Below the pieces are notes generated by a model. That model did not search any database. It saw only the letters and a list, made by a program, of their open reading frames with translations, and had not been told where the DNA came from. The translations under genes and the position numbers were made by a program. Shown here piece by piece: positions 1-64,000 of a stretch of 64,000 nucleotides of DNA. This DNA is from Guptibacillus hwajinpoensis (GTDB lineage: Bacteria; Bacillota; Bacilli; Bacillales; Guptibacillaceae): contig NZ_JAIVAE010000002.1 of assembly GCF_020171785.1 (NCBI RefSeq), positions 124,001 through 188,000 on the forward strand, given 5' to 3'. Numbering within the stretch: position 1 is the stretch's first letter; each line of letters opens with the position of its first letter.

Positions 1-86
1 ATTGTTTCAATCTCTTAATAAATGTTTTTAATATGAAACATTTGGGTAATCCCTCTTTATGGAGTTTTACGTTAAGGGGGATTATT

Positions 87-2795
87 ATGGGGAAAAAAAT
101 GAATGAAGAGCCACATACAGCAAAAAACGATGGGTTAAGGAAAAAGAAGCGTTTTGCTCGAAATGTATTATTAACAGCAGCTTTTTTAATGGTGTTTGTC
201 TTAACTTTTGGGGGTTACCAAACGTATGCGTACATTAATGAAGCACCAACGCTTGAAGGAAATGAACTTAGCTTACCGCAATCTTCTACTTTATTTGATG
301 CTGAAGGAAACAAAATAACTGACATCGTCGGAAAAGAACATCGAAAAGTTGTTTCATTTGATGAAATTCCTGAACATGTTGTCAATGCTTTTATTGCAGT
401 TGAAGATGTAAGGTATTGGGAACACAATGGCGTTGATATTAAACGGATTGGTGGAGCCGTTGTCGCAAATATTCAAGATGGATTTGGGGCAGAAGGAGCA
501 AGTACGATTACACAACAGGTTGTTAAAAATATGCTTCTTGAACCTGAAAAGACTGTAAAGCGAAAAGTTCAGGAAGCTTACCTTGCAATGGAATTAGAAA
601 AGCAGTACTCCAAAGAAGAAATTCTAGAAATGTATTTAAATAAAATTTATTTTGGTCAGGGAGCTTATGGTGTTGCAACAGCAGCTGAAACATATTTTAA
701 TAAGTCACTTGAAGAGTTAACGACGGCTGAAGCTGCTTTATTAGCGGGACTTCCACAGCGTCCGTCTGGATATGATCCATATAAACATCCGGACATTGCT
801 ACTGATCGTCGAGCAACGGTACTAAGCTTAATGGAGCAACATGGGTTTATTACTGTTCAAGAACGTGAAGAGGCGGCTTCCGTCGCTATTGAAGATACAA
901 TTGTAGAGAAGAAAAATCAGTCTACCACGAACGATGCTTTTATTGATCAAGTGATCGATGATTTAGAGAAAGCAGGTATCCCTGAAGAGGCTCTTTATTC
1001 AGGAGGATTAGAAATTCATACAACGCTAGACGCTGAAGCACAGAAAATTGTCGACGAGTCGCTTACAACGAATCAAGTAGTTAAATACCCCGATGAGGAA
1101 TTTAGAGCGGGTATCTCACTTGTTGATACTCAAACTGGTGCTATTCGTGCCATAGGCGGCAATCGTCAAACCGGGGAAGACGACGTGCAAAAAGGGTTTA
1201 ATTATGCAACTCAACTAGAACGGTCACCAGGTTCTACGATCAAGCCAATTCTTGATTATGCACCAGGTATAGAAAAACTTAAATGGTCCACAAATCAACA
1301 GTTTATCGATGAAGAACTTGAATTGAATGGAAAAGAATTTAGTAATTGGAATGACGAGTTTCAAGGCAGCGTATCGATTCGAGAAGCACTACAATGGTCT
1401 TATAATATTCCTGCTATTAAAGCATTTATGGAAGTTGGAGGAGAAGAAGCTCAAAGCTTTGCAGAGAAGCTTGGCATTTCAATTGAAGAAACATATCCGG
1501 CCTATGCGATCGGTGGCTTTGCGAATGGTATCTCCCCTTTACAGCTTTCAGGAGCGTATGCAGCGTTTGGTTCTGGTGGGACTTTTCACGAACCATATAG
1601 TGTAGAGAAAGTGGTCTATCCAAACGGAAAAGAAATGCAACTTTCCTCAAAACCTGAAAAAGCAATGAGTGAAGGAACAGCCTATATGATTACAGATATG
1701 CTACGAACCGTCGTTAAAGAAGGGACGGGCATGCAGGCAGGTGTAAAAGGGTTAGATATAGCTGGAAAGACGGGAACAACGAGTCTTGAAGAAGGCATTC
1801 GTGGAGACGGTGTATCAGATGCATGGTTCTCTGGATATACAACGAACTACACTGCAGCAGTGTGGACTGGATATGATAAAACCACTCAAAGTACGTACAT
1901 TCATAAAGAAGATGATGACATTGCAAAACTGTTATTCCAGCATGTCATGAGAGAAGTATCAAAGGGAAAAGATACACCGGATTTTGAACAGCCTGATTCA
2001 GTTGAAGAGATTGAAATTGATAAAACATCTGGACTACGTGCAAATAATGCAACGCCTTCATCAAATATTATTAAAGAACTTTATTTTAAAGGAGAAGAGC
2101 CGAAAAAAGCTCCGTTGCCTAAAAAGAAAGAATCATCAAATGATAGCGAAAGTGATCAAATTAATAAGAAACGCGAGACCGAAAAACCTGCAGATAACGC
2201 CGCAAAAGAAAAAAAGCAACCTGAGAAAAAAGTAGAAGAAAAGCCACAGCCGAAACCAAATAATTCTGTCAAGGAAAAAGAAAAACCTAAGAAACAGAAA
2301 GAGCCGGAAGTAAAACAAGAGGAACAAAATGAACCAGAAGAAAAAAAGGAGGAACAGAATAAACCAGAAGAGTCATCAACTGATCCAGTAGAAAGTTCAG
2401 AGTCTGATAGCTCTGGAAATTCTGATGGTGAGAGTACCGGTGAAAGTGAGACGACACCAGATCCGAATAATAGTGAAACAGGTAATGAAGACGCAGGTAA
2501 TGAAGAAACGAGTGAAGATGAAACTAGTACCGAAGAAAATGGTGACAACTCAGGAAACGCTGATCAGTCTGACGAAACGGGAGAAGGTACGACTGGCAAT
2601 GACTCCTCTTCAGGTACAAATGATGACAGCGGAAGTAGTGAGGAAGGCGAACAGTCAGAACCTGTGGAAAGTGAAGAAGCAAGTGAACCAACACAAATTC
2701 AAGAAAATCAACCTTCTGAAGAAGAGACTTCCTCTTCTCAGAAGAACAATGATTCTACTGTAGAAGAAAAAAAGGAAGAAAATCCAACTGAATAA
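87..2795 (+). CDS. ponA: Class A penicillin-binding protein (PBP1A family)
   Basis: Bifunctional peptidoglycan synthase: glycosyltransferase (GT51) plus transpeptidase, anchored outside the membrane. An N-terminal basic stretch and one membrane segment (about residues 25-50) are followed by GT51 with the catalytic Glu in AVEDVRYWEHNGVD (about residue 105). The transpeptidase motifs are SPGSTIK (Ser near 382), SYN (near 437) and KTGTT (near 560). From about residue 670 to the end (902 aa) the protein is lysine-rich then strongly acidic and S/E/D/N/T-rich with no recognisable fold. The start at 87 is chosen because AAGGGGG sits 6-7 nt upstream; an in-frame start at 33 lacks a site. The family is certain; assignment to ponA rather than a paralogue is inferred from length and tail. 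Confidence 0.9.
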   Translation: MGKKMNEEPHTAKNDGLRKKKRFARNVLLTAAFLMVFVLTFGGYQTYAYINEAPTLEGNELSLPQSSTLFDAEGNKITDIVGKEHRKVVSFDEIPEHVVNAFIAVEDVRYWEHNGVDIKRIGGAVVANIQDGFGAEGASTITQQVVKNMLLEPEKTVKRKVQEAYLAMELEKQYSKEEILEMYLNKIYFGQGAYGVATAAETYFNKSLEELTTAEAALLAGLPQRPSGYDPYKHPDIATDRRATVLSLMEQHGFITVQEREEAASVAIEDTIVEKKNQSTTNDAFIDQVIDDLEKAGIPEEALYSGGLEIHTTLDAEAQKIVDESLTTNQVVKYPDEEFRAGISLVDTQTGAIRAIGGNRQTGEDDVQKGFNYATQLERSPGSTIKPILDYAPGIEKLKWSTNQQFIDEELELNGKEFSNWNDEFQGSVSIREALQWSYNIPAIKAFMEVGGEEAQSFAEKLGISIEETYPAYAIGGFANGISPLQLSGAYAAFGSGGTFHEPYSVEKVVYPNGKEMQLSSKPEKAMSEGTAYMITDMLRTVVKEGTGMQAGVKGLDIAGKTGTTSLEEGIRGDGVSDAWFSGYTTNYTAAVWTGYDKTTQSTYIHKEDDDIAKLLFQHVMREVSKGKDTPDFEQPDSVEEIEIDKTSGLRANNATPSSNIIKELYFKGEEPKKAPLPKKKESSNDSESDQINKKRETEKPADNAAKEKKQPEKKVEEKPQPKPNNSVKEKEKPKKQKEPEVKQEEQNEPEEKKEEQNKPEESSTDPVESSESDSSGNSDGESTGESETTPDPNNSETGNEDAGNEETSEDETSTEENGDNSGNADQSDETGEGTTGNDSSSGTNDDSGSSEEGEQSEPVESEEASEPTQIQENQPSEEETSSSQKNNDSTVEEKKEENPTE

Positions 2796-2831
2796 CCTCA
2801 ATTTGTGACGAATGTAACAGTCGTAGAAAGT

Positions 2832-2880
2832 AACCTCCATTATGATGAAGAAGGAAAAGAAAATTCATCATATGGAGGTT
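2832..2880 (+). promoter_or_regulatory. Stem-loop containing the adh Shine-Dalgarno (possible terminator)
   Basis: An inverted repeat lies between the PBP gene and adh. The 5' arm is 2832-2849 and the 3' arm 2864-2880, 17 pairs with one bulged base, around an A/G-rich 14-nt loop. The 3' arm includes TGGAGG, the only good Shine-Dalgarno for the next gene, and is followed by TTTTTATT. It could terminate upstream transcription and also mask the adh ribosome site on readthrough mRNA. Confidence 0.6.
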
Positions 2881-2886
2881 TTTATT

Positions 2887-3900
2887 ATGAAAGCAGCCGT
2901 TGTACATGCATTTAAAGAGCCCTTATCTGTTAAGAATGTGGACAAACCTGTTATTGGTCATGGTGAAATATTAGTGCGTATTAAAGCATGTGGCGTATGT
3001 CATACGGATTTACATGCTGCACACGGAGATTGGCCAGTAAAACCTAAGCTACCGCTTATCCCTGGTCATGAAGGTGCAGGGATTATTGAGGAAGTAGGAG
3101 ACGGCGTCACACACCTGAAGGTAGGAGACCGAGTTGGTGTACCGTGGCTCTACTCTGCGTGTGGCCACTGTGAATATTGCTTGACTGGACGCGAAACGCT
3201 TTGTAAAGAGCAACAAAATGCTGGCTATTCTGTAGATGGTGGCTATGCACAGTATTGCAAAGCAGATGCTGATTACGCAGTTAAAATTCCAGATAACTTA
3301 AGCTTTGAAGAAGTAGCGCCAATTTTTTGTGCAGGAGTTACAACTTACAAAGCTCTTAAAGTGACGGAGGCAAAGCCTGGACAGTGGGTCGGTATTTATG
3401 GAGTTGGTGGCTTAGGACACGTTGCTGTTCAATACGCAAAAGCGATGGGACTTCATGTCGTTGCGGTTGATACGCATAATGAAAAGCTTGCTTTAGCAAA
3501 AGAACTTGGCGCAGATCTTACAGTGAATCCGCTAGAAGAAAATTCAGCAGAATTTATTCAACGAGAAATTGGAGGGGCCCATGGTACGGTTTGTACAGCT
3601 GTTTCTAAGCCTGCTTTTAGTGAAGCTTATGCTGCTGTTCGCCGTGGTGGAAGTGTCGTTGCAGTTGGACTACCACCAGAAGAGATGCCGATTCCTATTT
3701 TTGATACGGTCCTAAATGGAGTGAAAGTAATTGGTTCTATTGTTGGGACGCGTAAGGACTTGATGGAAGCTCTTCAATTTGCTGCTGAAGGGAAAGTGAA
3801 AACGATCATAGAGACTCGTCCACTAGAAGAGATTAATCAAATTTTTGAAGAACTCGAAAATGGAGATATTAATGGAAGAGTTGTTCTTACGTTCGAATAA
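2887..3900 (+). CDS. adhP: Zinc-dependent alcohol dehydrogenase (AdhP type)
   Basis: NAD-dependent medium-chain alcohol dehydrogenase, 337 aa, the usual length. Catalytic zinc ligands appear in [10 protein letters not shown] and GHEGAG; the structural zinc cluster is [15 protein letters not shown]; the nucleotide-binding loop is [14 protein letters not shown]. It should interconvert ethanol or other primary alcohols and aldehydes in the cytoplasm. The start at 2887 follows GGAGGT by 8 nt; an upstream in-frame ATG at 2842 would read through the hairpin and is rejected. The gene is monocistronic, ending at a strong terminator. Expression from readthrough would depend on opening the hairpin upstream. 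Confidence 0.9.
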
Positions 3901-3903
3901 AAA

Positions 3904-3928
3904 AAACCGCCATTGGCGGTTTTTTTTA
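3904..3928. terminator. Bidirectional terminator between adhP and gerPB
   Basis: ACCGCC-ATT-GGCGGT hairpin with an A-run on the left and a T-run on the right, between convergent genes. Confidence 0.85.
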
Positions 3929-4138
3929 TGTTGGAGGGGCTAATGGTACATATGGTGTTGTTTCAGAAGTTTGTGCACTTGGAAGGTCAGGAGCGGGTTC
4001 AGTATATCCCCCCGTGTTATAGAGGTTCGAAAGTGGTTTAATCATACCAGCACTACCAATTTGGAGAACGGAAGAATTCGAGATTCCATCAACCCTTAGC
4101 TGGTGAATGACGATGTTTTGGTTCACAAAGAAATTCAC
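3926..4138 (-). CDS. gerPB: Spore germination protein GerPB (displaced to operon end)
   Basis: A 70-aa protein with the GerPB pattern: N-terminal MNFFVNQNIVIHQLRV, then SNSSVLQIGSAG, LSNLYNTGGYTEPAP and a proline-rich C-terminus. GerP proteins are made in the mother cell and let germinants pass the spore coat. In Bacillus subtilis gerPB is second in the gerPA-F operon. Here it is last, starting 14 nt after the gerPF stop, and no gerPB lies between gerPA and gerPC. The stop codon reaches the adhP terminator. Identity rests on close similarity to the remembered B. subtilis sequence. Confidence 0.85.
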   Translation of the reverse strand: MNFFVNQNIVIHQLRVDGISNSSVLQIGSAGMIKPLSNLYNTGGYTEPAPDLPSAQTSETTPYVPLAPPT

Positions 4139-4152
4139 GAATCCTCAGCTCC

Positions 4153-4368
4153 CTAATTGTTAGCAGTGATGTTCTCGTCGGCAACGTCTGGATCAAGCGA
4201 ATTTGTTAAGCTAAATCCATTGTTTACAATATGAAAATCCCCTGTATTGAATCCTCCTGAACCAGCATATGTTTTAGAAGTTGATTTCGGTGTTGTGTTA
4301 AAACTGTCGCCAAAGTTAACAACTCCACCTGCGCTATTAATTTTAACTGGTCCTACGATTGAAGGCAT
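4153..4368 (-). CDS. gerPF: Spore germination protein GerPF
   Basis: A 71-aa GerPA/GerPF-family protein. It starts MPSIVGPVKINSAGGVVNFG and has SPKSTSKT-like and GSGGFNTGDF segments and an acidic, asparagine-rich end. The VVNFGDSF and TSKTYAGSGG segments fit GerPF better than GerPA, and its position after gerPE agrees. Its paralogue gerPA is the first gene of the operon. It follows gerPE by about 60 nt. A role in spore-coat permeability to germinants is known for the family. Confidence 0.85.
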   Translation of the reverse strand: MPSIVGPVKINSAGGVVNFGDSFNTTPKSTSKTYAGSGGFNTGDFHIVNNGFSLTNSLDPDVADENITANN

Positions 4369-4427
4369 GGTTGAACACCCTTTAATTTGTTATACAGTAG
4401 TGTATGTGCTTGTAAGCCGATACGTTC

Positions 4428-4817
4428 TTAATCTTCGTCTGCATAAGGATCTGAGAAAAATTCGCGGTTATGTTTTACTCGAGCTTCTGTCCGAATCGTT
4501 CTTGTAGATCCTACGTGAAGAACAGATGACGCAGCGATACCTGTGATACGTATGCTACCAACTTTAATTATTGGATTCTCATGGATCGTCGTTTGCTTTA
4601 GATCTTCAGTAAGAAGAGGAAGGGGCAGGGTTTGTGAGTAAATTGGGAATTGTGTCAGGTCTTCAACTTCATTGCCATTAAAAATGGGTTGTTCTCTTTG
4701 TAAGGCATAAATTTTTGTGTCAGGTGTAACTTGATTGCTATCACCAATTTGAACAATGCCACTACTATCGAGTGACGTGACATAAACCCAGTTTACAAGT
4801 GAAGATCGGCTATACAT
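4428..4817 (-). CDS. gerPE: Spore germination protein GerPE
   Basis: A 129-aa protein matching GerPE in length and position. The N-terminus reads SLVNWVYVTSLDSSGIVQIGDSNQV in overlapping pieces, and the C-terminal third has VGSIRITGIAASSVLHVGST. This is the same S-S-x-V/L-x-x-G beta motif seen in GerPB and GerPD. It starts 12 nt after the gerPD stop with GGATATG as a weak ribosome site. It is expected in the mother cell, acting in the coat with the other GerP proteins. Confidence 0.85.
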   Translation of the reverse strand: MYSRSSLVNWVYVTSLDSSGIVQIGDSNQVTPDTKIYALQREQPIFNGNEVEDLTQFPIYSQTLPLPLLTEDLKQTTIHENPIIKVGSIRITGIAASSVLHVGSTRTIRTEARVKHNREFFSDPYADED

Positions 4818-4829
4818 AAAATCATATCC

Positions 4830-5009
4830 TTATGACGTTGATAGCGGTACAAAAGGCCTTGAGATGATTAAAGATTCCGGAGGCGTATCAAAAATCGATG
4901 AGCAAACAATCGATTCGGTGTCCCCTACTAGAAATACAGACGAACTTGCGACCGCCGTAACGTCGATATGACCCACTGACAACCCCCTGTTAATAACGGT
5001 GTAATTCAC
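4830..5009 (-). CDS. gerPD: Spore germination protein GerPD (GTG start)
   Basis: A short 59-aa gene, easily missed, read as MNYTVINRGLSVGHIDVTAV, then ASSSVFLVGDTESIVCSS, FDTPPESLI and PFVPLS. These are the hallmarks of GerPD as remembered from B. subtilis. It starts with GTG, and its first bases overlap the gerPC stop by 4 nt (GTGA), so it is translationally coupled. It ends 12 nt before gerPE. Together with GerPB/C/E/F/A it completes the full six-member set needed for coat permeability. Confidence 0.85.
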   Translation of the reverse strand: MNYTVINRGLSVGHIDVTAVASSSVFLVGDTESIVCSSIFDTPPESLIISRPFVPLSTS

Positions 5010-5614
5010 TTTAAATCAGTCCTTCCAGGTAAATTTTTTAGGAAAGCTTCCATACCGTTTGAGATGTCTCGCTTAATTTTTGCTGATACATCATCTACTA
5101 GTTTCTCTATATTCCCGTCTGGTGAGCGCGTCGCTTGTTGGTTCACATAATAATTAATTCTTTGGTCAAGCTGCTTTTGAATGTCATTTAAAATAAAGTG
5201 GCGGTATGGATCGTCAAGTGGATACTGATAGGTCTTTTCTAATTCGCCTAGTTTTTGTAACGCACCATTTTGCATATAGGACTGCACATTCTGTTGAATG
5301 GATTGGATTGCTTCAGGTGGAACATTAGAAGGATTCATCCCATTTCCGCCATTGACGGTGAAGTCATCAAGCACATCGGCCCCTCCATTAGGTGTTAGGC
5401 CAATGTTTAACGTGCCATCCAGTCTTTCAATTTTTAATTGATCGAATTTGTATTCGATTTTTTCGATATTGGTTTTTGGAGACTTAGATAATTCATTGCA
5501 ATTATCTCTTAACTCATCAATCATATCTTCAAGCATTTTGATACGATTGTTTTGTTGTTCAATGCTTTGTTGCATCCGCTGTAAGATCGCGTAGAAATTA
5601 TCGTTTGGATACAT
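5006..5614 (-). CDS. gerPC: Spore germination protein GerPC
   Basis: A 202-aa protein of GerPC type. The N-terminus MYPNDNFYAILQRMQQSIEQ leads into a predicted coiled coil of about 40 residues. This is followed by IEKIEYKFDQLKIERLDGTL and NIGLTPNG, and a helical C-terminal half rich in Q and D. It is the largest GerP protein. The ribosome site GGGAG is about 8 nt upstream. It is separated from gerPA by 80 nt, where gerPB would normally be, and overlaps gerPD by 4 nt. Confidence 0.88.
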   Translation of the reverse strand: MYPNDNFYAILQRMQQSIEQQNNRIKMLEDMIDELRDNCNELSKSPKTNIEKIEYKFDQLKIERLDGTLNIGLTPNGGADVLDDFTVNGGNGMNPSNVPPEAIQSIQQNVQSYMQNGALQKLGELEKTYQYPLDDPYRHFILNDIQKQLDQRINYYVNQQATRSPDGNIEKLVDDVSAKIKRDISNGMEAFLKNLPGRTDLK

Positions 5615-5694
5615 TGACCATCAACTCCCGTATCAAAATGTTGGTTTCACCTTATTTAATTGTATGTTGTAAATAAATTTAGGTGAATGCCCTC

Positions 5695-5916
5695 TTATAT
5701 ATTCGCAACAACATTTTGATCCGCAACATCACTATCGTTTACACTTGTCACGCTATAAGAACTGCTCACGTTTAAGCCATCCCCAGTATTAAAAGACCCT
5801 CCACCTGCAAAAGTTCTTATGGCACTGGTTGGAGATACAATAAAGACATCGCCGACGTGGAAAACACCACTACTTCCGATCGTGTTTACTTTAATAGCTC
5901 CGACGATTGCCGGCAT
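5695..5916 (-). CDS. gerPA: Spore germination protein GerPA
   Basis: First gene of the gerP operon; 73 aa. It starts MPAIVGAIKVNTIGSSGVFH and contains the family segment FAGGGSFNTGDG and an acidic DQN-rich end. It is a paralogue of gerPF in the same operon. AAGGATG lies about 9 nt before the start and a SigK-like promoter lies upstream, so late mother-cell expression is expected. The remaining genes follow on the same strand without an intervening terminator. Confidence 0.87.
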   Translation of the reverse strand: MPAIVGAIKVNTIGSSGVFHVGDVFIVSPTSAIRTFAGGGSFNTGDGLNVSSSYSVTSVNDSDVADQNVVANI

Positions 5917-5949
5917 GGTTTCACATCCTTATAAACAGATTTCACTTAT

Positions 5950-5978
5950 TACTGTATGCGGGATAATAGCGTATGTTC
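5950..5978 (-). promoter_or_regulatory. SigK-like promoter of the gerP operon
   Basis: On the minus strand a -10 element CATACAGTA (consensus CATANNNTA) lies at 5958-5950. It is preceded at 16-nt spacing by AAC, the short SigK -35 type. It sits about 35 nt upstream of the gerPA start. Confidence 0.65.
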
Positions 5979-6025
5979 GAAAAGAAGAGATATGGTAAAC
6001 TACCTGAGTAAGGTAGGTGTGCAGA

Positions 6026-6289
6026 ATGAATGAAGTAAGCCAACTAAATATAGAGCTCGTCCGTATGATTAAAGAATGGGATCCGCTATCCATTGGAACC
6101 GATGATTATGATACAGAAGCAGCGGATGTGGTCCAGCTTGTTCATCAGCTAGATGATGTCGCCGAGTTAGGCAAAGAAATTCAAGTCATTTATCATTTTT
6201 CGTATGAAGAAGTGATTCCACTTTCGAAGTGTGACCAGATAGCCGCTCAACTTCTTGCGCTAAAAAACACTACATCATGTGAGGGATGA
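6026..6289 (+). CDS. DUF1871 family protein (YugE-like)
   Basis: A small acidic cytoplasmic protein of 87 aa. The segment ELVRMIKEWDPLSIGTDDYD, followed by EAADVVQLVH and ELGKEIQVIYHFSYEEVIP, fits the DUF1871/YugE family, whose function is unknown. The ATG at 6026 has AAGGTAGG about 8 nt upstream; an in-frame GTG at 6017 falls inside that site and is rejected. It is divergent from gerPA and followed by a terminator. Confidence 0.75.
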   Translation: MNEVSQLNIELVRMIKEWDPLSIGTDDYDTEAADVVQLVHQLDDVAELGKEIQVIYHFSYEEVIPLSKCDQIAAQLLALKNTTSCEG

Positions 6290-6296
6290 ACACGAA

Positions 6297-6323
6297 GCAG
6301 ATCCTAAGAGGGTCTGTTTTTTT
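6297..6323 (+). terminator. Terminator after the DUF1871 gene
   Basis: CAGATCC-TAAGA-GGGTCTG stem with a seven-base T-run. Confidence 0.75.
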
Positions 6324-6392
6324 ATGAATAATATTTTTCTTACGGTAAAAAATAGGCAAGTCACCAAACAAAGGAGAAGGGATGTAATTTGT

Positions 6393-7061
6393 ATGAAATG
6401 GATATGGAGTTTCATTATGGTTGTTGCGCTTTTAGTAGCCGTCTCTCCACAAAGTTTAGCAGCGGAAAAGAATAACAATGCGAACGTTCGAGTCATTCAT
6501 GCTTCACCAGATGCGCCAGCAGTTGATATTTATGTAGATGGGCAACCAGCCTTTAAAAACGCAGCTTTCAAAGATGTGACAGACTATGCAATGTTGGCAC
6601 CAGGTGAGAAGACAATTCAAGTATTTGCATCCTCTGCTAATGGAGAAGGAAAGCCAGTTCTTGAACAAAAATTATCCGTAGAAGCTGGAAAGAATTATTC
6701 CGTACTGGCGGTCGGAAAGCTCGAGAATCTTGCCTTAAAAGTACTAGAAGATCAAAAGGGATCAGGAGAAAAAGCTGGTTTAAGAGCAGTCCATGCATCA
6801 CCAAATGCGCCGGCAGTTGACATCGGGGTTAAAGGTGGAGATGCCCTTATTAAAAACCTTGCTTTTACCCAAAACTCGGAATACCAGTTTATTGATCCAG
6901 CAACGTATAATCTAGAAATTCGACCAGCAGGAACGGATAAAGCCGTGTTAGATCTACCTAATTTACCAGTAGAAGCTGGAGTTAACTACACCGCGATTGC
7001 ATTAGGTTTATTAGATGGAGATCCATCATTAAATGTTATTCTTCTAAAAGATGGGAAATAA
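6393..7061 (+). CDS. Secreted DUF4397 domain protein
   Basis: A 222-aa exported protein. The signal peptide MKWIWSFIMVVALLVAVSP ends near SLAAEK. Two copies of the DUF4397 beta domain follow: VRVIHASPDAPAVDIYVDG near residue 35 and LRAVHASPNAPAVDIGVKG near residue 135. Each copy ends in a VEAGVNYT/VEAGKNYSV segment. The family occurs on bacterial surfaces; its ligand is unknown. The start at 6393 is preceded by AAGGAGAAGG with 12-nt spacing. It is monocistronic, with terminators on both sides. Confidence 0.85.
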   Translation: MKWIWSFIMVVALLVAVSPQSLAAEKNNNANVRVIHASPDAPAVDIYVDGQPAFKNAAFKDVTDYAMLAPGEKTIQVFASSANGEGKPVLEQKLSVEAGKNYSVLAVGKLENLALKVLEDQKGSGEKAGLRAVHASPNAPAVDIGVKGGDALIKNLAFTQNSEYQFIDPATYNLEIRPAGTDKAVLDLPNLPVEAGVNYTAIALGLLDGDPSLNVILLKDGK

Positions 7062-7067
7062 TGATAA

Positions 7068-7091
7068 AGCCGCAGCTTAGCTGCGGTTTTA
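7068..7091 (+). terminator. Terminator after the DUF4397 gene
   Basis: CCGCAGCT-TAGCTGCGG palindrome followed by TTTTATTT. Confidence 0.8.
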
Positions 7092-7127
7092 TTTATCTAT
7101 AAAATCGATAAAGGAGCAGAAAGAAAG

Positions 7128-7401
7128 ATGCATACTAAACATACTGTAAGGTACATTTGTGAACGCTATTCTAGCGGAAATTGTTACTATTACAAACAAG
7201 AGCTTATTACACATGATTCCTGGCAAAATCCAGCTTCAATTAACTGGTCAACGAAAAGACCAATATCTAGTAGAACGTTTTTTGCTAAGGAGAGGGAAGG
7301 GTATAAAACAGTCAACATTTTGCATTGTAAAAAACCAGCTGAAGTTCTTCCATTCTCAAGAACATAAGAAGGTTTATGTGATTAAGAAGGAAAGAATGTG
7401 A
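7128..7401 (+). CDS. Ambiguous small ORF pair, unknown product
   Basis: Two overlapping frames are open here. Frame A (7128-7367, 79 aa) begins at an ATG with AAAGGAG about 12 nt upstream. Frame B (7159-7401, 80 aa) begins at a GTG with AAGG 7 nt upstream and has more typical codon use. Part of frame B, HMIPGKIQLQLTG, loosely resembles a heavy-metal-associated-like (HMA_2) beta strand-turn motif. Either frame, or an A-to-B frameshift product, could be real. No function is proposed. Confidence 0.35.
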
Positions 7402-7419
7402 TAGAAAAAGGGGGAATTA

Positions 7420-7629
7420 ATGATGAAAACAATTTATCATGTTCAAACTGGAAAGACCAAATCATGGGAGCTGAAAAAAGAAGGAGCCGAACAAGCGACA
7501 AAATCGTTTGAAACAAAAGAAGAAGCTTACCAGTTTGGCAGGAAAATTTGTGATGAAAATCGCCCTTCAGAGTTAGTCGTTCACCAAGAAAACGGTCAAA
7601 TTGATGATCGAAGTCTTTATAATAGCTAG
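7420..7629 (+). CDS. DUF2188 family protein
   Basis: A 69-aa protein. The pattern W-E-L-K-K-E-G-A-E-Q-A-T-K-S-F, then KEEAYQFGRKIC and ELVVHQENGQI, is typical of DUF2188 (YegP-like) domains, which bind no known ligand. GGGGGAATTA gives a strong ribosome site; the start may be 7420 or the adjacent 7423. It follows the ambiguous ORF pair by about 20 nt and could be co-transcribed with it. Confidence 0.75.
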   Translation: MMKTIYHVQTGKTKSWELKKEGAEQATKSFETKEEAYQFGRKICDENRPSELVVHQENGQIDDRSLYNS

Positions 7630-7714
7630 ACATTTCTTTTCGATTCGTACATATTTTTCAGCTTATGAATAAACATAGTACTAACTACTATCCTGATGAA
7701 AGAAGGGAATATTC

Positions 7715-8197
7715 ATGGATTTTATAAGTCCAACAGCTGGAAAAGTAACGATCGAACAGGTCACACAATTGATTAAGAATTATACGAAAGAAGATCCTAA
7801 GGGAACCTATCGGATTGTTATTGGAACCGATTCACAGACAAGCCGCAAAGCAACGCAGTTTGTGACAGCGCTTATTATTCACCGTGTCGGCAAAGGAGCA
7901 AGGATATTCTACCGAAAAGTAAAACAAAAACCGATTCATGAGCTCAGGCATCGTATTTACAAAGAGACTGAAATGAGTCTTGAGCTCATGGAATCGTTAA
8001 AAAATGAAGGATTTGCAGAACTATTAAAAACGTGGCCAATTGAAATTCATCTTGATGTTGGAAAACAAGGTGAAACGCGGAAAGTGATTCAAGAAGTCGT
8101 GGGTTGGGTTACTTCTGTAGGATATATCGCACGCATTAAGCCTGATTCATATGGAGCAAGTAGTGTTGCAGATCGTTACACGAAATCTATTAGCTAA
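7715..8197 (+). CDS. ykuK: RNase H-like YkuK family protein (DUF458)
   Basis: A 160-aa protein matching the YkuK/DUF458 family, predicted to have an RNase H-like fold. The conserved N-terminal IVIGTDSQTSRK provides an acidic residue at the expected first strand, and HLDVG and a late KPDSYGASSVADR supply further acidic positions. Its nucleic-acid substrate is unknown. AGAAGGGA precedes the ATG. It stands alone with a terminator directly after the stop. Confidence 0.82.
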   Translation: MDFISPTAGKVTIEQVTQLIKNYTKEDPKGTYRIVIGTDSQTSRKATQFVTALIIHRVGKGARIFYRKVKQKPIHELRHRIYKETEMSLELMESLKNEGFAELLKTWPIEIHLDVGKQGETRKVIQEVVGWVTSVGYIARIKPDSYGASSVADRYTKSIS

Positions 8198-8222
8198 ACT
8201 GGCCGAATGTGCCAGTTTTTTT
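8196..8222 (+). terminator. Terminator after ykuK
   Basis: AAACTGGC-CGAATGT-GCCAGTTT stem overlapping the stop codon, then a T-run. Confidence 0.8.
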
Positions 8223-8314
8223 GTTGTGAAAATAGGATGAAATGCACAATGATTGAAACCTCATCTCTGCTCACTCGTATTACTAGTAGAGTAAAAATAT
8301 AGGAGGAGAGCTAA

Positions 8315-9136
8315 ATGAAGTTTCGAATGATTGCAATGGTTAGTGCACTCATGCTTATCTTGGCTGCATGCAGTGGGACAACGGAATCTGGTGGAGAAGT
8401 GAGCGTGGAAGAAGGTGTCGATGCCAAAGAAGTTTTTGAGAAATCCATTTCAGCTCAGGAAGACATAGAAAACTTCCATATGAAAGCGGATATGATTCAG
8501 AGCATCGGTTCAGGTGAAGAAGAGATGGAAGTGAAGAGCGTGATTGATGCTGACATGGTGATGGACCCGATGGCTTTTCATCAAATGATTGATATGACAG
8601 CCAATGGCGAAAGCATGCAGGTAGAATCCTACTTTACTGAAGAAGGCTTTTTTATGAAGCAAGGTGAACAGTGGATGAAATTTCCTGATGATATGACGGA
8701 CACGTTGATATCTCTTCAAGAAACACAAGGGGATCCACAGGAACAAATGGAAATGTTAAAAGAATTTGTTGATGAATTTACGTTAACAGAAGAAGAAGAT
8801 ACGTATGTAATGACACTCAAAGCATCCGGTGAGAAATTTCAAGGTCTAATGGAAAAGACAGCGGAAGAAATGGGTGGACAAAATCAAATGATGGAAGAAG
8901 CAATGGATCAAATGAACGTAAATGAAGTTGCCTACACCTATACAATTGATAAGGAAAATTACCTTCCTATGCAAATGAAAATGACGATGGACAGTGAGAT
9001 GACCATGGAAGGTGAAACGATTTCAAGTGTGATGAAAATGGACTCCACGTATGATCAATATAATGAAATTGAAGAAGTAAAGGTGCCGGAAGAAGTGATT
9101 GAACAGGCCAAAGATATGCCAGGGATGAGTGAGTAA
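8315..9136 (+). CDS. DUF6612-type lipoprotein
   Basis: A 273-aa lipoprotein with lipobox LAAC (Cys about residue 19) after a short signal peptide. The mature part is highly acidic and methionine-rich. It has the features of LolA-like or DUF6612 surface lipoproteins: alternating beta segments such as MKADMIQSIGSGEEEMEVKS and a repeated M-x-M pattern (MQMKMTMDSEMTMEG). The ribosome site is AGGAGGAGAG. It is monocistronic. The fold is inferred from the overall pattern; the ligand is unknown. Confidence 0.75.
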   Translation: MKFRMIAMVSALMLILAACSGTTESGGEVSVEEGVDAKEVFEKSISAQEDIENFHMKADMIQSIGSGEEEMEVKSVIDADMVMDPMAFHQMIDMTANGESMQVESYFTEEGFFMKQGEQWMKFPDDMTDTLISLQETQGDPQEQMEMLKEFVDEFTLTEEEDTYVMTLKASGEKFQGLMEKTAEEMGGQNQMMEEAMDQMNVNEVAYTYTIDKENYLPMQMKMTMDSEMTMEGETISSVMKMDSTYDQYNEIEEVKVPEEVIEQAKDMPGMSE

Positions 9137-9143
9137 TCATGCG

Positions 9144-9170
9144 AGTGCTGTGTAAAACAGCACTTTTTTT
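9144..9170 (+). terminator. Terminator after the lipoprotein gene
   Basis: AGTGCTGT-GTAAA-ACAGCACT hairpin followed by seven T. Confidence 0.85.
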
Positions 9171-9265
9171 GATGTTGAAAACTGAAGAAATGTGATATTA
9201 CTGGAAAAAAGTGAACGAAAGCGTTACGATTAGCTCATTCGTATTGTTAGAAAGGAGCGAAGATA

Positions 9266-10285
9266 ATGCCATCAGAAAACCTTGTATACGATCAATTTAA
9301 ACGTCCGCTAAGGGATCTTCGTATATCAGTTACAGACCGGTGTAACTTCCGCTGCCGTTATTGTATGCCTGAAGAAACGTTCGGACCAGATTATGAATTT
9401 CTTCCAAAAACAAGTCTCCTTCAATTTGAAGAGATTACAAGGCTTGCTCGTTTGTTTGTTGGAATGGGGGTTGAGAAAATTCGCCTTACTGGTGGCGAAC
9501 CGCTTTTAAGAAGAGACTTGGATGTGTTGATTACCATGTTATCTGAGATTAACGGGTTAACTGATATAGCGCTTACGACAAATGCTTCGCTACTGAAAAA
9601 GCAAGCCTTCAAGTTAAAAGAGGCAGGGCTAACTCGAGTGAATGTTAGTCTAGATGCCATTCATGACGAAACATTTGGAAAGATGAATGGAAGAGGCACA
9701 AAGATTAAACCTGTCCTTGAAGGAATTCAAGCAGCGGCTGATGCCGGTCTTCAAGTCAAAATCAATATGGTGGTTCAAAAAGGTGTTAATGACCATGAAA
9801 TTGTACCTATGGCTTCTTATTTTAGAAATAGTGGTCACATCGTTCGTTTCATCGAGTACATGGACGTAGGAAATTCAAACGGATGGAAATTTGATCATGT
9901 GATGAGTAAAAAGGAAATCATTGATCAATTATCAGCAGTTTATGAGTTAGAACCTCTTGATGCTGCATACTTCGGAGAGGTCGCGTCCCGATACCAATAC
10001 AAAGATGGTAGTGGGGAGGTTGGCGTCATTTCTTCTGTTAGCGATTCATTTTGTTCAAGTTGCACAAGAGCGCGTCTTTCTGCTGATGGTGCTCTGTACA
10101 CATGCTTATTTGCTTCAAAAGGGACTAGTCTTCGAAACCCACTAAGAAACGGAGCTACTGATGAAGAGCTAAGGACCATGTTAGCAAACTTATGGAATGG
10201 ACGAGATGATCGGTATTCAGATGAGCGAACGGAAGAAAGTGTATTAAAACGAGAAAAGATTGAAATGTCCTTTATAGGTGGTTAA
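9266..10285 (+). CDS. moaA: GTP 3',8-cyclase MoaA
   Basis: Radical-SAM enzyme for the first step of molybdenum cofactor synthesis, GTP to 3',8-cyclo-7,8-dihydro-GTP. The N-terminal cluster is CNFRCRYC (CxxxCxxC), followed by [11 protein letters not shown]. The C-terminal GTP-site cluster is [18 protein letters not shown]. The end is the acidic, not the GG, type: FIGG occurs as the last four residues. At 339 aa it has the usual length. It is followed after 2 nt by fdhD, so the two form an operon. Other molybdopterin genes (moaC, moaE, moeA, mobA) are absent from the window. Confidence 0.95.
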
Positions 10286-10287
10286 CA

Positions 10288-11073
10288 ATGGGAAAACACT
10301 TAACAGATAGAACCGTATTAAGCTTTCGTGAAGGCGAATGGGTAGAAAAAAATGATCAAATTGCATTAGAAAAGCCGTTCACCATTCGAGTGAATCGTAC
10401 AGAGTTTGCAACGCTCGTTTGCACACCGGATCATTTAGAAGATATGGTGACAGGTTTTTTAGCATCAGAGGGAGTCATCCGGTCTTTTGAGGACATCGAG
10501 GAAATGCTCTTTAATGAAGGTCAAGGAATTGTGAATGTTAAAGCCAATGTTCACATTCCTTTAACATCTGAAACGTACACAAAACGAGTGATCGGCTCCT
10601 GTTGTGGGAAAAGTAGACACTTTTATTTGCAAAGCGATTCCAGGACAGCTAAGACTATAACAAGGGCGCCACAGCTAACAGCGCAAGAATGCCTCGGAAA
10701 CATGAGGGCGCTACAAAGCCAATCAACGACTTTTAAAACAACCGGTGGTGTACATAATGCGGCTATCTTTCTCAATGGTGAGCTTTTAGCTTCTCGAACC
10801 GATATTGGAAGACACAATGCGCTGGATAAATTATATGGTTATGTTCTTCGTCAGCAGCTTAAGCCGTCCGATCTTAGCGTAGCCTTTAGTGGCAGGATAT
10901 CGTCTGAAGTCGTCATTAAACTTTCTAAAATGGGGATTGGTGTTCTTCTCTCCAAGTCTGCCCCTACTGAGTTAGCGATTCAATTGGCAGAGGATTTAAA
11001 CATAACAACCGTAGGTTTTATCCGAAACGGAGGATTTAATGTCTACACAAAGCCCGAACGCATTAAACGCTAA
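10288..11073 (+). CDS. fdhD: Formate dehydrogenase accessory sulfurtransferase FdhD
   Basis: Moves sulfur from a cysteine desulfurase to the Mo-bis-MGD cofactor of formate dehydrogenase. A 261-aa FdhD fold is indicated by EDMVTGFLASEGVI, TGGVHNAAIF, SRTDIGRHNALDKL and SGRISSEVVIK. The sulfur-carrying loop reads GSCCGKSRH, with adjacent cysteines 105 and 106 instead of the CxxC of Escherichia coli FdhD. It is translationally linked to moaA (2-nt gap). No formate dehydrogenase gene lies in this window, so its client must be elsewhere. Confidence 0.92.
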   Translation: MGKHLTDRTVLSFREGEWVEKNDQIALEKPFTIRVNRTEFATLVCTPDHLEDMVTGFLASEGVIRSFEDIEEMLFNEGQGIVNVKANVHIPLTSETYTKRVIGSCCGKSRHFYLQSDSRTAKTITRAPQLTAQECLGNMRALQSQSTTFKTTGGVHNAAIFLNGELLASRTDIGRHNALDKLYGYVLRQQLKPSDLSVAFSGRISSEVVIKLSKMGIGVLLSKSAPTELAIQLAEDLNITTVGFIRNGGFNVYTKPERIKR

Positions 11074-11101
11074 ACACCTCAATTTTTGAGGTGTTTTTTT
11101 T
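11074..11101 (+). terminator. Terminator after moaA-fdhD
   Basis: ACACCTCA-ATTTT-TGAGGTGT hairpin plus an eight-base T-run directly after fdhD. Confidence 0.85.
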
Positions 11102-11156
11102 GATGAAGTCGTTCATACTACAGAACAAAAGGCGTTTAGAGAAAGGCGGATCAAGT

Positions 11157-11429
11157 ATGGCTTGGACAATAGCTGTCGTTTTTTGGGTTGCTGGTGTTGC
11201 GTTAGTAGGAAGTCCCCGGTATTTGTTTCATCGCCTTGAGGCGATGAAATCTAATACGGCTGGCCGTGCAAGAGCCTCTGAAGCTTCCAACAAAGATGAA
11301 AGTATTTTTTTCTTTATTGAAACAAAAGCCCTTGACTCAATACCATGGTGGGTTGTAACCATCACTTGTGTGACAATAGGACTTTTTTTCATTGCGTTCG
11401 GTGTCATCGCCTTAGTTTTTTCATACTAA
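11157..11429 (+). CDS. Small two-TM membrane protein, unknown
   Basis: A 90-aa protein with a first membrane segment near WTIAVVFWVAGVALVG and a second at VVTITCVTIGLFFIAFGVIA, joined by a polar loop of about 40 residues containing FHRLEAM. AAAGGCGGA lies 7 nt before the chosen ATG; the longer upstream reading would overlap the fdhD terminator. No family was recognised with confidence. The C-terminus is short and probably extracellular or cytoplasmic depending on insertion. Confidence 0.6.
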   Translation: MAWTIAVVFWVAGVALVGSPRYLFHRLEAMKSNTAGRARASEASNKDESIFFFIETKALDSIPWWVVTITCVTIGLFFIAFGVIALVFSY

Positions 11430-11561
11430 ATTGAAACTTTCTTGTTCTTTTATTCGTCATTAATAGAGGGAGGAGACTGTGATCGGTTTGGTTTCCCTTC
11501 TTTAGTGGTAAAGAAAGAGAAAGATCGTTTGAGATAGGGAGATATGAGGGGTGCATAATTG

Positions 11562-13403
11562 ATGGATGTAGAGAGAAGAAAAGAAAAGGATTTGTGGCGA
11601 TTTTATTTTTTATTAATAGCGTTACTTTCCCTAAAAACCTACCTTGTTTATCGGTTTGAATTTACTTTTTCGTTAAACGGTATTGGGGAAGAGCTTTTCC
11701 TGATGATAAATTCAATAGGATCAATTGCATTACTGCTAGGTATCGGTCTATTTAGAAAGCAGTCAAAACCAGGCCTGATGCTAGCAGTTTATTTTGTTTT
11801 GTCAGCACTACTTTATTGCAATATTTTATACTATCGTTTTTACATAGACTTTGTGACAGTACCCGTCCTCTTTCAGTTTGGGAATGTTGGCGGTCTTGGT
11901 CAGAGTACAGTTGAGTTATTGAACTTATATGATCCATTCATTGTTTTTGATTCAATCGTTTTATTTTGGTTACTAAAGCGTAAAGGACTAAATAAATTAG
12001 CTCTTTCCAAGAAACTTAAGAAAAGGACAGCGATTAGTAGCGTCGCAGTTCTTCTATGTACAGCTACTTTAGCACTTATCATGCATCCTCTTTTATTTGA
12101 AAAATCATATGATCGAGAGCTTTTTGTTAAATCGTTAGGAGCCTATACGTATCATGTTTATGATATCGGGTATAATTCTTTTACGTCAATTAATAGTGCA
12201 TTTGCAGATGATACAGAGCTATCTGAAATTGAAAAGTATGTGAAAGATAAGGAAGTCGAACCTTCCTCTTATGAAGGAATCGCAAATGGGAAGAACCTTA
12301 TTCTTATCTCACTAGAATCGACTCAAGCATTTATGCTTAATGAGAGTGTTGATGGAAAAGAAGCAACACCTTTTTTAAATACGTTAAAAGAAGACAGTTT
12401 TTTCTTTCCAAATTTCTACCATCAAACCGCACAAGGAAAAACTTCCGATGCTGAATTTATGATTGATAGTAGTTTATACCCTCTTTCAGGAGGCTCTGTT
12501 TTTGTAAGAAAGCCACAAAACGAATTTCTCTCTCTGCCAGAGGCATTAAATAACGAAGGGTATACAACAACATCTTTTCACGGAAATGATCGTGAGTTTT
12601 GGAATCGATCAGAAATGTATGAGACCCTCGGTTATGATCGCTTTTATTCCAAAAAAGACTTTGACGTTAGTGATGAGAATTCCATTAACTATGGCTTAAA
12701 AGACATTCCGTTTTTTAAACAGTCGATTCCTTATCTAAAAGAGTTGGAACAGCCATATTCTGCTAAATTCTTAACGCTAACAAATCATTTCCCTTATTTA
12801 TTAGAGGAAGAAGATACACTTATTACTCTTCCTGAGACGGAAGAAGAGGTAGTGAACCGCTATTTTGCAACGGTGCGATATGAAGATGAATCGATTAAAA
12901 CCTTTTTTGAAGAAATGAAAGCAGCCGGTTTATATGAAGATTCGATTTTTGTTTTATATGGCGATCACTATGGTTTATCTGAAACGTACGATACAGCGCT
13001 AGGCGAATATCTTGGTAAAGAAATTGGGCCGGTTGAACACGTTGATCTCCAAAAAGTTCCTCTCATCATTCATATTCCTGGAGAGGATGGAGAAGTCATT
13101 GATACGGTTGGAGGACAGATTGATCTTAAACCAACAATTTTAGAATTATTAGGTGTAGAAGAAAGCAAGAGTTTAAATTTCGGAACGAGTCTTTTTTCAG
13201 AAAAACGAAAAGACCTTGTGATTTTTCGAGATGGAAGCTTTATTACAAAGAACCTGATTTATACAAAAAATACGTGTTATAACAAAGAAAGCACGTCAAA
13301 AACGAATCGAAACAAATGTGCTCGTTATTTTGGTGATGTTCAAGATGAACTTGATTATTCAGATCAAGTGATTTATGGTGACTTATTGCGTTTTATTCAA
13401 TAA
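11562..13403 (+). CDS. LTA synthase family sulfatase
   Basis: Membrane-bound alkaline-phosphatase-superfamily enzyme, 613 aa, of the lipoteichoic acid synthase family, which transfers glycerol-phosphate from phosphatidylglycerol. About five N-terminal membrane segments (residues 10-200) precede the catalytic domain. The metal Glu is in LILISLEST, the catalytic Thr in QGKTSDAEFM, and metal ligands in FHGNDREFW and LYGDHYG. Bacillus genomes carry several paralogues (LtaS, YfnI, YqgS, YvgJ) and which one this represents cannot be told. The start codon is the ATG at 11562 after GAGGGGTG; an adjacent TTG is also in frame. No genes are co-transcribed. Confidence 0.88.
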   Translation: MDVERRKEKDLWRFYFLLIALLSLKTYLVYRFEFTFSLNGIGEELFLMINSIGSIALLLGIGLFRKQSKPGLMLAVYFVLSALLYCNILYYRFYIDFVTVPVLFQFGNVGGLGQSTVELLNLYDPFIVFDSIVLFWLLKRKGLNKLALSKKLKKRTAISSVAVLLCTATLALIMHPLLFEKSYDRELFVKSLGAYTYHVYDIGYNSFTSINSAFADDTELSEIEKYVKDKEVEPSSYEGIANGKNLILISLESTQAFMLNESVDGKEATPFLNTLKEDSFFFPNFYHQTAQGKTSDAEFMIDSSLYPLSGGSVFVRKPQNEFLSLPEALNNEGYTTTSFHGNDREFWNRSEMYETLGYDRFYSKKDFDVSDENSINYGLKDIPFFKQSIPYLKELEQPYSAKFLTLTNHFPYLLEEEDTLITLPETEEEVVNRYFATVRYEDESIKTFFEEMKAAGLYEDSIFVLYGDHYGLSETYDTALGEYLGKEIGPVEHVDLQKVPLIIHIPGEDGEVIDTVGGQIDLKPTILELLGVEESKSLNFGTSLFSEKRKDLVIFRDGSFITKNLIYTKNTCYNKESTSKTNRNKCARYFGDVQDELDYSDQVIYGDLLRFIQ

Positions 13404-13473
13404 TTTCAGTGTTTTTTCTGACAAATTCATGATAGGATTTAATTGGATATACTTTGCAAAGGGATGAGGATAT

Positions 13474-13728
13474 ATGGACTTACAAAGACTGCAAATACTC
13501 ACTGAAGTTGTAAGAGAGTACAAAACCGCTCTTCATATGGATCAAAATAAAGATGAAGTTGGAAGAGAAGTGCTTGATATTGTGATGAACTCACAGGATC
13601 TTGTTTTATACGGTCATGTAAAAAGAGCAAAAGACATAGATAAATTTCCTGGTGAAGCAATTAAGCATCTTGATCAGGCAACCTCATACCTTCATGAAAA
13701 AATAGATGAACAATTAAAACACTCCTAG
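13474..13728 (+). CDS. Small helical protein, unknown
   Basis: An 84-aa soluble, predicted all-helical protein (TEVVREYKTALHM, VGREVLDIVMN, EAIKHLDQATSYLHEKIDEQ) without signal peptide or membrane segment. GGGATGAGGA precedes the ATG. It stands alone between the LTA-family sulfatase and the ABC genes and ends at a strong hairpin. No family is recognised. Confidence 0.6.
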   Translation: MDLQRLQILTEVVREYKTALHMDQNKDEVGREVLDIVMNSQDLVLYGHVKRAKDIDKFPGEAIKHLDQATSYLHEKIDEQLKHS

Positions 13729-13737
13729 TAGGTGGTG

Positions 13738-13783
13738 CACCTCGAAAGTTAGAGTTAAAAACTAACTTCCGGGGTGTTTTTTT
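13738..13783 (+). terminator. Long hairpin terminator
   Basis: Arms CACCTCGAAAGTTAG and CTAACTTCCGGGGTG with a nine-base loop, followed by seven T. The stem is longer than most terminators in the window. Confidence 0.75.
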
Positions 13784-13918
13784 GCTTATCTTACTTCGTG
13801 TTAATATGTGAAAAATAGGAATAGTTTGCATTTTGAAGAGAGCGTTGTAACAGTTGCAATAGAATGTCATATAGTGATAAGCTTTTGCTGTTTACTAGAT
13901 TAAAGGAGAGTGAAATAA

Positions 13919-14782
13919 ATGACGAATTTCATAAAGCGACTGGCTCCTGTTCTTTTAATGGGACTAGTTGTTTTTGTTATAAGTGCTTGTTCGAACGGTG
14001 GAAATGATTCGAATGGAGCTTCAGGCGAAAAAGAAGCATCGAAATGGGAAGAAATACAAGAAGAAGGCAAACTTGTCGTTGCCACTTCAGGAACGCTTTA
14101 TCCGACATCTTATTATGAAGAAGGATCGGATAAAGTGACGGGCTACGAAGTAGAAGTTGTAAGAGAAATGGCGAAACGCCTTGATCTTGATGTAGAATTT
14201 GAAGAAATGGGCTTTGATGGGATGTTAACAAGCATTAATTCGGGGAAAGTTGATTTAGCAGCCAACGATATTACATCAACAGATGAAAGAATGGAAAAGT
14301 TCACTTTCTCTGAGCCTGTTAAGTATTCTTATGGTACAGCGATCGTAAGAAAAGATGATCTTTCCGGTATAGAGTCTCTTGATGATCTAGAAGGAAAGAT
14401 TGCGGCTGGTGCTTCTACAACGGTTTATATGGAAGTTGCCCGTGAGCATGGTGCAGAAGAAAAAATTTATGATAATGCGACGAATGAACAGTATTTACGT
14501 GATGTATCGAATGGTCGAACGGATATTATTTTAAATGATTATTACTTACAAACACTTGCTCTTGCTGCTTTTCCTGATTTAAACATAACCATCCATCCTG
14601 ATATTGAGTACTATCCTAACAACCAACATATTGTAATGAAAAAGGATAGTGGCGAATTAGAAACAAAAGTGAACGAGACGATAAAAGAAATGAAAGAAGA
14701 CGGCACGATGAAAGAACTATCTGAGAAGTTCTTCAATGGAGCTGACGTATCGGTTAAGCCAGATTTAGATATTGAAGAATAA
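13919..14782 (+). CDS. Amino-acid ABC transporter substrate-binding lipoprotein
   Basis: A 287-aa polar amino-acid (family 3) solute-binding lipoprotein. The lipobox is ISAC (Cys near residue 23). The mature domain shows GKLVVATSGTLYPTSYYEEG, VTGYEVEVVREMAKRL, DLAANDITSTDERMEKFTFS and LSEKFFNGADVS. The fold resembles TcyA/FliY cystine-type binding proteins; the ligand is not certain. It precedes its permease by 16 nt, forming a two-gene operon. No ATPase gene follows. Confidence 0.85.
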   Translation: MTNFIKRLAPVLLMGLVVFVISACSNGGNDSNGASGEKEASKWEEIQEEGKLVVATSGTLYPTSYYEEGSDKVTGYEVEVVREMAKRLDLDVEFEEMGFDGMLTSINSGKVDLAANDITSTDERMEKFTFSEPVKYSYGTAIVRKDDLSGIESLDDLEGKIAAGASTTVYMEVAREHGAEEKIYDNATNEQYLRDVSNGRTDIILNDYYLQTLALAAFPDLNITIHPDIEYYPNNQHIVMKKDSGELETKVNETIKEMKEDGTMKELSEKFFNGADVSVKPDLDIEE

Positions 14783-14798
14783 GTGGGAGTTGTAACAA

Positions 14799-15476
14799 GT
14801 GGGGGAAATACACTGGGAATATTTATTTGATGCAGGTCTTGCGCTAAAATCATTTCCCTATGTGATCCAGGGTCTTGGGTTAACGTTATTAATTGCATTT
14901 GTTGGAATGATTATTGGTTTGGGTATGGGCTTATTTCTTGCTCTTGGTAGAATGTCCAAATGGAAAGCGCTCAGATGGCCAGCGCGCCTCTACATTTCCT
15001 TTATGAGAGGAACGCCAATTCTTGTTTTTCTTTATATTCTTTATTTCGGACTACCGGTAGTAGGAATTCAATTCTCAGCGTTAACGTGTGCTTTAATAGG
15101 GTTTAGCTTAAATAGTGCGGCATATATTGCAGAAATTCAACGCTCGGCTCTTTCATCAGTTGAAAATGGCCAATGGGAAGCTTCGACTGCTCTAGGTATG
15201 ACTTATTGGACGACGATGAGAGAAGTAGTTTTGCCACAAGCAACGCGAATCGCCATACCGCCTCTATCGAACGTCATGCTCGATCTGATCAAAGCGTCTT
15301 CTTTAGCCGCAGTTATTACCGTTCCAGAACTGCTCCATCATGCGAAAATTGTTGGCGGAAGAGAATTTGATTTTATGACAATGTATATTCTCGTAGCTTT
15401 TATTTATTGGGGAGTATGCGTTTGTGTTTCCTTTTTCCAGGAACGACTAGAAAAGCGATATCATTATTTACACTAA
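14799..15476 (+). CDS. Amino-acid ABC transporter permease
   Basis: A 225-aa His/Glu/Gln/Arg/opine-family (HEAT) permease with about five membrane segments. The EAA loop, where an ATPase docks, reads EASTALGMTYWTTMREVVLPQA. It starts with GTG at 14799 after GGGAG (9-nt spacing). With the binding protein it makes a cystine-like importer lacking its own ATPase, resembling the B. subtilis yckA/yckB arrangement, and must borrow an ATPase encoded elsewhere or be non-functional. A terminator follows directly. Confidence 0.88.
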   Translation: MGEIHWEYLFDAGLALKSFPYVIQGLGLTLLIAFVGMIIGLGMGLFLALGRMSKWKALRWPARLYISFMRGTPILVFLYILYFGLPVVGIQFSALTCALIGFSLNSAAYIAEIQRSALSSVENGQWEASTALGMTYWTTMREVVLPQATRIAIPPLSNVMLDLIKASSLAAVITVPELLHHAKIVGGREFDFMTMYILVAFIYWGVCVCVSFFQERLEKRYHYLH

Positions 15477-15502
15477 CCCTGGGGCTCTTTCCAGGGTTTT
15501 TT
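15475..15502 (+). terminator. Terminator after the ABC permease
   Basis: AACCCTGG-GGCTCTTT-CCAGGGTT stem followed by TTTTC. Confidence 0.8.
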
Positions 15503-15660
15503 CTTTCGATTCATTTAATAGAGCGCTCAATTGAATCAGCACTCTTATTAAAAAAACAAAAATATCCCATATTCTTCATGAAGTTTTTTTAAGAATGTTA
15601 TACTAAGTAAAATAAACAACATAGACGATTCGTCATATTGGAAGGGAGTTCATCAATTGC

Positions 15661-16380
15661 ATGAAAAAATATCTTAATTTACTATTGATTGTTGGGGTTC
15701 TAATGCTTGCTGCTTGTAGTAATAATAGTGAGGCAACGGACGAAGAACCTGCTTCTGAAGATTCAGCAACTGTAGAAACGCAAAAAGAACTTGAAGCGAT
15801 GAAGGTAGAAGAAGACAAGGTCGTCGCAACAGTTAATGGTGAAGAGATCAAAGGAAAAGATTATAATTCTATGCTTGTACAAACTCAGCTTCGCTATACG
15901 ATGAGCGGGGAAGATCCATCAGATACTGAGGTAGCGAAATCGATTGAGCAAGAAGTGATGGACAATTTAATAGGACAGGAACTTTTACTTCAAAAAGCGA
16001 AGGAAGAAGGTTTCTCTGCATCAGATAAAGAAGTGGAAACAGAACTTGAACAAATTAAAGCGCAATTTGATGGCGAAAAGGAGCTTGAGAAAGCGTTACA
16101 AGGTCAAGGGATAACTCTTGAGCAGCTTGAAAGCCAGTATGCGGATATTGTAGTTGTTGATAAATTTGTAAAAGAAAAAATTGGTACACCTGAAGTATCT
16201 GATGAAGAAGTAAAGGCATTCTATGATGAGCAATTCTCAAAAGATGCTGAAAACCCCCCTTCTTTTGACGAAATGAAAGAGCGGATAAAAGACTATTTAG
16301 TTGAAACGAAAACACAAGAGAAAGTTCAAGAAATGAAAGCTGAACTGATGAAAGAAGCAGAAGTGAAAGAGAATTTATAG
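15661..16380 (+). CDS. SurA N-terminal domain lipoprotein
   Basis: A 239-aa lipoprotein with lipobox LAAC (Cys near residue 19). An acidic linker leads into a SurA_N/trigger-factor-like chaperone region: VVATVNGEEIKGKDYNSML, EVMDNLIGQELLLQKAKEEG, and VSDEEVKAFYDE. A parvulin PPIase domain, present in PrsA, is missing, so this is a chaperone-only relative. The end is a helical, basic tail. GGAAGGGAG is about 12 nt before the ATG. It probably assists folding of exported proteins at the membrane face. Confidence 0.78.
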   Translation: MKKYLNLLLIVGVLMLAACSNNSEATDEEPASEDSATVETQKELEAMKVEEDKVVATVNGEEIKGKDYNSMLVQTQLRYTMSGEDPSDTEVAKSIEQEVMDNLIGQELLLQKAKEEGFSASDKEVETELEQIKAQFDGEKELEKALQGQGITLEQLESQYADIVVVDKFVKEKIGTPEVSDEEVKAFYDEQFSKDAENPPSFDEMKERIKDYLVETKTQEKVQEMKAELMKEAEVKENL

Positions 16381-16403
16381 GTCAGCATAGAGCTGGCCTT
16401 TTT
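16379..16403 (+). terminator. Terminator after the SurA-like gene
   Basis: AGGTCAGC-ATAGA-GCTGGCCT with TTTTT. Confidence 0.75.
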
Positions 16404-16446
16404 CTATGATTAGCCACATTAAATTGAAACAGGGAGAGATTAAGAT

Positions 16447-17082
16447 ATGGATCATGTCATCGCTGAACTTCGTACGTATGTGAAACAAAAATTAGAAAAG
16501 GAAGGAAGTGGACATGATTGGTACCACATTGATCGGGTCGTAAAACAAGCGCGCAGTATTGCGAAAGAAGAGGGGGCTAACCTCTTCATCTGTGAAGTTG
16601 CCGCACTTGTTCATGATCTTGCTGATGATAAAATCGCTTCATCAGAAGAAGCTGGATTAGAAGAAGTAGAGCAACTGCTAACCCCTCTAAATAAGGCGGA
16701 TCTTGAGCACGTATTGGAAATCATTACAACCATTTCCTTTAAAGGCGGGAATCGTCCACCTGTTCGTAGTCTCGAAGCAAAGGTTGTTCAAGATGCCGAT
16801 CGTTTAGATGCGATAGGTGCGATTGGAGTTGCCAGGACGTTTGTTTATGCTGGCTCGAAGGGAGATTTAATTTATGATCCATCCATACAGCCGCGTGAGC
16901 ACATGTCAGCTAGCTCGTATCGGAATGAAAAGTCGACAGCTATCAATCACTTCTATGAAAAATTATTGAATTTAAAAGATTTAATGAATACGCATACCGG
17001 TTTAAGAATTGCTGAAGAGCGACATGAATTTATGACATCATTTTTATCACAATTTCATGGGGAATGGGAAGGGTTAAAATGA
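16447..17082 (+). CDS. HD domain phosphohydrolase (YedJ-like)
   Basis: A 211-aa metal-dependent hydrolase. HDWYHIDRV gives the first His, ALVHDLADDK the HD doublet, and VVQDADRLDAIGAIGVAR the downstream Asp. This is the pattern of the small HD family (YedJ/YpgQ type), which acts on nucleotides or other phosphoesters. The substrate is unknown. It overlaps the next gene by 4 nt (ATGA), so the two are translated together. Confidence 0.82.
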   Translation: MDHVIAELRTYVKQKLEKEGSGHDWYHIDRVVKQARSIAKEEGANLFICEVAALVHDLADDKIASSEEAGLEEVEQLLTPLNKADLEHVLEIITTISFKGGNRPPVRSLEAKVVQDADRLDAIGAIGVARTFVYAGSKGDLIYDPSIQPREHMSASSYRNEKSTAINHFYEKLLNLKDLMNTHTGLRIAEERHEFMTSFLSQFHGEWEGLK

Positions 17083-17564
17083 TGATTATTGAGCCAATGA
17101 CAGAGGATACTGCAAAAAAGATCCAAACGTGGCAATATGATGAGCCCTATTCTTTGTACAATCTAAATGGAGATTCAGAAGTGTTATCAGAACTTTTGAA
17201 CGGCTCTTATTTTTTAGTTACAGAAAACAACAAATTAATTGGCTATTTTTGTTTTGGTAAGTCAGCTCAAGTTCCCGCTGGTTATAAGGAAAATGCTTAT
17301 GCGGATTCTTTCCTTGATTTTGGGTTGGGTCTCCACCCGATGTATACTGGAAATGGAAAAGGTCTTCGCTTTGTTCAAGCGGGGCTCGCATATGCTTATG
17401 AGAAGTACAGTGGTAAGAGCGTTCGACTTACGGTAGCCTCCTTTAATAAACGGGCAAAAATAGTTTATGAAAGGGCAGGGTTTACATATGAGCAATCCTT
17501 CTTAAAGGTAAGTGATAGCGGTTCGACAACTTTTGAAGTTATGGTAAAAAAGATAGGAAAATAG
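17079..17564 (+). CDS. GNAT family N-acetyltransferase
   Basis: A 161-aa Gcn5-related acetyltransferase. Segments DFGLGLHPMYTGNGKGLRFV (acetyl-CoA pyrophosphate loop region with G-x-G-K-G) and NKRAKIVYERAGF show the fold. It would move an acetyl group from acetyl-CoA to a small molecule or protein amine; the acceptor is unknown. ATG at 17079 is chosen because GGAAGGG precedes it and the ATGA overlap with the HD gene couples them. Confidence 0.8.
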   Translation: MMIIEPMTEDTAKKIQTWQYDEPYSLYNLNGDSEVLSELLNGSYFLVTENNKLIGYFCFGKSAQVPAGYKENAYADSFLDFGLGLHPMYTGNGKGLRFVQAGLAYAYEKYSGKSVRLTVASFNKRAKIVYERAGFTYEQSFLKVSDSGSTTFEVMVKKIGK

Positions 17565-17577
17565 GGAGAAATAGGCT

Positions 17578-17742
17578 GTGGTCACAAACCCTGGATTAAA
17601 CTGTGCAAAAGCGGGAATAACAGAAGTATACAAGCAAGAAAGAACAGGAGGAAGGTTTCATATTCATAGTGCTATAACTAAAATAGAATCGAACCCTATT
17701 GGTTCAACTTGTCTTATTCTTACTAATTCTGACAGACTATAG
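17578..17742 (+). CDS. Possible 54-aa ORF, GTG start
   Basis: A GTG at 17578 has GGGAG nine nt upstream, directly after the GNAT stop. The reading frame runs 54 codons with no internal Met and no recognised motif. It may be a third operon member or chance. It is the only coding signal in the 255-nt gap. Confidence 0.25.
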   Translation: MVTNPGLNCAKAGITEVYKQERTGGRFHIHSAITKIESNPIGSTCLILTNSDRL

Positions 17743-17819
17743 GAAGTTTGGTCGAATGCGTTTTGATTCCTCCGAGATTTGGGCATAATGTTAATGTATT
17801 GGCATGAGGAGGAATGAGC

Positions 17820-17975
17820 ATGTATGATGCAATTGAAAGAAAGCGTAAAGAAATGTTCGATATGGCGGGACGTTACGGCTTTGCATCAGAGAGAACCATT
17901 CGCTGTAGTCAGGAGTTGGACCGATTATTAAATGCCTTAATGCAAACGAAACAACATAATGAGGAAGTATTGTGA
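17820..17975 (+). CDS. Spo0E-family aspartyl-phosphate phosphatase
   Basis: A 51-aa protein with the diagnostic Spo0E signature CSQELDRLLN near residue 30, preceded by a first helix rich in K/R (IERKRKEMF). Spo0E-like proteins dephosphorylate Spo0A~P and delay sporulation. AGGAGG lies 7 nt before the ATG at 17820. In B. subtilis a close relative (yisI) lies beside gerPA, but here it is about 12 kb away. The large histidine kinase that could feed the same phosphorelay lies just downstream. Confidence 0.85.
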   Translation: MYDAIERKRKEMFDMAGRYGFASERTIRCSQELDRLLNALMQTKQHNEEVL

Positions 17976-18027
17976 AACTTAAATCTAATTTTTTCTTCCT
18001 GTAGGGTAAAATAAAGGAGGAAACCTT

Positions 18028-18267
18028 ATGAAGTTTGATCTTAAATCAATTCTCACAAAAGAGTTATTTGATTGGATAGAAGAACATCCTAAGCGCAATC
18101 AGTTGATTGAATCCATTCAAGGAGAAATCTTTCAATCCGTGGTACATTTTCGTGAGTGGAATGACTCTGATTATAATGGGAATGATGACTGGATACTTTT
18201 TGCGCTTCGAAATGAAGAAGTGTGGCAAGATGAAGTCGATCCGATCGATCAGTGTGAAAGCCGTTAG
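18028..18267 (+). CDS. Hypothetical small acidic protein
   Basis: A 79-aa acidic protein with aromatic-rich stretches (ELFDWIEEHPKRNQLIESIQG, DDWILFALRNEEVWQDEV in pieces). It has no membrane segment and no signal peptide. AAAGGAGG precedes the ATG by 8 nt and a terminator follows the stop. No family is recognised. Confidence 0.6.
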   Translation: MKFDLKSILTKELFDWIEEHPKRNQLIESIQGEIFQSVVHFREWNDSDYNGNDDWILFALRNEEVWQDEVDPIDQCESR

Positions 18268-18284
18268 AAGCACGGCTTTTTTTT
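18258..18284 (+). terminator. Terminator after the 79-aa gene
   Basis: AAGCCGT-TAGAAGC-ACGGCTT stem overlapping the stop region, followed by an eight-base T-run. Confidence 0.8.
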
Positions 18285-18385
18285 GTGGTATTTTAGAACT
18301 TAATGTAGATTTAAGCAGGAATCATTTGCTTGGAAAGAGAAAAACTACTTACTATGGAATTTATCCGGTGTACGTAGGGGGACTT

Positions 18386-20251
18386 ATGGTGAAACATTCA
18401 CAAGACGTTCTTATAGATAAGCAAGAGCTTCATGAACTTCATAGAAATTATCAAACGTACAAATCGCTATTTGCCCATTATCCAGGTATGATGTACCTTT
18501 TAGATCATCATGGACTCATTCAAAATATTAACCATTTCGGTGATGCCATATCAAAGCATTACAATGTCAGAATTAAAAGCAAGCATTATACAAACTTTAT
18601 TCTAGCTTCAGAACATGACGAAGTGAACCACTTTTTTTATAAAACGCTTCAGGGGCAAGTTACACATTTTAATACGGTTTTCCTTACACCCGATCAAGAG
18701 CCGTTCGAAGTTGAATTGGTAAATATACCTGTTTATGTTGACCATGAAGTAAAGGGTGTATTTACGTACGTTCGAGATATTACGGAAGAACGAGCAGCAG
18801 CATTTGCTCTTCGAGAAAGTCAGGAAAAGTACCGGCTGATTGCTGAGCATACATCAGAGTTAATTAGACTAGTGAATGTCGAGAGCGGGATCATTACCTA
18901 TGCTTCTCCTTCCCATGAAACCATTCTTGGTTTTAAAACTGAAGAGTATACAGGTCAGTCGTTTTATGAGGACATTCACCCTGATGACCATGATGCCGTT
19001 ATTCATTTATTACATAGTGCAAAAGATAAGCCAGCCGTCGCAGAATTTCGACGGAGGCATGTAAATGGAAATTGGATCACGTTAGAAGATCGAGCAAGAT
19101 CCATCCCTTATGGCGTCAATGGAGAAAGAATGAATGTTGTCGTCTCAAGAGACATTACTGAGAAAAAACGAGCGGAACAGGAGCTTCAAAGCACGCTAAA
19201 ACAGTTAAAAGATTTAAAATATGCCCTTGATGAAAGTGCTTTAGTTTCTGTGACAGATGAGTCTGGGAAAATTACTTCTGTGAATGAGAAATTTTGTGAG
19301 ATAACGGAATATACCGAAGGCGAACTTCTCGGTCAAACACATATGATTCTAGATTCAGGGTATCATCCGCAGTCTTTTTTTGACGAAATGGACGTGCAAA
19401 TTCAATCAGGGTCAGTCTGGAAAGGCGAAATCAATAACAAAACGAAACATGGAAACGATTTTTGGGTCGATACAACAGTGGTGCCGTTCAATGGTGATAA
19501 CGGAGAACCGTACCAATATGTTTACATTCGTAAAGATATTACAGATCGTAAGCGCGCCGAAGAACTTCTTCGAACGTCCGATAAATTATCCGTAATAGGT
19601 GAACTAGCTGCTGGCGTTGCTCATGAGATTCGAAATCCATTAACGTCTCTTAAAGGTTTTACCCAAATTTTAAAATCTAGGCTAGATAGTGACAGTGATC
19701 AAGAGTTTATTAGCATTATGCTTGATGAATTGGATCGCATCAATATGATCGTCAATGAATTTATGGTGCTGGCGCGACCGCAGGCTTTAGCTCATGAGAA
19801 AGCGAACTTACAAGATTTACTACAAAATGTTCTTACCTTGATTGAAACGCAGGCAACGTTAAACAACGTGCAAATCATCACTAGAGTAATTGAAAACATT
19901 CCTAACATATCTTGCAATGAAAATCAGATCAAACAAGTTCTCATCAATATTATAAAGAATTCGATTGAAGCAATGCCGAACGGTGGAGAAATCATACTCT
20001 CCCTTTTTCCTGTTGAAAATGAAGTATTCATTGAAGTGAGAGATAATGGAGAAGGCATTCCAGATCACCAGCTAACCCATCTAGGAGAACCTTTTTATAC
20101 GACGAAAAAAAAGGGGAACGGCCTTGGTTTAATGATTTGCAGGCGAATTATTCAAAATCATCAGGGGACCTTGTTAATCGATAGTAAAGAAGGGGAAGGC
20201 ACTGTGGTCACAATAAAACTCCCTTATCGTCCTTCTGATGAATCGCGCTGA
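18386..20251 (+). CDS. Three-PAS sensor histidine kinase (sporulation-kinase type)
   Basis: Cytoplasmic kinase of 621 aa without membrane segments. PAS domains lie at about residues 20-135, 145-260 and 275-390. They are followed by HisKA, with the phosphorylated His in GVAHEIRNPLTSLKGF, and HATPase_c with NIIKNSIEAMPNGG (N box), DNGEGIP (G1) and GNGLGLMICRR (G2). The layout resembles KinA/KinE and related kinases that phosphorylate Spo0F. No response regulator is adjacent, which fits a phosphorelay kinase. The start at 18386 follows GGGGGA; a longer open frame from 18107 crosses a terminator and is rejected. The signal sensed is unknown. Confidence 0.88.
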   Translation: MVKHSQDVLIDKQELHELHRNYQTYKSLFAHYPGMMYLLDHHGLIQNINHFGDAISKHYNVRIKSKHYTNFILASEHDEVNHFFYKTLQGQVTHFNTVFLTPDQEPFEVELVNIPVYVDHEVKGVFTYVRDITEERAAAFALRESQEKYRLIAEHTSELIRLVNVESGIITYASPSHETILGFKTEEYTGQSFYEDIHPDDHDAVIHLLHSAKDKPAVAEFRRRHVNGNWITLEDRARSIPYGVNGERMNVVVSRDITEKKRAEQELQSTLKQLKDLKYALDESALVSVTDESGKITSVNEKFCEITEYTEGELLGQTHMILDSGYHPQSFFDEMDVQIQSGSVWKGEINNKTKHGNDFWVDTTVVPFNGDNGEPYQYVYIRKDITDRKRAEELLRTSDKLSVIGELAAGVAHEIRNPLTSLKGFTQILKSRLDSDSDQEFISIMLDELDRINMIVNEFMVLARPQALAHEKANLQDLLQNVLTLIETQATLNNVQIITRVIENIPNISCNENQIKQVLINIIKNSIEAMPNGGEIILSLFPVENEVFIEVRDNGEGIPDHQLTHLGEPFYTTKKKGNGLGLMICRRIIQNHQGTLLIDSKEGEGTVVTIKLPYRPSDESR

Positions 20252-20268
20252 GCCAGCGCTTTTTTCTT
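20245..20268 (+). terminator. Terminator after the kinase
   Basis: GCGCTG-AGC-CAGCGC hairpin spanning the stop codon, then TTTTTTC. Confidence 0.75.
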
Positions 20269-20292
20269 TTATTCAATTCTTTACTTTAATTA

Positions 20293-20306
20293 AGTAAGCG
20301 CTTACA
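20293..20306. promoter_or_regulatory. Candidate CcpA cre site
   Basis: AGTAAGCGCTTACA differs from the palindromic cre consensus TGTAAGCGCTTACA only in the first base. It lies about 40 nt before the small ORF at 20346. Confidence 0.5.
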
Positions 20307-20345
20307 ATTATGAAAAGGATAGTTAAAATAAGGGGCGTGTTGAGA

Positions 20346-20486
20346 ATGAGAAGCGAGACGAGTTATCGAATGCTTGCCTTTGAAAAGTTCAACGCTGAAA
20401 AGAATTGGTCAGAAAACAATCGCCTTTTTAATTATGCCATTGTAGGATGCGGAACATTATTTTATATTTTATCGAATGTATTTTAA
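20346..20486 (+). CDS. 46-aa single-membrane-segment protein
   Basis: Small ORF with an AAGGGG ribosome site 10 nt upstream. It has a polar N-terminal half (KFNAEKNWSENNR) and a C-terminal hydrophobic segment (FNYAIVGCGTLFYILSNVF). It sits between a kinase and a bidirectional terminator, under a possible cre site, so carbon-catabolite control is an inference. No family is recognised. Confidence 0.5.
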   Translation: MRSETSYRMLAFEKFNAEKNWSENNRLFNYAIVGCGTLFYILSNVF

Positions 20487-20497
20487 CGAACAGTACG

Positions 20498-20567
20498 AAG
20501 GGGCTTCTCAAAAAACGAACTTCTTTTTATTAAAAGAGAAGTTCCTTTTTGAGAAGTCTCTTTTTAT
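20498..20567. terminator. Nested bidirectional terminator
   Basis: Outer arms GCTTCTCAAAAA and TTTTTGAGAAGTC enclose a second hairpin GAACTTCT/AGAAGTTC. T-runs are present on both strands. It separates the 46-aa ORF from the convergent DUF3891 gene. Confidence 0.75.
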
Positions 20568-20576
20568 AATGGTCGT

Positions 20577-21341
20577 CTATTCATTATGACTAAAGTGAAA
20601 GGTTCGAACCTCAAATGGAGTCGTCTGATAAGCTTTTGCGATTCCTTCAACTGCTACTAATTCTTTCGGAACTCGCTTTAATCTAACATGAAACGAGTGC
20701 TTTTCATGAAATAGTGGGTATGAGATCTGAATGTTTTCCTTAGAAAGCCAGTGTGTAAGAAGGGCATTATTTGTCGTTAGAAAATAGAAGGATTGTGAAA
20801 AGCCTTTCTTAAACCACGAAAGTTCTTCGCTTTTTGAAACTCCAGGTTCTTGAAAGCAAACGTATAGTGACAAGTCATCACAAAATTGTAGTAATTGATA
20901 ATGAAAAGTAAGAAGGGATTCCGAAATACGAAAAGTTTCTAACAGTTGATTCTGTCTAGTATCTTCTTCAGCATAAAACGTTTTAGCTTCCATAGATGTC
21001 GCATTGTGAAAAAATGATTGATAATGTTTGCTACAAAGAAAACCGCCGTAAGTCGTCTTATTAATAACATCTTCTAATCCTTTTTTGTAAAAGGTTAACT
21101 TGGGAGCGAGTGGGAAATCTAGAAAGGTATAGGGGGCCTCGCGTCGATCGTTCCAAAACGGTACGGTATCGAGCGGGATCCATCCACAATCATGATAGCG
21201 AATCGCATGTAAGACCTCTTCACGATAAAGCGAATCGGGCCAATAGTCTTCTCGTAACGCTTCTGCAAACTGCCCCGACAAAAGCGCATGATCATGCTGA
21301 CTAGTCATCACAAAACAATCATTCTCCTCATAAACAATCAT
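20577..21341 (-). CDS. DUF3891 family protein
   Basis: A 254-aa protein with the DUF3891 pattern: MIVYEENDCFVMTSQHDHAL, FAEALREDYWP, EEVLHAIRYHDCGWI, APYTFLDFPL and KHYQSFFH. Histidine pairs (QHDHA, RYHDCGW) resemble an HD-type metal site, so a metal hydrolase is possible but unproven. Start at 21341 is chosen because AAAGGATG precedes it; longer in-frame starts lack a site. Confidence 0.75.
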   Translation of the reverse strand: MIVYEENDCFVMTSQHDHALLSGQFAEALREDYWPDSLYREEVLHAIRYHDCGWIPLDTVPFWNDRREAPYTFLDFPLAPKLTFYKKGLEDVINKTTYGGFLCSKHYQSFFHNATSMEAKTFYAEEDTRQNQLLETFRISESLLTFHYQLLQFCDDLSLYVCFQEPGVSKSEELSWFKKGFSQSFYFLTTNNALLTHWLSKENIQISYPLFHEKHSFHVRLKRVPKELVAVEGIAKAYQTTPFEVRTFHFSHNE

Positions 21342-21483
21342 CCAATTCATCCTTTCAAGAAAAGCGTATTTGAAGCAATTGCGAGGCTGGTTAAAGAAGC
21401 TAACCAAACAGTGGACCGTTTAGTCTCGACAAAACAAGGGGCGGAAATCCCTTATTTGTAAGCGCGAACAATTAAATCGAGAC

Positions 21484-21515
21484 AAAAAAGCGAGTCCATT
21501 AAGGAGCGCTTTTTT
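21484..21515 (-). terminator. Terminator of the PrcB-domain gene
   Basis: AAAAAAGCG and CGCTTTTTT arms flank a loop containing the stop codon; T-run on the minus strand. Confidence 0.6.
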
Positions 21516-21945
21516 GAATTTCTTTAAAATTAACGCGTGCGTTCGTCATATCTATTTTTGAGATAACAATTGGTTTTGTAATCGCTTGGGTGACCATATC
21601 ATCTTTTTTAGGATCGGTATAATAATAAGTAACGAGAAGTTCATTATTTAGTTTCTCGATGCTTTCGATGTTAACCGAATAGCCGCCTGTGGGCATCTCA
21701 CCGCGAGTAATGATAATATACAGTTCTTCACCTGATGGAACCGTAAAGGTCGATTTCTCTAACCACTTTTGTTGAACGGTCGTTTGAATGTCTTTTGGCG
21801 CATTTTGCATTTCTACTGTTTCAAAAGTGATTTCCTCCTTCATTTCATCTCCCCCACTTGAATCGTCTGTAGACTGTGATGAATTATCTCCACATCCTGT
21901 CAAAATGACAAAGACCAGTGATAGTAGCAATAATATTGAACGCAA
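21499..21945 (-). CDS. PrcB_C-domain lipoprotein
   Basis: A 148-aa lipoprotein. The signal peptide ends with lipobox LTGC (Cys 18). After an S/D-rich linker comes a domain resembling the PrcB C-terminal domain: LYIIITRGEMPTGGYSVNI followed by beta strands LLVTYYYTDP and KPIVISKID. The G-x-x-P-T-G-G-Y motif is the hallmark. In other bacteria PrcB assists a surface protease; here no protease gene is nearby. Confidence 0.78.
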   Translation of the reverse strand: MRSILLLLSLVFVILTGCGDNSSQSTDDSSGGDEMKEEITFETVEMQNAPKDIQTTVQQKWLEKSTFTVPSGEELYIIITRGEMPTGGYSVNIESIEKLNNELLVTYYYTDPKKDDMVTQAITKPIVISKIDMTNARVNFKEIQKSAP

Positions 21946-22129
21946 TGTCTTACCCCTTTCTTCTCGTAGCCTCTATATTTAGAAAATGATTCTATTGAAT
22001 TATAACGCTATCTTAAGTTTAGCGAATTTCAATAAGCTTGGAAAGAGTCAGGAGATTAAACGATTACATTTTCTTTACATAGGGTATTGAATAATTGTGA
22101 GTAAATGGCGTAAAAAAAGGAGAGTAGAC

Positions 22130-22348
22130 ATGCAAAAAGAAATTATAAGCTTTTTAAAGAACGTAGAAGAACCTGTGACAACAAGAGAGATTATGGAATA
22201 TTTATCTGGGAAGGGATACAATCCCGATGAAGGAGAGCTTGTCCGTGTTATAAAAGATATGCCTCAAGGTGTTGTGAAAGAAGAATATGATGCATCTGTA
22301 ATTGATCCGTCCCCATCAGTTGTTTATAAAGCAGGACCAAACGCTTAA
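22130..22348 (+). CDS. Small winged-helix-like protein
   Basis: A 72-aa cytoplasmic protein whose first 55 residues (IISFLKNVEEPVTTREIMEY, LSGKGYNPDEGELVRVIKDM) look like a winged helix-turn-helix, as in many small DNA-binding or scaffold proteins. AAGGAGAG precedes the ATG at 22130; a longer frame from 22097 lacks a site. No exact family is assigned. Confidence 0.6.
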   Translation: MQKEIISFLKNVEEPVTTREIMEYLSGKGYNPDEGELVRVIKDMPQGVVKEEYDASVIDPSPSVVYKAGPNA

Positions 22349-22352
22349 GAAT

Positions 22353-22442
22353 TCATTTTCGAAAAAGATCGACGAAATACAAACCAATGATTAGAAAAAA
22401 TACGATTCCAACTCCATAGAGGATATCCATGATCAAGTCCAT
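22353..22442 (-). CDS. 29-aa membrane peptide
   Basis: Short ORF read as MDLIMDILYGVGIVFFLIIG plus YFVDLFRK, a single hydrophobic helix with a basic end. AAAGGATG lies about 8 nt upstream. It converges with the previous gene, only 4 nt between stops. A longer frame to 22559 has no ribosome site. Possibly a true small membrane protein; no family recognised. Confidence 0.45.
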   Translation of the reverse strand: MDLIMDILYGVGIVFFLIIGLYFVDLFRK

Positions 22443-22573
22443 TCGATAACATCCTTTCGAGAAGCTTAATGTAAGTGTACCAAACGTTCTTATTCCTTTC
22501 CGATTTTTTTGTTTTGTTTGAATGAGGAAATGATATAATAGTAGCATTGAGTTAAGCATGGAAGGATGTCGTC

Positions 22574-23095
22574 ATGAAGAATTGGAAGTTTGATAGCTCT
22601 AAACTGATCATCTTATTTTTTATTGTGTTTATTATTGTAGGCGCTGTCAACGTCATATTTAGCGACCGGAAAATGAATACAAGTGAATACTTACTGAGTG
22701 AAAACCAACGAGATGTTGTTTCGCGATCTGAAACGCAGCCTAAAGTACCGGTTGGAGCCCTTGTAAATAGCAAGCTCGCTGAAAATAATGCTATCACTCT
22801 TACAGCTAAATTGAAATATGAAGGAAAAGAAGAAACGGGAATAAAGGTAGTCGAAAATAGTATGTTAGATTATCAGATTACGGAACATGAAACAAATGAT
22901 ATTGTTATCCCTTATACATCCCCTGATCCATCTGTCCTGAAAAACGTCTCAACAGATGATATAGTTGAAGGAGAGTCACTAAAGACTGAACCACTTGACA
23001 CTGGTGCTTATCAAATAGAAGTAAAGGTGCCAATTATAATGGATGATAAGGAAGAGAGTTTCCTATTTCGTATTCCTGTCGAAATAACGCCATAG
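22574..23095 (+). CDS. Membrane-anchored extracytoplasmic protein, unknown
   Basis: A 173-aa protein with an uncleaved N-terminal anchor (LIILFFIVFIIVGAVNVIF). The outer part is acidic and beta-rich: NAITLTAKLKYEGKEETGIK and GAYQIEVKVPIIMDDKEESF. It ends in FRIPVEITP. GGAAGG precedes the ATG. It lies 126 nt upstream of another anchored protein with similar style, separated by a terminator. No family is recognised. Confidence 0.6.
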   Translation: MKNWKFDSSKLIILFFIVFIIVGAVNVIFSDRKMNTSEYLLSENQRDVVSRSETQPKVPVGALVNSKLAENNAITLTAKLKYEGKEETGIKVVENSMLDYQITEHETNDIVIPYTSPDPSVLKNVSTDDIVEGESLKTEPLDTGAYQIEVKVPIIMDDKEESFLFRIPVEITP

Positions 23096-23101
23096 TAAGC
23101 G

Positions 23102-23136
23102 CTAAAAAAAACTTCCAATTAGGAAGTTTTTTTAGT
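23102..23136 (+). terminator. Terminator between two anchored-protein genes
   Basis: CTAAAAAAAACTTCC-AATTA-GGAAGTTTTTTTAG hairpin with T-run within the stem. Confidence 0.7.
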
Positions 23137-23221
23137 GACTGTTTTTGAATGGCCGACGTAGGGTTAAACATAATAATACAAACTGATAGAATAGAAGTAT
23201 ATGACAGAAATGGGGGGCTTT

Positions 23222-24631
23222 ATGAAGAAATTAAATCTCTATAAAATTATTGGAATTTTCGTATCTTTCGCTTTGTTTCTTGTCATTTTTAATCAACTCA
23301 AGAGTGGAGAACCGAATTTTAAAGTTGATGAATCTTTGTTTGAGGTTTATGAATCCGCAAATCAATGGGAGGATTCCATGAATGAAATGATTCCTCAGCT
23401 TCAACTAGCTAGAGAGATCGGAGCATTAAATAGCAGTGATCGCCTTATCCCCATATTGGAAAATGATCGTGATCTTATTATCCATGATGTGATGGTCATT
23501 AATTTTGGAGCTGTGTACATCACATACTCTTTTTCATTGAAAGAAAATGATCAGCCGTTTAATTTACCGACCTTTCATATCGGTTCCTTGCGATTTGACG
23601 GTACCAGCGATAAGGATCAATCCTTTTTAGTTAGTCAACAGGAAGTTTTAAGCCAGCCAGAAAAACAGCCAGCGGTTATTAATCATCGTATTTATCGAGC
23701 AGAAGTTCTATATCCGAATAGCGAAGAGGCTGATTTCATTGAAGAATTTGCTCGCTTTTCAGATGCAGATTCGGTTATCTTGGAGAATGTGTACGCACAA
23801 ATTGAAGATGAGAAAATAAAACTTGAAAATCAAGAGCTAGCTTTGGAAGGTGATTTTTCGCACAACATTTATGCCAAAGCAGATCTGAATGAAACAATTC
23901 ATACAAATGAAGGCGATTTTACTTTTACCCATTTTGAAGCGGGTCTTAATGCGAATAAATTATATATGAAGGGCAATGATGATCTACCTACACGACTCGT
24001 TATGACGAATGCAACAGAAGAAGATTCTTATCCATTTGAACGGGTTCTATTAAAAGATGAGAAAGGGACTTATGTAGCGCTGGAACCGTTTCGTACCTTA
24101 CAAGAGACGTATTCTTATAAGGTAAATGAAGTCGTTTTTAATAAAAATGGCCTCATTTCTAAGAAGATTACAAATGAGGATTGGGAAGCTATACAAAATG
24201 GGAAGAAGGTCAGCCTTGGAGACTATAGTGGGTTAACTTATACTGTTCATGCCCAGAGTAGTGGTGAGGGCAATCAGCTGATAATTAAAATAGATGGAAA
24301 TAAAGATCACTCGCCTAAATTATTGAATCAGATTTACATGGAAAGCAGTCAAGCTTATGAAGAACGTCTAGGTTCTATACCGGAAGAAGAGCGAGAATTT
24401 TATGAACAACAAAAGCCTGTATTGTTAGAAATAAAGGATAAGAATAAAAGTGATATTCTGATTTATCAAACCTCTTCTACCGAATCACCGAAAGAATTTC
24501 GGATTGATCTTGATTACGAGCATTTTTCTTCTTCGTTTCCTGCGGTTATCACCTTATCGTACTTACCAAACTTCGAGACTGTGGATGTTGATTTAAAAGG
24601 ATCTCTTCAGTTAAATGAAAAAATTGATTAG
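23222..24631 (+). CDS. Large membrane-anchored surface protein, unknown
   Basis: A 469-aa protein with one N-terminal anchor (IIGIFVSFALFLVIF) and a large extracytoplasmic acidic, beta-rich domain. No cysteines or catalytic motif stand out. GGGGGG precedes the ATG at 23222 by 4 nt; an in-frame ATG at 23201 has no site. The preceding gene also encodes an anchored acidic protein, which suggests a shared surface role, but this is inference. Confidence 0.6.
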   Translation: MKKLNLYKIIGIFVSFALFLVIFNQLKSGEPNFKVDESLFEVYESANQWEDSMNEMIPQLQLAREIGALNSSDRLIPILENDRDLIIHDVMVINFGAVYITYSFSLKENDQPFNLPTFHIGSLRFDGTSDKDQSFLVSQQEVLSQPEKQPAVINHRIYRAEVLYPNSEEADFIEEFARFSDADSVILENVYAQIEDEKIKLENQELALEGDFSHNIYAKADLNETIHTNEGDFTFTHFEAGLNANKLYMKGNDDLPTRLVMTNATEEDSYPFERVLLKDEKGTYVALEPFRTLQETYSYKVNEVVFNKNGLISKKITNEDWEAIQNGKKVSLGDYSGLTYTVHAQSSGEGNQLIIKIDGNKDHSPKLLNQIYMESSQAYEERLGSIPEEEREFYEQQKPVLLEIKDKNKSDILIYQTSSTESPKEFRIDLDYEHFSSSFPAVITLSYLPNFETVDVDLKGSLQLNEKID

Positions 24632-24721
24632 CATTTATCAATTTGTAGTTTGGTTTTTAGAGAATCGGGAATATTCTTTTACAAACCCCCTAAGTAGTTT
24701 GAAAGTGATTTTCCCCCTGTT

Positions 24722-24753
24722 AACCGTGCTTAAATGAGCACGGTTTTTTTTAT
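24722..24753 (+). terminator. Terminator after the 469-aa gene
   Basis: AACCGTGCT-TAAATG-AGCACGGTT hairpin with an eight-base T-run, about 90 nt past the stop. Confidence 0.8.
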
Positions 24754-24859
24754 TATTTTTCTCATAAGTAGTGGGATTGTGTGAAGCGTTTCCATTATGC
24801 ACAATTCATGGTAATCTTTTAGAAGAGAGTCGATAATAGTAAGTGAAAGGATGAGGCAT

Positions 24860-25315
24860 TTGGCGAAGAAAGGAATTTTGACGGAACTTAATGAGGATCT
24901 TGTATCTTTTTTTGAAGGAGAGAAGCTTGTTATGCTTTCAACGATTGATCATGAAAGCCATACTCCAAACGTATCTGCCATATCGTGGGTGAAATGTTTA
25001 GATAAGAACAATATTCGGTTTTCAGTTACAACAAATTCACGTACGATTCAAAATGTGAAAGAAAATCCTCATGTAGTATTCACGATCATTGGATTGGAAA
25101 CCGTGTATTCCATTCATGGAAGTGCCTCAATCCTAGAAGATGCCATGAAAGGTGTTTCACTAAAGCTTGCGAAAATTAATGTAAATGTCAATCAAGTACT
25201 TGAGACAATGTTTTGGGGAGCTAAAATCACAACAGAACCTCAATACGAAAAAACATATAATCAAAAGAAAGCAGAAGAGCTGGATAAAGAAGTGTACGAG
25301 GCCTTGTTGAAATAG
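24860..25315 (+). CDS. Pyridoxamine 5'-phosphate oxidase-like flavin protein
   Basis: A 151-aa split-barrel FMN-binding protein: LVMLSTIDHESHTPNVSAIS, followed by NIRFSVTTNSRTIQNVKENP and a VYSIHGSAS strand, matches the PNPOx-like family, members of which reduce or bind flavin substrates. The substrate is unknown. The start is taken as TTG 24860 because GAAAGG directly abuts the alternative ATG at 24851 and leaves no spacer. Confidence 0.75.
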   Translation: MAKKGILTELNEDLVSFFEGEKLVMLSTIDHESHTPNVSAISWVKCLDKNNIRFSVTTNSRTIQNVKENPHVVFTIIGLETVYSIHGSASILEDAMKGVSLKLAKINVNVNQVLETMFWGAKITTEPQYEKTYNQKKAEELDKEVYEALLK

Positions 25316-25429
25316 CACTAAACTTTCTTATCGCAATTTTTTGTGATTTAATGGTGTAAACAAGCATTTCGTGCGATCACTCTGACGAAGGCACCAGGAA
25401 ACGAGGTTGATTCCCAGATGGAGTGGGAA

Positions 25430-26044
25430 ATGATTAAAGACTTTTTAAATGAAGAAACAATCAAACAATGGCTCGGTCAGTATCGTGCTCTTGGACCATT
25501 GCCAGGAATTTTGCTTCCTATGCTAGAAGCAGTTATTCCGATATTGCCGTTATTTCTATTTGTGGCAGGCAATGCAGCAGCGTATGGTTTCTGGTACGGC
25601 TCGTTGCTTTCATGGCTTGGTGCATCTCTTGGTGCTCTGATTGTTTTTATGGTGGTCAGGCGGCTTGCAAGACAGCGATTCATGCGAGTGGTAACAAAAC
25701 ACGCCAAAATAGAAAAAACACTGCGCTGGATTGAGCGACATGGGTTTGGAATGGTGTTTTTGCTTCTGTGTTTTCCATTTACGCCCTCGGCTTTAATCAA
25801 TGTGGTAGCAGGTCTTTCGAATATGAGTATTCGAAGCTTTGTACTCGCTGTATTACTTGGAAAAATGGTGATGATCTCGATCGTTTCTTTTATTGGACAT
25901 GATGTTTTTGCGTTAATTCACCAACCTCTGCAAATGGTTCTTATCCTAGTAGCGATCGTTCTTCTTTGGGGGGCAGGCAAATTAATTGAAGTGAAACTAA
26001 ATCAGCGTCCTCGTAAGCATCGCACGGAGGATCAGGCGAGATAG
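25430..26044 (+). CDS. TVP38/TMEM64 family membrane protein
   Basis: A 204-aa membrane protein with the SNARE-associated/DedA-like core: PMLEAVIPILPLFLFVAGNA, YGFWYGSLLSWLGASLGALI, then FPFTPSALINVVAGLSNMS, with about five membrane segments. The family (B. subtilis YdjZ, YtxB types) has been linked to membrane lipid handling. The C-terminal tail is basic. ATG 25430 follows GGAG by 6 nt; an in-frame ATG at 25418 with a weaker site is the alternative. Confidence 0.82.
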   Translation: MIKDFLNEETIKQWLGQYRALGPLPGILLPMLEAVIPILPLFLFVAGNAAAYGFWYGSLLSWLGASLGALIVFMVVRRLARQRFMRVVTKHAKIEKTLRWIERHGFGMVFLLLCFPFTPSALINVVAGLSNMSIRSFVLAVLLGKMVMISIVSFIGHDVFALIHQPLQMVLILVAIVLLWGAGKLIEVKLNQRPRKHRTEDQAR

Positions 26045-26046
26045 TA

Positions 26047-26077
26047 GAAAAGCCATGCCGGTTTCGGCATGGCTTTT
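26047..26077 (+). terminator. Terminator after the TVP38 gene
   Basis: AAAAGCCATGCCG-GTTT-CGGCATGGCTTTT near-perfect hairpin. Confidence 0.8.
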
Positions 26078-26113
26078 GCATGTGTATGGAATGGAAAAGA
26101 TATGACTAAGAGT

Positions 26114-26280
26114 TCTAACTATCATCCGTTTCTAAACGCTCGTCTCCGCATTTCTTGAGATCCAGCTGCAGTGGGCAGGGTCTCGATCGCTTCACCTTAA
26201 CAAATGAAAACAAAGACCGTGTTCTTTTGTTAAGGCTCCAGTGCCTGCCGTGTCTAACCGCCCACTTCCGCCTTTCGAAC
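26114..26280. repeat. Solitary copy of the structured repeat
   Basis: The stretch 26114-26155 matches the right half of an array unit (as at 54031-54060). From 26156 a nearly complete unit follows, with AGCTGC at 26164 and the apical hairpin CCTTAACAAA/TTTGTTAAGG at about 26196-26234. Compared with array unit 2 the stem pair T-A has become A-T, so pairing is kept. The right arm resembles unit 4 and the left arm unit 2, so it looks mosaic. It fills the gap between the TVP38 terminator and cotJC. Confidence 0.85.
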
Positions 26281-26849
26281 TAAAATATCCTTTTCTTATC
26301 TCTTTCTTCTTTAAGTATTTCAACGGCTTCTCGGAAGCGTTGGGAGTGGATGATTTCGCGTTCTCTTAGGAAGGCGAGGGAGTCGTTTAGGTCAGGGTCG
26401 TCTGAGAGGTCAATGATCCATTGGTAGGTGGCTCTTGCTTTTTCTTCTGCGGCTATGTCTTCGTAAAGGTCAGCGATGGGATCGCCTTTTGCGGCGATGT
26501 AGCTTGCTGTCCATGGAACACCTGCTGCGTTGGAATAGAAGAGAGCACTGTCATGATTGGCATAGTGGGCGCCGAGTCCGGCTTCTTTCATTTGGTCTGC
26601 TGTGGCATCTTTCGTTAATTTGTATACCATTGTGGCGATCATTTCTAGGTGAGCGAATTCTTCTGTGCCGATGTCCGTTAATAAACCAACAACTTTATCT
26701 GGAATCGTATAGCGTTGGTTTAGGTAGCGGAGAGCGGCAGCTAGTTCACCATCGGCTCCTCCATACTGCTCGATTAAAAACTTTGCTAGCATGGGGTTAC
26801 ATGTGCTTACTTTGACTGGGTATTGCAATTTCTTTTCATACACCCACAT
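26280..26849 (-). CDS. cotJC: Spore coat protein CotJC (manganese-catalase family)
   Basis: A 189-aa ferritin-like/Mn-catalase-family coat protein. The helix motif DIGTEEFAHLEMIATM supplies E-x-x-H metal ligands, and EEKARATYQWI and EREIIHSQRF supply the others. It is shorter than a classic Mn-catalase. It is the last gene of cotJABC on the minus strand, starting 22 nt after cotJB. It is incorporated into the spore coat and may detoxify peroxide there; catalytic activity is inferred. Confidence 0.92.
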   Translation of the reverse strand: MWVYEKKLQYPVKVSTCNPMLAKFLIEQYGGADGELAAALRYLNQRYTIPDKVVGLLTDIGTEEFAHLEMIATMVYKLTKDATADQMKEAGLGAHYANHDSALFYSNAAGVPWTASYIAAKGDPIADLYEDIAAEEKARATYQWIIDLSDDPDLNDSLAFLREREIIHSQRFREAVEILKEERDKKRIF

Positions 26850-26870
26850 ATCATGTACTTCCTTTCTGAG

Positions 26871-27137
26871 TTAGACTTGCCACGGCCATGGTGCTTCTTT
26901 CCAATCCCATGGATAGTTTGAATAACTGTTCCCATATTGTTGCAATGGACCATATTCTTTTTCGTATCGCTTCTTAAGTTGTTTTTTCATTTTTGCGTAT
27001 TCATTGAATTGTTGAATGGCTTCATAATCATTTGGATGGGTATCAAGGTAAAGGGTGAGGTCTACGAGAACGAAATCCACAGCCTGCAGTTCTTCCAGTA
27101 GCTCATAATACTCTTTGGGCAATTGTTTTTGAGACAT
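26871..27137 (-). CDS. cotJB: Spore coat protein CotJB
   Basis: An 88-aa protein. The helical N-terminus YYELLEELQAVDFVLVDLTL followed by YLDTHPNDYEAIQQFNEY is the CotJB pattern, ending in a W/Y/P-rich tail (NYPWDWKEAPWPWQV). It is the second gene of the operon, 4 nt after cotJA, so translationally linked. It is needed for assembly of the CotJ proteins into the coat in relatives. Confidence 0.9.
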   Translation of the reverse strand: MSQKQLPKEYYELLEELQAVDFVLVDLTLYLDTHPNDYEAIQQFNEYAKMKKQLKKRYEKEYGPLQQYGNSYSNYPWDWKEAPWPWQV

Positions 27138-27140
27138 GGT

Positions 27141-27356
27141 TTAGTCCTCCCGCTTTGAAGGATAAGGGTACGGATCATAGAAAGCCTTCCAGAGCGTTCC
27201 TTTACGTAGCGCTTCACGTGCAGAGTATTGTTCAAGACCAGGCGGCTGAAAGCCCATGTAGAGGTTAGGGGGAGTTGAATAAGATTTCACTCGAATCGGA
27301 GGACATGGATCAAACGGACTAACATATGGCTCGTAAAACTTCCTGTGTGTGTACAT
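27141..27356 (-). CDS. cotJA: Spore coat protein CotJA
   Basis: First gene of cotJABC; a 71-aa Pro/Tyr-rich protein. Segments SPFDPCPPIRVKSYSTPPNL, MGFQPPGLEQYS and AREALRKGTLWKAFYDPYP match CotJA. GGAGG is upstream of the ATG and a SigE-like promoter lies about 40 nt further, matching early mother-cell expression known for cotJ. Confidence 0.9.
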   Translation of the reverse strand: MYTHRKFYEPYVSPFDPCPPIRVKSYSTPPNLYMGFQPPGLEQYSAREALRKGTLWKAFYDPYPYPSKRED

Positions 27357-27392
27357 TTAGTGACCTCCTTTTGTACGAATCTCTACTCTTAA

Positions 27393-27420
27393 GATGTATG
27401 AACAAAAAAAGAAATCATGA
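27393..27420 (-). promoter_or_regulatory. SigE-like promoter of cotJABC
   Basis: Minus strand TCATGAT (-35-like) and CATACATCT (-10-like; consensus CATACAnT) at 13-nt spacing, upstream of cotJA. Confidence 0.55.
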
Positions 27421-27429
27421 ATGACAAAT

Positions 27430-27463
27430 AAAGAAGCACTTCCAAAAGTGGAAGTGCTTCTTT
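27430..27463. terminator. Terminator between the 64-aa gene and cotJA
   Basis: AAGAAGCACTTCC-AAAAGT-GGAAGTGCTTCTT perfect hairpin. Confidence 0.8.
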
Positions 27464-27467
27464 GGCT

Positions 27468-27662
27468 TTACATTTTATTAACTGTATTGTTCCAGGTTGC
27501 TAGCATGTTCTTTAAGTCATGAAGGTCCGATTTGAATGGATAGTCGGTTGAAACACTGCGTTTCTGCCCATCATCTAGCTTTTCATAACTATGAACAAAT
27601 TCGGTCATGTCTCGTGTTAACCGATTTAATTCCCATTTAAACGTTTCAAATTCCTTTTCCAT
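27468..27662 (-). CDS. Small acidic helical protein, unknown
   Basis: A 64-aa soluble protein, mostly helical (FETFKWELNRLTRDMTEFVH), ending DLKNMLATWNNTVNKM. A ribosome site AAAGGAG precedes the start. It is separated from cotJA by a terminator and promoter, so not part of the coat operon. It is divergent from addB. No family is recognised. Confidence 0.55.
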   Translation of the reverse strand: MEKEFETFKWELNRLTRDMTEFVHSYEKLDDGQKRSVSTDYPFKSDLHDLKNMLATWNNTVNKM

Positions 27663-27850
27663 TTTGAAAACTCCTTTATGATCAATTTCTTATGAGTACT
27701 ATACCCGTGCGTCTGTAGGAGGAAACCATCAAGTCTTCCATTTGGCATAATTTGTAGGGTGATATACGAACGTATCTTCCTATTTGCTATTCAATTTGTT
27801 GAAAACATGAGATAATAGACAAAGAATTTACGGTGTAGGAGGTAGAGGAA

Positions 27851-30800
27851 ATGACAGTGAAGTTTGTCATTGGTCGTTCAGGAAGTGGGAAATCGAATCA
27901 TTGTTTAACGGAAATGCAAAATGAACTAACCGATCGGCCAATCGGACAGGATATGATTTACCTCGTTCCTGAGCAAATGACGTTTCAATCAGAGTATGAA
28001 TTAGTACATAATAGAGGTTTAAAAGGAATGATTCGAGCGCAGGTTTTTAGTTTCACAAGACTTGCCTGGAAAGTACTTCAAGAAACTGGAGGCATGGCTC
28101 GTCCTCATTTAAGTAGTGTTGGAACAAGTATGATGCTTCGACAGATCATTGAGGAAAATAAGCAGCAACTACGAATTTATCAGCGTTCATCTGAGAAAAC
28201 AGGATACGTGGAACAGCTAAATGATATGGTAACGGAATTTAAGCGGTATTGTCTTGAACCAGATGATATTAAGAGCTTTGCTGATGATTTTTATGTAGAA
28301 GATGAGCGGAACTTACTTCGAGATAAGCTCTATGACTTGCATCTTGTTTACGAAGCTTTTCAAAAGAAGATGATCGGTCACTACCTCGATTCAGAAGACT
28401 ATTTGGCGCTGCTGGCAGAGAAAATTGAGGAATCAGACTATCTAGCGAACGCTACCATATGGATAGACGGCTTTCATAGTTTCACCCCTCAGGAATTACT
28501 GGTCATTCAATCTTTAATGAAAAAAGGAACAACCCTTACGTTTACGATTACGATGGATTCTGAAATGATCCCTTCCGCTATTCATGAACTCGACCTGTTT
28601 CATGAACCAGGTAAAACATATCAAATCCTTCAGGGACTGGCGAATGAACAAGGGGTAGAAATCGAGGAACCTCTCGTTTTAACAACGCAGAAGAGGTATC
28701 AGAACAGTGAGATCTCTCATTTAGAAGCCAATTATGGTGAACGGCCGCCGGTTGTTTATCGTGGGGAGTTGCAGCACATACAAGTTCATCATGCGGTGAA
28801 TATACGTTCTGAAGTGGAGGCAGTAGCACGAGAAGCGCTAAGGCTTGTGCGAGATGAAGGTTATCGTTACAGGGATATTTCAATTATGGTACGCAATATG
28901 TCAACTTATTATGAACTTGTGGAAACGATATTCGAGGATCACGGGATTCCAATTTTCTCAGATCAAAAGCGGACAATGCTTCATCACCCGTTAATTGAGT
29001 TGATTCGCTCAAGTTTGGACATTATCCAGTACAACTGGCGCTATGAATCTGTTTTTCGATGTGTTAAAACCGAGCTATTGTTTCCAGACGATACGGGGGA
29101 AAGTATGGAAACTATCCGTGAACGGATGGATGAGCTTGAAAATTACGTTATAGCAAAAGGCATCAAAGGCTATCGTTGGAAAACTGGCGAACGATTTAAA
29201 GCAAATATTTATCGTCAGCTAGAAGATAAAGAAGTCATCACTTCCGATGAACTCGAAAAAATGGAAGATCGTCTGAATGAAACGAAAGACTGGATTGCGA
29301 CGCCGCTTGAGAAATTTGAGAGACACATGATCAAAGCAAAAACAGTTGAAGAAATGTGCGAAATTCTTTATTATCTTCTTGAAAATTGCCACGCAGCAGA
29401 AAAAATCGATCGGTTAAAAGAGCAGGCAGAAAAGGCCGGTCACCTTGCCAAAGCACGTGAACATGATCAGGTTTGGGACGCGGTGATTTCGCTACTTGAT
29501 GAAACAGTGGAATTAATCGGTGATCAGAAACTCTCCGTGGAGCAATTTACAAAGTTGCTTGAAGCGGGAATGGAAAATATGAAATTTGCTCTCGTACCTG
29601 CTTCACTTGATCAGGTAGTGATTGGAAGCATTGATCGTACAAGATTTACTGATGTAAAATGTGGCTTTCTTCTAGGTGTTAATGAAGGTGTCTTACCAGC
29701 TCGCATTCAGGAAGATGGACTTTTAAGTGAGCAGGATAGAGAAAAGTTAGAAGAACAGGGAATTCAGTTAGCACCTGGGTTGAAGCGCCGTTTGCTTGAT
29801 GAGGAATTTTTGATTTACCATTCGCTCGCAACGCCTTCGGATTCTTTATGGATCAGCTGTCCACTTGCTGATGAAGAAGGAAAGGGACTGCAGCCTTCTA
29901 TCGTCATGAATCGATTGCAGGAGATGTTCCCGGATCTTGAGATCGGTCTGAAATTTGCAGAGCCTGGGGAAGAAGCAACGGAAGAACTCTCTTTCATAAC
30001 AAACCCATCGAAGACAATAGGGCGACTTACGGGACAGCTTCGACAATGGGACCGAGGGTATCCGATCGATCCGATTTGGTGGGATGCATACAACTGGTTT
30101 ATTTCGGCTCCAACTGAGAAAGATCGCGTACGCTTGATTGATAGTCTTTTTTATCGGAATAAAGCGGAACGTCTAACTGAATCTACGAGTCGAAAACTTT
30201 ATGGTCACCAAATTCAGACGAGTGTTTCAAGAATGGAACGCTATAAATCTTGTGCTTTCTCTCAGTTTGCTTCTCATGGTTTGCGCTTAAAAGAACGAGC
30301 GACATTCAAGCTTGAAGCGCCTGATATCGGACAGCTGTTTCATGCGGCGCTTAATATGATGGCAGAAACGATTAAGCAGCGTCACTGGGATTGGGCGAAA
30401 CTCTCATCTAATCAATACTATGAGCTTTCAGGACAAATTGTTGAACAGCTCGCACCAAAGTTACAGAATGAAATTCTATTAAGCTCAAATCGCTATCATT
30501 ATATTATGAGAAAGCTAACGCAAGTTGTTGGCCGGGCCTCGTCCGTTCTTGGACAACAGGCAAAGAAAAGCGGGTTTCAACCAGCAGGACTTGAATTAGG
30601 ATTTGGGCCCAATCAAGAGCTCCCTCCAATCGAGTTCACGCTTAAAAATGGTGTTAAAATCCAGCTCATCGGACGTGTCGATCGTGTTGATCAGGCACTG
30701 AACGGAGAAGAGCTTCTCCTTCGTATTATCGACTATAAGTCTAGCGGTACTTCTCTTGATCTATCGGAAGTGTATTTTGGACTCGCGCTACAAATGCTGA

Positions 30801-31342
30801 CGTATCTCGATGTTGTTATATCCAATGCGAGCGTCTGGCTTGGAAAAGAGGCAACTGCTGCAGGTATGCTTTATTTTCATGTCCACAACCCTATCCTCCA
30901 AACATCAGCGCCTGGACAAGCAGCCATTCAACAGGAGCTTTTCAGAAAGTTTAAGATGAAGGGACTTCTCCTTGCGGATAAAGATGTTGTGAGCTTAATG
31001 GATACTGACATAGAAACGAAGAAATCGGATATTATTCCGGCAGCACTGAAAAAAGATGGTAGCTTTTACAAAAATTCTTCCGTCTTATCTTCTGATGATT
31101 TCCATGCGCTTCGTTCTTATACAAGAAAAACGATTCAATCGATTGGAACAGAAATTTCAGATGGCCGTATTGAGATAGATCCTTACAAAATGAAAGATCG
31201 AGTACCATGTACGTTTTGTTCATACCGTTCCTTTTGCCAGTTTGATCAGGCGATGGAAGATAATGCTTATCGTTCTATTACTGCTCAGGATGACGAAACG
31301 ATTTTAAAACGCATGAGAGAGGAGGCAGATGATGATAACTAA
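27851..31342 (+). CDS. addB: ATP-dependent helicase/nuclease subunit AddB
   Basis: 1163-aa subunit of the AddAB (RecBCD-equivalent) end-resection enzyme. The N-terminal Walker A is GRSGSGKSN. The C-terminal nuclease domain has DYKSSG with the metal aspartate and a four-cysteine iron-sulfur cluster formed by YKSCAF (Cys 1) and CTFCSYRSFC (Cys 2-4). It recognises Chi-like sites in relatives. First gene of the operon; it overlaps addA by 14 nt, so the two are made together. Confidence 0.97.
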   Translation: MTVKFVIGRSGSGKSNHCLTEMQNELTDRPIGQDMIYLVPEQMTFQSEYELVHNRGLKGMIRAQVFSFTRLAWKVLQETGGMARPHLSSVGTSMMLRQIIEENKQQLRIYQRSSEKTGYVEQLNDMVTEFKRYCLEPDDIKSFADDFYVEDERNLLRDKLYDLHLVYEAFQKKMIGHYLDSEDYLALLAEKIEESDYLANATIWIDGFHSFTPQELLVIQSLMKKGTTLTFTITMDSEMIPSAIHELDLFHEPGKTYQILQGLANEQGVEIEEPLVLTTQKRYQNSEISHLEANYGERPPVVYRGELQHIQVHHAVNIRSEVEAVAREALRLVRDEGYRYRDISIMVRNMSTYYELVETIFEDHGIPIFSDQKRTMLHHPLIELIRSSLDIIQYNWRYESVFRCVKTELLFPDDTGESMETIRERMDELENYVIAKGIKGYRWKTGERFKANIYRQLEDKEVITSDELEKMEDRLNETKDWIATPLEKFERHMIKAKTVEEMCEILYYLLENCHAAEKIDRLKEQAEKAGHLAKAREHDQVWDAVISLLDETVELIGDQKLSVEQFTKLLEAGMENMKFALVPASLDQVVIGSIDRTRFTDVKCGFLLGVNEGVLPARIQEDGLLSEQDREKLEEQGIQLAPGLKRRLLDEEFLIYHSLATPSDSLWISCPLADEEGKGLQPSIVMNRLQEMFPDLEIGLKFAEPGEEATEELSFITNPSKTIGRLTGQLRQWDRGYPIDPIWWDAYNWFISAPTEKDRVRLIDSLFYRNKAERLTESTSRKLYGHQIQTSVSRMERYKSCAFSQFASHGLRLKERATFKLEAPDIGQLFHAALNMMAETIKQRHWDWAKLSSNQYYELSGQIVEQLAPKLQNEILLSSNRYHYIMRKLTQVVGRASSVLGQQAKKSGFQPAGLELGFGPNQELPPIEFTLKNGVKIQLIGRVDRVDQALNGEELLLRIIDYKSSGTSLDLSEVYFGLALQMLTYLDVVISNASVWLGKEATAAGMLYFHVHNPILQTSAPGQAAIQQELFRKFKMKGLLLADKDVVSLMDTDIETKKSDIIPAALKKDGSFYKNSSVLSSDDFHALRSYTRKTIQSIGTEISDGRIEIDPYKMKDRVPCTFCSYRSFCQFDQAMEDNAYRSITAQDDETILKRMREEADDDN

Positions 31343-34300
31343 ACCTGAGGGATCAAGATGGACCGATGAGCAGTGGGAAGCCATTGCTTCAAGAAATCAA
31401 GATGTTTTAGTAGCCGCTGCGGCAGGCTCCGGGAAAACCGCTGTCTTAGTTGAACGAATTATAAGACGTTTAGCCGATGAGAATGATCCGGCTGAAGTTG
31501 ATCGGATTCTAGTCGTAACATTTACAAATGCTGCAGCTGCGGAAATGCGCCACCGCATTGGAGAAGCGCTTGAAGAAAAGCTGAAGGAAGATCCTTCTTC
31601 GCTATATTTAAGAAGACAGCTTTCTATGTTAAATCGTGCTTCGATTTCTACACTACATTCGTTTTGTATGGAAGTTCTTCGCCGCTACTATTACAAGATC
31701 GATCTTGATCCTGCTTTTCGAGTCGCCGATCAAACGGAAGCCGCTTTACTTCGTGAAGAAGCGATGGAAGAGCTCTTTGAGGAGCACTACAGCAAGAAGG
31801 AAAATGAAGCCTTTTATGATCTCGTTGACCGCTATAGTAGTGATCGGAGCGATGTCGATCTTCAGCTTCTAGTTGAACGACTTTTTCATTTCTCTTCAAG
31901 TCATCCTTGGCCGAAACAGTGGTTAGAAGATAGTGTGAATTTATATAAAAATGCAAGTAATAAAAGCTTCGATGAGCTGATCTGGGTAGAGGAATTAAAG
32001 AAAGATGTTGTGCTTCAGTTAGAAGGAATGCGTGAAGTGCAAGAAAAGGCCATTTCCATTTCATCTTCCCCAGGTGGTCCAGAACCGTACCTTTCCACGT
32101 TAGAAGTCGAGCGCGAAATGGTGAGTGGACTTCTGCAGGCTTCTAAGGAATCATGGGACGCATTAAAAAACGCGTTTGAAGCTGTTTCATTTGGACGCTT
32201 AAAGCCTTGTAAAGGTGACCAGTTTGATCCTGAGCTTATAGATACCGTGAAAGGAATGCGTGATCGGGTTAAGAAAACCGTTCAAAGTATGAAAGAAGAT
32301 CTGTTTCAGCGGGAAACAGAGGAGTATCTTGAGGATATCCAAAAACTTGCGCCGGTTCTTGAAACGTTAGCTTCTCTCGTAAATGAATTTAGGGATAAGT
32401 ATGCGGGTCTAAAAAAGGAAAAGGGACTTGTTGACTACAGTGACCTTGAGCATTACTGTCTTTCGATTTTATTAGATGAGGCCTCAACACCTGATAACCC
32501 TATCGCTTCGAGTGCGGCGAAGGAATATCAGACGCAGTTCGCTGAAGTGCTCATTGATGAGTACCAGGATACGAACTCTGTTCAAGAAACGATTCTTAAT
32601 GCCATTAGCCGAACATCCGAAAACGGTGGGAATCGTTTTATGGTAGGGGATGTTAAACAAAGTATATACAGGTTTAGACTTGCTGAGCCCGGGTTGTTTC
32701 TAGCAAAATATAAGTCGTTTGGCCGCTCTTCAGAGGAGCCTACTAAACGGATCGATCTTGCGCGAAACTTTCGAAGTCGTGAGGAAGTTCTAAATAGCAC
32801 CAACTTTATTTTTAAACAAATTATGGATGAACGCGTTGGAGAAATTAAATATGATCGTGCAGCTGAACTTATTCCTGGTGCAGAGTATCCGAGTTCTCAA
32901 TCGGTGGTACCAGAAGTTCATGTGATTGATCAAAGCTCTGATGAAGAGGAAGAAGAGGTCGAAAAAGTCCAGCTTGAAGCACGTCTGATCGCATCTAGCA
33001 TTAAATCGATGATGGGAAAGAGCGAAAACGAGCGAACGAAAATATACGATCGAAAAGAAGATCGCATGAGACCTATTCAGTACAGAGATATGGTGATCTT
33101 AATGCGCGCCACTTCTAGCTGGGCGCCGGTTATGATGGAGGAATTAAAGCAGGCAGGTATTCCGTCTTATTCTGACCTTGCAACAGGGTATTTTGAAGCA
33201 ACAGAAGTGGCGATTATGATGAGTCTCCTAAACGTAATCGATAATCCCTATCAGGATATCCCGCTTGCATCTGTCTTGCGATCGCCGATTATTGGGTTAT
33301 CGGAAGAAGAACTTGCATTGATTCGGATAAATGAGAAGCAATCAAGTTATTATCTCGCTATGCAGGCTTATTGTGAGACAGAGTCAGATGAGCTTTCAGA
33401 GAAAATAGCACGATTTATCGATGATTTAAATCGGTGGCGAGAACAGGCAAGGCAGTCGTCGTTAAGCGAATTAATTTGGCAACTTTATCGTGAAACGAAT
33501 TACTATGAATTTGTCGGCGGAATGCCCGCTGGTTTGCAGCGCCAGGCGAATCTGCGTGCTTTGTATGATCGTGCAAGACAATATGAAGCAACGTCATTTC
33601 GGGGATTATTCCGTTTTCTTCGCTTTATTGACAGAATGAAGGAGCGAGGAAGTGATCTTGGAACAGCCCGTGCGCTTGGAGAGCAGGAAGATGTTGTGCG
33701 CGTAATGACGATTCATAAAAGCAAAGGGCTTGAATTCCCTGTTGTCTTTGTCGCAGGCATAGCAAAGCAATTCAACATGAGAGACATGGCAAACCAAATG
33801 CTTCTTCATAAAGAATTCGGTTTAGCAACGAAATACATTGATCCAATCAATCGCATTAGTTATCCGACGTTACCTTACTTTACATTACAAAAGCGAATGA
33901 AACTAGAGCTATTGGCTGAAGAAATGCGGGTACTTTACGTTGCTTTAACAAGAGCAAAAGAAAAATTAATTTTAGTTGGTACGGTGAATGACTGGGAGAA
34001 AGAATTACTTTCCTGGGCAGAGGCACCAGGAGAGGAGTGGCTCCTTTCTGATTATGAGCGCTCAACAAGTAAAACGTATTTAAACTGGATTGGGCCATCT
34101 ATTATCAGGCATCAAGATCTTTCTTCCATAACAGACGGCATTGCTAGCTTCCCGAAACATGATGAGGTTTTTCATCACCCATCACGATGGTCGTTAACGC
34201 TCCATCAAGCGTCGGATTTTTCTCAGGTTGAAGCGGAAGACGTTAAGAAACACGAGGAATACGAGGAACTCCTTAGAAGGAAAGCCTACGTACCAGAAGA

Positions 34301-35042
34301 AAGTGCGTTTAAAGACGTTGTTCATAGTCGTCTTAATTGGACATATCCACATCAGGCAGCTGCTGAAACAAGATCAAAGCAGTCGGTAACGGAAGTGAAG
34401 CGTCAGCGAGAAATTTTCCAGGACGAACGGAGTGACGATCGCCTTGTAAAAGGCTTTAGCCAATCGTTAAAAGAACGCCCGCGCTTTCTTCAAAGTAAAA
34501 AGCTTACGCCTGCTGAGCGTGGAACCGCGATGCATATCGTTATGCAGCATCTTGATTTGCACCAACGCCATGAAGAAAAGGATATTATAGAATTAATCGC
34601 AAAGCTTGAAACGAAAGAATTATTAACGAACGATCAGGCTCAAGCCATTGATGTGAAACAAATTAAGCACTTGATTGATTCTGATCTAGGTGACAAGATG
34701 AGAAACGCGGTTGAAATATATAAAGAGGTTCCCTTTAGTCTTGGGGTGGATTCGAAGTGGATTTATCCGGAATTCAAAGGAGACCAAGAAACGGTCGTGT
34801 TACAGGGGGTTATAGATTGTATCCTGCGCGATCAACACGGAGAATTACTGTTAGTCGATTATAAAACAGACGTGATTGAAAATCGTTTTTCTTCAGAGCA
34901 ACAGGCAATGGAGACAATGAAACGTCGTTATACAACGCAGATTCAACTATATGAAAAAGCGATTAATGAGATTTGGGGTTTGCCGTGTAAAGAAAAAATT
35001 CTTTTCTTTTTTGATGGTGGCAAATCACTCTTAATCGATTAA
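31329..35042 (+). CDS. addA: ATP-dependent helicase/nuclease subunit AddA
   Basis: 1237-aa UvrD/Rep-type helicase with a RecB-like nuclease domain. Walker A is AAAGSGKTAVL, Walker B region LIDEYQDTNSVQ, motif IV/V includes GDVKQSIYRFR and TIHKSKGLEFPVV. The C-terminal nuclease has RGTAMHIVMQHL and LLVDYKTD. With AddB it processes double-strand breaks for RecA loading. Starts ATG 31329 (or the adjacent 31332), overlapping the end of addB. Confidence 0.97.
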   Translation: MMITKPEGSRWTDEQWEAIASRNQDVLVAAAAGSGKTAVLVERIIRRLADENDPAEVDRILVVTFTNAAAAEMRHRIGEALEEKLKEDPSSLYLRRQLSMLNRASISTLHSFCMEVLRRYYYKIDLDPAFRVADQTEAALLREEAMEELFEEHYSKKENEAFYDLVDRYSSDRSDVDLQLLVERLFHFSSSHPWPKQWLEDSVNLYKNASNKSFDELIWVEELKKDVVLQLEGMREVQEKAISISSSPGGPEPYLSTLEVEREMVSGLLQASKESWDALKNAFEAVSFGRLKPCKGDQFDPELIDTVKGMRDRVKKTVQSMKEDLFQRETEEYLEDIQKLAPVLETLASLVNEFRDKYAGLKKEKGLVDYSDLEHYCLSILLDEASTPDNPIASSAAKEYQTQFAEVLIDEYQDTNSVQETILNAISRTSENGGNRFMVGDVKQSIYRFRLAEPGLFLAKYKSFGRSSEEPTKRIDLARNFRSREEVLNSTNFIFKQIMDERVGEIKYDRAAELIPGAEYPSSQSVVPEVHVIDQSSDEEEEEVEKVQLEARLIASSIKSMMGKSENERTKIYDRKEDRMRPIQYRDMVILMRATSSWAPVMMEELKQAGIPSYSDLATGYFEATEVAIMMSLLNVIDNPYQDIPLASVLRSPIIGLSEEELALIRINEKQSSYYLAMQAYCETESDELSEKIARFIDDLNRWREQARQSSLSELIWQLYRETNYYEFVGGMPAGLQRQANLRALYDRARQYEATSFRGLFRFLRFIDRMKERGSDLGTARALGEQEDVVRVMTIHKSKGLEFPVVFVAGIAKQFNMRDMANQMLLHKEFGLATKYIDPINRISYPTLPYFTLQKRMKLELLAEEMRVLYVALTRAKEKLILVGTVNDWEKELLSWAEAPGEEWLLSDYERSTSKTYLNWIGPSIIRHQDLSSITDGIASFPKHDEVFHHPSRWSLTLHQASDFSQVEAEDVKKHEEYEELLRRKAYVPEESAFKDVVHSRLNWTYPHQAAAETRSKQSVTEVKRQREIFQDERSDDRLVKGFSQSLKERPRFLQSKKLTPAERGTAMHIVMQHLDLHQRHEEKDIIELIAKLETKELLTNDQAQAIDVKQIKHLIDSDLGDKMRNAVEIYKEVPFSLGVDSKWIYPEFKGDQETVVLQGVIDCILRDQHGELLLVDYKTDVIENRFSSEQQAMETMKRRYTTQIQLYEKAINEIWGLPCKEKILFFFDGGKSLLID

Positions 35043-35104
35043 GGATAGCCGGGCGATTGTCCGGCTTATTCGTTTCAAAAATAAACTGATAAGGAGTGAG
35101 AAAC

Positions 35105-36265
35105 ATGAAATTGCTTCATACCGCTGATTGGCATCTTGGAAAAACATTAGAAGGTAGAAGCCGCCTTCCTGAACAGCGAGCGTTTCTTGAAGAGCTTCAA
35201 ATGATTGCAGATGAAGAAAATGTAGACGCGATTTTAATGGCCGGTGACGTGTTTGATACCGTCAACCCCCCAGCAGCCGCAGAAACCCTTTTTTATGAAG
35301 CTGCTGTGAAATTGACGAGCAGAGGCGAGCGTCCACTTATTATTATTTCGGGCAACCACGACAATCCAGAACGCTTATCGGCTTCACGTCCGTTAGCTCA
35401 TACAAGTGGCATCACCATTATAGGATTTCCGACAACGGATCCCGTTGACATTACAGTTCGTAATGGCCAAAAGCTTTCCATCGCGGCTCTTCCTTATCCG
35501 TCGGAATCGCGATTAAATGAATGCTTAACAGAAGGTCAGGAAGAAGATGCGCTTCAGCTCGCTTATGATGATCGCGTAAAAAAACTATTTAGCGATTTAT
35601 CTGAGGCAGGTGATGAGGATGCTGTTCACATTGCGATGAGCCACATTTACGTAGCTGGAAGTCGTGAAAGTGATTCAGAAAGACCGATTCAAGTTGGTGG
35701 CGCTTATACCGTGTCTGCTAATTCCTTGCCAGAAAAAGCGCAGTACGTGGCCCTTGGACATTTACACCGCCCTCAGACCATTACGAAAGGTTCTGCCCTT
35801 GCCCGCTATTCAGGCTCTCCTCTCGCATATAGCTTTTCGGAGGCCAATCAAGCCAAATCAGTGACGATTATTGATGTTGAGCCGGATGGACTAGCTCACA
35901 TTAGTGAAATTCCTTTACAGTCCGGAAAACCACTTGTGCGCTGGGTTGCAGATGAAGGAATCGAACAAGTGTATACATGGTTAGAAGAAGGAAAAGACGA
36001 GGAAGCGTGGATCGATCTTGAAGTGCATTTAAGTGATACGCTTTCTATTGAAGAAATCCACCGTCTTCGCAGTCAACATAAAGGCTTTATACATATTAGA
36101 CCCGTTTTCAAAAAGAAAGAAGAGCAGCGTGAAGTGTCGTATGCGAATTTACCAATAGAAGAGCTTTTTAAACGGTTTTATGAAAAGCAAACAGATGGTG
36201 CTGTACCAGATGATGAACTTGTTCAGCTTTTTCTAGATTTATCACAGTCAGAGGAAGAGGAGTAA
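35105..36265 (+). CDS. sbcD: Exonuclease subunit SbcD
   Basis: 386-aa Mre11-like calcineurin-family phosphoesterase. The metal motifs are HTADWHLGKT, AGDVFDTVNPP, SGNHDNPERL, HIAMSHIYV and LGHLHRPQ. With SbcC it cleaves DNA hairpins and protein-blocked ends, consistent with the abundant inverted repeats in this chromosome. ATG 35105 has AAGGAG 8 nt upstream; the in-frame GTG at 35096 overlaps that site. Follows addA by about 60 nt and precedes sbcC by 15 nt. Confidence 0.95.
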   Translation: MKLLHTADWHLGKTLEGRSRLPEQRAFLEELQMIADEENVDAILMAGDVFDTVNPPAAAETLFYEAAVKLTSRGERPLIIISGNHDNPERLSASRPLAHTSGITIIGFPTTDPVDITVRNGQKLSIAALPYPSESRLNECLTEGQEEDALQLAYDDRVKKLFSDLSEAGDEDAVHIAMSHIYVAGSRESDSERPIQVGGAYTVSANSLPEKAQYVALGHLHRPQTITKGSALARYSGSPLAYSFSEANQAKSVTIIDVEPDGLAHISEIPLQSGKPLVRWVADEGIEQVYTWLEEGKDEEAWIDLEVHLSDTLSIEEIHRLRSQHKGFIHIRPVFKKKEEQREVSYANLPIEELFKRFYEKQTDGAVPDDELVQLFLDLSQSEEEE

Positions 36266-36280
36266 GAGAGGAGTGAGCAA

Positions 36281-39200
36281 ATGAGACCAATTACCTTGTC
36301 CGTTTCAGGACTGCATAGTTTTCGTGAAAAACAAGAGATAGACTTTGAAACGCTTTGTCAGGGAGGGATTTTCGGGATTTTTGGCCCAACAGGTAGTGGG
36401 AAATCCTCTCTTCTTGATGCGATGACGCTTGCTCTTTACGGCAAAGTTGAACGGGCAACAAATAATACCCAGGGGATTATGAACCACGCTGAAGACACCT
36501 TATCTGTGTCATTTACGTTTGCACTAAGTGACTTACGCTATCGTGTAGAACGTACGTATAAAAGGTCAGGCGATGTATCCATTCGCTCTGCTAATTCTCG
36601 TTTGATCGAAATTGGTGAAGAGAATACGGTACTAGCAGATAAAGACCGCGATGTCTCTCAAAGAATCCAGGAAATTCTCGGTTTAACAATTGATGATTTC
36701 ACACGAGCTGTTGTTCTACCTCAAGGGAAATTTGCGGAGTTTTTATCACTTAAAGGAACAGAAAGAAGGCAGATGCTTCAGCGCCTTTTTCAACTTGAAA
36801 AATATGGTGATCAGTTCAACCGTCGATTAAAATCACGAGTGGATGAGAAAAAGCATCATTTAAATGAAGTATCCGCCGAGCAAACCGGCCTTGGCGATGC
36901 CTCAAAAGAATTTCTTAAAGAAGCGAAGAATGCTTTGGATACGGCTGATAAAGCAGCTCAAAAAGCGAAAGAAGATCTCATTTCAGCTGAAAAGCAAAAA
37001 GAAGACGTGATGGAAATTTGGAATCTTCAACAACAGCTTGGAGACCTCCAAGCTAAGAAAGACACGCTTTCAAAAGGTCAGGCTGAAATCGATGCAATTG
37101 AAGAAAAGATCGCCCAAGCAACGGCGGCTGCGCAAATAAAACCCTATTTAGATGCGGTTGAAGCGACTGAGAAAGAAGTACAGGATGCAAAGAGTCGTTA
37201 CGAAGAGACGAAACGTGTATTAGAAGAAATGAAGTCCTTCTTTCAAACAACGAAAAAAGCATACGAGGAAGAACGATCGAACAAAGAGAAGCAAGAGCCG
37301 CTCCTTATTAAACAACTAAATGATCTTGAGCGAGGTTTAGCTCTCGAAAAAGAAATCAATCAGATTACCAAACAGTTAAAAGATATGGAACAGCAGTCTA
37401 CCCAACATGACAAAGAAGCGAAAGCGGCTGAAGAGGAAACATCAAAAGCGCAACAAGATTTGAAGAAAGCCCGGACGCTTCAGTCTGAGTTAAATGAAGA
37501 ACTTACAAGCCTACAGGTTACCCCAGAAAAACGAAAGAAAGTGGGAAGAGCACAAAGTTTAAAGCAGCAGTTCGAGTCGCTCAGTAAACAGCTTGAATCG
37601 GCCCAAATTGAAGAAAAAAAGCAGGACAATGAACAAAAACGACTGCACCCTCTTTATGAGGAAAACATAAAAAATCTGAATGAAATGAGAGAGCGGTATA
37701 CACGCTATTACCAAGCTGTGCTTTCAACTTACCATGCTGTCTCTTCCCACAAATTAACGCTCGAACAGCACATCCAAACGATTCAAGAGGACGTTGAACA
37801 TAACGAGCGGAAACTAGATGAAAGTCGAACGCATGCCATTGCGATTCAGCTTGCAAAAAGGTTAGAAGAAGGCGAGGCATGCCCTGTATGTGGAGCAAAG
37901 GAACATGTTCACCTCGCAGATGGAGAAGATCATACAGCGGAGATCAAAGATCTCCTACAGAAAAAGGAACAAACCCGTGATACGTTAAAAGATAAGCTCC
38001 AATCAGCGAAGCAGCTTCAGTATCAGCTAGAACAAATGTCTGATGCGATGACAACGCAAGAAGAAGGAGTGTCTAACGTTCAGAAGGACCTGAACGAAGT
38101 GAAGCGTAACTTTTCAGTAGAAGAAATTCTGACTGAGATGAAGTCCCTTGCTCAAGATGTACGTGAATTAGAAGAGAAAGTGAAGCTTTTAGGGAAGAAC
38201 CTTCAAGAGAAGCAGTCAACAGTTTCTGAGTATGCTTATCAGCTGACGCAAGTTCAGAACGAGCTTAAATCCAAGACTGAGAAACGGATGGATCTAAGCA
38301 AAGAAACGGCATCGATTGAGGAAACCATTCAGAAAGAATTATCTCTTTCCGTTCACCAAGTTGAAGCGGAAGTGGTTCATATTGAAAAAATGGATCAACA
38401 AGCAGACGTTATTCGTGAAAGACTTTTGAAAAGCGGTCCTTATATCGAAGCAAAAGAACAACGTCTTCAAGACCTTCAGGAAAAGATGCAGCAGTATTCT
38501 GTCCGAAAGGTAGAGTTAACAAGTTCGATTCATCAACTAACTGAACAATTGAAAAAAGCAGACGCAGATTATGTGGCGATTGTCGGAAATACGTCTGCAC
38601 AAGAAGGTTTAGCACAAGTCAATAAGCAGCTAAATGAGATTCGTCAGGCTGAAAAAGATTCGCTCGAGAAACTGGAGCATGCACAAGAACGTCATCAGGA
38701 AGTGGAAAGGCGTGCCGCAGCTGATGAGAACTATAATAATGATGCGCAACTTCGTTTAAAGAAGGCTATCGAAACTTATGAAGCGGCTGAAGCATCTTCT
38801 ATATTCGAAAATCGAACCCAGATTCGAAATGCTGAAGTATCGCAGGAACAGAAACTTAATTGGGAAAAGCGTGTGGAAGCGTATTGGAATGAATGGAAGC
38901 AAACGGAGTACTCCATCGGTGAGCTTAACAAAAAGCTTGCGGGAAGAACGATCTCAGAAGATCATTACAAGGAAACGATCCAGCACGCAACAAAAGCAAA
39001 CGAAGTTCGAGAAGAAGCGCTCTCTCAATTTGCGGCAGCACGTCATCATCTCGATGATGTGACAAACCGACATGAGCGGTATATGGAACTCGAAACGATC
39101 CGAAAAACGGTAAGTGAAGAACTTGAAAAGCTTGGTAAGCTTCAAACAGTTTTCCGAGGAAATAGTTTTGTTGAGTTTATTGCATCTGAACAGCTCGAAC

Positions 39201-39631
39201 AAGTGAGTCTCGACGCCTCACAAAAACTTGGTGATTTAACCTCCCAAAGGTATGCGATTGAGGTTGATTCAGCTGGAGGTTTCTTAATTCGAGATGATGC
39301 GAACGGAGGAGTAAAGCGACCGGTTTCCACCTTATCTGGAGGCGAAACGTTCTTAACCTCTCTTGCGCTCGCACTTGCTCTTTCTGGACAAATTCAACTA
39401 AGGGGAGCACATCCACTGCAATTCTTCTTCCTGGACGAAGGGTTTGGCACATTGGACGAATCGCTGCTAGATACGGTGATCACGGCGCTTGAAAAGTTAC
39501 AAAACGAGAGTTTATCCGTCGGGGTCATCAGTCACGTACCAGAACTTAGGGCAAGGTTGCCGAGAAAAGTGATTGTCTCTCCCTCAGAACCATCTGGTCG
39601 AGGAAGTCGTGTCGAAATGGAATCGTTGTAA
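36281..39631 (+). CDS. sbcC: Exonuclease subunit SbcC
   Basis: 1116-aa Rad50-like SMC-family ATPase. Walker A GPTGSGKSSLLDA lies near residue 40. Two long coiled coils (residues about 170-520 and 560-930) flank the zinc hook CPVC (in EACPVCGAKEHV). The signature is TLSGGETFLTSLALALALS and Walker B FFLDEGFGTLD. It forms the ATP-driven partner of SbcD. Last gene of addBA-sbcDC. There is no terminator right after the stop; one lies about 190 nt later, beyond a tandem repeat. Confidence 0.96.
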   Translation: MRPITLSVSGLHSFREKQEIDFETLCQGGIFGIFGPTGSGKSSLLDAMTLALYGKVERATNNTQGIMNHAEDTLSVSFTFALSDLRYRVERTYKRSGDVSIRSANSRLIEIGEENTVLADKDRDVSQRIQEILGLTIDDFTRAVVLPQGKFAEFLSLKGTERRQMLQRLFQLEKYGDQFNRRLKSRVDEKKHHLNEVSAEQTGLGDASKEFLKEAKNALDTADKAAQKAKEDLISAEKQKEDVMEIWNLQQQLGDLQAKKDTLSKGQAEIDAIEEKIAQATAAAQIKPYLDAVEATEKEVQDAKSRYEETKRVLEEMKSFFQTTKKAYEEERSNKEKQEPLLIKQLNDLERGLALEKEINQITKQLKDMEQQSTQHDKEAKAAEEETSKAQQDLKKARTLQSELNEELTSLQVTPEKRKKVGRAQSLKQQFESLSKQLESAQIEEKKQDNEQKRLHPLYEENIKNLNEMRERYTRYYQAVLSTYHAVSSHKLTLEQHIQTIQEDVEHNERKLDESRTHAIAIQLAKRLEEGEACPVCGAKEHVHLADGEDHTAEIKDLLQKKEQTRDTLKDKLQSAKQLQYQLEQMSDAMTTQEEGVSNVQKDLNEVKRNFSVEEILTEMKSLAQDVRELEEKVKLLGKNLQEKQSTVSEYAYQLTQVQNELKSKTEKRMDLSKETASIEETIQKELSLSVHQVEAEVVHIEKMDQQADVIRERLLKSGPYIEAKEQRLQDLQEKMQQYSVRKVELTSSIHQLTEQLKKADADYVAIVGNTSAQEGLAQVNKQLNEIRQAEKDSLEKLEHAQERHQEVERRAAADENYNNDAQLRLKKAIETYEAAEASSIFENRTQIRNAEVSQEQKLNWEKRVEAYWNEWKQTEYSIGELNKKLAGRTISEDHYKETIQHATKANEVREEALSQFAAARHHLDDVTNRHERYMELETIRKTVSEELEKLGKLQTVFRGNSFVEFIASEQLEQVSLDASQKLGDLTSQRYAIEVDSAGGFLIRDDANGGVKRPVSTLSGGETFLTSLALALALSGQIQLRGAHPLQFFFLDEGFGTLDESLLDTVITALEKLQNESLSVGVISHVPELRARLPRKVIVSPSEPSGRGSRVEMESL

Positions 39632-39661
39632 GGGCAGGTATGGTTGCGAGAATAATTCTTG

Positions 39662-39781
39662 TTAGCCAATAAATTGGTGCTTTGGCTAATATATTTCGAA
39701 TTTGGCCAATAAAAAGGAAAAATGGCCAATATATCAAGATTTTAGCCAATAAAGTGCCATCTTGGCCACAAGCTGTACTAG
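39662..39781. repeat. Six-unit tandem repeat, 20-bp period
   Basis: Six consecutive 20-bp units begin at 39662, 39682, 39702, 39722, 39742 and 39762. Each starts TTRGCYAATA or a one-base variant; the last diverges. Odd units read AATAAA, even units AATATAT. The rest of each unit is variable. It lies in the sbcC 3' region before the terminator. Confidence 0.85.
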
Positions 39782-39821
39782 TATATAGCAGAGGTATGCA
39801 TGTCTAGGTGCGTCTTAACAG

Positions 39822-39861
39822 AGAGAAAACATGTCCATTCAACATGTTTTCTCTTTTTTTC
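39822..39861 (+). terminator. Terminator of the addBA-sbcDC operon
   Basis: AGAGAAAACATGT-CCATTCA-ACATGTTTTCTCT hairpin with an eight-base T-run; no other terminator intervenes after sbcC. Confidence 0.8.
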
Positions 39862-39941
39862 TTGAAAGATACTGTCAAAATACGAGAGTTTATGTAAAAA
39901 TATGAATAGTAGTTGAGGTAACTTACATAGGAGGAACATGG

Positions 39942-40592
39942 ATGTCGCATTCTATGAGACTAGTTTTAGGAAGTTTTAAACCTTATTCACACTTTCGACC
40001 ACTTCATTCAGCCTATCGGTTGAAAGGATCGTGGTGGCGCTTAATTTTACTCACTATTTTTTCTTTTCTAATTGTTGGCATTACATCATTTATGAACATT
40101 AAATATGCTGGAGAAATGCCAGAATATACAGGTATTGCCCCTGACGAGCGCATGCTTTTTGTCCTCAGTGAAGTCATCACAGATGGTTTACTTGGTGTTC
40201 TGACATTAATCGTTATTGTGGTAGGAGGTGCGCTACTATACTGGCCGTTTTTCCAACAAGTTGGCTTCAAAAGACTTGCTTACATACATAGCTATGTTGT
40301 CTTTATTCTTTTAATCGGTATGCTTCTACAGCTACCCTTTATCCCATTTCTTCATGAACCGTCGCTCATTTCCCCGTATAGTCTAGGTGTTTACGTTGAT
40401 TTGTTAACAAACATTCCATTCTGGCTGTATTTTAGCTATAGTTTGTCGCTATTTCTTGCATGGGGCACGTTTGTTCAGTATGCGGCAATTAGGCAGAGTA
40501 CTACGGTCTCAAGAGGCTACGCTCTTTTCTGGATTATCATCTTAAACGTATTTATAGTTGCGATTACGGCTTATATGAGAACGGCATTTTAA
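39942..40592 (+). CDS. Yip1-family membrane protein (YknW-like)
   Basis: A 216-aa membrane protein with about five membrane segments (first near LILLTIFSFLIVGITSFM, later VIVVGGALLYWPFF, SLFLAWGTFVQYAA, WIIILNVFIVAITAY). The pattern fits the Yip1 family. GGAGGAAC is upstream of the ATG at 39942. Its stop overlaps the first base of the next ORF. Pairing with an adaptor protein resembles the YknW-YknX pair of the B. subtilis YknWXYZ exporter that protects against the SdpC toxin. The ATPase and permease are not next door. Confidence 0.75.
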   Translation: MSHSMRLVLGSFKPYSHFRPLHSAYRLKGSWWRLILLTIFSFLIVGITSFMNIKYAGEMPEYTGIAPDERMLFVLSEVITDGLLGVLTLIVIVVGGALLYWPFFQQVGFKRLAYIHSYVVFILLIGMLLQLPFIPFLHEPSLISPYSLGVYVDLLTNIPFWLYFSYSLSLFLAWGTFVQYAAIRQSTTVSRGYALFWIIILNVFIVAITAYMRTAF

Positions 40593-40615
40593 TGAAAAAG
40601 TTGGAGGGTCAATCT

Positions 40616-41791
40616 GTGAAACGTAAGTCACTGTGGATTAGTATTAGCGTTACGCTTGTTATCCTTCTTTTTATTACTGCGAACACGCTGATTATACAGA
40701 GTGTGATTGCAGGAGAGAAGAAGCTTGAGACTGTTACGGTAAAAGGGAAGACGTATCAGGAACTTTCAACTTTCGAAGGGATCCTTATTCCGGAATTAGA
40801 GGAATCCTATTATTATCAATCATCTCGAGGGGATATCTCGAATGTGCTCGTAAAAGAAGGAGACGATGTTTCAATAGGTACGTCCCTGTTTGAATATGAT
40901 AATGGGGAGGCCGTTAATGTATCAGATTTACAAGCCCAATTGAACAAGGCAGAAACAGCTGTCTCTGTCCTTGATGATCAGCTAAACGACCTTGCTTTTC
41001 AGTCATCTAGAATTGAATCAAACGAAGATCTAGAAGATGAGCAAAAGCTTCAATTACAGTTAGACGTCGAAGAACAAATAAGAGATACAGAGTATAAGAA
41101 AAGACTTGCAGAGCTTGATGTGAAAGAGTTGGAGCGCCAGATTGCTGAGGTAGATACTGAACAAGTAGAATTATCCGTTGATTCAACCCTTGATGGAACC
41201 GTGGAGCAAGTAAACCGAACGCCAGAAGACGGGGAGAGCGTCGTAACACTATTGTCAAACAAGCTGACGGTTCAAGGTTCGGTTAATGAATTGAACTATC
41301 CGACGCTAGCTGTGGATCAAGAAGTGGTTATTCGTTCAGGGGCTTATCCAGGACAACCAGCAAGGGGCCGGCTGACAATACTAGAAGATCGACCTTATGA
41401 AGTGGATGAAGAGACGGGTCTCAGTATGTATCATTTTAACGTTATATTAAGTGAAGAAAGTGATATGAACGCAGGTACGCACGTGGTCATTGACATCCCT
41501 CTTCATCAAAATACCAATGCTCCTTCTGTACCAGAAGAAAGTATTATTGAAAAAGATGATAAGAGTTATGTTGTTGTTTATGAGAAAGATGAGCTTCATT
41601 TAAGAAAAGTAGAGCAAGGTCGAATTGAAGGTGGCAAGGTTGAAATTCTTTCAGGTCTACAATTAAAAGAGAAAGTGTTAACAGAGCCTAGAGAAGCCTT
41701 TACGGAATTGCTTTCAGAGAAGGAAGAGAAAGAGCAGCAAGAGCAAGATCAAGAAGAAAAACCGGACATCGACACTGAAAGCAAAGGGTGA
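40616..41791 (+). CDS. Efflux adaptor subunit (HlyD/YknX-like)
   Basis: A 391-aa membrane-fusion adaptor. The N-terminal anchor (ISVTLVILLFITANTLII) is followed by a lipoyl half-domain (SRGDISNVLVKEGDDVSIG), a long helical hairpin around NKAETAVSVLDDQLNDL, the return strand DSTLDGTVEQVN and a beta-barrel. The C-terminal tail is E/Q/K-rich. GTG 40616 is taken as start because GGAGGG lies 6 nt upstream; the ATG at 40592 is the alternative. It would couple to an ABC exporter to move a substrate outward; the substrate is unknown. Confidence 0.82.
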   Translation: MKRKSLWISISVTLVILLFITANTLIIQSVIAGEKKLETVTVKGKTYQELSTFEGILIPELEESYYYQSSRGDISNVLVKEGDDVSIGTSLFEYDNGEAVNVSDLQAQLNKAETAVSVLDDQLNDLAFQSSRIESNEDLEDEQKLQLQLDVEEQIRDTEYKKRLAELDVKELERQIAEVDTEQVELSVDSTLDGTVEQVNRTPEDGESVVTLLSNKLTVQGSVNELNYPTLAVDQEVVIRSGAYPGQPARGRLTILEDRPYEVDEETGLSMYHFNVILSEESDMNAGTHVVIDIPLHQNTNAPSVPEESIIEKDDKSYVVVYEKDELHLRKVEQGRIEGGKVEILSGLQLKEKVLTEPREAFTELLSEKEEKEQQEQDQEEKPDIDTESKG

Positions 41792-41796
41792 GCGGA

Positions 41797-41822
41797 AGAC
41801 CTGTAGAGATACAGGTTTTTTC
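41797..41822 (+). terminator. Terminator after the adaptor gene
   Basis: ACCTGT-AGAGAT-ACAGGT stem followed by TTTTTTC. Confidence 0.65.
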
Positions 41823-41947
41823 TATACTCTCATCTATTTTACAGAATTTATTGAAATATTCATGAAAGCAATGTGGCGTTCATGTCATAATAGATTTGTG
41901 TTTGTTAAATCGATTATTTAAACGTTAAAAAAAGGGAGAAGTTTATT

Positions 41948-42823
41948 ATGAAATTTGTGTCTTTTAAGGACAAAGAAGCAGCTGGGTTTGGGATTTTAGA
42001 TGAGAAGAATGAGCAAATAGTTAATTTGAAAACTTACTATCACGATCAAGGAATCGATATACCTGATTTGCGTGCGTTTATCCAACATGAGGAATTGCAT
42101 TTAGATGATTTTCACGAATTTTCAGCTCAGTATAACGTTTCAGTCGAAGATGTGGAGATCATAGCTCCTATCATGAAACCTGCCAAAAATATCGTTTGTG
42201 TCGGAAAAAATTATCGCGACCATGCTATTGAAATGGGGAGTGAGAAAGACATTCCAAAGCATCCAATGATTTTTACGAAAGCGCCGACAACCGTGAGCAG
42301 CCCAGACCAAGTATTAACATTTGAACGTGAGCTAGCTGAAGCGCTTGACTATGAGGGAGAACTTGCGATTGTGATCGGTAAGGAAGGAAAAGGTATTAAC
42401 ATGAATGAAGCCATGGAATACGTTTTCGGCTATACGATTATCAATGACCTTACAGCGAGGGATCTTCAAAAAAAGCATGGTCAGTTTTTTGTAGGGAAAA
42501 GTCTTGATCAGTCCTGTCCAATGGGTCCTGCTATTCTACATAAATCTTCCTTAGTCGATCCTCATCAATTAACGATTGTTACGAAAGTAAATGGAGATGT
42601 GAGACAAAATGGCAACACGTCTGATTTCATTTTCACTATTCCTGAGCTGATCCACGTTCTCTCAAAGGGCATGACGTTAGAGCCTGGTGATATCATCGCA
42701 ACCGGGACACCGGCTGGGGTAGGCAAGGGATTCAATCCGCCTAAGTATTTGGTAGATGGAGACGTCATCGAAATTGACATAGAAGGAATCGGCACTTTAC
42801 GTAATGAAATAAGTATAAGATAA
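41948..42823 (+). CDS. yisK: Fumarylacetoacetate hydrolase family protein (YisK-like)
   Basis: A 291-aa FAH-fold enzyme. The metal and catalytic region shows VGKNYRDHAIEMG, HPMIFTKAPTTVSSP, LDYEGELAIVIGKEGK and GYTIINDLTARDLQ. The family hydrolyses or decarboxylates beta-diketo acids or oxaloacetate; B. subtilis YisK is an oxaloacetate decarboxylase in recent work. AAGGGAGAAG precedes the ATG. It lies upstream of a semialdehyde dehydrogenase, suggesting joint carbon catabolism. Confidence 0.85.
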   Translation: MKFVSFKDKEAAGFGILDEKNEQIVNLKTYYHDQGIDIPDLRAFIQHEELHLDDFHEFSAQYNVSVEDVEIIAPIMKPAKNIVCVGKNYRDHAIEMGSEKDIPKHPMIFTKAPTTVSSPDQVLTFERELAEALDYEGELAIVIGKEGKGINMNEAMEYVFGYTIINDLTARDLQKKHGQFFVGKSLDQSCPMGPAILHKSSLVDPHQLTIVTKVNGDVRQNGNTSDFIFTIPELIHVLSKGMTLEPGDIIATGTPAGVGKGFNPPKYLVDGDVIEIDIEGIGTLRNEISIR

Positions 42824-42892
42824 CGTTCTCGTGTTTAATTTATTCTCAAAAAAGGAATTGTTATCCAGAGAACCGACTAGGAGGGCTAGCAA

Positions 42893-44317
42893 ATGGAAAA
42901 ATTTCATTACATTAATGGTGAGTGGACAGGTCAGGATCTAGAAAAGCTTGAAGTGAACAACCCGGCAACTGGAGAACTCGTTGGTACTGTTCCGGTAGGT
43001 GGTAAATCGGAAACGAAGAAGGCAATTGACGCTGCACACCAGGCATTTCCAGCATGGTCAAGCCTCACTGCCTATGAGCGGTCATCATACTTAAAGAAAC
43101 TGCATGGCCTTATGATGGAGCATGAAGATGAACTAGCTGAGTTGATGACGCTTGAGATGGGGAAGCCGCTTCATGAATCAAAAGGGGAAGTAGCGTATTC
43201 CGCTTCTTTCGTTGAATGGTTTGCTGAAGAAGGAAAGCGAGTATATGGACGGACAATTCCTCCACATAAAGAAGGGCGCATGATGGAAGTCCGCAAACAG
43301 CCGGTAGGTGTTGTTGGGGCGATAACCCCATGGAACTTTCCGGCAGCAATGATTGCGCGTAAACTTGCGCCAGCTTTAGCTGCAGGGTGTACGTTTGTCG
43401 TTAAGCCGCCTTCTGCAACGCCACTAACGGCCGTAAGACTTGTAGAGCTTTGTGAAGAAGCAGGAATACCAAAAGGGGTCGTTAACCTCGTTACGGGAAA
43501 ATCTTCTGAAGTCGCAGGCGAGCTCATGAGTAACCCCCACGTTCGTAAAATGACGTTTACAGGATCAACAGAGGTCGGTAAGAAATTGATGGAACAGGCT
43601 GCAGAAACCGTGAAAAATATTTCACTTGAACTCGGTGGACATGCCCCAATTATTGTACTAGATGATGCGGATATTGATAAAGCGGTAGATGGCGTGATAG
43701 CGTCGAAATTTCGGAATGGCGGTCAAACGTGCATATGCGGTAATCGCGTTTACGTACAAGAAAGAATTTACGATGAGTTTATTTCAAAGTTCGCTGATAA
43801 AACGAAAGATCTTAAGGTAGGAAACGGATTGGAGAAAGGGACAGACATTGGCCCAATGATTGATAAAGATGGTTACGAAAAAGTGGAAAAGCACGTCCAA
43901 AATGCGCTTAGTCAAGGCGCTGAATGCGTCGTTGGTGGAGAAGGATATGAAGAGAATGGATCCTATTTCTACCGTCCAACAATATTGAAAGATGTAACGC
44001 CTGGCATGCTCATTATGAATGAAGAAACGTTTGGACCGGTTGCACCGATTCAAAAGGTGGAAACGGATGATGAAGCGATTAAATATGCGAACCAAACACC
44101 ATTTGGTTTAGCGGCATACGTCTTTAGTGAAAGCGTTCGAAGAGGAAATTATGTGGTTAATGCGCTTGATTATGGAATTGTTGGCTGGAATGACGGCGTG
44201 CCGTCAGCTGCGCAGGCTCCGTTTGGTGGCATGAAGCAAAGTGGCATTGGTCGTGAAGGCGGTCATGAAGGGATAGAGGCGTATCTTGAAACAAAATACG
44301 TTTCAATCGGGTTATAG
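42893..44317 (+). CDS. gabD: NAD(P)-dependent succinate-semialdehyde dehydrogenase
   Basis: A 474-aa aldehyde dehydrogenase. The conserved Asn is in TPWNFPAAM, the catalytic Glu in SLELGGHAP, and the catalytic Cys in GGQTCICGNRVY. The NAD site segment is FTGSTEVGKKLM. The C-terminal motif MKQSGIGREGGHEGIEAYLE is typical of GabD. It would oxidise succinate semialdehyde from GABA to succinate. AGGAGGG precedes the ATG. It follows YisK without a terminator and is convergent with rocD, both ending at one hairpin. Confidence 0.88.
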   Translation: MEKFHYINGEWTGQDLEKLEVNNPATGELVGTVPVGGKSETKKAIDAAHQAFPAWSSLTAYERSSYLKKLHGLMMEHEDELAELMTLEMGKPLHESKGEVAYSASFVEWFAEEGKRVYGRTIPPHKEGRMMEVRKQPVGVVGAITPWNFPAAMIARKLAPALAAGCTFVVKPPSATPLTAVRLVELCEEAGIPKGVVNLVTGKSSEVAGELMSNPHVRKMTFTGSTEVGKKLMEQAAETVKNISLELGGHAPIIVLDDADIDKAVDGVIASKFRNGGQTCICGNRVYVQERIYDEFISKFADKTKDLKVGNGLEKGTDIGPMIDKDGYEKVEKHVQNALSQGAECVVGGEGYEENGSYFYRPTILKDVTPGMLIMNEETFGPVAPIQKVETDDEAIKYANQTPFGLAAYVFSESVRRGNYVVNALDYGIVGWNDGVPSAAQAPFGGMKQSGIGREGGHEGIEAYLETKYVSIGL

Positions 44318-44323
44318 AATAGT

Positions 44324-44356
44324 AGAAAGCCTCGCTAAATTTAGCGAGGCTTTCTT
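44324..44356. terminator. Bidirectional terminator between gabD and rocD
   Basis: Near-perfect palindrome AGAAAGCCTCGCTAAAT/ATTTAGCGAGGCTTTCT. Confidence 0.85.
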
Positions 44357-44361
44357 TATTG

Positions 44362-45558
44362 CTATTGTACAGATAATACTTCAGTAATTTGTTCGATTGC
44401 CCAGTTTAAGTCATCTTCACTAATGATTAGCGGAGGAGCAAATCGAATGACCGTTTCGTGCGTTTCTTTGCAGAGTAAGCCTTTTTCTTTTAGCTTCTCG
44501 CAATATGGACGAGCTGCTTCATGAAGTTCAACACCTATGAAAAGACCCCGGCCGCGCACTTCTTTAATGACAGGATTGTTGATGGCTTTCAATTTATTTT
44601 GAAAGTAGTTTCCTAGTTCAAGAGAGCGATCGGCAAGCTTTTCATCTTCGAGAACTTCTAATGACGCAACCGATACGGCACATGCCAGTGGATTTCCTCC
44701 AAATGTTGAACCGTGTGAGCCAGGAGTAAATACGCCGAGTACTTCTTCGTTGGCTGCTACACACGAGATTGGAAATACACCGCCACCAAGTGCCTTACCG
44801 AGAATGTACATATCAGGTTCAACGTTATCCCAATCACATGCAAAACGCTTACCAGATCGACACAGTCCGGCTTGAATTTCGTCCGCAACGAATAGAACGC
44901 GCTGCTCTTTACAATAGTCATAAGCTTCTTTAAGGAAACCTTCAGGAGGAATGTTAATACCAGCTTCACCCTGAATCGGTTCAAATAAGAAGCCAGCTGT
45001 ATTTGGGGTGATTGCTTTTTTTAACGCCTCAAGATCACCATATGGAATCAATTTAATTCCTGGAAGCATCGGACCAAATCCACGCTGATACTCCTCTTCA
45101 GAAGAAAGAGAGACAGCCGTCATTGTACGACCGTGGAAGTTTCCTTCACAAGCAATGATTTCTGCTTTATCTTTCTCTACGCCCTTCACTTCATAAGCCC
45201 AACGGCGCATAGCTTTTACGGCCGTCTCAACTGCCTCTGCACCCGTATTCATTGGAAGGATCATCTCTTTGTTCGTAAATTCAGAAACTTTTTGGTAAAA
45301 AGGAGCCAGTTGATCGTTATGGAAAGCACGAGAAGTTAATGTTACGCGATCAGCCTGATCTTTCAAGGCCTGAATAATCTTTGGATGTCTGTGTCCCTGG
45401 TTAACTGCTGAATAAGCACTAAGCATATCCATATAACGATTACCTTCAGGATCTTTAACCCAAACACCCTCTGCTTCTGCAATAACAATTGGCAGTGGAT
45501 GATAATTGTGTGCACCGTATTGCTCTGTCATTTGGATAATGTCTTTTGTTTGTACCAT
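44362..45558 (-). CDS. rocD: Ornithine aminotransferase
   Basis: PLP-dependent class III aminotransferase, 398 aa, ornithine plus 2-oxoglutarate to glutamate semialdehyde. [48 protein letters not shown] and the PLP lysine in [11 protein letters not shown] are all characteristic of RocD. The start at 45558 follows AAAGG with 5-nt spacing; an upstream in-frame ATG at 45576 or 45633 is less likely. It is monocistronic, convergent with gabD. Arginine or nitrogen regulation is expected from family knowledge; no site was identified. Confidence 0.93.
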
Positions 45559-45727
45559 ATTACCTTTCACTCCCATTCGTTTAATTCTTGCTTCCTTTCT
45601 AGTATAACAATGAAATCGCTTCCTTCCTATCATTTGAGGGAAATTAGGAAGGATGTTCCATTACCTGCTCAGAACAGTTTTTCGTGATATGATGAGTAAG
45701 ATACTGTGGTAAAAGGAGAGATCATGA

Positions 45728-46078
45728 ATGCTACATGCCCATTATACGGCCTGGGGGTTAACACTTATTCTTTTTCTTGTAAGCTACTTTTTGATGAGAG
45801 CTGGAAAAGGAAAATCGCAAAATAAAATTCATCTGGTTCTTCGGATATTTTATATTCTTACAGTTATTACGGGGATGTTCCTTGTTGTAGGGTATCAATT
45901 TTGGGGTCCTTCCATTGTAAAAGGTGTGGTTGCGCTTTGGCTCATTTTTTCAATGGAAATGATTCTGGTAAGAGGAAAAAAAGAAAAAATCATTTGGCCA
46001 TTTTGGCTACAATTTATGTTCGCTTTTCTCCTCGTTGTATTTTATGGGTATTCTGTACTGCATCTTTATCAGCTATAA
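45728..46078 (+). CDS. yisL: YisL family membrane protein (DUF1516)
   Basis: A 116-aa protein with four membrane segments: HAHYTAWGLTLILFLVSY, FYILTVITGMFLVVGYQF, GVVALWLIFSMEMILV and WLQFMFAFLLVVFYGYSV. It matches B. subtilis YisL (DUF1516) in length and pattern; function unknown. AAGGAGAG precedes the ATG. In B. subtilis it sits beside yisK; here rocD and gabD lie between. Confidence 0.85.
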   Translation: MLHAHYTAWGLTLILFLVSYFLMRAGKGKSQNKIHLVLRIFYILTVITGMFLVVGYQFWGPSIVKGVVALWLIFSMEMILVRGKKEKIIWPFWLQFMFAFLLVVFYGYSVLHLYQL

Positions 46079-46084
46079 GTCCCG

Positions 46085-46112
46085 AAACCACCTCATTAGA
46101 GGTGGTTTTTTT
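46085..46112 (+). terminator. Terminator after yisL
   Basis: AACCACCTC-ATTA-GAGGTGGTT hairpin and T-run. Confidence 0.85.
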
Positions 46113-46256
46113 CTATTAAACGTTTCATTTATTTGTGCCGATATAGGAAGTAGGGTAGATTGGCATATTTCTGGAATAGATGTATTCGTACATTCGAGTT
46201 TTTGATATTATAGACATAATAAAAACTTTCGAATTAAAGGCATTGAAGGATGAGGT

Positions 46257-49124
46257 GTGAAAAGCTTGAGAACATTTTCAGTTAAGGTCTCGCACAAAGA
46301 AAACCTGCGCGAATATATGGTGAATCACTCGGAATTGTTTCAGGCGCATGCCGTCTTCGTTCAACTATATAGCTTTTCGCATAACAAAGAGCGTGCGGCT
46401 GGTGTTGCACAGACGATAACGACTTTCATACCTCATGCCGTGCTAATTGGGACGACCGCGGAAGCCGCATTTTATGAAAGTAGCTCGGTAACAGAAGGCA
46501 TTCTGGTTTCTTTCACAACGTTTGACCATGCAAAAGTGAAACCATTTGTCATTGAAAGTTCCACTTTCTCTAAACCGTTTGAAGGGGATCCAAACGAAGT
46601 TGTTATTTTATTTAATAGTGGAATCGATGATCAAACTGTTTTAGCAATGATGGGAACCACACCATTTATAGGTGGTAAAGCTTCTGGAATGAACAAGGCT
46701 TCTTTCGTTGTAGCAGGTCAGCAAATTCTATCAAATGGGATTGTAGGCGCCCGCATAAGTGGACAGAACCTGCAAACAAAAGTGTATGAAGAAACCTTTT
46801 GGAAACCAGCAGGACGATCGTTCGAGGTTACAAAAGCGCTTGGCTCCCGTCTTTTTGAAATAGAAGGTCTTTCTTCACTAGCATTCTATGAGAAGTATTT
46901 AGGGTATGATATGGCGAAACGGCTACCTGAGTCGTCCGCGCATGTGCCTTTGCTTCACTTACTAAATGGAAAAGAAACGCCAATTTCCGTTTTAAAAAAA
47001 CACCGAGATGGTTCTGTGACGATTAACGCGTTTCTTGCTAAAGGATCGAGGTTACAGTTTTCTTATGGAGACGCCACGCAAATGGCTCACTCTTATGAAA
47101 GAATTCAAAAACTCGCTGAAATGGATGGCATAGGAAGTCTTTTTTCTTTCTCATCTGCTTCACTTCCGAAGCTTTTTGCAAACGGGTTTGTTCGTTATTT
47201 TGATAGTCTAGAGGAACTTTGCACACATACATCAGTTTTACTTGAATCTGAATATTACTCAAATGGCACTGATTTTCACTACGAAGAAAACAGGATGGTC
47301 TTTGCGCACTTCAACGAAAAAGATGTCGAACAAAAAGCTGTAAGGCATCTACCATTACACAATCAGGAGATGAATGACTTGGATGGTTTAATGGCACTAT
47401 CACATTTAATTAAAGCTTCCACAGAAGAGTTAGAGACGTTAAACACCAATCTTCAGCAGTCAGAGCAGCGCTTTAAATCTCTGTTTGAACAAAACCCGAA
47501 TCTTGTCTACTCTGTTGATGTATACGGTAAAATTACGAGTGTCAACCCGGCACTAAAATCGTTACTTGGATATGCTTCTGAAGAAGTGATGAGTAAGCAT
47601 TCCCTTCAGTTTGTCTCTTCCGAAGATGTCCACATGACAAGAGAGAAATTTTATCAAACGTTCCAGGGGATGGCTCAAACGTATGATGCTCATCTTGTTC
47701 ATAAATCCGGAGTCAGCGTGTTATTTACCATTACAAATATCCCGATCATTGTAAATGGAGAAATTACAGGTGCGTACGGAATTGCCAAAAACATTATGAA
47801 TCAGCGAAAGGCTGAAGAGAAAATTGCTCACCTTGCGTATTATGATGTTCTTACAGAGCTACCGAATCGCCTATTGTTTGAGAAATTATTAAATGAATCA
47901 TTAAAGAATGAAGAAGAAAAACTAGCGGTGATGTTCATCGATCTTGATCGGTTTAAGTTAATCAATGATAGCCTTGGTCATCAGCGTGGAGACCAAATTC
48001 TAAAACAAGTAACATCACGTATAAAAGAGGCCATTAAAGATGACGCCGTTCTTGCAAGATTTGGTGGGGACGAATTTACCGTTCTCCTTCCAGGACTTAC
48101 GTGTGAAAAGGATGCGTTAATGCTCGCAAAACGTGTTGTTGATCATCTAAAACAGCCAATTCTCTTTGATGATGTGGAGTACTTTATGACAGTTGGCATC
48201 GGGATTAGTCTGTTTCCACTGGATGGACAGGATTTGGATACGCTCATGAAAAATGCTTATATCGCATTGGATCGAGCCAAACAACAGGGTGCTAACTATA
48301 TTGAGTTTTACACAGATGAAATGACAGATGAAGCTTTTGAACGCTTGGAACTTGAAAGTTACTTAAGAAGAGCGCTTGAGAAAGAAGAGCTCACGTTATT
48401 CTACCAGCCTCAAGTGGACCTTGATGAGAAGAAAATTTATGCTTGTGAAGCTTTGATCCGCTGGAATCATCCGAAGCTAGGTCTCGTTTCTCCAGCTCAA
48501 TTTATACCGCTCGCAGAAGAAACTGGTTTGATTGAAGAAATTGGCATTTGGGTGTTAAATGAAGCGTGCATGCAAACGAGCAGGTGGCAGGCGCTTGGAT
48601 ACGACGATTTATCCATTAGTGTTAACGTATCTGGTCGGCAGTTCCAGAGTGAGCGGTTCGTTGAATCCGTTAGAGAAGCTTTAAGAGCTTCAGGACTCTC
48701 GCCTCATTCGTTACATCTAGAAGTAACGGAGAGCACAACGCTTGTCAATACCGATTACAGTATTTCGATGTTAAATGAATTACGAGGAATGGGAATTAAA
48801 GTATCGATCGATGATTTTGGTACTGGTTACTCATCTCTTAGTTATTTAAAAGATTTTCCGCTTGATATCCTTAAAATAGATCAATCCTTTATTCGAAACC
48901 TTCAAGAAAATAACGCAGATGCAGCGATCGTAAAAGCTGTCATCACGATGTGCGAAGGGTTGAATTTATCAATCGTGGCAGAAGGAATTGAAACGAAAGA
49001 GCAGGGAGACATAATTCGAAGTTTCGGCTGTAATTTTGCTCAAGGATTTTTCTATAGTAAACCTTTGAATAAAGATCGTTTTGAAAAGCTTCTTCTATCA
49101 AAGCGATTTCCGCTAGCAACGTAA
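46257..49124 (+). CDS. FIST-PAS-GGDEF-EAL signalling protein
   Basis: 955-aa single-protein c-di-GMP module without membrane segments. FIST_N and FIST_C occupy about residues 30-370 (LIGTTAEAAFY, MGTTPFIGGKASG). A PAS domain follows (FKSLFEQNPNLVYSVDVYG, about 405-525), then GGDEF with intact catalytic ARFGGDEFTVLLPG, then EAL with intact ACEALIRWNHP and SIDDFGTGYSSL. Both cyclase and phosphodiesterase motifs look intact. FIST domains are thought to sense small ligands such as amino acids. The start is GTG 46257 after AAGGATGAGG. Monocistronic. Confidence 0.9.
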   Translation: MKSLRTFSVKVSHKENLREYMVNHSELFQAHAVFVQLYSFSHNKERAAGVAQTITTFIPHAVLIGTTAEAAFYESSSVTEGILVSFTTFDHAKVKPFVIESSTFSKPFEGDPNEVVILFNSGIDDQTVLAMMGTTPFIGGKASGMNKASFVVAGQQILSNGIVGARISGQNLQTKVYEETFWKPAGRSFEVTKALGSRLFEIEGLSSLAFYEKYLGYDMAKRLPESSAHVPLLHLLNGKETPISVLKKHRDGSVTINAFLAKGSRLQFSYGDATQMAHSYERIQKLAEMDGIGSLFSFSSASLPKLFANGFVRYFDSLEELCTHTSVLLESEYYSNGTDFHYEENRMVFAHFNEKDVEQKAVRHLPLHNQEMNDLDGLMALSHLIKASTEELETLNTNLQQSEQRFKSLFEQNPNLVYSVDVYGKITSVNPALKSLLGYASEEVMSKHSLQFVSSEDVHMTREKFYQTFQGMAQTYDAHLVHKSGVSVLFTITNIPIIVNGEITGAYGIAKNIMNQRKAEEKIAHLAYYDVLTELPNRLLFEKLLNESLKNEEEKLAVMFIDLDRFKLINDSLGHQRGDQILKQVTSRIKEAIKDDAVLARFGGDEFTVLLPGLTCEKDALMLAKRVVDHLKQPILFDDVEYFMTVGIGISLFPLDGQDLDTLMKNAYIALDRAKQQGANYIEFYTDEMTDEAFERLELESYLRRALEKEELTLFYQPQVDLDEKKIYACEALIRWNHPKLGLVSPAQFIPLAEETGLIEEIGIWVLNEACMQTSRWQALGYDDLSISVNVSGRQFQSERFVESVREALRASGLSPHSLHLEVTESTTLVNTDYSISMLNELRGMGIKVSIDDFGTGYSSLSYLKDFPLDILKIDQSFIRNLQENNADAAIVKAVITMCEGLNLSIVAEGIETKEQGDIIRSFGCNFAQGFFYSKPLNKDRFEKLLLSKRFPLAT

Positions 49125-49128
49125 GGAA

Positions 49129-49158
49129 GATCGGCCCACTGTGGTCGGTCTTTTTTTA
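49129..49158 (+). terminator. Terminator after the FIST-GGDEF-EAL gene
   Basis: GATCGGCC-CACT-GTGGTCGGTC stem and seven T. Confidence 0.7.
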
Positions 49159-49309
49159 TAGGTTATTGCACTTGAAAAATCGGTTTAAGAGGCTCAGCTT
49201 TAAAACGATTGTTCTATTCGCCGCAGGGACTATTCTCGAATGTGCTTCGTCTGTTTCAAGCATCAATTGGAAGGGAATAGAAAAAGTAGCGAAAAAGAGG
49301 TGATGGTAC

Positions 49310-50641
49310 ATGGATTACGATGTGATGATCATAGGTGGGGGCATATCAGGACTTACACTCGCTGTGAAATTAGGACAGTGTAATGTGAAAACGCTATTAA
49401 TTGAAAAAGATAAAAAGAGTGGGTTGATTTATAAAGGAGAACTGCTTCAGCCAAAGAGCCTTGAAGTTCTTGATCGGATTAATGTGTTAGAAGTTGTGAA
49501 AGAGAACGGGTTTCTTTTACCTTCGATCGAGTTTTATGAATATAACCAAACTGAAGATGGTTCGATGGAACAGCTTAGCGCAAATGAATTCCGCTACGAT
49601 GTTATTCCCTCTCCATACAACACGTCACTTATGATTCCACATGAGCGACTAAAAGAACTTTTGTTTGAAGAGGCTTCGAAATATGATTCGGTTGACTATA
49701 TACAACCAGCTAAATTAACGGGTTTTACTGAAGAAGAGCCCGAGAACAGGAAAGCCATTATTCAAACGAAAGATGGAGAGCGTGAAATTCACGCTAACTT
49801 TTATATTGGCGCCGAGGGAAGGGCGTCTCCGACAAGAACGGCAATGGAAGTTGAAATGAAGAATACGAAATACAATCACCATTTTTTAACAGTTTCGTTT
49901 CCCAGACCAGAAACGCTCGATCAGTCAACGATTATTACGACTCAAAATAAATTTGTTGGCCTTTTCCCACTTCCAAACAACGAAGTGAGAAGCGTTCTTT
50001 TAATTAAACCAGGCGAATTTAAGACGATGCGGGAAGAGGGGCTAGAATCGTTCTACCGTGCCTATTGTGAACTCATGCCTGAACTGGAAGGATACGTGCA
50101 ACAGATTGATACGTGGAAAAAGATTCAGCTCATGATTCCGGTCAGACACAATGTTTCACATTACGTGAAGAACAATTTGATTTTGACCGGAGATGCGGCA
50201 CATAGCGTTCACCCTATGGCAGGTGAAGGGATGAACCTGGCGATTCAGGATTCAGATGTGTTAGGAGAACTTCTCTGCTGGATGTTTGAAACGGATCAAA
50301 CGGATTGGAAGCATCTAAAGTGGTATGAAAAAGTAAGAAAGCCGCGAGCAGAATATGTTTCAACATTAAGCCACCAGGCTGCATTGCTTTACTCATTTCC
50401 TTATCGTCCGTGGCAGAAGCTTCGTATAAAGGGAGTGAACCAAACAGAGCATTCCCCGCTCCTTCATTTTAAACAGATGCTGAATACATCGGGGCTGGGG
50501 ATTTGGAAATTCACCTTATTGGATCGTATGAAACAAGCAGGATTCATTCCAGCTTCGATAGGGAATGGGAAATTAAGTAAGTATCCTGAAGAGAAAATGA
50601 TGTTTACAAAAGAAGATGACTATCCGTGGTATCGCAAATGA
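49310..50641 (+). CDS. FAD-dependent monooxygenase (UbiH/PHBH-like)
   Basis: A 443-aa class A flavin monooxygenase. The N-terminal FAD motif is MIIGGGISGLTLAVKLG. The second FAD-binding motif is LTGDAAHSVHPMAGEGMNLA, of the UbiH/PHBH type. The product is unknown; related enzymes hydroxylate aromatic or polyketide substrates with NAD(P)H and oxygen. GAGGTGATG precedes the ATG. It is followed after 16 nt by a methyltransferase, giving a two-gene tailoring operon. Confidence 0.85.
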   Translation: MDYDVMIIGGGISGLTLAVKLGQCNVKTLLIEKDKKSGLIYKGELLQPKSLEVLDRINVLEVVKENGFLLPSIEFYEYNQTEDGSMEQLSANEFRYDVIPSPYNTSLMIPHERLKELLFEEASKYDSVDYIQPAKLTGFTEEEPENRKAIIQTKDGEREIHANFYIGAEGRASPTRTAMEVEMKNTKYNHHFLTVSFPRPETLDQSTIITTQNKFVGLFPLPNNEVRSVLLIKPGEFKTMREEGLESFYRAYCELMPELEGYVQQIDTWKKIQLMIPVRHNVSHYVKNNLILTGDAAHSVHPMAGEGMNLAIQDSDVLGELLCWMFETDQTDWKHLKWYEKVRKPRAEYVSTLSHQAALLYSFPYRPWQKLRIKGVNQTEHSPLLHFKQMLNTSGLGIWKFTLLDRMKQAGFIPASIGNGKLSKYPEEKMMFTKEDDYPWYRK

Positions 50642-50657
50642 GACGGGAGGAAGTAAA

Positions 50658-51653
50658 ATGAAAGAAATAAAAAAAATCTGGCGTGCTCGAAAATGGATGA
50701 AAAGTAATGAGCCCTTTTTATATGCCTGGCACGCTCACGTAGGATATGTACATGATTTATTTGATGAATTCGAATCCGGCTCAACCGTCTCAAGCGTTGC
50801 GACCAAACGAGACATGAATGAACTGCTTCTAACAAGGTGGGCCGATGTTGGTGTGGCAATCGGTCATTTAACAACTGAAAAGAATGGAAACATTCGTTCA
50901 AAGAAACATATGGTAGAGTCTATCTCCAAAAACAGTGACCAGTCTGTTGGCATTTTATTAAAAGAAATGATGGAATTACATATTCCGATTCTGCTTTCTT
51001 ATCCGGATTTACTAAACAAAGATCAGCATGCCTTATATCAGGATGAAGATTATGGTGGAACTGTTGCAGCGACATCAAGCTTTATTGAACGGTTTGCTTT
51101 TCCAAAAATTTATCAAGCTATTAAATCAACAAATGCAACTTCTGTCATTGATTTTGGTGCAGGATATGCAGGTTATTTATCGCGTATTGGGGCGAAGCTT
51201 GAACATATGAAACTTGTTGGAATTGAGAAAAATCGATCGGTTTGTTTGGATGCAGAGGAGAACATCCATTTTCCGTTAAAATCACCGATTAACCTGTATC
51301 CTGATGATATGATGACGTGGAAATGGGACGGGGAGCCATTTGATGTAGCCATGATGAACAATTTACTTTACTATTTTGCCCCTGAGGATCGAGTGAAGCT
51401 GTTTGAGAAAGCCTATGAAGTAACAGGGAGAAATGGTCAGCTTCTCATTATCACTCCAATGCATGAATCCAAGCATGGCCTTGCCTTTTCAGCAGCGTTT
51501 AATAGCTTCATGAGTGCACACGATAATCTTTTTCCGTTGCCGAGTCGCAAGGAAATGGAAGAGCTTGCTGCTGAAACTGGATTTCAATTAAAGCAGGTAA
51601 AACCCGTTGTCAAAGAAGGCGCATGGTACTTCTTGCGTTTTCAAAAAGTGTGA
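50658..51653 (+). CDS. SAM-dependent methyltransferase
   Basis: A 331-aa class I methyltransferase. The SAM-binding motif is IDFGAGYAGYLSRIG about two fifths along the chain, followed by KLVGIEKNRSVCLDAEENI and the post-motif DVAMMNNLLYYF. A roughly 160-residue helical N-terminal region probably forms the substrate pocket or dimer interface. ATG 50658 has GGGAGGAAG 7 nt upstream; a longer frame reaches into the oxidoreductase gene. Substrate unknown; oxygenation then methylation is a plausible pathway with the upstream gene. Confidence 0.85.
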   Translation: MKEIKKIWRARKWMKSNEPFLYAWHAHVGYVHDLFDEFESGSTVSSVATKRDMNELLLTRWADVGVAIGHLTTEKNGNIRSKKHMVESISKNSDQSVGILLKEMMELHIPILLSYPDLLNKDQHALYQDEDYGGTVAATSSFIERFAFPKIYQAIKSTNATSVIDFGAGYAGYLSRIGAKLEHMKLVGIEKNRSVCLDAEENIHFPLKSPINLYPDDMMTWKWDGEPFDVAMMNNLLYYFAPEDRVKLFEKAYEVTGRNGQLLIITPMHESKHGLAFSAAFNSFMSAHDNLFPLPSRKEMEELAAETGFQLKQVKPVVKEGAWYFLRFQKV

Positions 51654-51679
51654 GACCTTTTAAAAGGTCTCTTTTTTTC
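51652..51679 (+). terminator. Terminator after the methyltransferase gene
   Basis: GAGACCTTTTAAAAGGTCTC palindrome plus T-run, overlapping the stop. Confidence 0.8.
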
Positions 51680-51758
51680 GTTGTAACTGAGACATTTTGC
51701 ACGAAACTTAGGCGTATGCATAATGTGAAAAGAGAGCAATGAGGGGAGGAAGATCTTT

Positions 51759-53600
51759 TTGTGTGGGATAACGGGATGGGTGGATTGGAAGAAAAGTCTA
51801 ACAGGCGAAGAGAAAGTCCTCCAGCATATGGCGCAAACTTTATCAAAAAGAGGACCTGATGCATCAAACCATTGGGTTGATGGTCATTGTGGATTTGGTC
51901 ATACGCGTTTAGTCGTTGTCGATCCGGCTGGTGGAAGTCAGCCGATGACAAGAAAGCATGGGGAAATCAACTATACCATTTGTTATAACGGTGAGTTATA
52001 CAATACAGAGGATTTACGCAAAGTTCTCCTCGGTAAGGGGTATACTTTCCAATCTCATTCAGATACGGAAGTTCTTTTAACATGCTATGTTGAGTGGGGA
52101 GAGCAGTGCGTGGATCATTTGAATGGTATATTTGCCTTTGCGATTTGGGATGGAGAACGTCTCTTTCTTGCAAGAGACCGACTTGGAGTTAAACCATTAT
52201 TCTATCGTCAAAGTGGAAGTTCGCTTCAATTCGGATCTGAACTTAAAGCGATACTTACGCATCCAGACGTCAAGAAGGAGATCGACCGAGGTGGTTTACA
52301 AGAAATCTTTGGCCTAGGTCCATCTCGTACGCCAGGTCACGGTGTTTTTCGTGGAATCAGTGAGCTCCGGCCGGGATTTGCTATGAAATTTGAACGGAGC
52401 GGAATTCGAATTTGGCGTTATTGGAATGTTGTCAGTACCGAGCACACGGATGACCTTGATACTACGGTGGAAAAGGTTGGCGATCTTTTAAAAGATTCGA
52501 TTAAAAGGCAGCTTGTAGCGGATGTTCCCGTTTGTACGTTTTTATCCGGCGGGGTAGACTCTAGTGCGATTACTTCGGTTGCTGGGCGCGCATTTCAGGA
52601 TGATGGGAAAGGTACGCTTCGCTCTTTTTCCGTAGACTATGTGGATAATGATAAATACTTTAAGAGTAGTGAATTTCAGCCTAATTCAGATGCACCTTGG
52701 ATTAAGAAGGTTTCAGCAGAACTTGCAACAGATCATACGAACTGTGTGATTGACACAGCTCAGCTTGTTCATCATCTAAAAGAAGCGATTGAATGTCGTG
52801 ATCTTCCAGGCATGGCTGACGTCGATTCATCTTTGCTATGGTTCTCAAAGGAAATCAAAAAACACGCAACTGTAGCGCTATCTGGTGAGTGTGCAGATGA
52901 GATCTTTGGTGGTTATCCTTGGTTTCATAAACCAGAGCTATTAGATCAAGAACAGTTCCCATGGATGCGGTCCACTCTTGAAAGACAGGCGATGTTAAAA
53001 GAAGACGTTCGGAATAAGTTGAAATTAGAAGACTACGTGATTGAAAGGTATCGTGAATCGATTCAAGAAACCCCGGCGCTTGATGGCGAAAGTGAAATCG
53101 AAGCAAAAAGAAGAGCCCTCTTTTATTTAAATTTAAATTGGTTTATGACAACGTTACTTGAACGCAAAGATCGTATGAGCATGGGGGCTAGTTTAGAAGT
53201 TAGGGTGCCGTTTTCCGATCATCGCATCATTGAATACGTTTGGAATGTACCGTGGGACATGAAGATGCTTGATGGAAGAGAAAAAGGGCTATTGCGTAAA
53301 GCGATGACTGGAACACTCTCGCATGATGTGCTCTACCGTAAAAAAAGCCCTTATCCTAAAACGTATAACCCGGCTTATACGAAAGCTGTTTCTTCATGGC
53401 TTCAAGATACGCTCAATAATAAGCAGGCGCCACTCCACGAATTAATCGATCAAAAAGTTGTTCAAGAAATTATCGATTCAGAAGGGAAAGCATTTAAAGT
53501 GCCTTGGTTCGGTCAGCTAATGGCGGGGCCACAATTAATTGCTCACCTTGCTCAAATCAATTACTGGATGGAACATCATAACGTGAATTTAGTGGATTAA
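51759..53600 (+). CDS. asnO: Asparagine synthase (glutamine-hydrolysing, AsnO type)
   Basis: A 613-aa two-domain enzyme. The start codon is TTG at 51759 so that Cys follows Met and becomes the N-terminal nucleophile (CGITGWVDW). The glutaminase domain continues with GFGHTRLVVVDP and YNGELYN. The synthetase P-loop is FLSGGVDSSAITS with later SGECADEIFGGYPW and KDRMSMGASLEVRVPFSDHR. It makes asparagine from aspartate, glutamine and ATP, or amidates another carboxylate. In B. subtilis asnO is expressed in sporulation. A terminator follows and the structured repeat array begins 55 nt later. Confidence 0.9.
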   Translation: MCGITGWVDWKKSLTGEEKVLQHMAQTLSKRGPDASNHWVDGHCGFGHTRLVVVDPAGGSQPMTRKHGEINYTICYNGELYNTEDLRKVLLGKGYTFQSHSDTEVLLTCYVEWGEQCVDHLNGIFAFAIWDGERLFLARDRLGVKPLFYRQSGSSLQFGSELKAILTHPDVKKEIDRGGLQEIFGLGPSRTPGHGVFRGISELRPGFAMKFERSGIRIWRYWNVVSTEHTDDLDTTVEKVGDLLKDSIKRQLVADVPVCTFLSGGVDSSAITSVAGRAFQDDGKGTLRSFSVDYVDNDKYFKSSEFQPNSDAPWIKKVSAELATDHTNCVIDTAQLVHHLKEAIECRDLPGMADVDSSLLWFSKEIKKHATVALSGECADEIFGGYPWFHKPELLDQEQFPWMRSTLERQAMLKEDVRNKLKLEDYVIERYRESIQETPALDGESEIEAKRRALFYLNLNWFMTTLLERKDRMSMGASLEVRVPFSDHRIIEYVWNVPWDMKMLDGREKGLLRKAMTGTLSHDVLYRKKSPYPKTYNPAYTKAVSSWLQDTLNNKQAPLHELIDQKVVQEIIDSEGKAFKVPWFGQLMAGPQLIAHLAQINYWMEHHNVNLVD

Positions 53601-53635
53601 GAAAAGGACCGGAGCGATGGGCTCCGGTCCTTTTC
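53601..53635 (+). terminator. Terminator after asnO
   Basis: AAAAGGACCGGAGC-GATGG-GCTCCGGTCCTTTT hairpin with T-run; the array lies immediately downstream. Confidence 0.85.
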
Positions 53636-53700
53636 TATTGGTGTTTATAGTTTAGGGCTCCAAGTGCTTGTTGTTTCTAAACGGGCGCTTCCGCTTTTCG

Positions 53701-53819
53701 TGTCTAGCTGCGCGGGCCAAATCCTCCGGCTGTTTCGCCCTTGCGATTGAGACAAAAAGCGTCTCATTCGAAAGGGCTCCAACATCCTGCGGATTTAGGC
53801 AGGCCCGCTCCGCTTTTCA
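53701..53819. repeat. Structured repeat unit 1
   Basis: Outer stem GCGGGCC/GGCCCGC (53712-53718 with 53802-53808). Second stem AAATCC/GGATTT (53719-53724 with 53791-53796). Apical stem GCCCTT/AAGGGC, CGA/TCG and TGAGAC/GTCTCA around a loop at 53754-53760. Confidence 0.85.
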
Positions 53820-53940
53820 TAGATCCAGCTGCAGTGGGCAGGGTCTCGATCGCTTCACCTTATCAAATGAACACAAAGACCGTGTTCTTTTGATAAGGCT
53901 CCAGCGCTTGTGGACCCTAAACGCCCACTTCCGCTTTTCG
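53820..53940. repeat. Structured repeat unit 2
   Basis: Outer stem GTGGGC/GCCCAC (53834-53839 with 53923-53928). Second stem GGGTC/GACCC (53841-53845 with 53913-53917). Apical stem CCTTATCAAA/TTTGATAAGG and GAACAC/GTGTTC with one U-U mismatch. Confidence 0.85.
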
Positions 53941-54060
53941 TAGATCCAGCTGCGACTCGCAGAAACTGCGATATTTCACTCTTTCACCAGAACACAAAGG
54001 GCGTGTTCTAGTTCAAGAGCTCCAATATCTCCGTTTCTAAACGCTCGGCTCCGCTTTTCG
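53941..54060. repeat. Structured repeat unit 3
   Basis: Second stem AGAAAC/GTTTCT (53961-53966 with 54033-54038). Third stem GATATT/AATATC (53970-53975 with 54024-54029). Apical stem CTCTT/AAGAG and AGAACAC/GTGTTCT. The outer stem is short (CGA/TCG). Confidence 0.8.
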
Positions 54061-54180
54061 TGTCTAGCTGCAGCACCCAGACACTCGGTCACTTCACCTT
54101 TTCATCCGAACACAAAAACCGTGTTCAAATGAAAAGGCTCCAGTGCCTGCCGTGTCTAAACGGGCGCTTTCGCTTTTCGT
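54061..54180. repeat. Structured repeat unit 4
   Basis: Outer stem GCACCC/GGGCGC (one mismatch). Second stem AGACAC/GTGTCT (54079-54084 with 54152-54157). Third stem GG-CACT/AGTG-CC. Apical stem CCTTTTCAT/ATGAAAAGG and GAACAC/GTGTTC around AAAAACC. Confidence 0.85.
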
Positions 54181-54181
54181 T

Positions 54182-55585
54182 TTACCCACTAGTTTTTGCT
54201 TCGGCTGGTTGTTCTTTTACTCCTGGTTCGAGTCCGTTGAGTCGCTCGACTAGGCCGTGGCCGAATGGAGAGGGGGAGGATGGGCTTTCGTTGTTGTTAA
54301 GGATACCGCCTCTAAGTTCGTATGCTGTTGAGCCGTGCTCTGCGAAGTCAAGTCCTTGAATTTCTTCTTCACGCGAAACGCGGATCGAAGAGAAACGAGT
54401 ATAGATGAATAAAAAGGTGCCGACTGTTCCCATTGTCCAGGCCATAACAGCTAGAATTCCAATTGCTTGAACGAGGATGAGGGATGCGCCGCCTCCATAG
54501 AATAATCCGCCATCGATAGCAAATAGTCCGACTGCTAGAGTTCCCCATACCCCACACACACCGTGAACGGCAATTGCTCCAACTGGATCATCCAATTTCA
54601 CGCGACGGTCGATCAGTTGAACGGCTTCAATTAGAATAACTCCAGAAATGAGACCGATAAACATGGCGCCAATCGGGGACACGCTTGCTGTTCCTGCTGT
54701 AATGCCGACTAATCCAGCTAATGCGCCGTTTAGTGTTAAGGAAGCATCAATTTGCTTGTAGCGCACGTAAGAATAAAGGGCACTTCCAATGACACCACTT
54801 GATGCTGAGAGAAGAGTGGTTGCTACGATAGTAGGAATAAGTGCGTCGCTTGCTGAAAGAGTACTCCCTGCATTAAAACCAAACCAACCGAACCAGAGAA
54901 TGAATACGCCAAGAGCGCCGAGTGGAATATTATGTCCTTGAATAACATTGACCTTGCCGTTCGAATATTTCCCAATACGTCCGCCGAGAAACGCTACGGC
55001 AACAACGGCTCCAAGCGCACCAGTCATATGAACGACCGTTGATCCTGCAAAGTCCGTGAAGCCTAACTCTGCAAGCCATCCGCCACCCCAGATCCAGTGG
55101 CCTACGACTGGGTAGACAAATCCAATCATGATCACTGTAACAGCGATATAGCTAATTAGTTTCATTCTTTCAGCTACTGCGCCAGAAATGATCGTTGCAC
55201 AAGTTGCTGCAAAGACGGCCTGGAATACAAAGAATCCAAGATTTTCAGATTGTCCAAAAAGAAAGAAGCCATCACTCCCAATAAACCCGCCCGCTGACGA
55301 ACCAAACATGAATCCGTAACCAACAATGAAGTAAAGAACTGCACCGATCGACATCGTTAGTAAGTTTTTCATTAAAATGTTTAATGCGTTTTTCGAGCGA
55401 GTAAATCCAGTTTCAACCATTGCGAATCCTGCGTGCATAAAGAATACGAGAAATGCAGCAATCATAATCCAAACCGTATCCATTGAAGCACTCAAGGCAC
55501 TGACTTCTGTAGCATCACCTGCTGCGAAGACATGCCCACCTGAAAGAAGGAAGAGAAGAGCGAACAAACCAGTCATTTTTTTCAT
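54182..55585 (-). CDS. amtB: Ammonium transporter AmtB (NrgA)
   Basis: A 467-aa ammonium channel with a cleavable-looking signal segment, then eleven membrane helices. Conserved features are FFMHAGFAMVETGFTRSKN, AGSTVVHMTGALGA (twin-histidine pore first His), FGWFGFNAGSTLSASDA and DDPVGAIAVHGVCGVWGTLA (second His). The C-terminal cytoplasmic tail with GLDFAEHGSTAYE binds GlnK. ATG 55585 is chosen over 55597 because AAAAGG abuts the latter. It is the second gene after glnK; in B. subtilis the order is nrgA-nrgB, so the order is reversed here. Confidence 0.92.
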   Translation of the reverse strand: MKKMTGLFALLFLLSGGHVFAAGDATEVSALSASMDTVWIMIAAFLVFFMHAGFAMVETGFTRSKNALNILMKNLLTMSIGAVLYFIVGYGFMFGSSAGGFIGSDGFFLFGQSENLGFFVFQAVFAATCATIISGAVAERMKLISYIAVTVIMIGFVYPVVGHWIWGGGWLAELGFTDFAGSTVVHMTGALGAVVAVAFLGGRIGKYSNGKVNVIQGHNIPLGALGVFILWFGWFGFNAGSTLSASDALIPTIVATTLLSASSGVIGSALYSYVRYKQIDASLTLNGALAGLVGITAGTASVSPIGAMFIGLISGVILIEAVQLIDRRVKLDDPVGAIAVHGVCGVWGTLAVGLFAIDGGLFYGGGASLILVQAIGILAVMAWTMGTVGTFLFIYTRFSSIRVSREEEIQGLDFAEHGSTAYELRGGILNNNESPSSPSPFGHGLVERLNGLEPGVKEQPAEAKTSG

Positions 55586-55607
55586 CGAATTTATCATCCT
55601 TTTCTTT

Positions 55608-55949
55608 TTATTTAAATGCCGTTAGTCCATGTTCACCAGATCGTATGCGAATAACATCCTCGACGGGATAGACAAATATTTTCCCGTCCCCAACTTCTCC
55701 AGTTGCACATATATCTCGAATATTCTTCACCACATGATCAAGGAGGTGGTCGTCAAAAATGAGCTCTACTTTAATTTTTGCTTGAAGTGAGACTTCGAAA
55801 TGACTCCCTCTAAACACGCCTGTTTGCTTTTTTTGTAACCCGCATCCGGCTACCTCGGAAACGGTCATACCTGTGATTCCTTCATCTCGCAATCGATCTC
55901 TCAGATCCTGGAATGCTTCAGGACGAATAATGGCTTCTACTTTTTTCAT
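55608..55949 (-). CDS. glnK: PII nitrogen regulatory protein GlnK (NrgB)
   Basis: A 113-aa PII protein. MKKVEAIIRPEAFQDLRDRL, GMTVSEVAGCG, the T-loop region QTGVFRGSHFEV and the nucleotide-binding GEVGDGKIFVYPVEDVIRI are present. The T-loop lacks the uridylylated Tyr of enteric PII, as is usual in Firmicutes NrgB. It senses 2-oxoglutarate/ATP/ADP and plugs AmtB. It precedes amtB by 22 nt on the minus strand, with TnrA/GlnR-like boxes upstream. Confidence 0.92.
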   Translation of the reverse strand: MKKVEAIIRPEAFQDLRDRLRDEGITGMTVSEVAGCGLQKKQTGVFRGSHFEVSLQAKIKVELIFDDHLLDHVVKNIRDICATGEVGDGKIFVYPVEDVIRIRSGEHGLTAFK

Positions 55950-55962
55950 ATAAGACCCTCCA

Positions 55963-55979
55963 TGTCAGTTTTTCTAACA
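55963..55979. promoter_or_regulatory. TnrA/GlnR-type box, proximal
   Basis: TGTCAGTTTTTCTAACA matches the TGTNA-N7-TNACA palindrome with both outer half-sites complete, 14 nt before glnK. Confidence 0.65.
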
Positions 55980-56057
55980 TTGCCTTTTTTCTATATCCTC
56001 ATGTTATGCTCAGAAAACATGAAATTCAAGCTTATTTTTAGAAAATTTAAAATACTT

Positions 56058-56074
56058 TGTTAGAAAATCTAACT
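56058..56074. promoter_or_regulatory. TnrA/GlnR-type box, distal
   Basis: TGTTAGAAAATCTAACT matches the box with one outer mismatch. It is 95 bp upstream of the proximal box, so about nine helical turns apart. Confidence 0.6.
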
Positions 56075-56153
56075 ATGACAGAAGTGAATTATCAGAATAT
56101 TCGAGGCGGAATAAGGGTGGTTGCGCTTACAGAGTAGTTAGAGAGTTTGAAGC

Positions 56154-56187
56154 AAAAAAAATCTCCCGGATTCAATATCCGAGAGAT
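56154..56187 (-). terminator. Terminator of the neopullulanase gene
   Basis: Minus strand AATCTCTCGGAT/ATCCGGGAGATT hairpin, then a T-run. Confidence 0.75.
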
Positions 56188-56193
56188 TCGTCC

Positions 56194-57963
<1,770 letters not shown>

Positions 57964-58114
57964 TTAGTTTTAAAAAAATTACCCTAGCTTTTTGTAATAG
58001 AAGAAAGGCTTGCAATGTTCCTTCTCTATCAAATGTAGAAGATCAATCGCTTCTAGTCAAATGTAAAAAACAAGGAGGAATTAGTATTTCAAAAAAATTT
58101 TGAAAAAACTTTGT

Positions 58115-58126
58115 GCAAGCGGTTGC
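58115..58126. promoter_or_regulatory. MalR-type operator overlapping the mdxE -35
   Basis: GCAAGCGGTTGC, the same GCAA-NCGN-TTGC palindrome, overlaps the -35 element. Confidence 0.65.
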
Positions 58127-58150
58127 GAAAAAATAATAGGCATGTATAAT
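58123..58150 (+). promoter_or_regulatory. SigA-type promoter of mdxEFG
   Basis: TTGCGA and TATAAT at 16-bp spacing; the -35 overlaps the palindromic operator. Confidence 0.7.
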
Positions 58151-58168
58151 AGGTTATAGATAGTCAGT

Positions 58169-58180
58169 GCAATCGTTTTC
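58169..58180. promoter_or_regulatory. Imperfect MalR-type operator downstream of the promoter
   Basis: GCAATCGTTTTC is a one-armed match to the GCAA-NCGN-TTGC operator, placed just after the predicted transcription start. Confidence 0.4.
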
Positions 58181-58191
58181 ACGAGAGTATA

Positions 58192-58205
58192 TGAAAGCGC
58201 TTGTA
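58192..58205. promoter_or_regulatory. Candidate CcpA cre site upstream of mdxE
   Basis: TGAAAGCGCTTGTA matches the cre core TGAAAGCGCTTTCA except in the right end; it lies in the 5' leader as a roadblock-type site. Confidence 0.55.
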
Positions 58206-58237
58206 TGATGATCGAAAATTTAAGAGGGGGTTAACAC

Positions 58238-59521
58238 ATGAAACGCTTTTTCGCTTTGTTTCTTACACTAGTTCTTGCAATCGGCGTTCTTGCAGCATGC
58301 GGACCGCAAAACAATGAAAACGCTTCAAGTAACGGTGGAGGCAGTGATTCTGAAGGGGATGACGCTAACAAACCTGAGAAGCTTGTTGTTTGGGAAGATA
58401 CAGATAAAGGGATTGCGCTTGAACCGGCAATTGCTAGTTTTGAAGAAGAGTATGGCATTAAAGTAGAATTTAAAGAACTAGGTATGGCGGATGAAATTAG
58501 AGAACAAATTCGTCTTGACGGCCCAGCAGGTACTGGACCTGATGTTATTACACTACCACACGATCAAATTGGACAAGCTGCGGTTGAGGGACTTATTTCT
58601 CCAATCGAAGTTGAGCAGTCCGTTGTTGATACGTTTACAGAATCTTCTATTGAAGCAGAAAGCTTTGATGGAAACCTATACGGACTTCCAAAAGCAACAG
58701 AAACACCTGTTTTTATTTACAACAAAGAACTTATGGACAAAGCACCAGAATCTATGGATGAAGTCTATGATTTCGCAAAAGATTTTACAAAAGACAAGCA
58801 GTATGGCTTCTTAGCACTTTGGGATAATTTCTATTTTGCAAACGCTGTCTTGGCTGGTTATGGCGGCTATGTCTTTGATCGCACAGATGATGGCCTGAAT
58901 CCGGAAGATATCGGTCTGAACAATGAAGGTGCAGTAGAAGGTACTGAGTACATCCAGAAATGGTACGAAGAAGGGCTATTCCCTAAAGGTCTTATTGGTG
59001 AAAATGGTGGATCTACGATGGACGGTCTCTTTAATGAAGGTAAAGCGGCTTCTGTTATGAACGGACCATGGTCTTTCCAGGGTTATAAAGATGCTGGAAT
59101 TGATATTGGTGTAGCACCAATGCCTAAACTTCCAAATGGCGAAAACTTTAAAACATTTATCGGTGTTAAAGGTTGGCACGTAAGTAATTTCTCTGAGAAC
59201 AAAGAGTGGGCTACAAAGCTCGTAGAATGGTTAACTAACGAGGAAAATGCGAAGATTCGTTATGAAGAAACAGCTGAAATTCCTCCAGTTAAATCACTAA
59301 TTGAAGACCCAGTTATTGCTGATAATGAAGGTGCTTCTGCAGTTGCCGTTCAATCTCAATATGGTGTTCCTATGCCGAATATTCCAGAAATGGCAGAAGT
59401 ATGGGAGCCAGCAGCATCAGCTCTTCAACTAGTGGCTACGAAAAAGCAAGAGCCAAAAGCTGCACTAGATGAGGCAACTAAAACAATTAAGTCTCAAATC
59501 GAACAAAATCACAGCAACTAA
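58238..59521 (+). CDS. mdxE: Maltodextrin-binding lipoprotein MdxE
   Basis: A 427-aa solute-binding lipoprotein with lipobox LAAC. LVVWEDTDKGIALEPAIAS, GPDVITLPHDQIGQAAVEG, ATETPVFIYNKELMDKAPES and AASVMNGPWSFQGYKDAGID are the MalE/MdxE signatures. First gene of mdxEFG, with palindromic operators and a cre site upstream. The ATPase is not encoded here; the multi-sugar ATPase MsmX often serves such importers in Bacillus. Confidence 0.9.
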   Translation: MKRFFALFLTLVLAIGVLAACGPQNNENASSNGGGSDSEGDDANKPEKLVVWEDTDKGIALEPAIASFEEEYGIKVEFKELGMADEIREQIRLDGPAGTGPDVITLPHDQIGQAAVEGLISPIEVEQSVVDTFTESSIEAESFDGNLYGLPKATETPVFIYNKELMDKAPESMDEVYDFAKDFTKDKQYGFLALWDNFYFANAVLAGYGGYVFDRTDDGLNPEDIGLNNEGAVEGTEYIQKWYEEGLFPKGLIGENGGSTMDGLFNEGKAASVMNGPWSFQGYKDAGIDIGVAPMPKLPNGENFKTFIGVKGWHVSNFSENKEWATKLVEWLTNEENAKIRYEETAEIPPVKSLIEDPVIADNEGASAVAVQSQYGVPMPNIPEMAEVWEPAASALQLVATKKQEPKAALDEATKTIKSQIEQNHSN

Positions 59522-59536
59522 TGAGTTGAAAATTCA

Positions 59537-59566
59537 AAGCGGTACTCCGGAAACGGGGTACTGCTT
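59537..59566 (+). other. mdxE-mdxF intercistronic stem-loop
   Basis: AAGCGGTACTCC-GGAAAC-GGGGTACTGCTT hairpin with no T-run, so it should stabilise the 3' end of mdxE mRNA or slow readthrough rather than terminate strictly. Confidence 0.55.
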
Positions 59567-59616
59567 CTCACTTTAAAGCTAGAAAAGTGGGGAGAAGAAA
59601 GGGGATTGCCATCACG

Positions 59617-60900
59617 ATGGAGGCAACTGAACGTCAAACCAAGCATCGCAAAACAGCATTAGCACTCTCAATCATACCTGGATTTGGTCAGTTTTATAAT
59701 AAGCAAATCCTCAAAGGACTCATGTTCTTTATTCTAACCGTTTCCTTTGCAGTTGCTTTTGCTGACTTAATCAACATTGGACTATGGGGGATCGTTACGC
59801 TAGGAGAACAGCTACCGCGAGATCATTCCATCTTCTTGTTAACTCAGGGAATTATCGCTGTCCTTGTTATCCTAATTGGATTGGTTATTTACTTCTTAAA
59901 CCTGAGGGATGCGTACTTGAACGGAAGAAATCGTGATCTTGGCATTCCTCTAAATTCTGTGAGAGAGCAATATCGAAATGTTGCAGATCAAGGTTTTCCT
60001 TATTTAATGTTAACGCCAGGCTTTTTCTTGTTAATCTTTGTTGTTATTTTTCCAATATTGTTTGTTATTTTGCTTTCATTTACAAACTACGATCTCTATC
60101 ATTCTCCACCAGCTAATTTAGTTGACTGGATCGGGATTCAAAACTATATTGATATATTTAAATTAGATATTTGGCGCGATACATTTTTGGATGTGTTTTC
60201 GTGGACGATCGTTTGGACATTTGTTGCAACGACTGGACAAATTGCGATTGGAATTTTTCTCGCTGTCTTAATGAATCAGAAAGACCTTAAATTTAAAGGC
60301 ATATTTAGAACAATCTTTATCTTGCCATGGGCCGTACCAGCATTCGTATCTATTCTTGTGTTCGCAGGGATGTTTAATGAAACGTTTGGTGCGATAAACA
60401 ATGACATTTTAGCAGCGTTCGGGATCGATGCAATACCTTGGCTTACAGAGCCATTCTGGACGAAAATTGCTTTAATTTTGATACAGTTCTGGCTTGGATT
60501 CCCGTTTATATTTGCAATGGTGACAGGTGTACTGCAATCGATTCCAGATGAGTTATATGAAGCTGCGACGGTTGACGGAGCAAATATGTGGCAGAAGTTC
60601 AGAGGGATTACACTTCCAATGGTCCTGTTTGCCATCGCTCCCATCTTAATTACGCAATACACGTTTAACTTCAATAACTTTAATGTGATTTACCTGTTTA
60701 ATGGCGGGGGACCTGCCGTTTCAGGTCAAACGGCTGGTTCCACTGACATTTTGATTTCGTGGATATACAAGCTAACATTTACTTCCGCACAATATGGAAA
60801 AGCTGCCGCAATTACAATGATCCTATCAGCGATTGTTATCGGTGTTGCACTGTGGCAGTTTAGAAGAACGAAATCATTCCAAGAAGAGGATATGATGTAA
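59617..60900 (+). CDS. mdxF: Maltodextrin ABC permease MdxF
   Basis: A 427-aa MalF-like permease. An N-terminal extension with extra hydrophobic segments (ALALSIIPGFGQFYNKQIL, then FFILTVSFAVAFADLI) precedes the core; the EAA loop is EAATVDGANMWQKFRGITLP. Start 59617 follows AAAGGGGA; an in-frame GTG at 59587 would lengthen it by ten residues. It pairs with MdxG, to which it is joined by 1 nt. Confidence 0.9.
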   Translation: MEATERQTKHRKTALALSIIPGFGQFYNKQILKGLMFFILTVSFAVAFADLINIGLWGIVTLGEQLPRDHSIFLLTQGIIAVLVILIGLVIYFLNLRDAYLNGRNRDLGIPLNSVREQYRNVADQGFPYLMLTPGFFLLIFVVIFPILFVILLSFTNYDLYHSPPANLVDWIGIQNYIDIFKLDIWRDTFLDVFSWTIVWTFVATTGQIAIGIFLAVLMNQKDLKFKGIFRTIFILPWAVPAFVSILVFAGMFNETFGAINNDILAAFGIDAIPWLTEPFWTKIALILIQFWLGFPFIFAMVTGVLQSIPDELYEAATVDGANMWQKFRGITLPMVLFAIAPILITQYTFNFNNFNVIYLFNGGGPAVSGQTAGSTDILISWIYKLTFTSAQYGKAAAITMILSAIVIGVALWQFRRTKSFQEEDMM

Positions 60901-60901
60901 T

Positions 60902-61744
60902 ATGAGTCCAAAAATGCAGAATACCGTACGCTTAACCTTGTCCTATATTGCGATTGCAATTGCATGCGTCATTATTTTATATCCAGTTCTCTGGATCGTA
61001 GGATCATCGTTTAATCCTGGAGACAGCTTATCTGGATCATCGATTATTCCAAAAGATGCAACGCTCGATCACTACAAATCGTTGTTTAATACAGAAGAAA
61101 GTGACTACCTACTCTGGTACTGGAACACGCTTAAGATTTGTATCATTACTATGATTCTAGCCGTAGCTATGATTTCTTGTATGGCCTATGCTTTCTCTCG
61201 CTATCGTTTTGTTGGTCGTAAAAATGGCTTAATGACGTTCTTAATCCTTCAAATGATTCCGAACTTTGCGGCATTGATCGCAATTTACGTACTGGCTTAC
61301 ATTACCGGATTATTAGATACACACTTTGCCTTAATCCTTGTTTATGCAGGTGGGTTACTTCCGATGAATACGTGGTTAGCGAAAGGCTATTTTGATACAA
61401 TTCCTAAAGAACTTGACGAGTCAGCGCGTATTGACGGAGCAGGGCACTTTCGGATTTTCTGGCAAATCATTTTGCCACTTGCGAAACCGATTCTTGCTGT
61501 TGTAGCACTATTTAGCTTCATTACGCCGTTCACTGACTTTATCCTTGCTCAAGTTATCCTTAGGAGTGAAGAGAAGTTTACGCTTGCTGTTGGTCTTTAC
61601 AAAATGATTTCTGATCAATTTGGGAATGAGTTTACAACATTTGCAGCTGGATCTGTTTTGATTGCCATTCCAATTTCAATCCTATTCCTATCGCTTCAAC
61701 GCTACTTTATTTCTGGCCTAACGGCTGGAGGAACAAAAGGATAG
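60902..61744 (+). CDS. mdxG: Maltodextrin ABC permease MdxG
   Basis: A 280-aa MalG-like permease with six membrane helices. Its EAA loop is ESARIDGAGHFRIFWQIILP. It follows mdxF at 1 nt, so the genes are coupled. With MdxE/F it imports maltodextrins for the intracellular neopullulanase. The operon has no ATPase gene. A long hairpin terminator follows. Confidence 0.92.
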   Translation: MSPKMQNTVRLTLSYIAIAIACVIILYPVLWIVGSSFNPGDSLSGSSIIPKDATLDHYKSLFNTEESDYLLWYWNTLKICIITMILAVAMISCMAYAFSRYRFVGRKNGLMTFLILQMIPNFAALIAIYVLAYITGLLDTHFALILVYAGGLLPMNTWLAKGYFDTIPKELDESARIDGAGHFRIFWQIILPLAKPILAVVALFSFITPFTDFILAQVILRSEEKFTLAVGLYKMISDQFGNEFTTFAAGSVLIAIPISILFLSLQRYFISGLTAGGTKG

Positions 61745-61754
61745 ATCTCAGACT

Positions 61755-61806
61755 GGAGAAAGAAGATGAAGAGGAAAGCTTCTCTTATTCCTTCTTTCTC
61801 TTTTTT
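61755..61806 (+). terminator. Terminator after mdxG
   Basis: GAGAAAGAAG and CTTCTTTCTC arms with a 25-nt loop and six T. Confidence 0.7.
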
Positions 61807-61906
61807 ATCTAACCTTACGGGTGAAAACCAACCTAATAAATACCCATCGAAACATTTAGGATTGGGCATACGATTCTATAGGTTAGGCAGAGATGTCTTT
61901 TTATTA

Positions 61907-61920
61907 AGAAATCGTTTACA
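61907..61920. promoter_or_regulatory. Candidate cre/operator upstream of malR
   Basis: AGAAATCGTTTACA matches the cre consensus except the first base; it lies about 75 nt before malR. Confidence 0.45.
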
Positions 61921-61996
61921 ATAAATGATTAGGTCATGATTAATGAAAATGTGCTAGGCGCTAAAGTGCTACTAGCTTTGTATAGGAGGAATTCCA

Positions 61997-63037
61997 ATGG
62001 CTGTAACGATAAAAGATGTAGCAAAACTTGCGAATGTCGCACCTTCTACAGTGTCACGTGTTATCGCAAACAATCCCAGAATTAGTGAACAAACGAAACG
62101 CCGTGTAAGAGAAGCGATGGAAGAGCTTGGCTATCATCCTAACTACAATGCAAGAAGTCTTGCCAATCGGAGTACCCAAACAATTGGTCTTGTGATGCCA
62201 AGTTCTGCCGATAAAGCTTTGCAGAATCCGTTCTTTCCTGAAGTTCTTCGTGGGATTAGCACGAAGGCGCACGAAAAAGAATACACGCTTTACCTTTCAA
62301 CTGGCGCAACTGAAGAGGAAATGCTGCAAGGGGTTATGGGGATGGTCCACGGTCGGAGAGTGGATGGAATCGTCATGCTGTACTCAAGAATCGATGATAA
62401 AATCATGGCATTTCTTGAGCAACAGAACTTTCCATTTACAGTGATAGGTAAGCCGCTAGTAAATCCTGATTCCATTACGCATGTCGATAATGATAATTTT
62501 CGAGCCGCGAAAGATGTGACCGATCACTTTATAGGAAAAGGACACGAACGAATTGCGTTTGTTGGAGGAAATTTAGATCTAGTGGTAACAGTCGATCGAC
62601 TAAGCGGGTATGAAAAGGCACTACGAGAAGCGGATATTCCATACAGGGATGATTATGTCGTTCATGTAGAGTTTCTGAAAGAGGGTGGACATGAAGCGGT
62701 AATGGAACTGTTTTCATTAGAACAACCGCCAACCGCGCTCGTGGTAGCCGACGATCTAATGGCCTTAGGAATCATGAGCAAATTAGATGAAATGGGATTA
62801 TCTGTCCCTCAAGATGTTTCTATTATTAGCTTTAACAATGTCATGCTAGCAGAATATGCTAGTCCCCCATTAACGTCTGTCGATATTAATATCTTTCAAC
62901 TAGGGTATCAGGCCGTTAATTGCTTACTTGAAAAAATTGATGACAATGAGATGGCGAGTAAACGAGTCTGCATACCGCATCAAGTCGTAGATCGCTGGTC
63001 AGTCAGAACGCTCAACGAAAGTGAAAAAGTAAACTAA
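61997..63037 (+). CDS. malR: LacI-family maltose regulator (MalR-like)
   Basis: A 346-aa transcription factor. The N-terminal HTH is TIKDVAKLANVAPSTVSRVI followed by the hinge helix NYNARSLA. The periplasmic-binding-like domain shows DKALQNPFFPEVLRGI and VSIISFNNVMLAEYASPP. The GCAA-NCGN-TTGC sites upstream of the neopullulanase and mdxE genes are its likely targets. It follows mdxG downstream of a terminator, thus it has its own promoter. Confidence 0.88.
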   Translation: MAVTIKDVAKLANVAPSTVSRVIANNPRISEQTKRRVREAMEELGYHPNYNARSLANRSTQTIGLVMPSSADKALQNPFFPEVLRGISTKAHEKEYTLYLSTGATEEEMLQGVMGMVHGRRVDGIVMLYSRIDDKIMAFLEQQNFPFTVIGKPLVNPDSITHVDNDNFRAAKDVTDHFIGKGHERIAFVGGNLDLVVTVDRLSGYEKALREADIPYRDDYVVHVEFLKEGGHEAVMELFSLEQPPTALVVADDLMALGIMSKLDEMGLSVPQDVSIISFNNVMLAEYASPPLTSVDINIFQLGYQAVNCLLEKIDDNEMASKRVCIPHQVVDRWSVRTLNESEKVN

Positions 63038-63063
63038 CCGTCTTATAGATGGTTAGTTTTTTT
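63032..63063. terminator. Bidirectional terminator between malR and the LigD gene
   Basis: AACTAACC and GGTTAGTTT arms with an 11-nt loop and T-run on the plus strand. Confidence 0.75.
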
Positions 63064-63942
63064 GCTGAGTAGCCAGTCTATTATTTCTTTAAAGGGTTGA
63101 TGATCTCTTGCCTTTTCATAATCGCGGAATGGTCTCAATTTACGCTTTAACACGCGTTCCATTGAAAAATCAGTAGGCGTTAATCCATCTTTTAATTCAT
63201 TCCATTCAATTGGTGCGGCAACTAACCCTTCAGCATTTCCACGAGGGGAATACGGTGCAATGATTGTTTTACCTGAAGCATGTTGGACATAGTCAACATA
63301 AAGACGCTCATTTCGGTTCTTTTTAAGACGCTCAATTGTGAACAAGTTAGGGTTCGTTTCAACTAAGAATCTTGCCATAAATGCAGTAAATACCTTTGTT
63401 TGTTCATAAGTGAAAGTATCGATTGGAAGCGGAATGTGAATTTGAAGTCCTTTGTTTCCTGATAGTTTCAAAAAACCTGTTACATGAAGGCGATCAAGGT
63501 TATCTTTTATTTGTTTTGCGGCGAGTACCGCTAGATGAAACGCCTGATTAGAAGGAGGATCAAGGTCAAAAACAATTTCGGAGGGCTTTTGGGTTTGATA
63601 GGTAGAGAAAGGAATATGAAATTCAATTGCAGCTTGGGTGCCAAGCCATAGCAAGGAAGGTAGATCAGAGCAAATCATGTAATTGTTATCGTGGTGCTCA
63701 ACTGTTTTAATAAAGTCTGGAGCATATTCAGGACAGTTTCTCTGATAAAAAGCTTCTCCATTAATACCATCAGGATATCGAATGACCGTCAACGGTTTGT
63801 TATGTAGAAATGGAAGCATAAGGGGAGAGATTCTAGCTAAATAATTCAAATAGTCAGCTTTGGTAACGCCTTTCCATAGAAGCTTCTCTGCATTCGTAAT
63901 CGTAAGCTCTACATCTCCCACAGTGATTGAATGTTGTCCCAT
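63043..63942 (-). CDS. LigD-type polymerase domain protein
   Basis: A 299-aa stand-alone archaeo-eukaryotic primase-type polymerase of the bacterial NHEJ type. YLNYLARISPLMLPFLHNKP and VIRYPDGINGEAFYQRNCP are the LigD polymerase signature. The metal aspartates are in EIVFDLDPPS, and SGNKGLQIHIPLP follows. In B. subtilis this domain is fused to the ligase LigD; here it is separate, and no ligase or Ku lies in the window (the gene upstream on the minus strand is beyond its edge). ATG 63942 follows GGAGG by 7 nt. Confidence 0.88.
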   Translation of the reverse strand: MGQHSITVGDVELTITNAEKLLWKGVTKADYLNYLARISPLMLPFLHNKPLTVIRYPDGINGEAFYQRNCPEYAPDFIKTVEHHDNNYMICSDLPSLLWLGTQAAIEFHIPFSTYQTQKPSEIVFDLDPPSNQAFHLAVLAAKQIKDNLDRLHVTGFLKLSGNKGLQIHIPLPIDTFTYEQTKVFTAFMARFLVETNPNLFTIERLKKNRNERLYVDYVQHASGKTIIAPYSPRGNAEGLVAAPIEWNELKDGLTPTDFSMERVLKRKLRPFRDYEKARDHQPFKEIIDWLLSKKTNHL

Positions 63943-64000
63943 GTACAATCCTCCAATGATCGATCAAAACAAAACTGATGAAACCTCGGGTGTCTCAATT

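What the first reader, a model, noticed from the sequence alone, without database searches (positions are those of the whole stretch)
53655..54180. Tandem array of covarying three-tier hairpin repeats
Between asnO and amtB are four consecutive units at about 120-bp period, preceded by one right half. They are not simple copies. The terminal stem is CCTTATCAAA/TTTGATAAGG in unit 2, CCTTTTCAT/ATGAAAAGG in unit 4, and GCCCTT/AAGGGC in unit 1. The second tier is AAATCC/GGATTT, GGGTC/GACCC, AGAAAC/GTTTCT and AGACAC/GTGTCT, and the outer tier GCGGGCC/GGCCCGC, GTGGGC/GCCCAC and GCACCC/GGGCGC. Sequence changes are paired while the tip loop and the flanks stay similar. That suggests either selection for an RNA or DNA structure, or a mobile element whose copying depends on the fold. 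I recall related CTTTTC/TCTAGCTCCAGC elements in other Bacillaceae, but know no function.
Basis: partly seen in the sequence, partly recalled or inferred. Interest (0 to 1): 0.78.

Follow-up and report, generated by a model that had tools for sequence, protein, structure and literature searches.

The report
Hairpin repeats that invade transcription terminators
The stretch is an array of about 118-base foldback DNA repeats, a probably mobile family found in many Bacillus relatives, that tends to sit in the T-runs of transcription terminators and keeps its stems paired without the signs of a working RNA; it matters because such paired changes are usually taken as proof of RNA function.

Summary
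The array is real: four units (window 53703-54177) after a right half, between asnO and an ammonium-transporter gene. The own genome has 82 model matches at E<0.001, the 13 same-genus genomes searched with the model all have the family, and named records of many Bacillaceae and Planococcaceae carry it. Stems covary far above shuffled and slid controls. Yet the pattern is not that of a selected RNA: G.T and A.C mismatches are about equally common (SAM riboswitch control 29 to 3), and 35 of 69 paired changes between neighbouring copies are transversional. Stems do change about half as fast as other columns at the shortest distances, so pairing is guarded somehow. Orthologous spacers keep the array but with other units, from none to six. 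Three sites with empty alleles put the insertion in the T-run of an intrinsic terminator; T-rich direct repeats occur at two of them and at a fourth locus, but a general test was negative. Most likely: a non-autonomous foldback mobile element that targets terminator T-runs, builds tandem arrays because its right edge is again a T-run, then recombines, with pairing kept by a DNA-level process. The mobilising enzyme is unknown. No membership in bcr, REP/REPIN or BOX families was shown.

The parts
53600..53637 (+). intrinsic terminator of asnO (16-bp stem, T-run CTTTTCT), the probable original target region at the left of the array
   Evidence: inverted repeat I1; sequence; that it was the target here is inferred from other sites
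53655..53690 (+). 5'-truncated right half at the left edge of the array (start approximate)
   Evidence: a right half lies at the same place in G007 and G009
53691..53702 (+). first boundary CCGCTTTTC plus linker GTG
53703..53817 (+). unit 1, class AAATCC (outer GCGGGCC/GGCCCGC)
   Evidence: model R1, 96.3 bits, E 3.1e-20 (C2:177703-177817)
53824..53938 (+). unit 2, main class (GTGGGC / AGGGTC / CCTTATCAAA)
   Evidence: model R1, 127.9 bits (C2:177824-177938)
53945..54058 (+). unit 3, class GACTCGC-AGAAAC
   Evidence: model R1, 104.7 bits (C2:177945-178058)
54063..54177 (+). unit 4, main class (GCACCC / AGACAC / CCTTTTCAT)
   Evidence: model R1, 128.2 bits (C2:178063-178177)
54168..54178 (+). 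exact right edge TTTCGCTTTTC, with three bases between it and the end of the ammonium-transporter ORF (54182)
   Evidence: C2:178168-178178; ORF
26108..26275 (+). second locus of the family in the window: right half (from about 26108) and one unit (26161-26275) whose two arms of tier 2 do not match (AGGGTC / GTGTCT)
   Evidence: C2:150161-150275, E 4.0e-23

Best explanation
A family of non-autonomous, foldback mobile DNA elements. The body runs from TC(C/T)AGCT to about GCTTNCG and is one long multi-tier hairpin. Shown at a few sites: bodies sit in the T-run just 3' of an intrinsic terminator hairpin, in the orientation of the terminated gene, with a T-rich direct repeat on both sides at three loci. 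Inferred: because the right edge of each insert is again a T-run (usually CTTTTC), further bodies can insert there, which gives head-to-tail arrays with an old, 5'-eroded unit on the left and an exact right edge. Shown: at fixed loci the units differ in number and kind between species and are sometimes tandemly amplified, while the short linkers stay locus-specific. Inferred: pairing of the arms is kept at the DNA level, either because only well-folded copies were mobilised or because one arm is recopied from the other by template switching or hairpin-linked repair. No sign of a host function as RNA was found. The enzyme that moved the bodies is not identified.
For: 82 matches at E<0.001 in the own genome and 45-103 at E<=0.01 in each of the 12 other same-genus genomes (20 of 21 genomes searched have a match; only 150 candidates per genome were scored, so counts are lower bounds). 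Sites with empty alleles: A, empty in G009 (and nearly so in G012), filled in G000, G005, G007, G010, in G005 with CTTTTTTTTA on the left and CTTTTTTTA on the right; C, empty in G003 and G011, CTTTTCTTAT on both sides in G000, G006, G007, G009 and G010; B, empty in G008 and G011, junction in the T-run. L045 locus: CTTTTCTTTGTTC on the right, the same with one or two extra T on the left, in G009 and G007. Strict terminator on the element strand within 190 nt left of the array at 13 of 31 loci against 31 of 639 control stretches; on the other strand 8 of 31 against 27 of 639. Left gene co-oriented at 24 of 31 loci (automatic ORF choice). All 17 flanks searched were found in G007, G009 and G010. 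Linkers are locus-specific across species (z 10.5) more than body ends (z 3.3-4.8) and begin like the right flank (first base 44.1% against 25.5% permuted, p 0.0008, 188 boundaries; own genome alone p 0.0066). Leftmost units have more stem mismatches than rightmost (6.9% against 3.7%, 72 arrays, 32 against 20, p 0.02). DNA level: G.T against A.C over all stem pairs but three doubtful ones 17:20, 27:33, 21:18 and 87:86 in four alignments, SAM riboswitch control 29:3 over all pairs; one-sided stem changes between nearest units (up to 3 differences) 6 G.T, 14 A.C, 24 transversional.
Against: A general test for repeats of the right flank beyond a left T-run was negative over 27 loci (3.48 against 3.41 permuted, p 0.38), so the duplication rests on three loci (A, C, L045) and its length varies (9-13). 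Site A may be read as precise loss in G009, because G002, G008 and G021 also carry the element or traces there. The nine-base core of the boundary was not locus-specific across species (z 0.8, p 0.22). No locus confined to the own genome was seen among the 17 flanks searched, so movement may have stopped long ago and present turnover may be recombination only. Stems change more slowly than unpaired columns in steps of up to 3 differences (0.92 against 2.52 per column, or 1.73 without six fast columns), less so by 10 (5.29 against 7.76 or 5.50): pairing is guarded, and selection on resident copies is not excluded. The trend of mismatch along arrays of three or more units is weak (mean rho -0.105). 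The strict test found no left terminator at 18 of 31 loci. The riboswitch control is uninformative (3:3) under the 85% filter used.
Confidence: 0.58

Rival explanations
1. A structured regulatory RNA or 3'-UTR element kept by selection on base pairing in each copy.
For: Strong covariation and folding; placement downstream of genes; stems slower than unpaired columns at the shortest distances.
Against: G.T about equals A.C against 29:3 in a SAM riboswitch control; 35 of 69 paired changes in steps of up to 10 differences are transversional, though only 8 of 20 up to 6 and 1 of 4 up to 3; unit content and number change at orthologous loci, down to none; no Rfam family.
Confidence: 0.1
2. No structure-dependent mobility: the covariation is made and renewed by quasipalindrome template switching during DNA replication, and the copies are otherwise inert repeats moved by recombination.
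For: Isolated paired changes between nearly identical units, some transversional; slower apparent change of stems could be correction; template switching is described as a way to create and mend hairpins (PMC8794818, abstract and outline seen); G.T about equal to A.C.
Against: Among 70 unit pairs (not independent) that differ at only 1 or 2 positions all 32 stem changes are one-sided and none is paired, so one-step double changes are not dominant; dispersal to many sites still needs an insertion process.
Confidence: 0.3
3. REP/REPIN-like elements moved by the resident RAYT-type Y1 transposases through single-stranded hairpins.
For: Y1 domain matches in 20 of 21 genomes; three own proteins resemble REP-associated tyrosine transposases, below the curated cut-off; hairpin DNA with fixed ends.
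Against: By eye, the inverted repeats found around the Y1 genes of L350 and L351 are other sequences, and none was found in L352 (the fourth, IS200-like locus L353 was not examined); target duplications are not expected for Y1 enzymes (recalled); G017 has Y1 matches but no copy, and G018 has a copy but no Y1 match.
Confidence: 0.12
4. Retrotransposition of a U-tailed hairpin RNA primed at terminator T-runs, for example by a group IIC intron reverse transcriptase.
For: T-run target just after terminator hairpins, variable T-rich duplications, 5'-eroded left edges with exact right edges.
Against: No reverse transcriptase domain match in 9 of the 13 same-genus genomes (G000, G002, G003, G004, G006, G007, G010, G011, G012), although all carry the element; no excess of G.U; eroded left edges can be ordinary decay of the oldest unit.
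Confidence: 0.06

Closest known systems
Bacillus cereus repeats bcr1-bcr3
   Same: Small intergenic repeats of Bacillaceae, many copies per genome, a T-rich motif (TTTAT) linked to movement (PMC6542083, passages seen)
   Different: bcr elements are described as restricted to the B. cereus group; here the family spans many genera, has a CTTTTC boundary, tandem arrays and varying covarying stems. bcr1 is said to have plasmid copies, but the array found no match in the plasmid collection
REP/BIME and REPIN elements with RAYT transposases
   Same: Intergenic DNA hairpins in clusters; RAYT-like genes exist in these genomes
   Different: Not seen beside a RAYT gene (by eye); T-rich direct repeats at some loci
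BOX elements of Streptococcus pneumoniae
   Same: Repeats with a variable number of tandem modules, loci shared between strains but differing in length (PMC3049150, passages seen)
   Different: BOX has three different modules, of which boxB is repeated; here every unit is a complete hairpin with the same ends
Group IIC introns
   Same: Insertion just after intrinsic terminators (recalled, not looked up)
   Different: Those are catalytic RNAs with a reverse transcriptase (recalled); here 115 bases, and no such enzyme in 9 of 13 same-genus genomes
Integron attC sites
   Same: Fixed boundary motif, hairpin conserved by pairing and not by sequence, arrays with gain and loss beside a fixed edge (comparison recalled)
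   Different: No cassettes; an integrase was not searched for

Membership tests
bcr repeats of the B. cereus group | sequence relatedness to bcr1-bcr18 | not tested
   no bcr consensus was at hand; indirect only: no plasmid match
bcr repeats of the B. cereus group | TTTAT motif at the ends | tested here: not met
   read by eye: the ends are CTTTTC or locus-specific T-runs
REP/REPIN | copies flank a RAYT gene | tested here: not met
   three of four own Y1 loci searched for inverted repeats; by eye none is of the family
REP/REPIN | GTAG or CGTC tag at the foot of the palindrome | tested here: not met
   by eye: the near-invariant edges are TC(C/T)AGCT and CGCTTTT in alignment A1
classical MITE | terminal inverted repeats | tested here: not met
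   by eye: ends TCTAGCTNC and NCG are not inverted repeats; the varying stems begin about 10 bases inside
classical MITE | target site duplication | tested here: inconclusive
   seen at site A, site C and L045; a general test over 27 loci was negative
structured RNA family | covariation | tested here: met
structured RNA family | wobble G.U tolerated over A.C | tested here: not met
   control (27 distinct sequences)
known Rfam family | match at gathering score | tested here: not met
group IIC intron | reverse transcriptase gene | tested here: not met
   no domain match in the own genome and in 8 of 12 other same-genus genomes that carry the family

The most novel reading that the evidence does not exclude
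A Bacillales-wide mobile element recognised by DNA shape: only the boundary and the foldback matter, so stems drift freely as long as both arms change together, and an insertion remakes its own target, a terminator T-run. It would be a class of sequence-free mobile hairpins in which covariation arises without any RNA function.
Probability: 0.3. Interest if true: 0.8.

Novelty: new variant of a known kind. Interest (0 to 1): 0.6.

Why it matters
Covariation is the usual proof of a functional RNA. Here is a large natural family with strong covariation whose mismatch pattern argues against RNA function, so it is a test bed for pipelines that call RNAs from covariation and for the question how paired arms are kept in DNA. 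If terminator T-runs are the target, the family also shows how repeats can colonise compact genomes without breaking genes, and its turnover at fixed loci could serve strain typing in these Bacillaceae.

Tried and rejected
RNA regulator: disfavoured by the G.T/A.C balance, the transversional paired changes and the turnover; I raised its odds from 0.07 to 0.1 and lowered the main reading from 0.60 to 0.58 after a recount showed stems changing more slowly than I had first written. The recount left out three pairs: one in the outer tier whose A.C count is partly an alignment artefact, and two weakly paired ones. Known RNA family: none. RAYT mobilisation: not supported. Reverse transcription: not supported. 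Plasmid or phage carriage: no match at E<=0.001. Tip-centred symmetric exchange as the cause of paired arms: of 232 distinct units 207 are of one class, 6 nested-symmetric, 16 asymmetric, 3 unclear, so it does not explain the pairing. Replication strand bias as for single-strand transposition: in G010 (dnaA position) orientation follows replication only by roughly two to one, counted by eye, which gene orientation could explain; not pursued. Solo right halves: of 120 YTYCGCTTTTC sites (control pattern 34) only the first places were listed; I read 15 isolated ones (those with TTCCGC or CTCCGC) and 1 is a truncated copy. A looser terminator finder gave 25 of 31 against 104 of 288 control stretches. 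Rows dropped: one search aligned 54 of the 57 distinct units (left out: one irregular unit of L039, one chimeric unit of L051, the unit of L045); one search used 195 of 213 boundaries, 188 (right flanks of L061 and one of L045 in relatives were misread by the script); main class 128 of 232; searches used 31 of 33 loci; may count some arrays twice; one search used 27 loci. Literature: ten searches, two of them with boundary letters of the element, listed no paper that I could see to name this family; the library lacks most subscription journals, so this is weak evidence.

Full report
What is there. The window lies at C2:124001-188000 of an unnamed 4.24-Mb genome in 35 contigs. Between an asparagine synthase gene and a convergent ammonium transporter gene lies an array of one right half and four units. 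A second locus with one unit lies at window 26108-26275. A blastn search of the own genome with units 3 and 4 gave 72 matches at E<=10. I examined 33 loci, parsed 74 units, 57 of them distinct, aligned 54 and built a covariance model R1. R1 finds 92 matches at E<=1 in the own genome, 82 of them below 0.001.

Anatomy. Each unit is about 115-118 bases: TC(C/T)AGCTNC, an outer stem, a second stem, a bulged third stem, a variable terminal stem, and a nearly constant tip such as GAACAC-AAAGACC-GTGTTC, ending in NCGCTTTTC. The usual array layout is a right half followed by complete units; the left edge is eroded and the right edge exact; the own locus L375 begins with a complete unit instead.

Covariation. 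On 54 units 91.4% of cells pair against 71.2% in shuffles, and 30 of 34 pairs change on both sides. On 147 distinct matches from the named records, 89.7% against 58.1%, with 34 of 34 pairs; that alignment is fitted to the model and leans towards it. In the main class (128 units) the two arms of a tier, far apart in sequence, are more strongly associated (adjusted mutual information 0.64-0.74) than neighbouring tiers on one arm (0.19-0.51); over all 232 units the contrast is smaller (0.64-0.81 against 0.41-0.73). Chimeras exist: 16 asymmetric class mixtures of 232 distinct units, three of them with unmatched halves in one array of G009.

RNA or DNA. In columns at least 85% Watson-Crick, G.T and A.C mismatches number 15 and 17 (A1), 27 and 30 (A2), 20 and 21 (A3), 49 and 49 (A4). 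Over all 34 pairs the counts are 25:25, 39:41, 33:25 and 166:106. Without three doubtful pairs (one partly misaligned, two weakly paired) they are 17:20, 27:33, 21:18 and 87:86. In 27 distinct SAM riboswitches of the same genus the count is 29:3 over all pairs, but 3:3 under the 85% filter, which removes the wobble-rich columns, so the control speaks only unfiltered. Along a minimum spanning tree of 232 units, steps of up to 3 differences hold, without the doubtful pairs, 49 one-sided stem changes (14 A.C, 6 G.T, 24 transversional, 5 between two mispaired states) and 4 compensatory ones; steps of up to 6 hold 20 compensatory changes, 8 of them transversion-type, and steps of up to 10 hold 69, 35 transversion-type (first count). 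Stems change at 0.92 per column against 2.52 in unpaired columns (1.73 without six fast columns) in steps of up to 3, and 5.29 against 7.76 (5.50) up to 10. So pairing is guarded or corrected, but without the tolerance of G.U that an RNA would show.

Turnover and placement. Seventeen flanks of own arrays, searched together, were found in all three close relatives G007, G009 and G010. In the spacers printed, units differ in number and kind, with no complete unit left, only a right half, at L037, L040, L045, L055 and L061 in G007, L061 in G009 and L050 in G010 (the print was cut, so not every spacer was read, and the left flank of L055 was not found in G007). The asnO spacer has one truncated unit in G007, four in G009, six in G010 of which five are nearly identical, and only an eroded right half in G001, G004 and G006. 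Linkers are locus-specific across species and start like the right flank more often than chance; the nine-base core is not locus-specific across species.

Insertion. At three sites some relatives are empty. Site A: the terminator T-run CTCTTTTTTTA in G009 against CTCTTTTTTTTA-body-CTTTTTTTA in G005; since G002, G008 and G021 also carry the element or traces there, G009 may be a precise loss. Site C: empty in G003 and G011; CTTTTCTTAT on both sides in the five filled forms G000, G006, G007, G009 and G010, a variant in G001, left edge not printed in the other three. Site B: empty in G008 and G011, junction in the T-run. At L045 a 13-base stretch, with one or two extra T on the left, flanks the insert in G009 and G007, not intact in G000 and G010. 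A strict terminator lies on the element strand left of 13 of 31 arrays against 31 of 639 control stretches. A general search for such duplications over 27 arrays was negative. I therefore hold T-run targeting as likely and target duplication as supported at few sites.

Mobiliser. Y1 transposase matches occur in 20 of 21 genomes. Three own proteins are nearest to REP-associated tyrosine transposases but below the curated cut-off, and the inverted repeats around two of them look different. Reverse transcriptase domains were not found in the own genome and in 8 of the 12 other same-genus genomes. No plasmid or phage record matched.

Known relatives. The nearest by behaviour are the bcr repeats of the B. 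[quoted passage not shown] PMC3733652, passages), and pneumococcal BOX arrays (PMC3049150, passages). A 2008 survey lists stem-loop families Bhal-1 and Bhal-2 in B. halodurans (PMC2267715, passages and section 9), whose sequences I could not compare. Template switching as a maker and mender of hairpins is argued in PMC8794818 (abstract and outline). None was shown to include this family.

Verdict. Observation confirmed; an RNA function is unlikely; a foldback element family of a known general kind, with an unusual target and unusual freedom of its stems, and, as far as my searches reach, without a name.

Noticed in passing
left flanks of L034, L038, L043, L048, L052, L055, L063: Other short repeats border these arrays: TTCGCGGAATTATT-type and TTGGCCAATA-type runs.
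   Followed up: no
L386 (G002), L388 (G021), L309 and L310 (asnO spacers of G012 and G002): Another long foldback repeat (TTTCCGCTCC...CTTCCGCTCC, rich in CGCGGGGCGGGC) also lies after terminators in these relatives.
   Followed up: no
L375, L376, L366, L050: A second subfamily in the own genome with inner arms such as GTCTTAAGTCAA and GGCTCGTCTTAAGC, closer to forms seen in other genera.
   Followed up: partly
L350, L351, L352: RAYT-like Y1 genes in the own genome; similar matches recur in the other genus genomes; L350 has a GGGCGAAGGGGGTCTGGT hairpin upstream of the gene.
   Followed up: partly
ends of contigs C1, C2, C23, C24 of G000: The assembly breaks inside arrays, so array lengths there are unknown and the copy number is a lower bound.
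   Followed up: no
L044, L043, L063: Mini units of roughly 45 bases in which inner tiers are missing.
   Followed up: no
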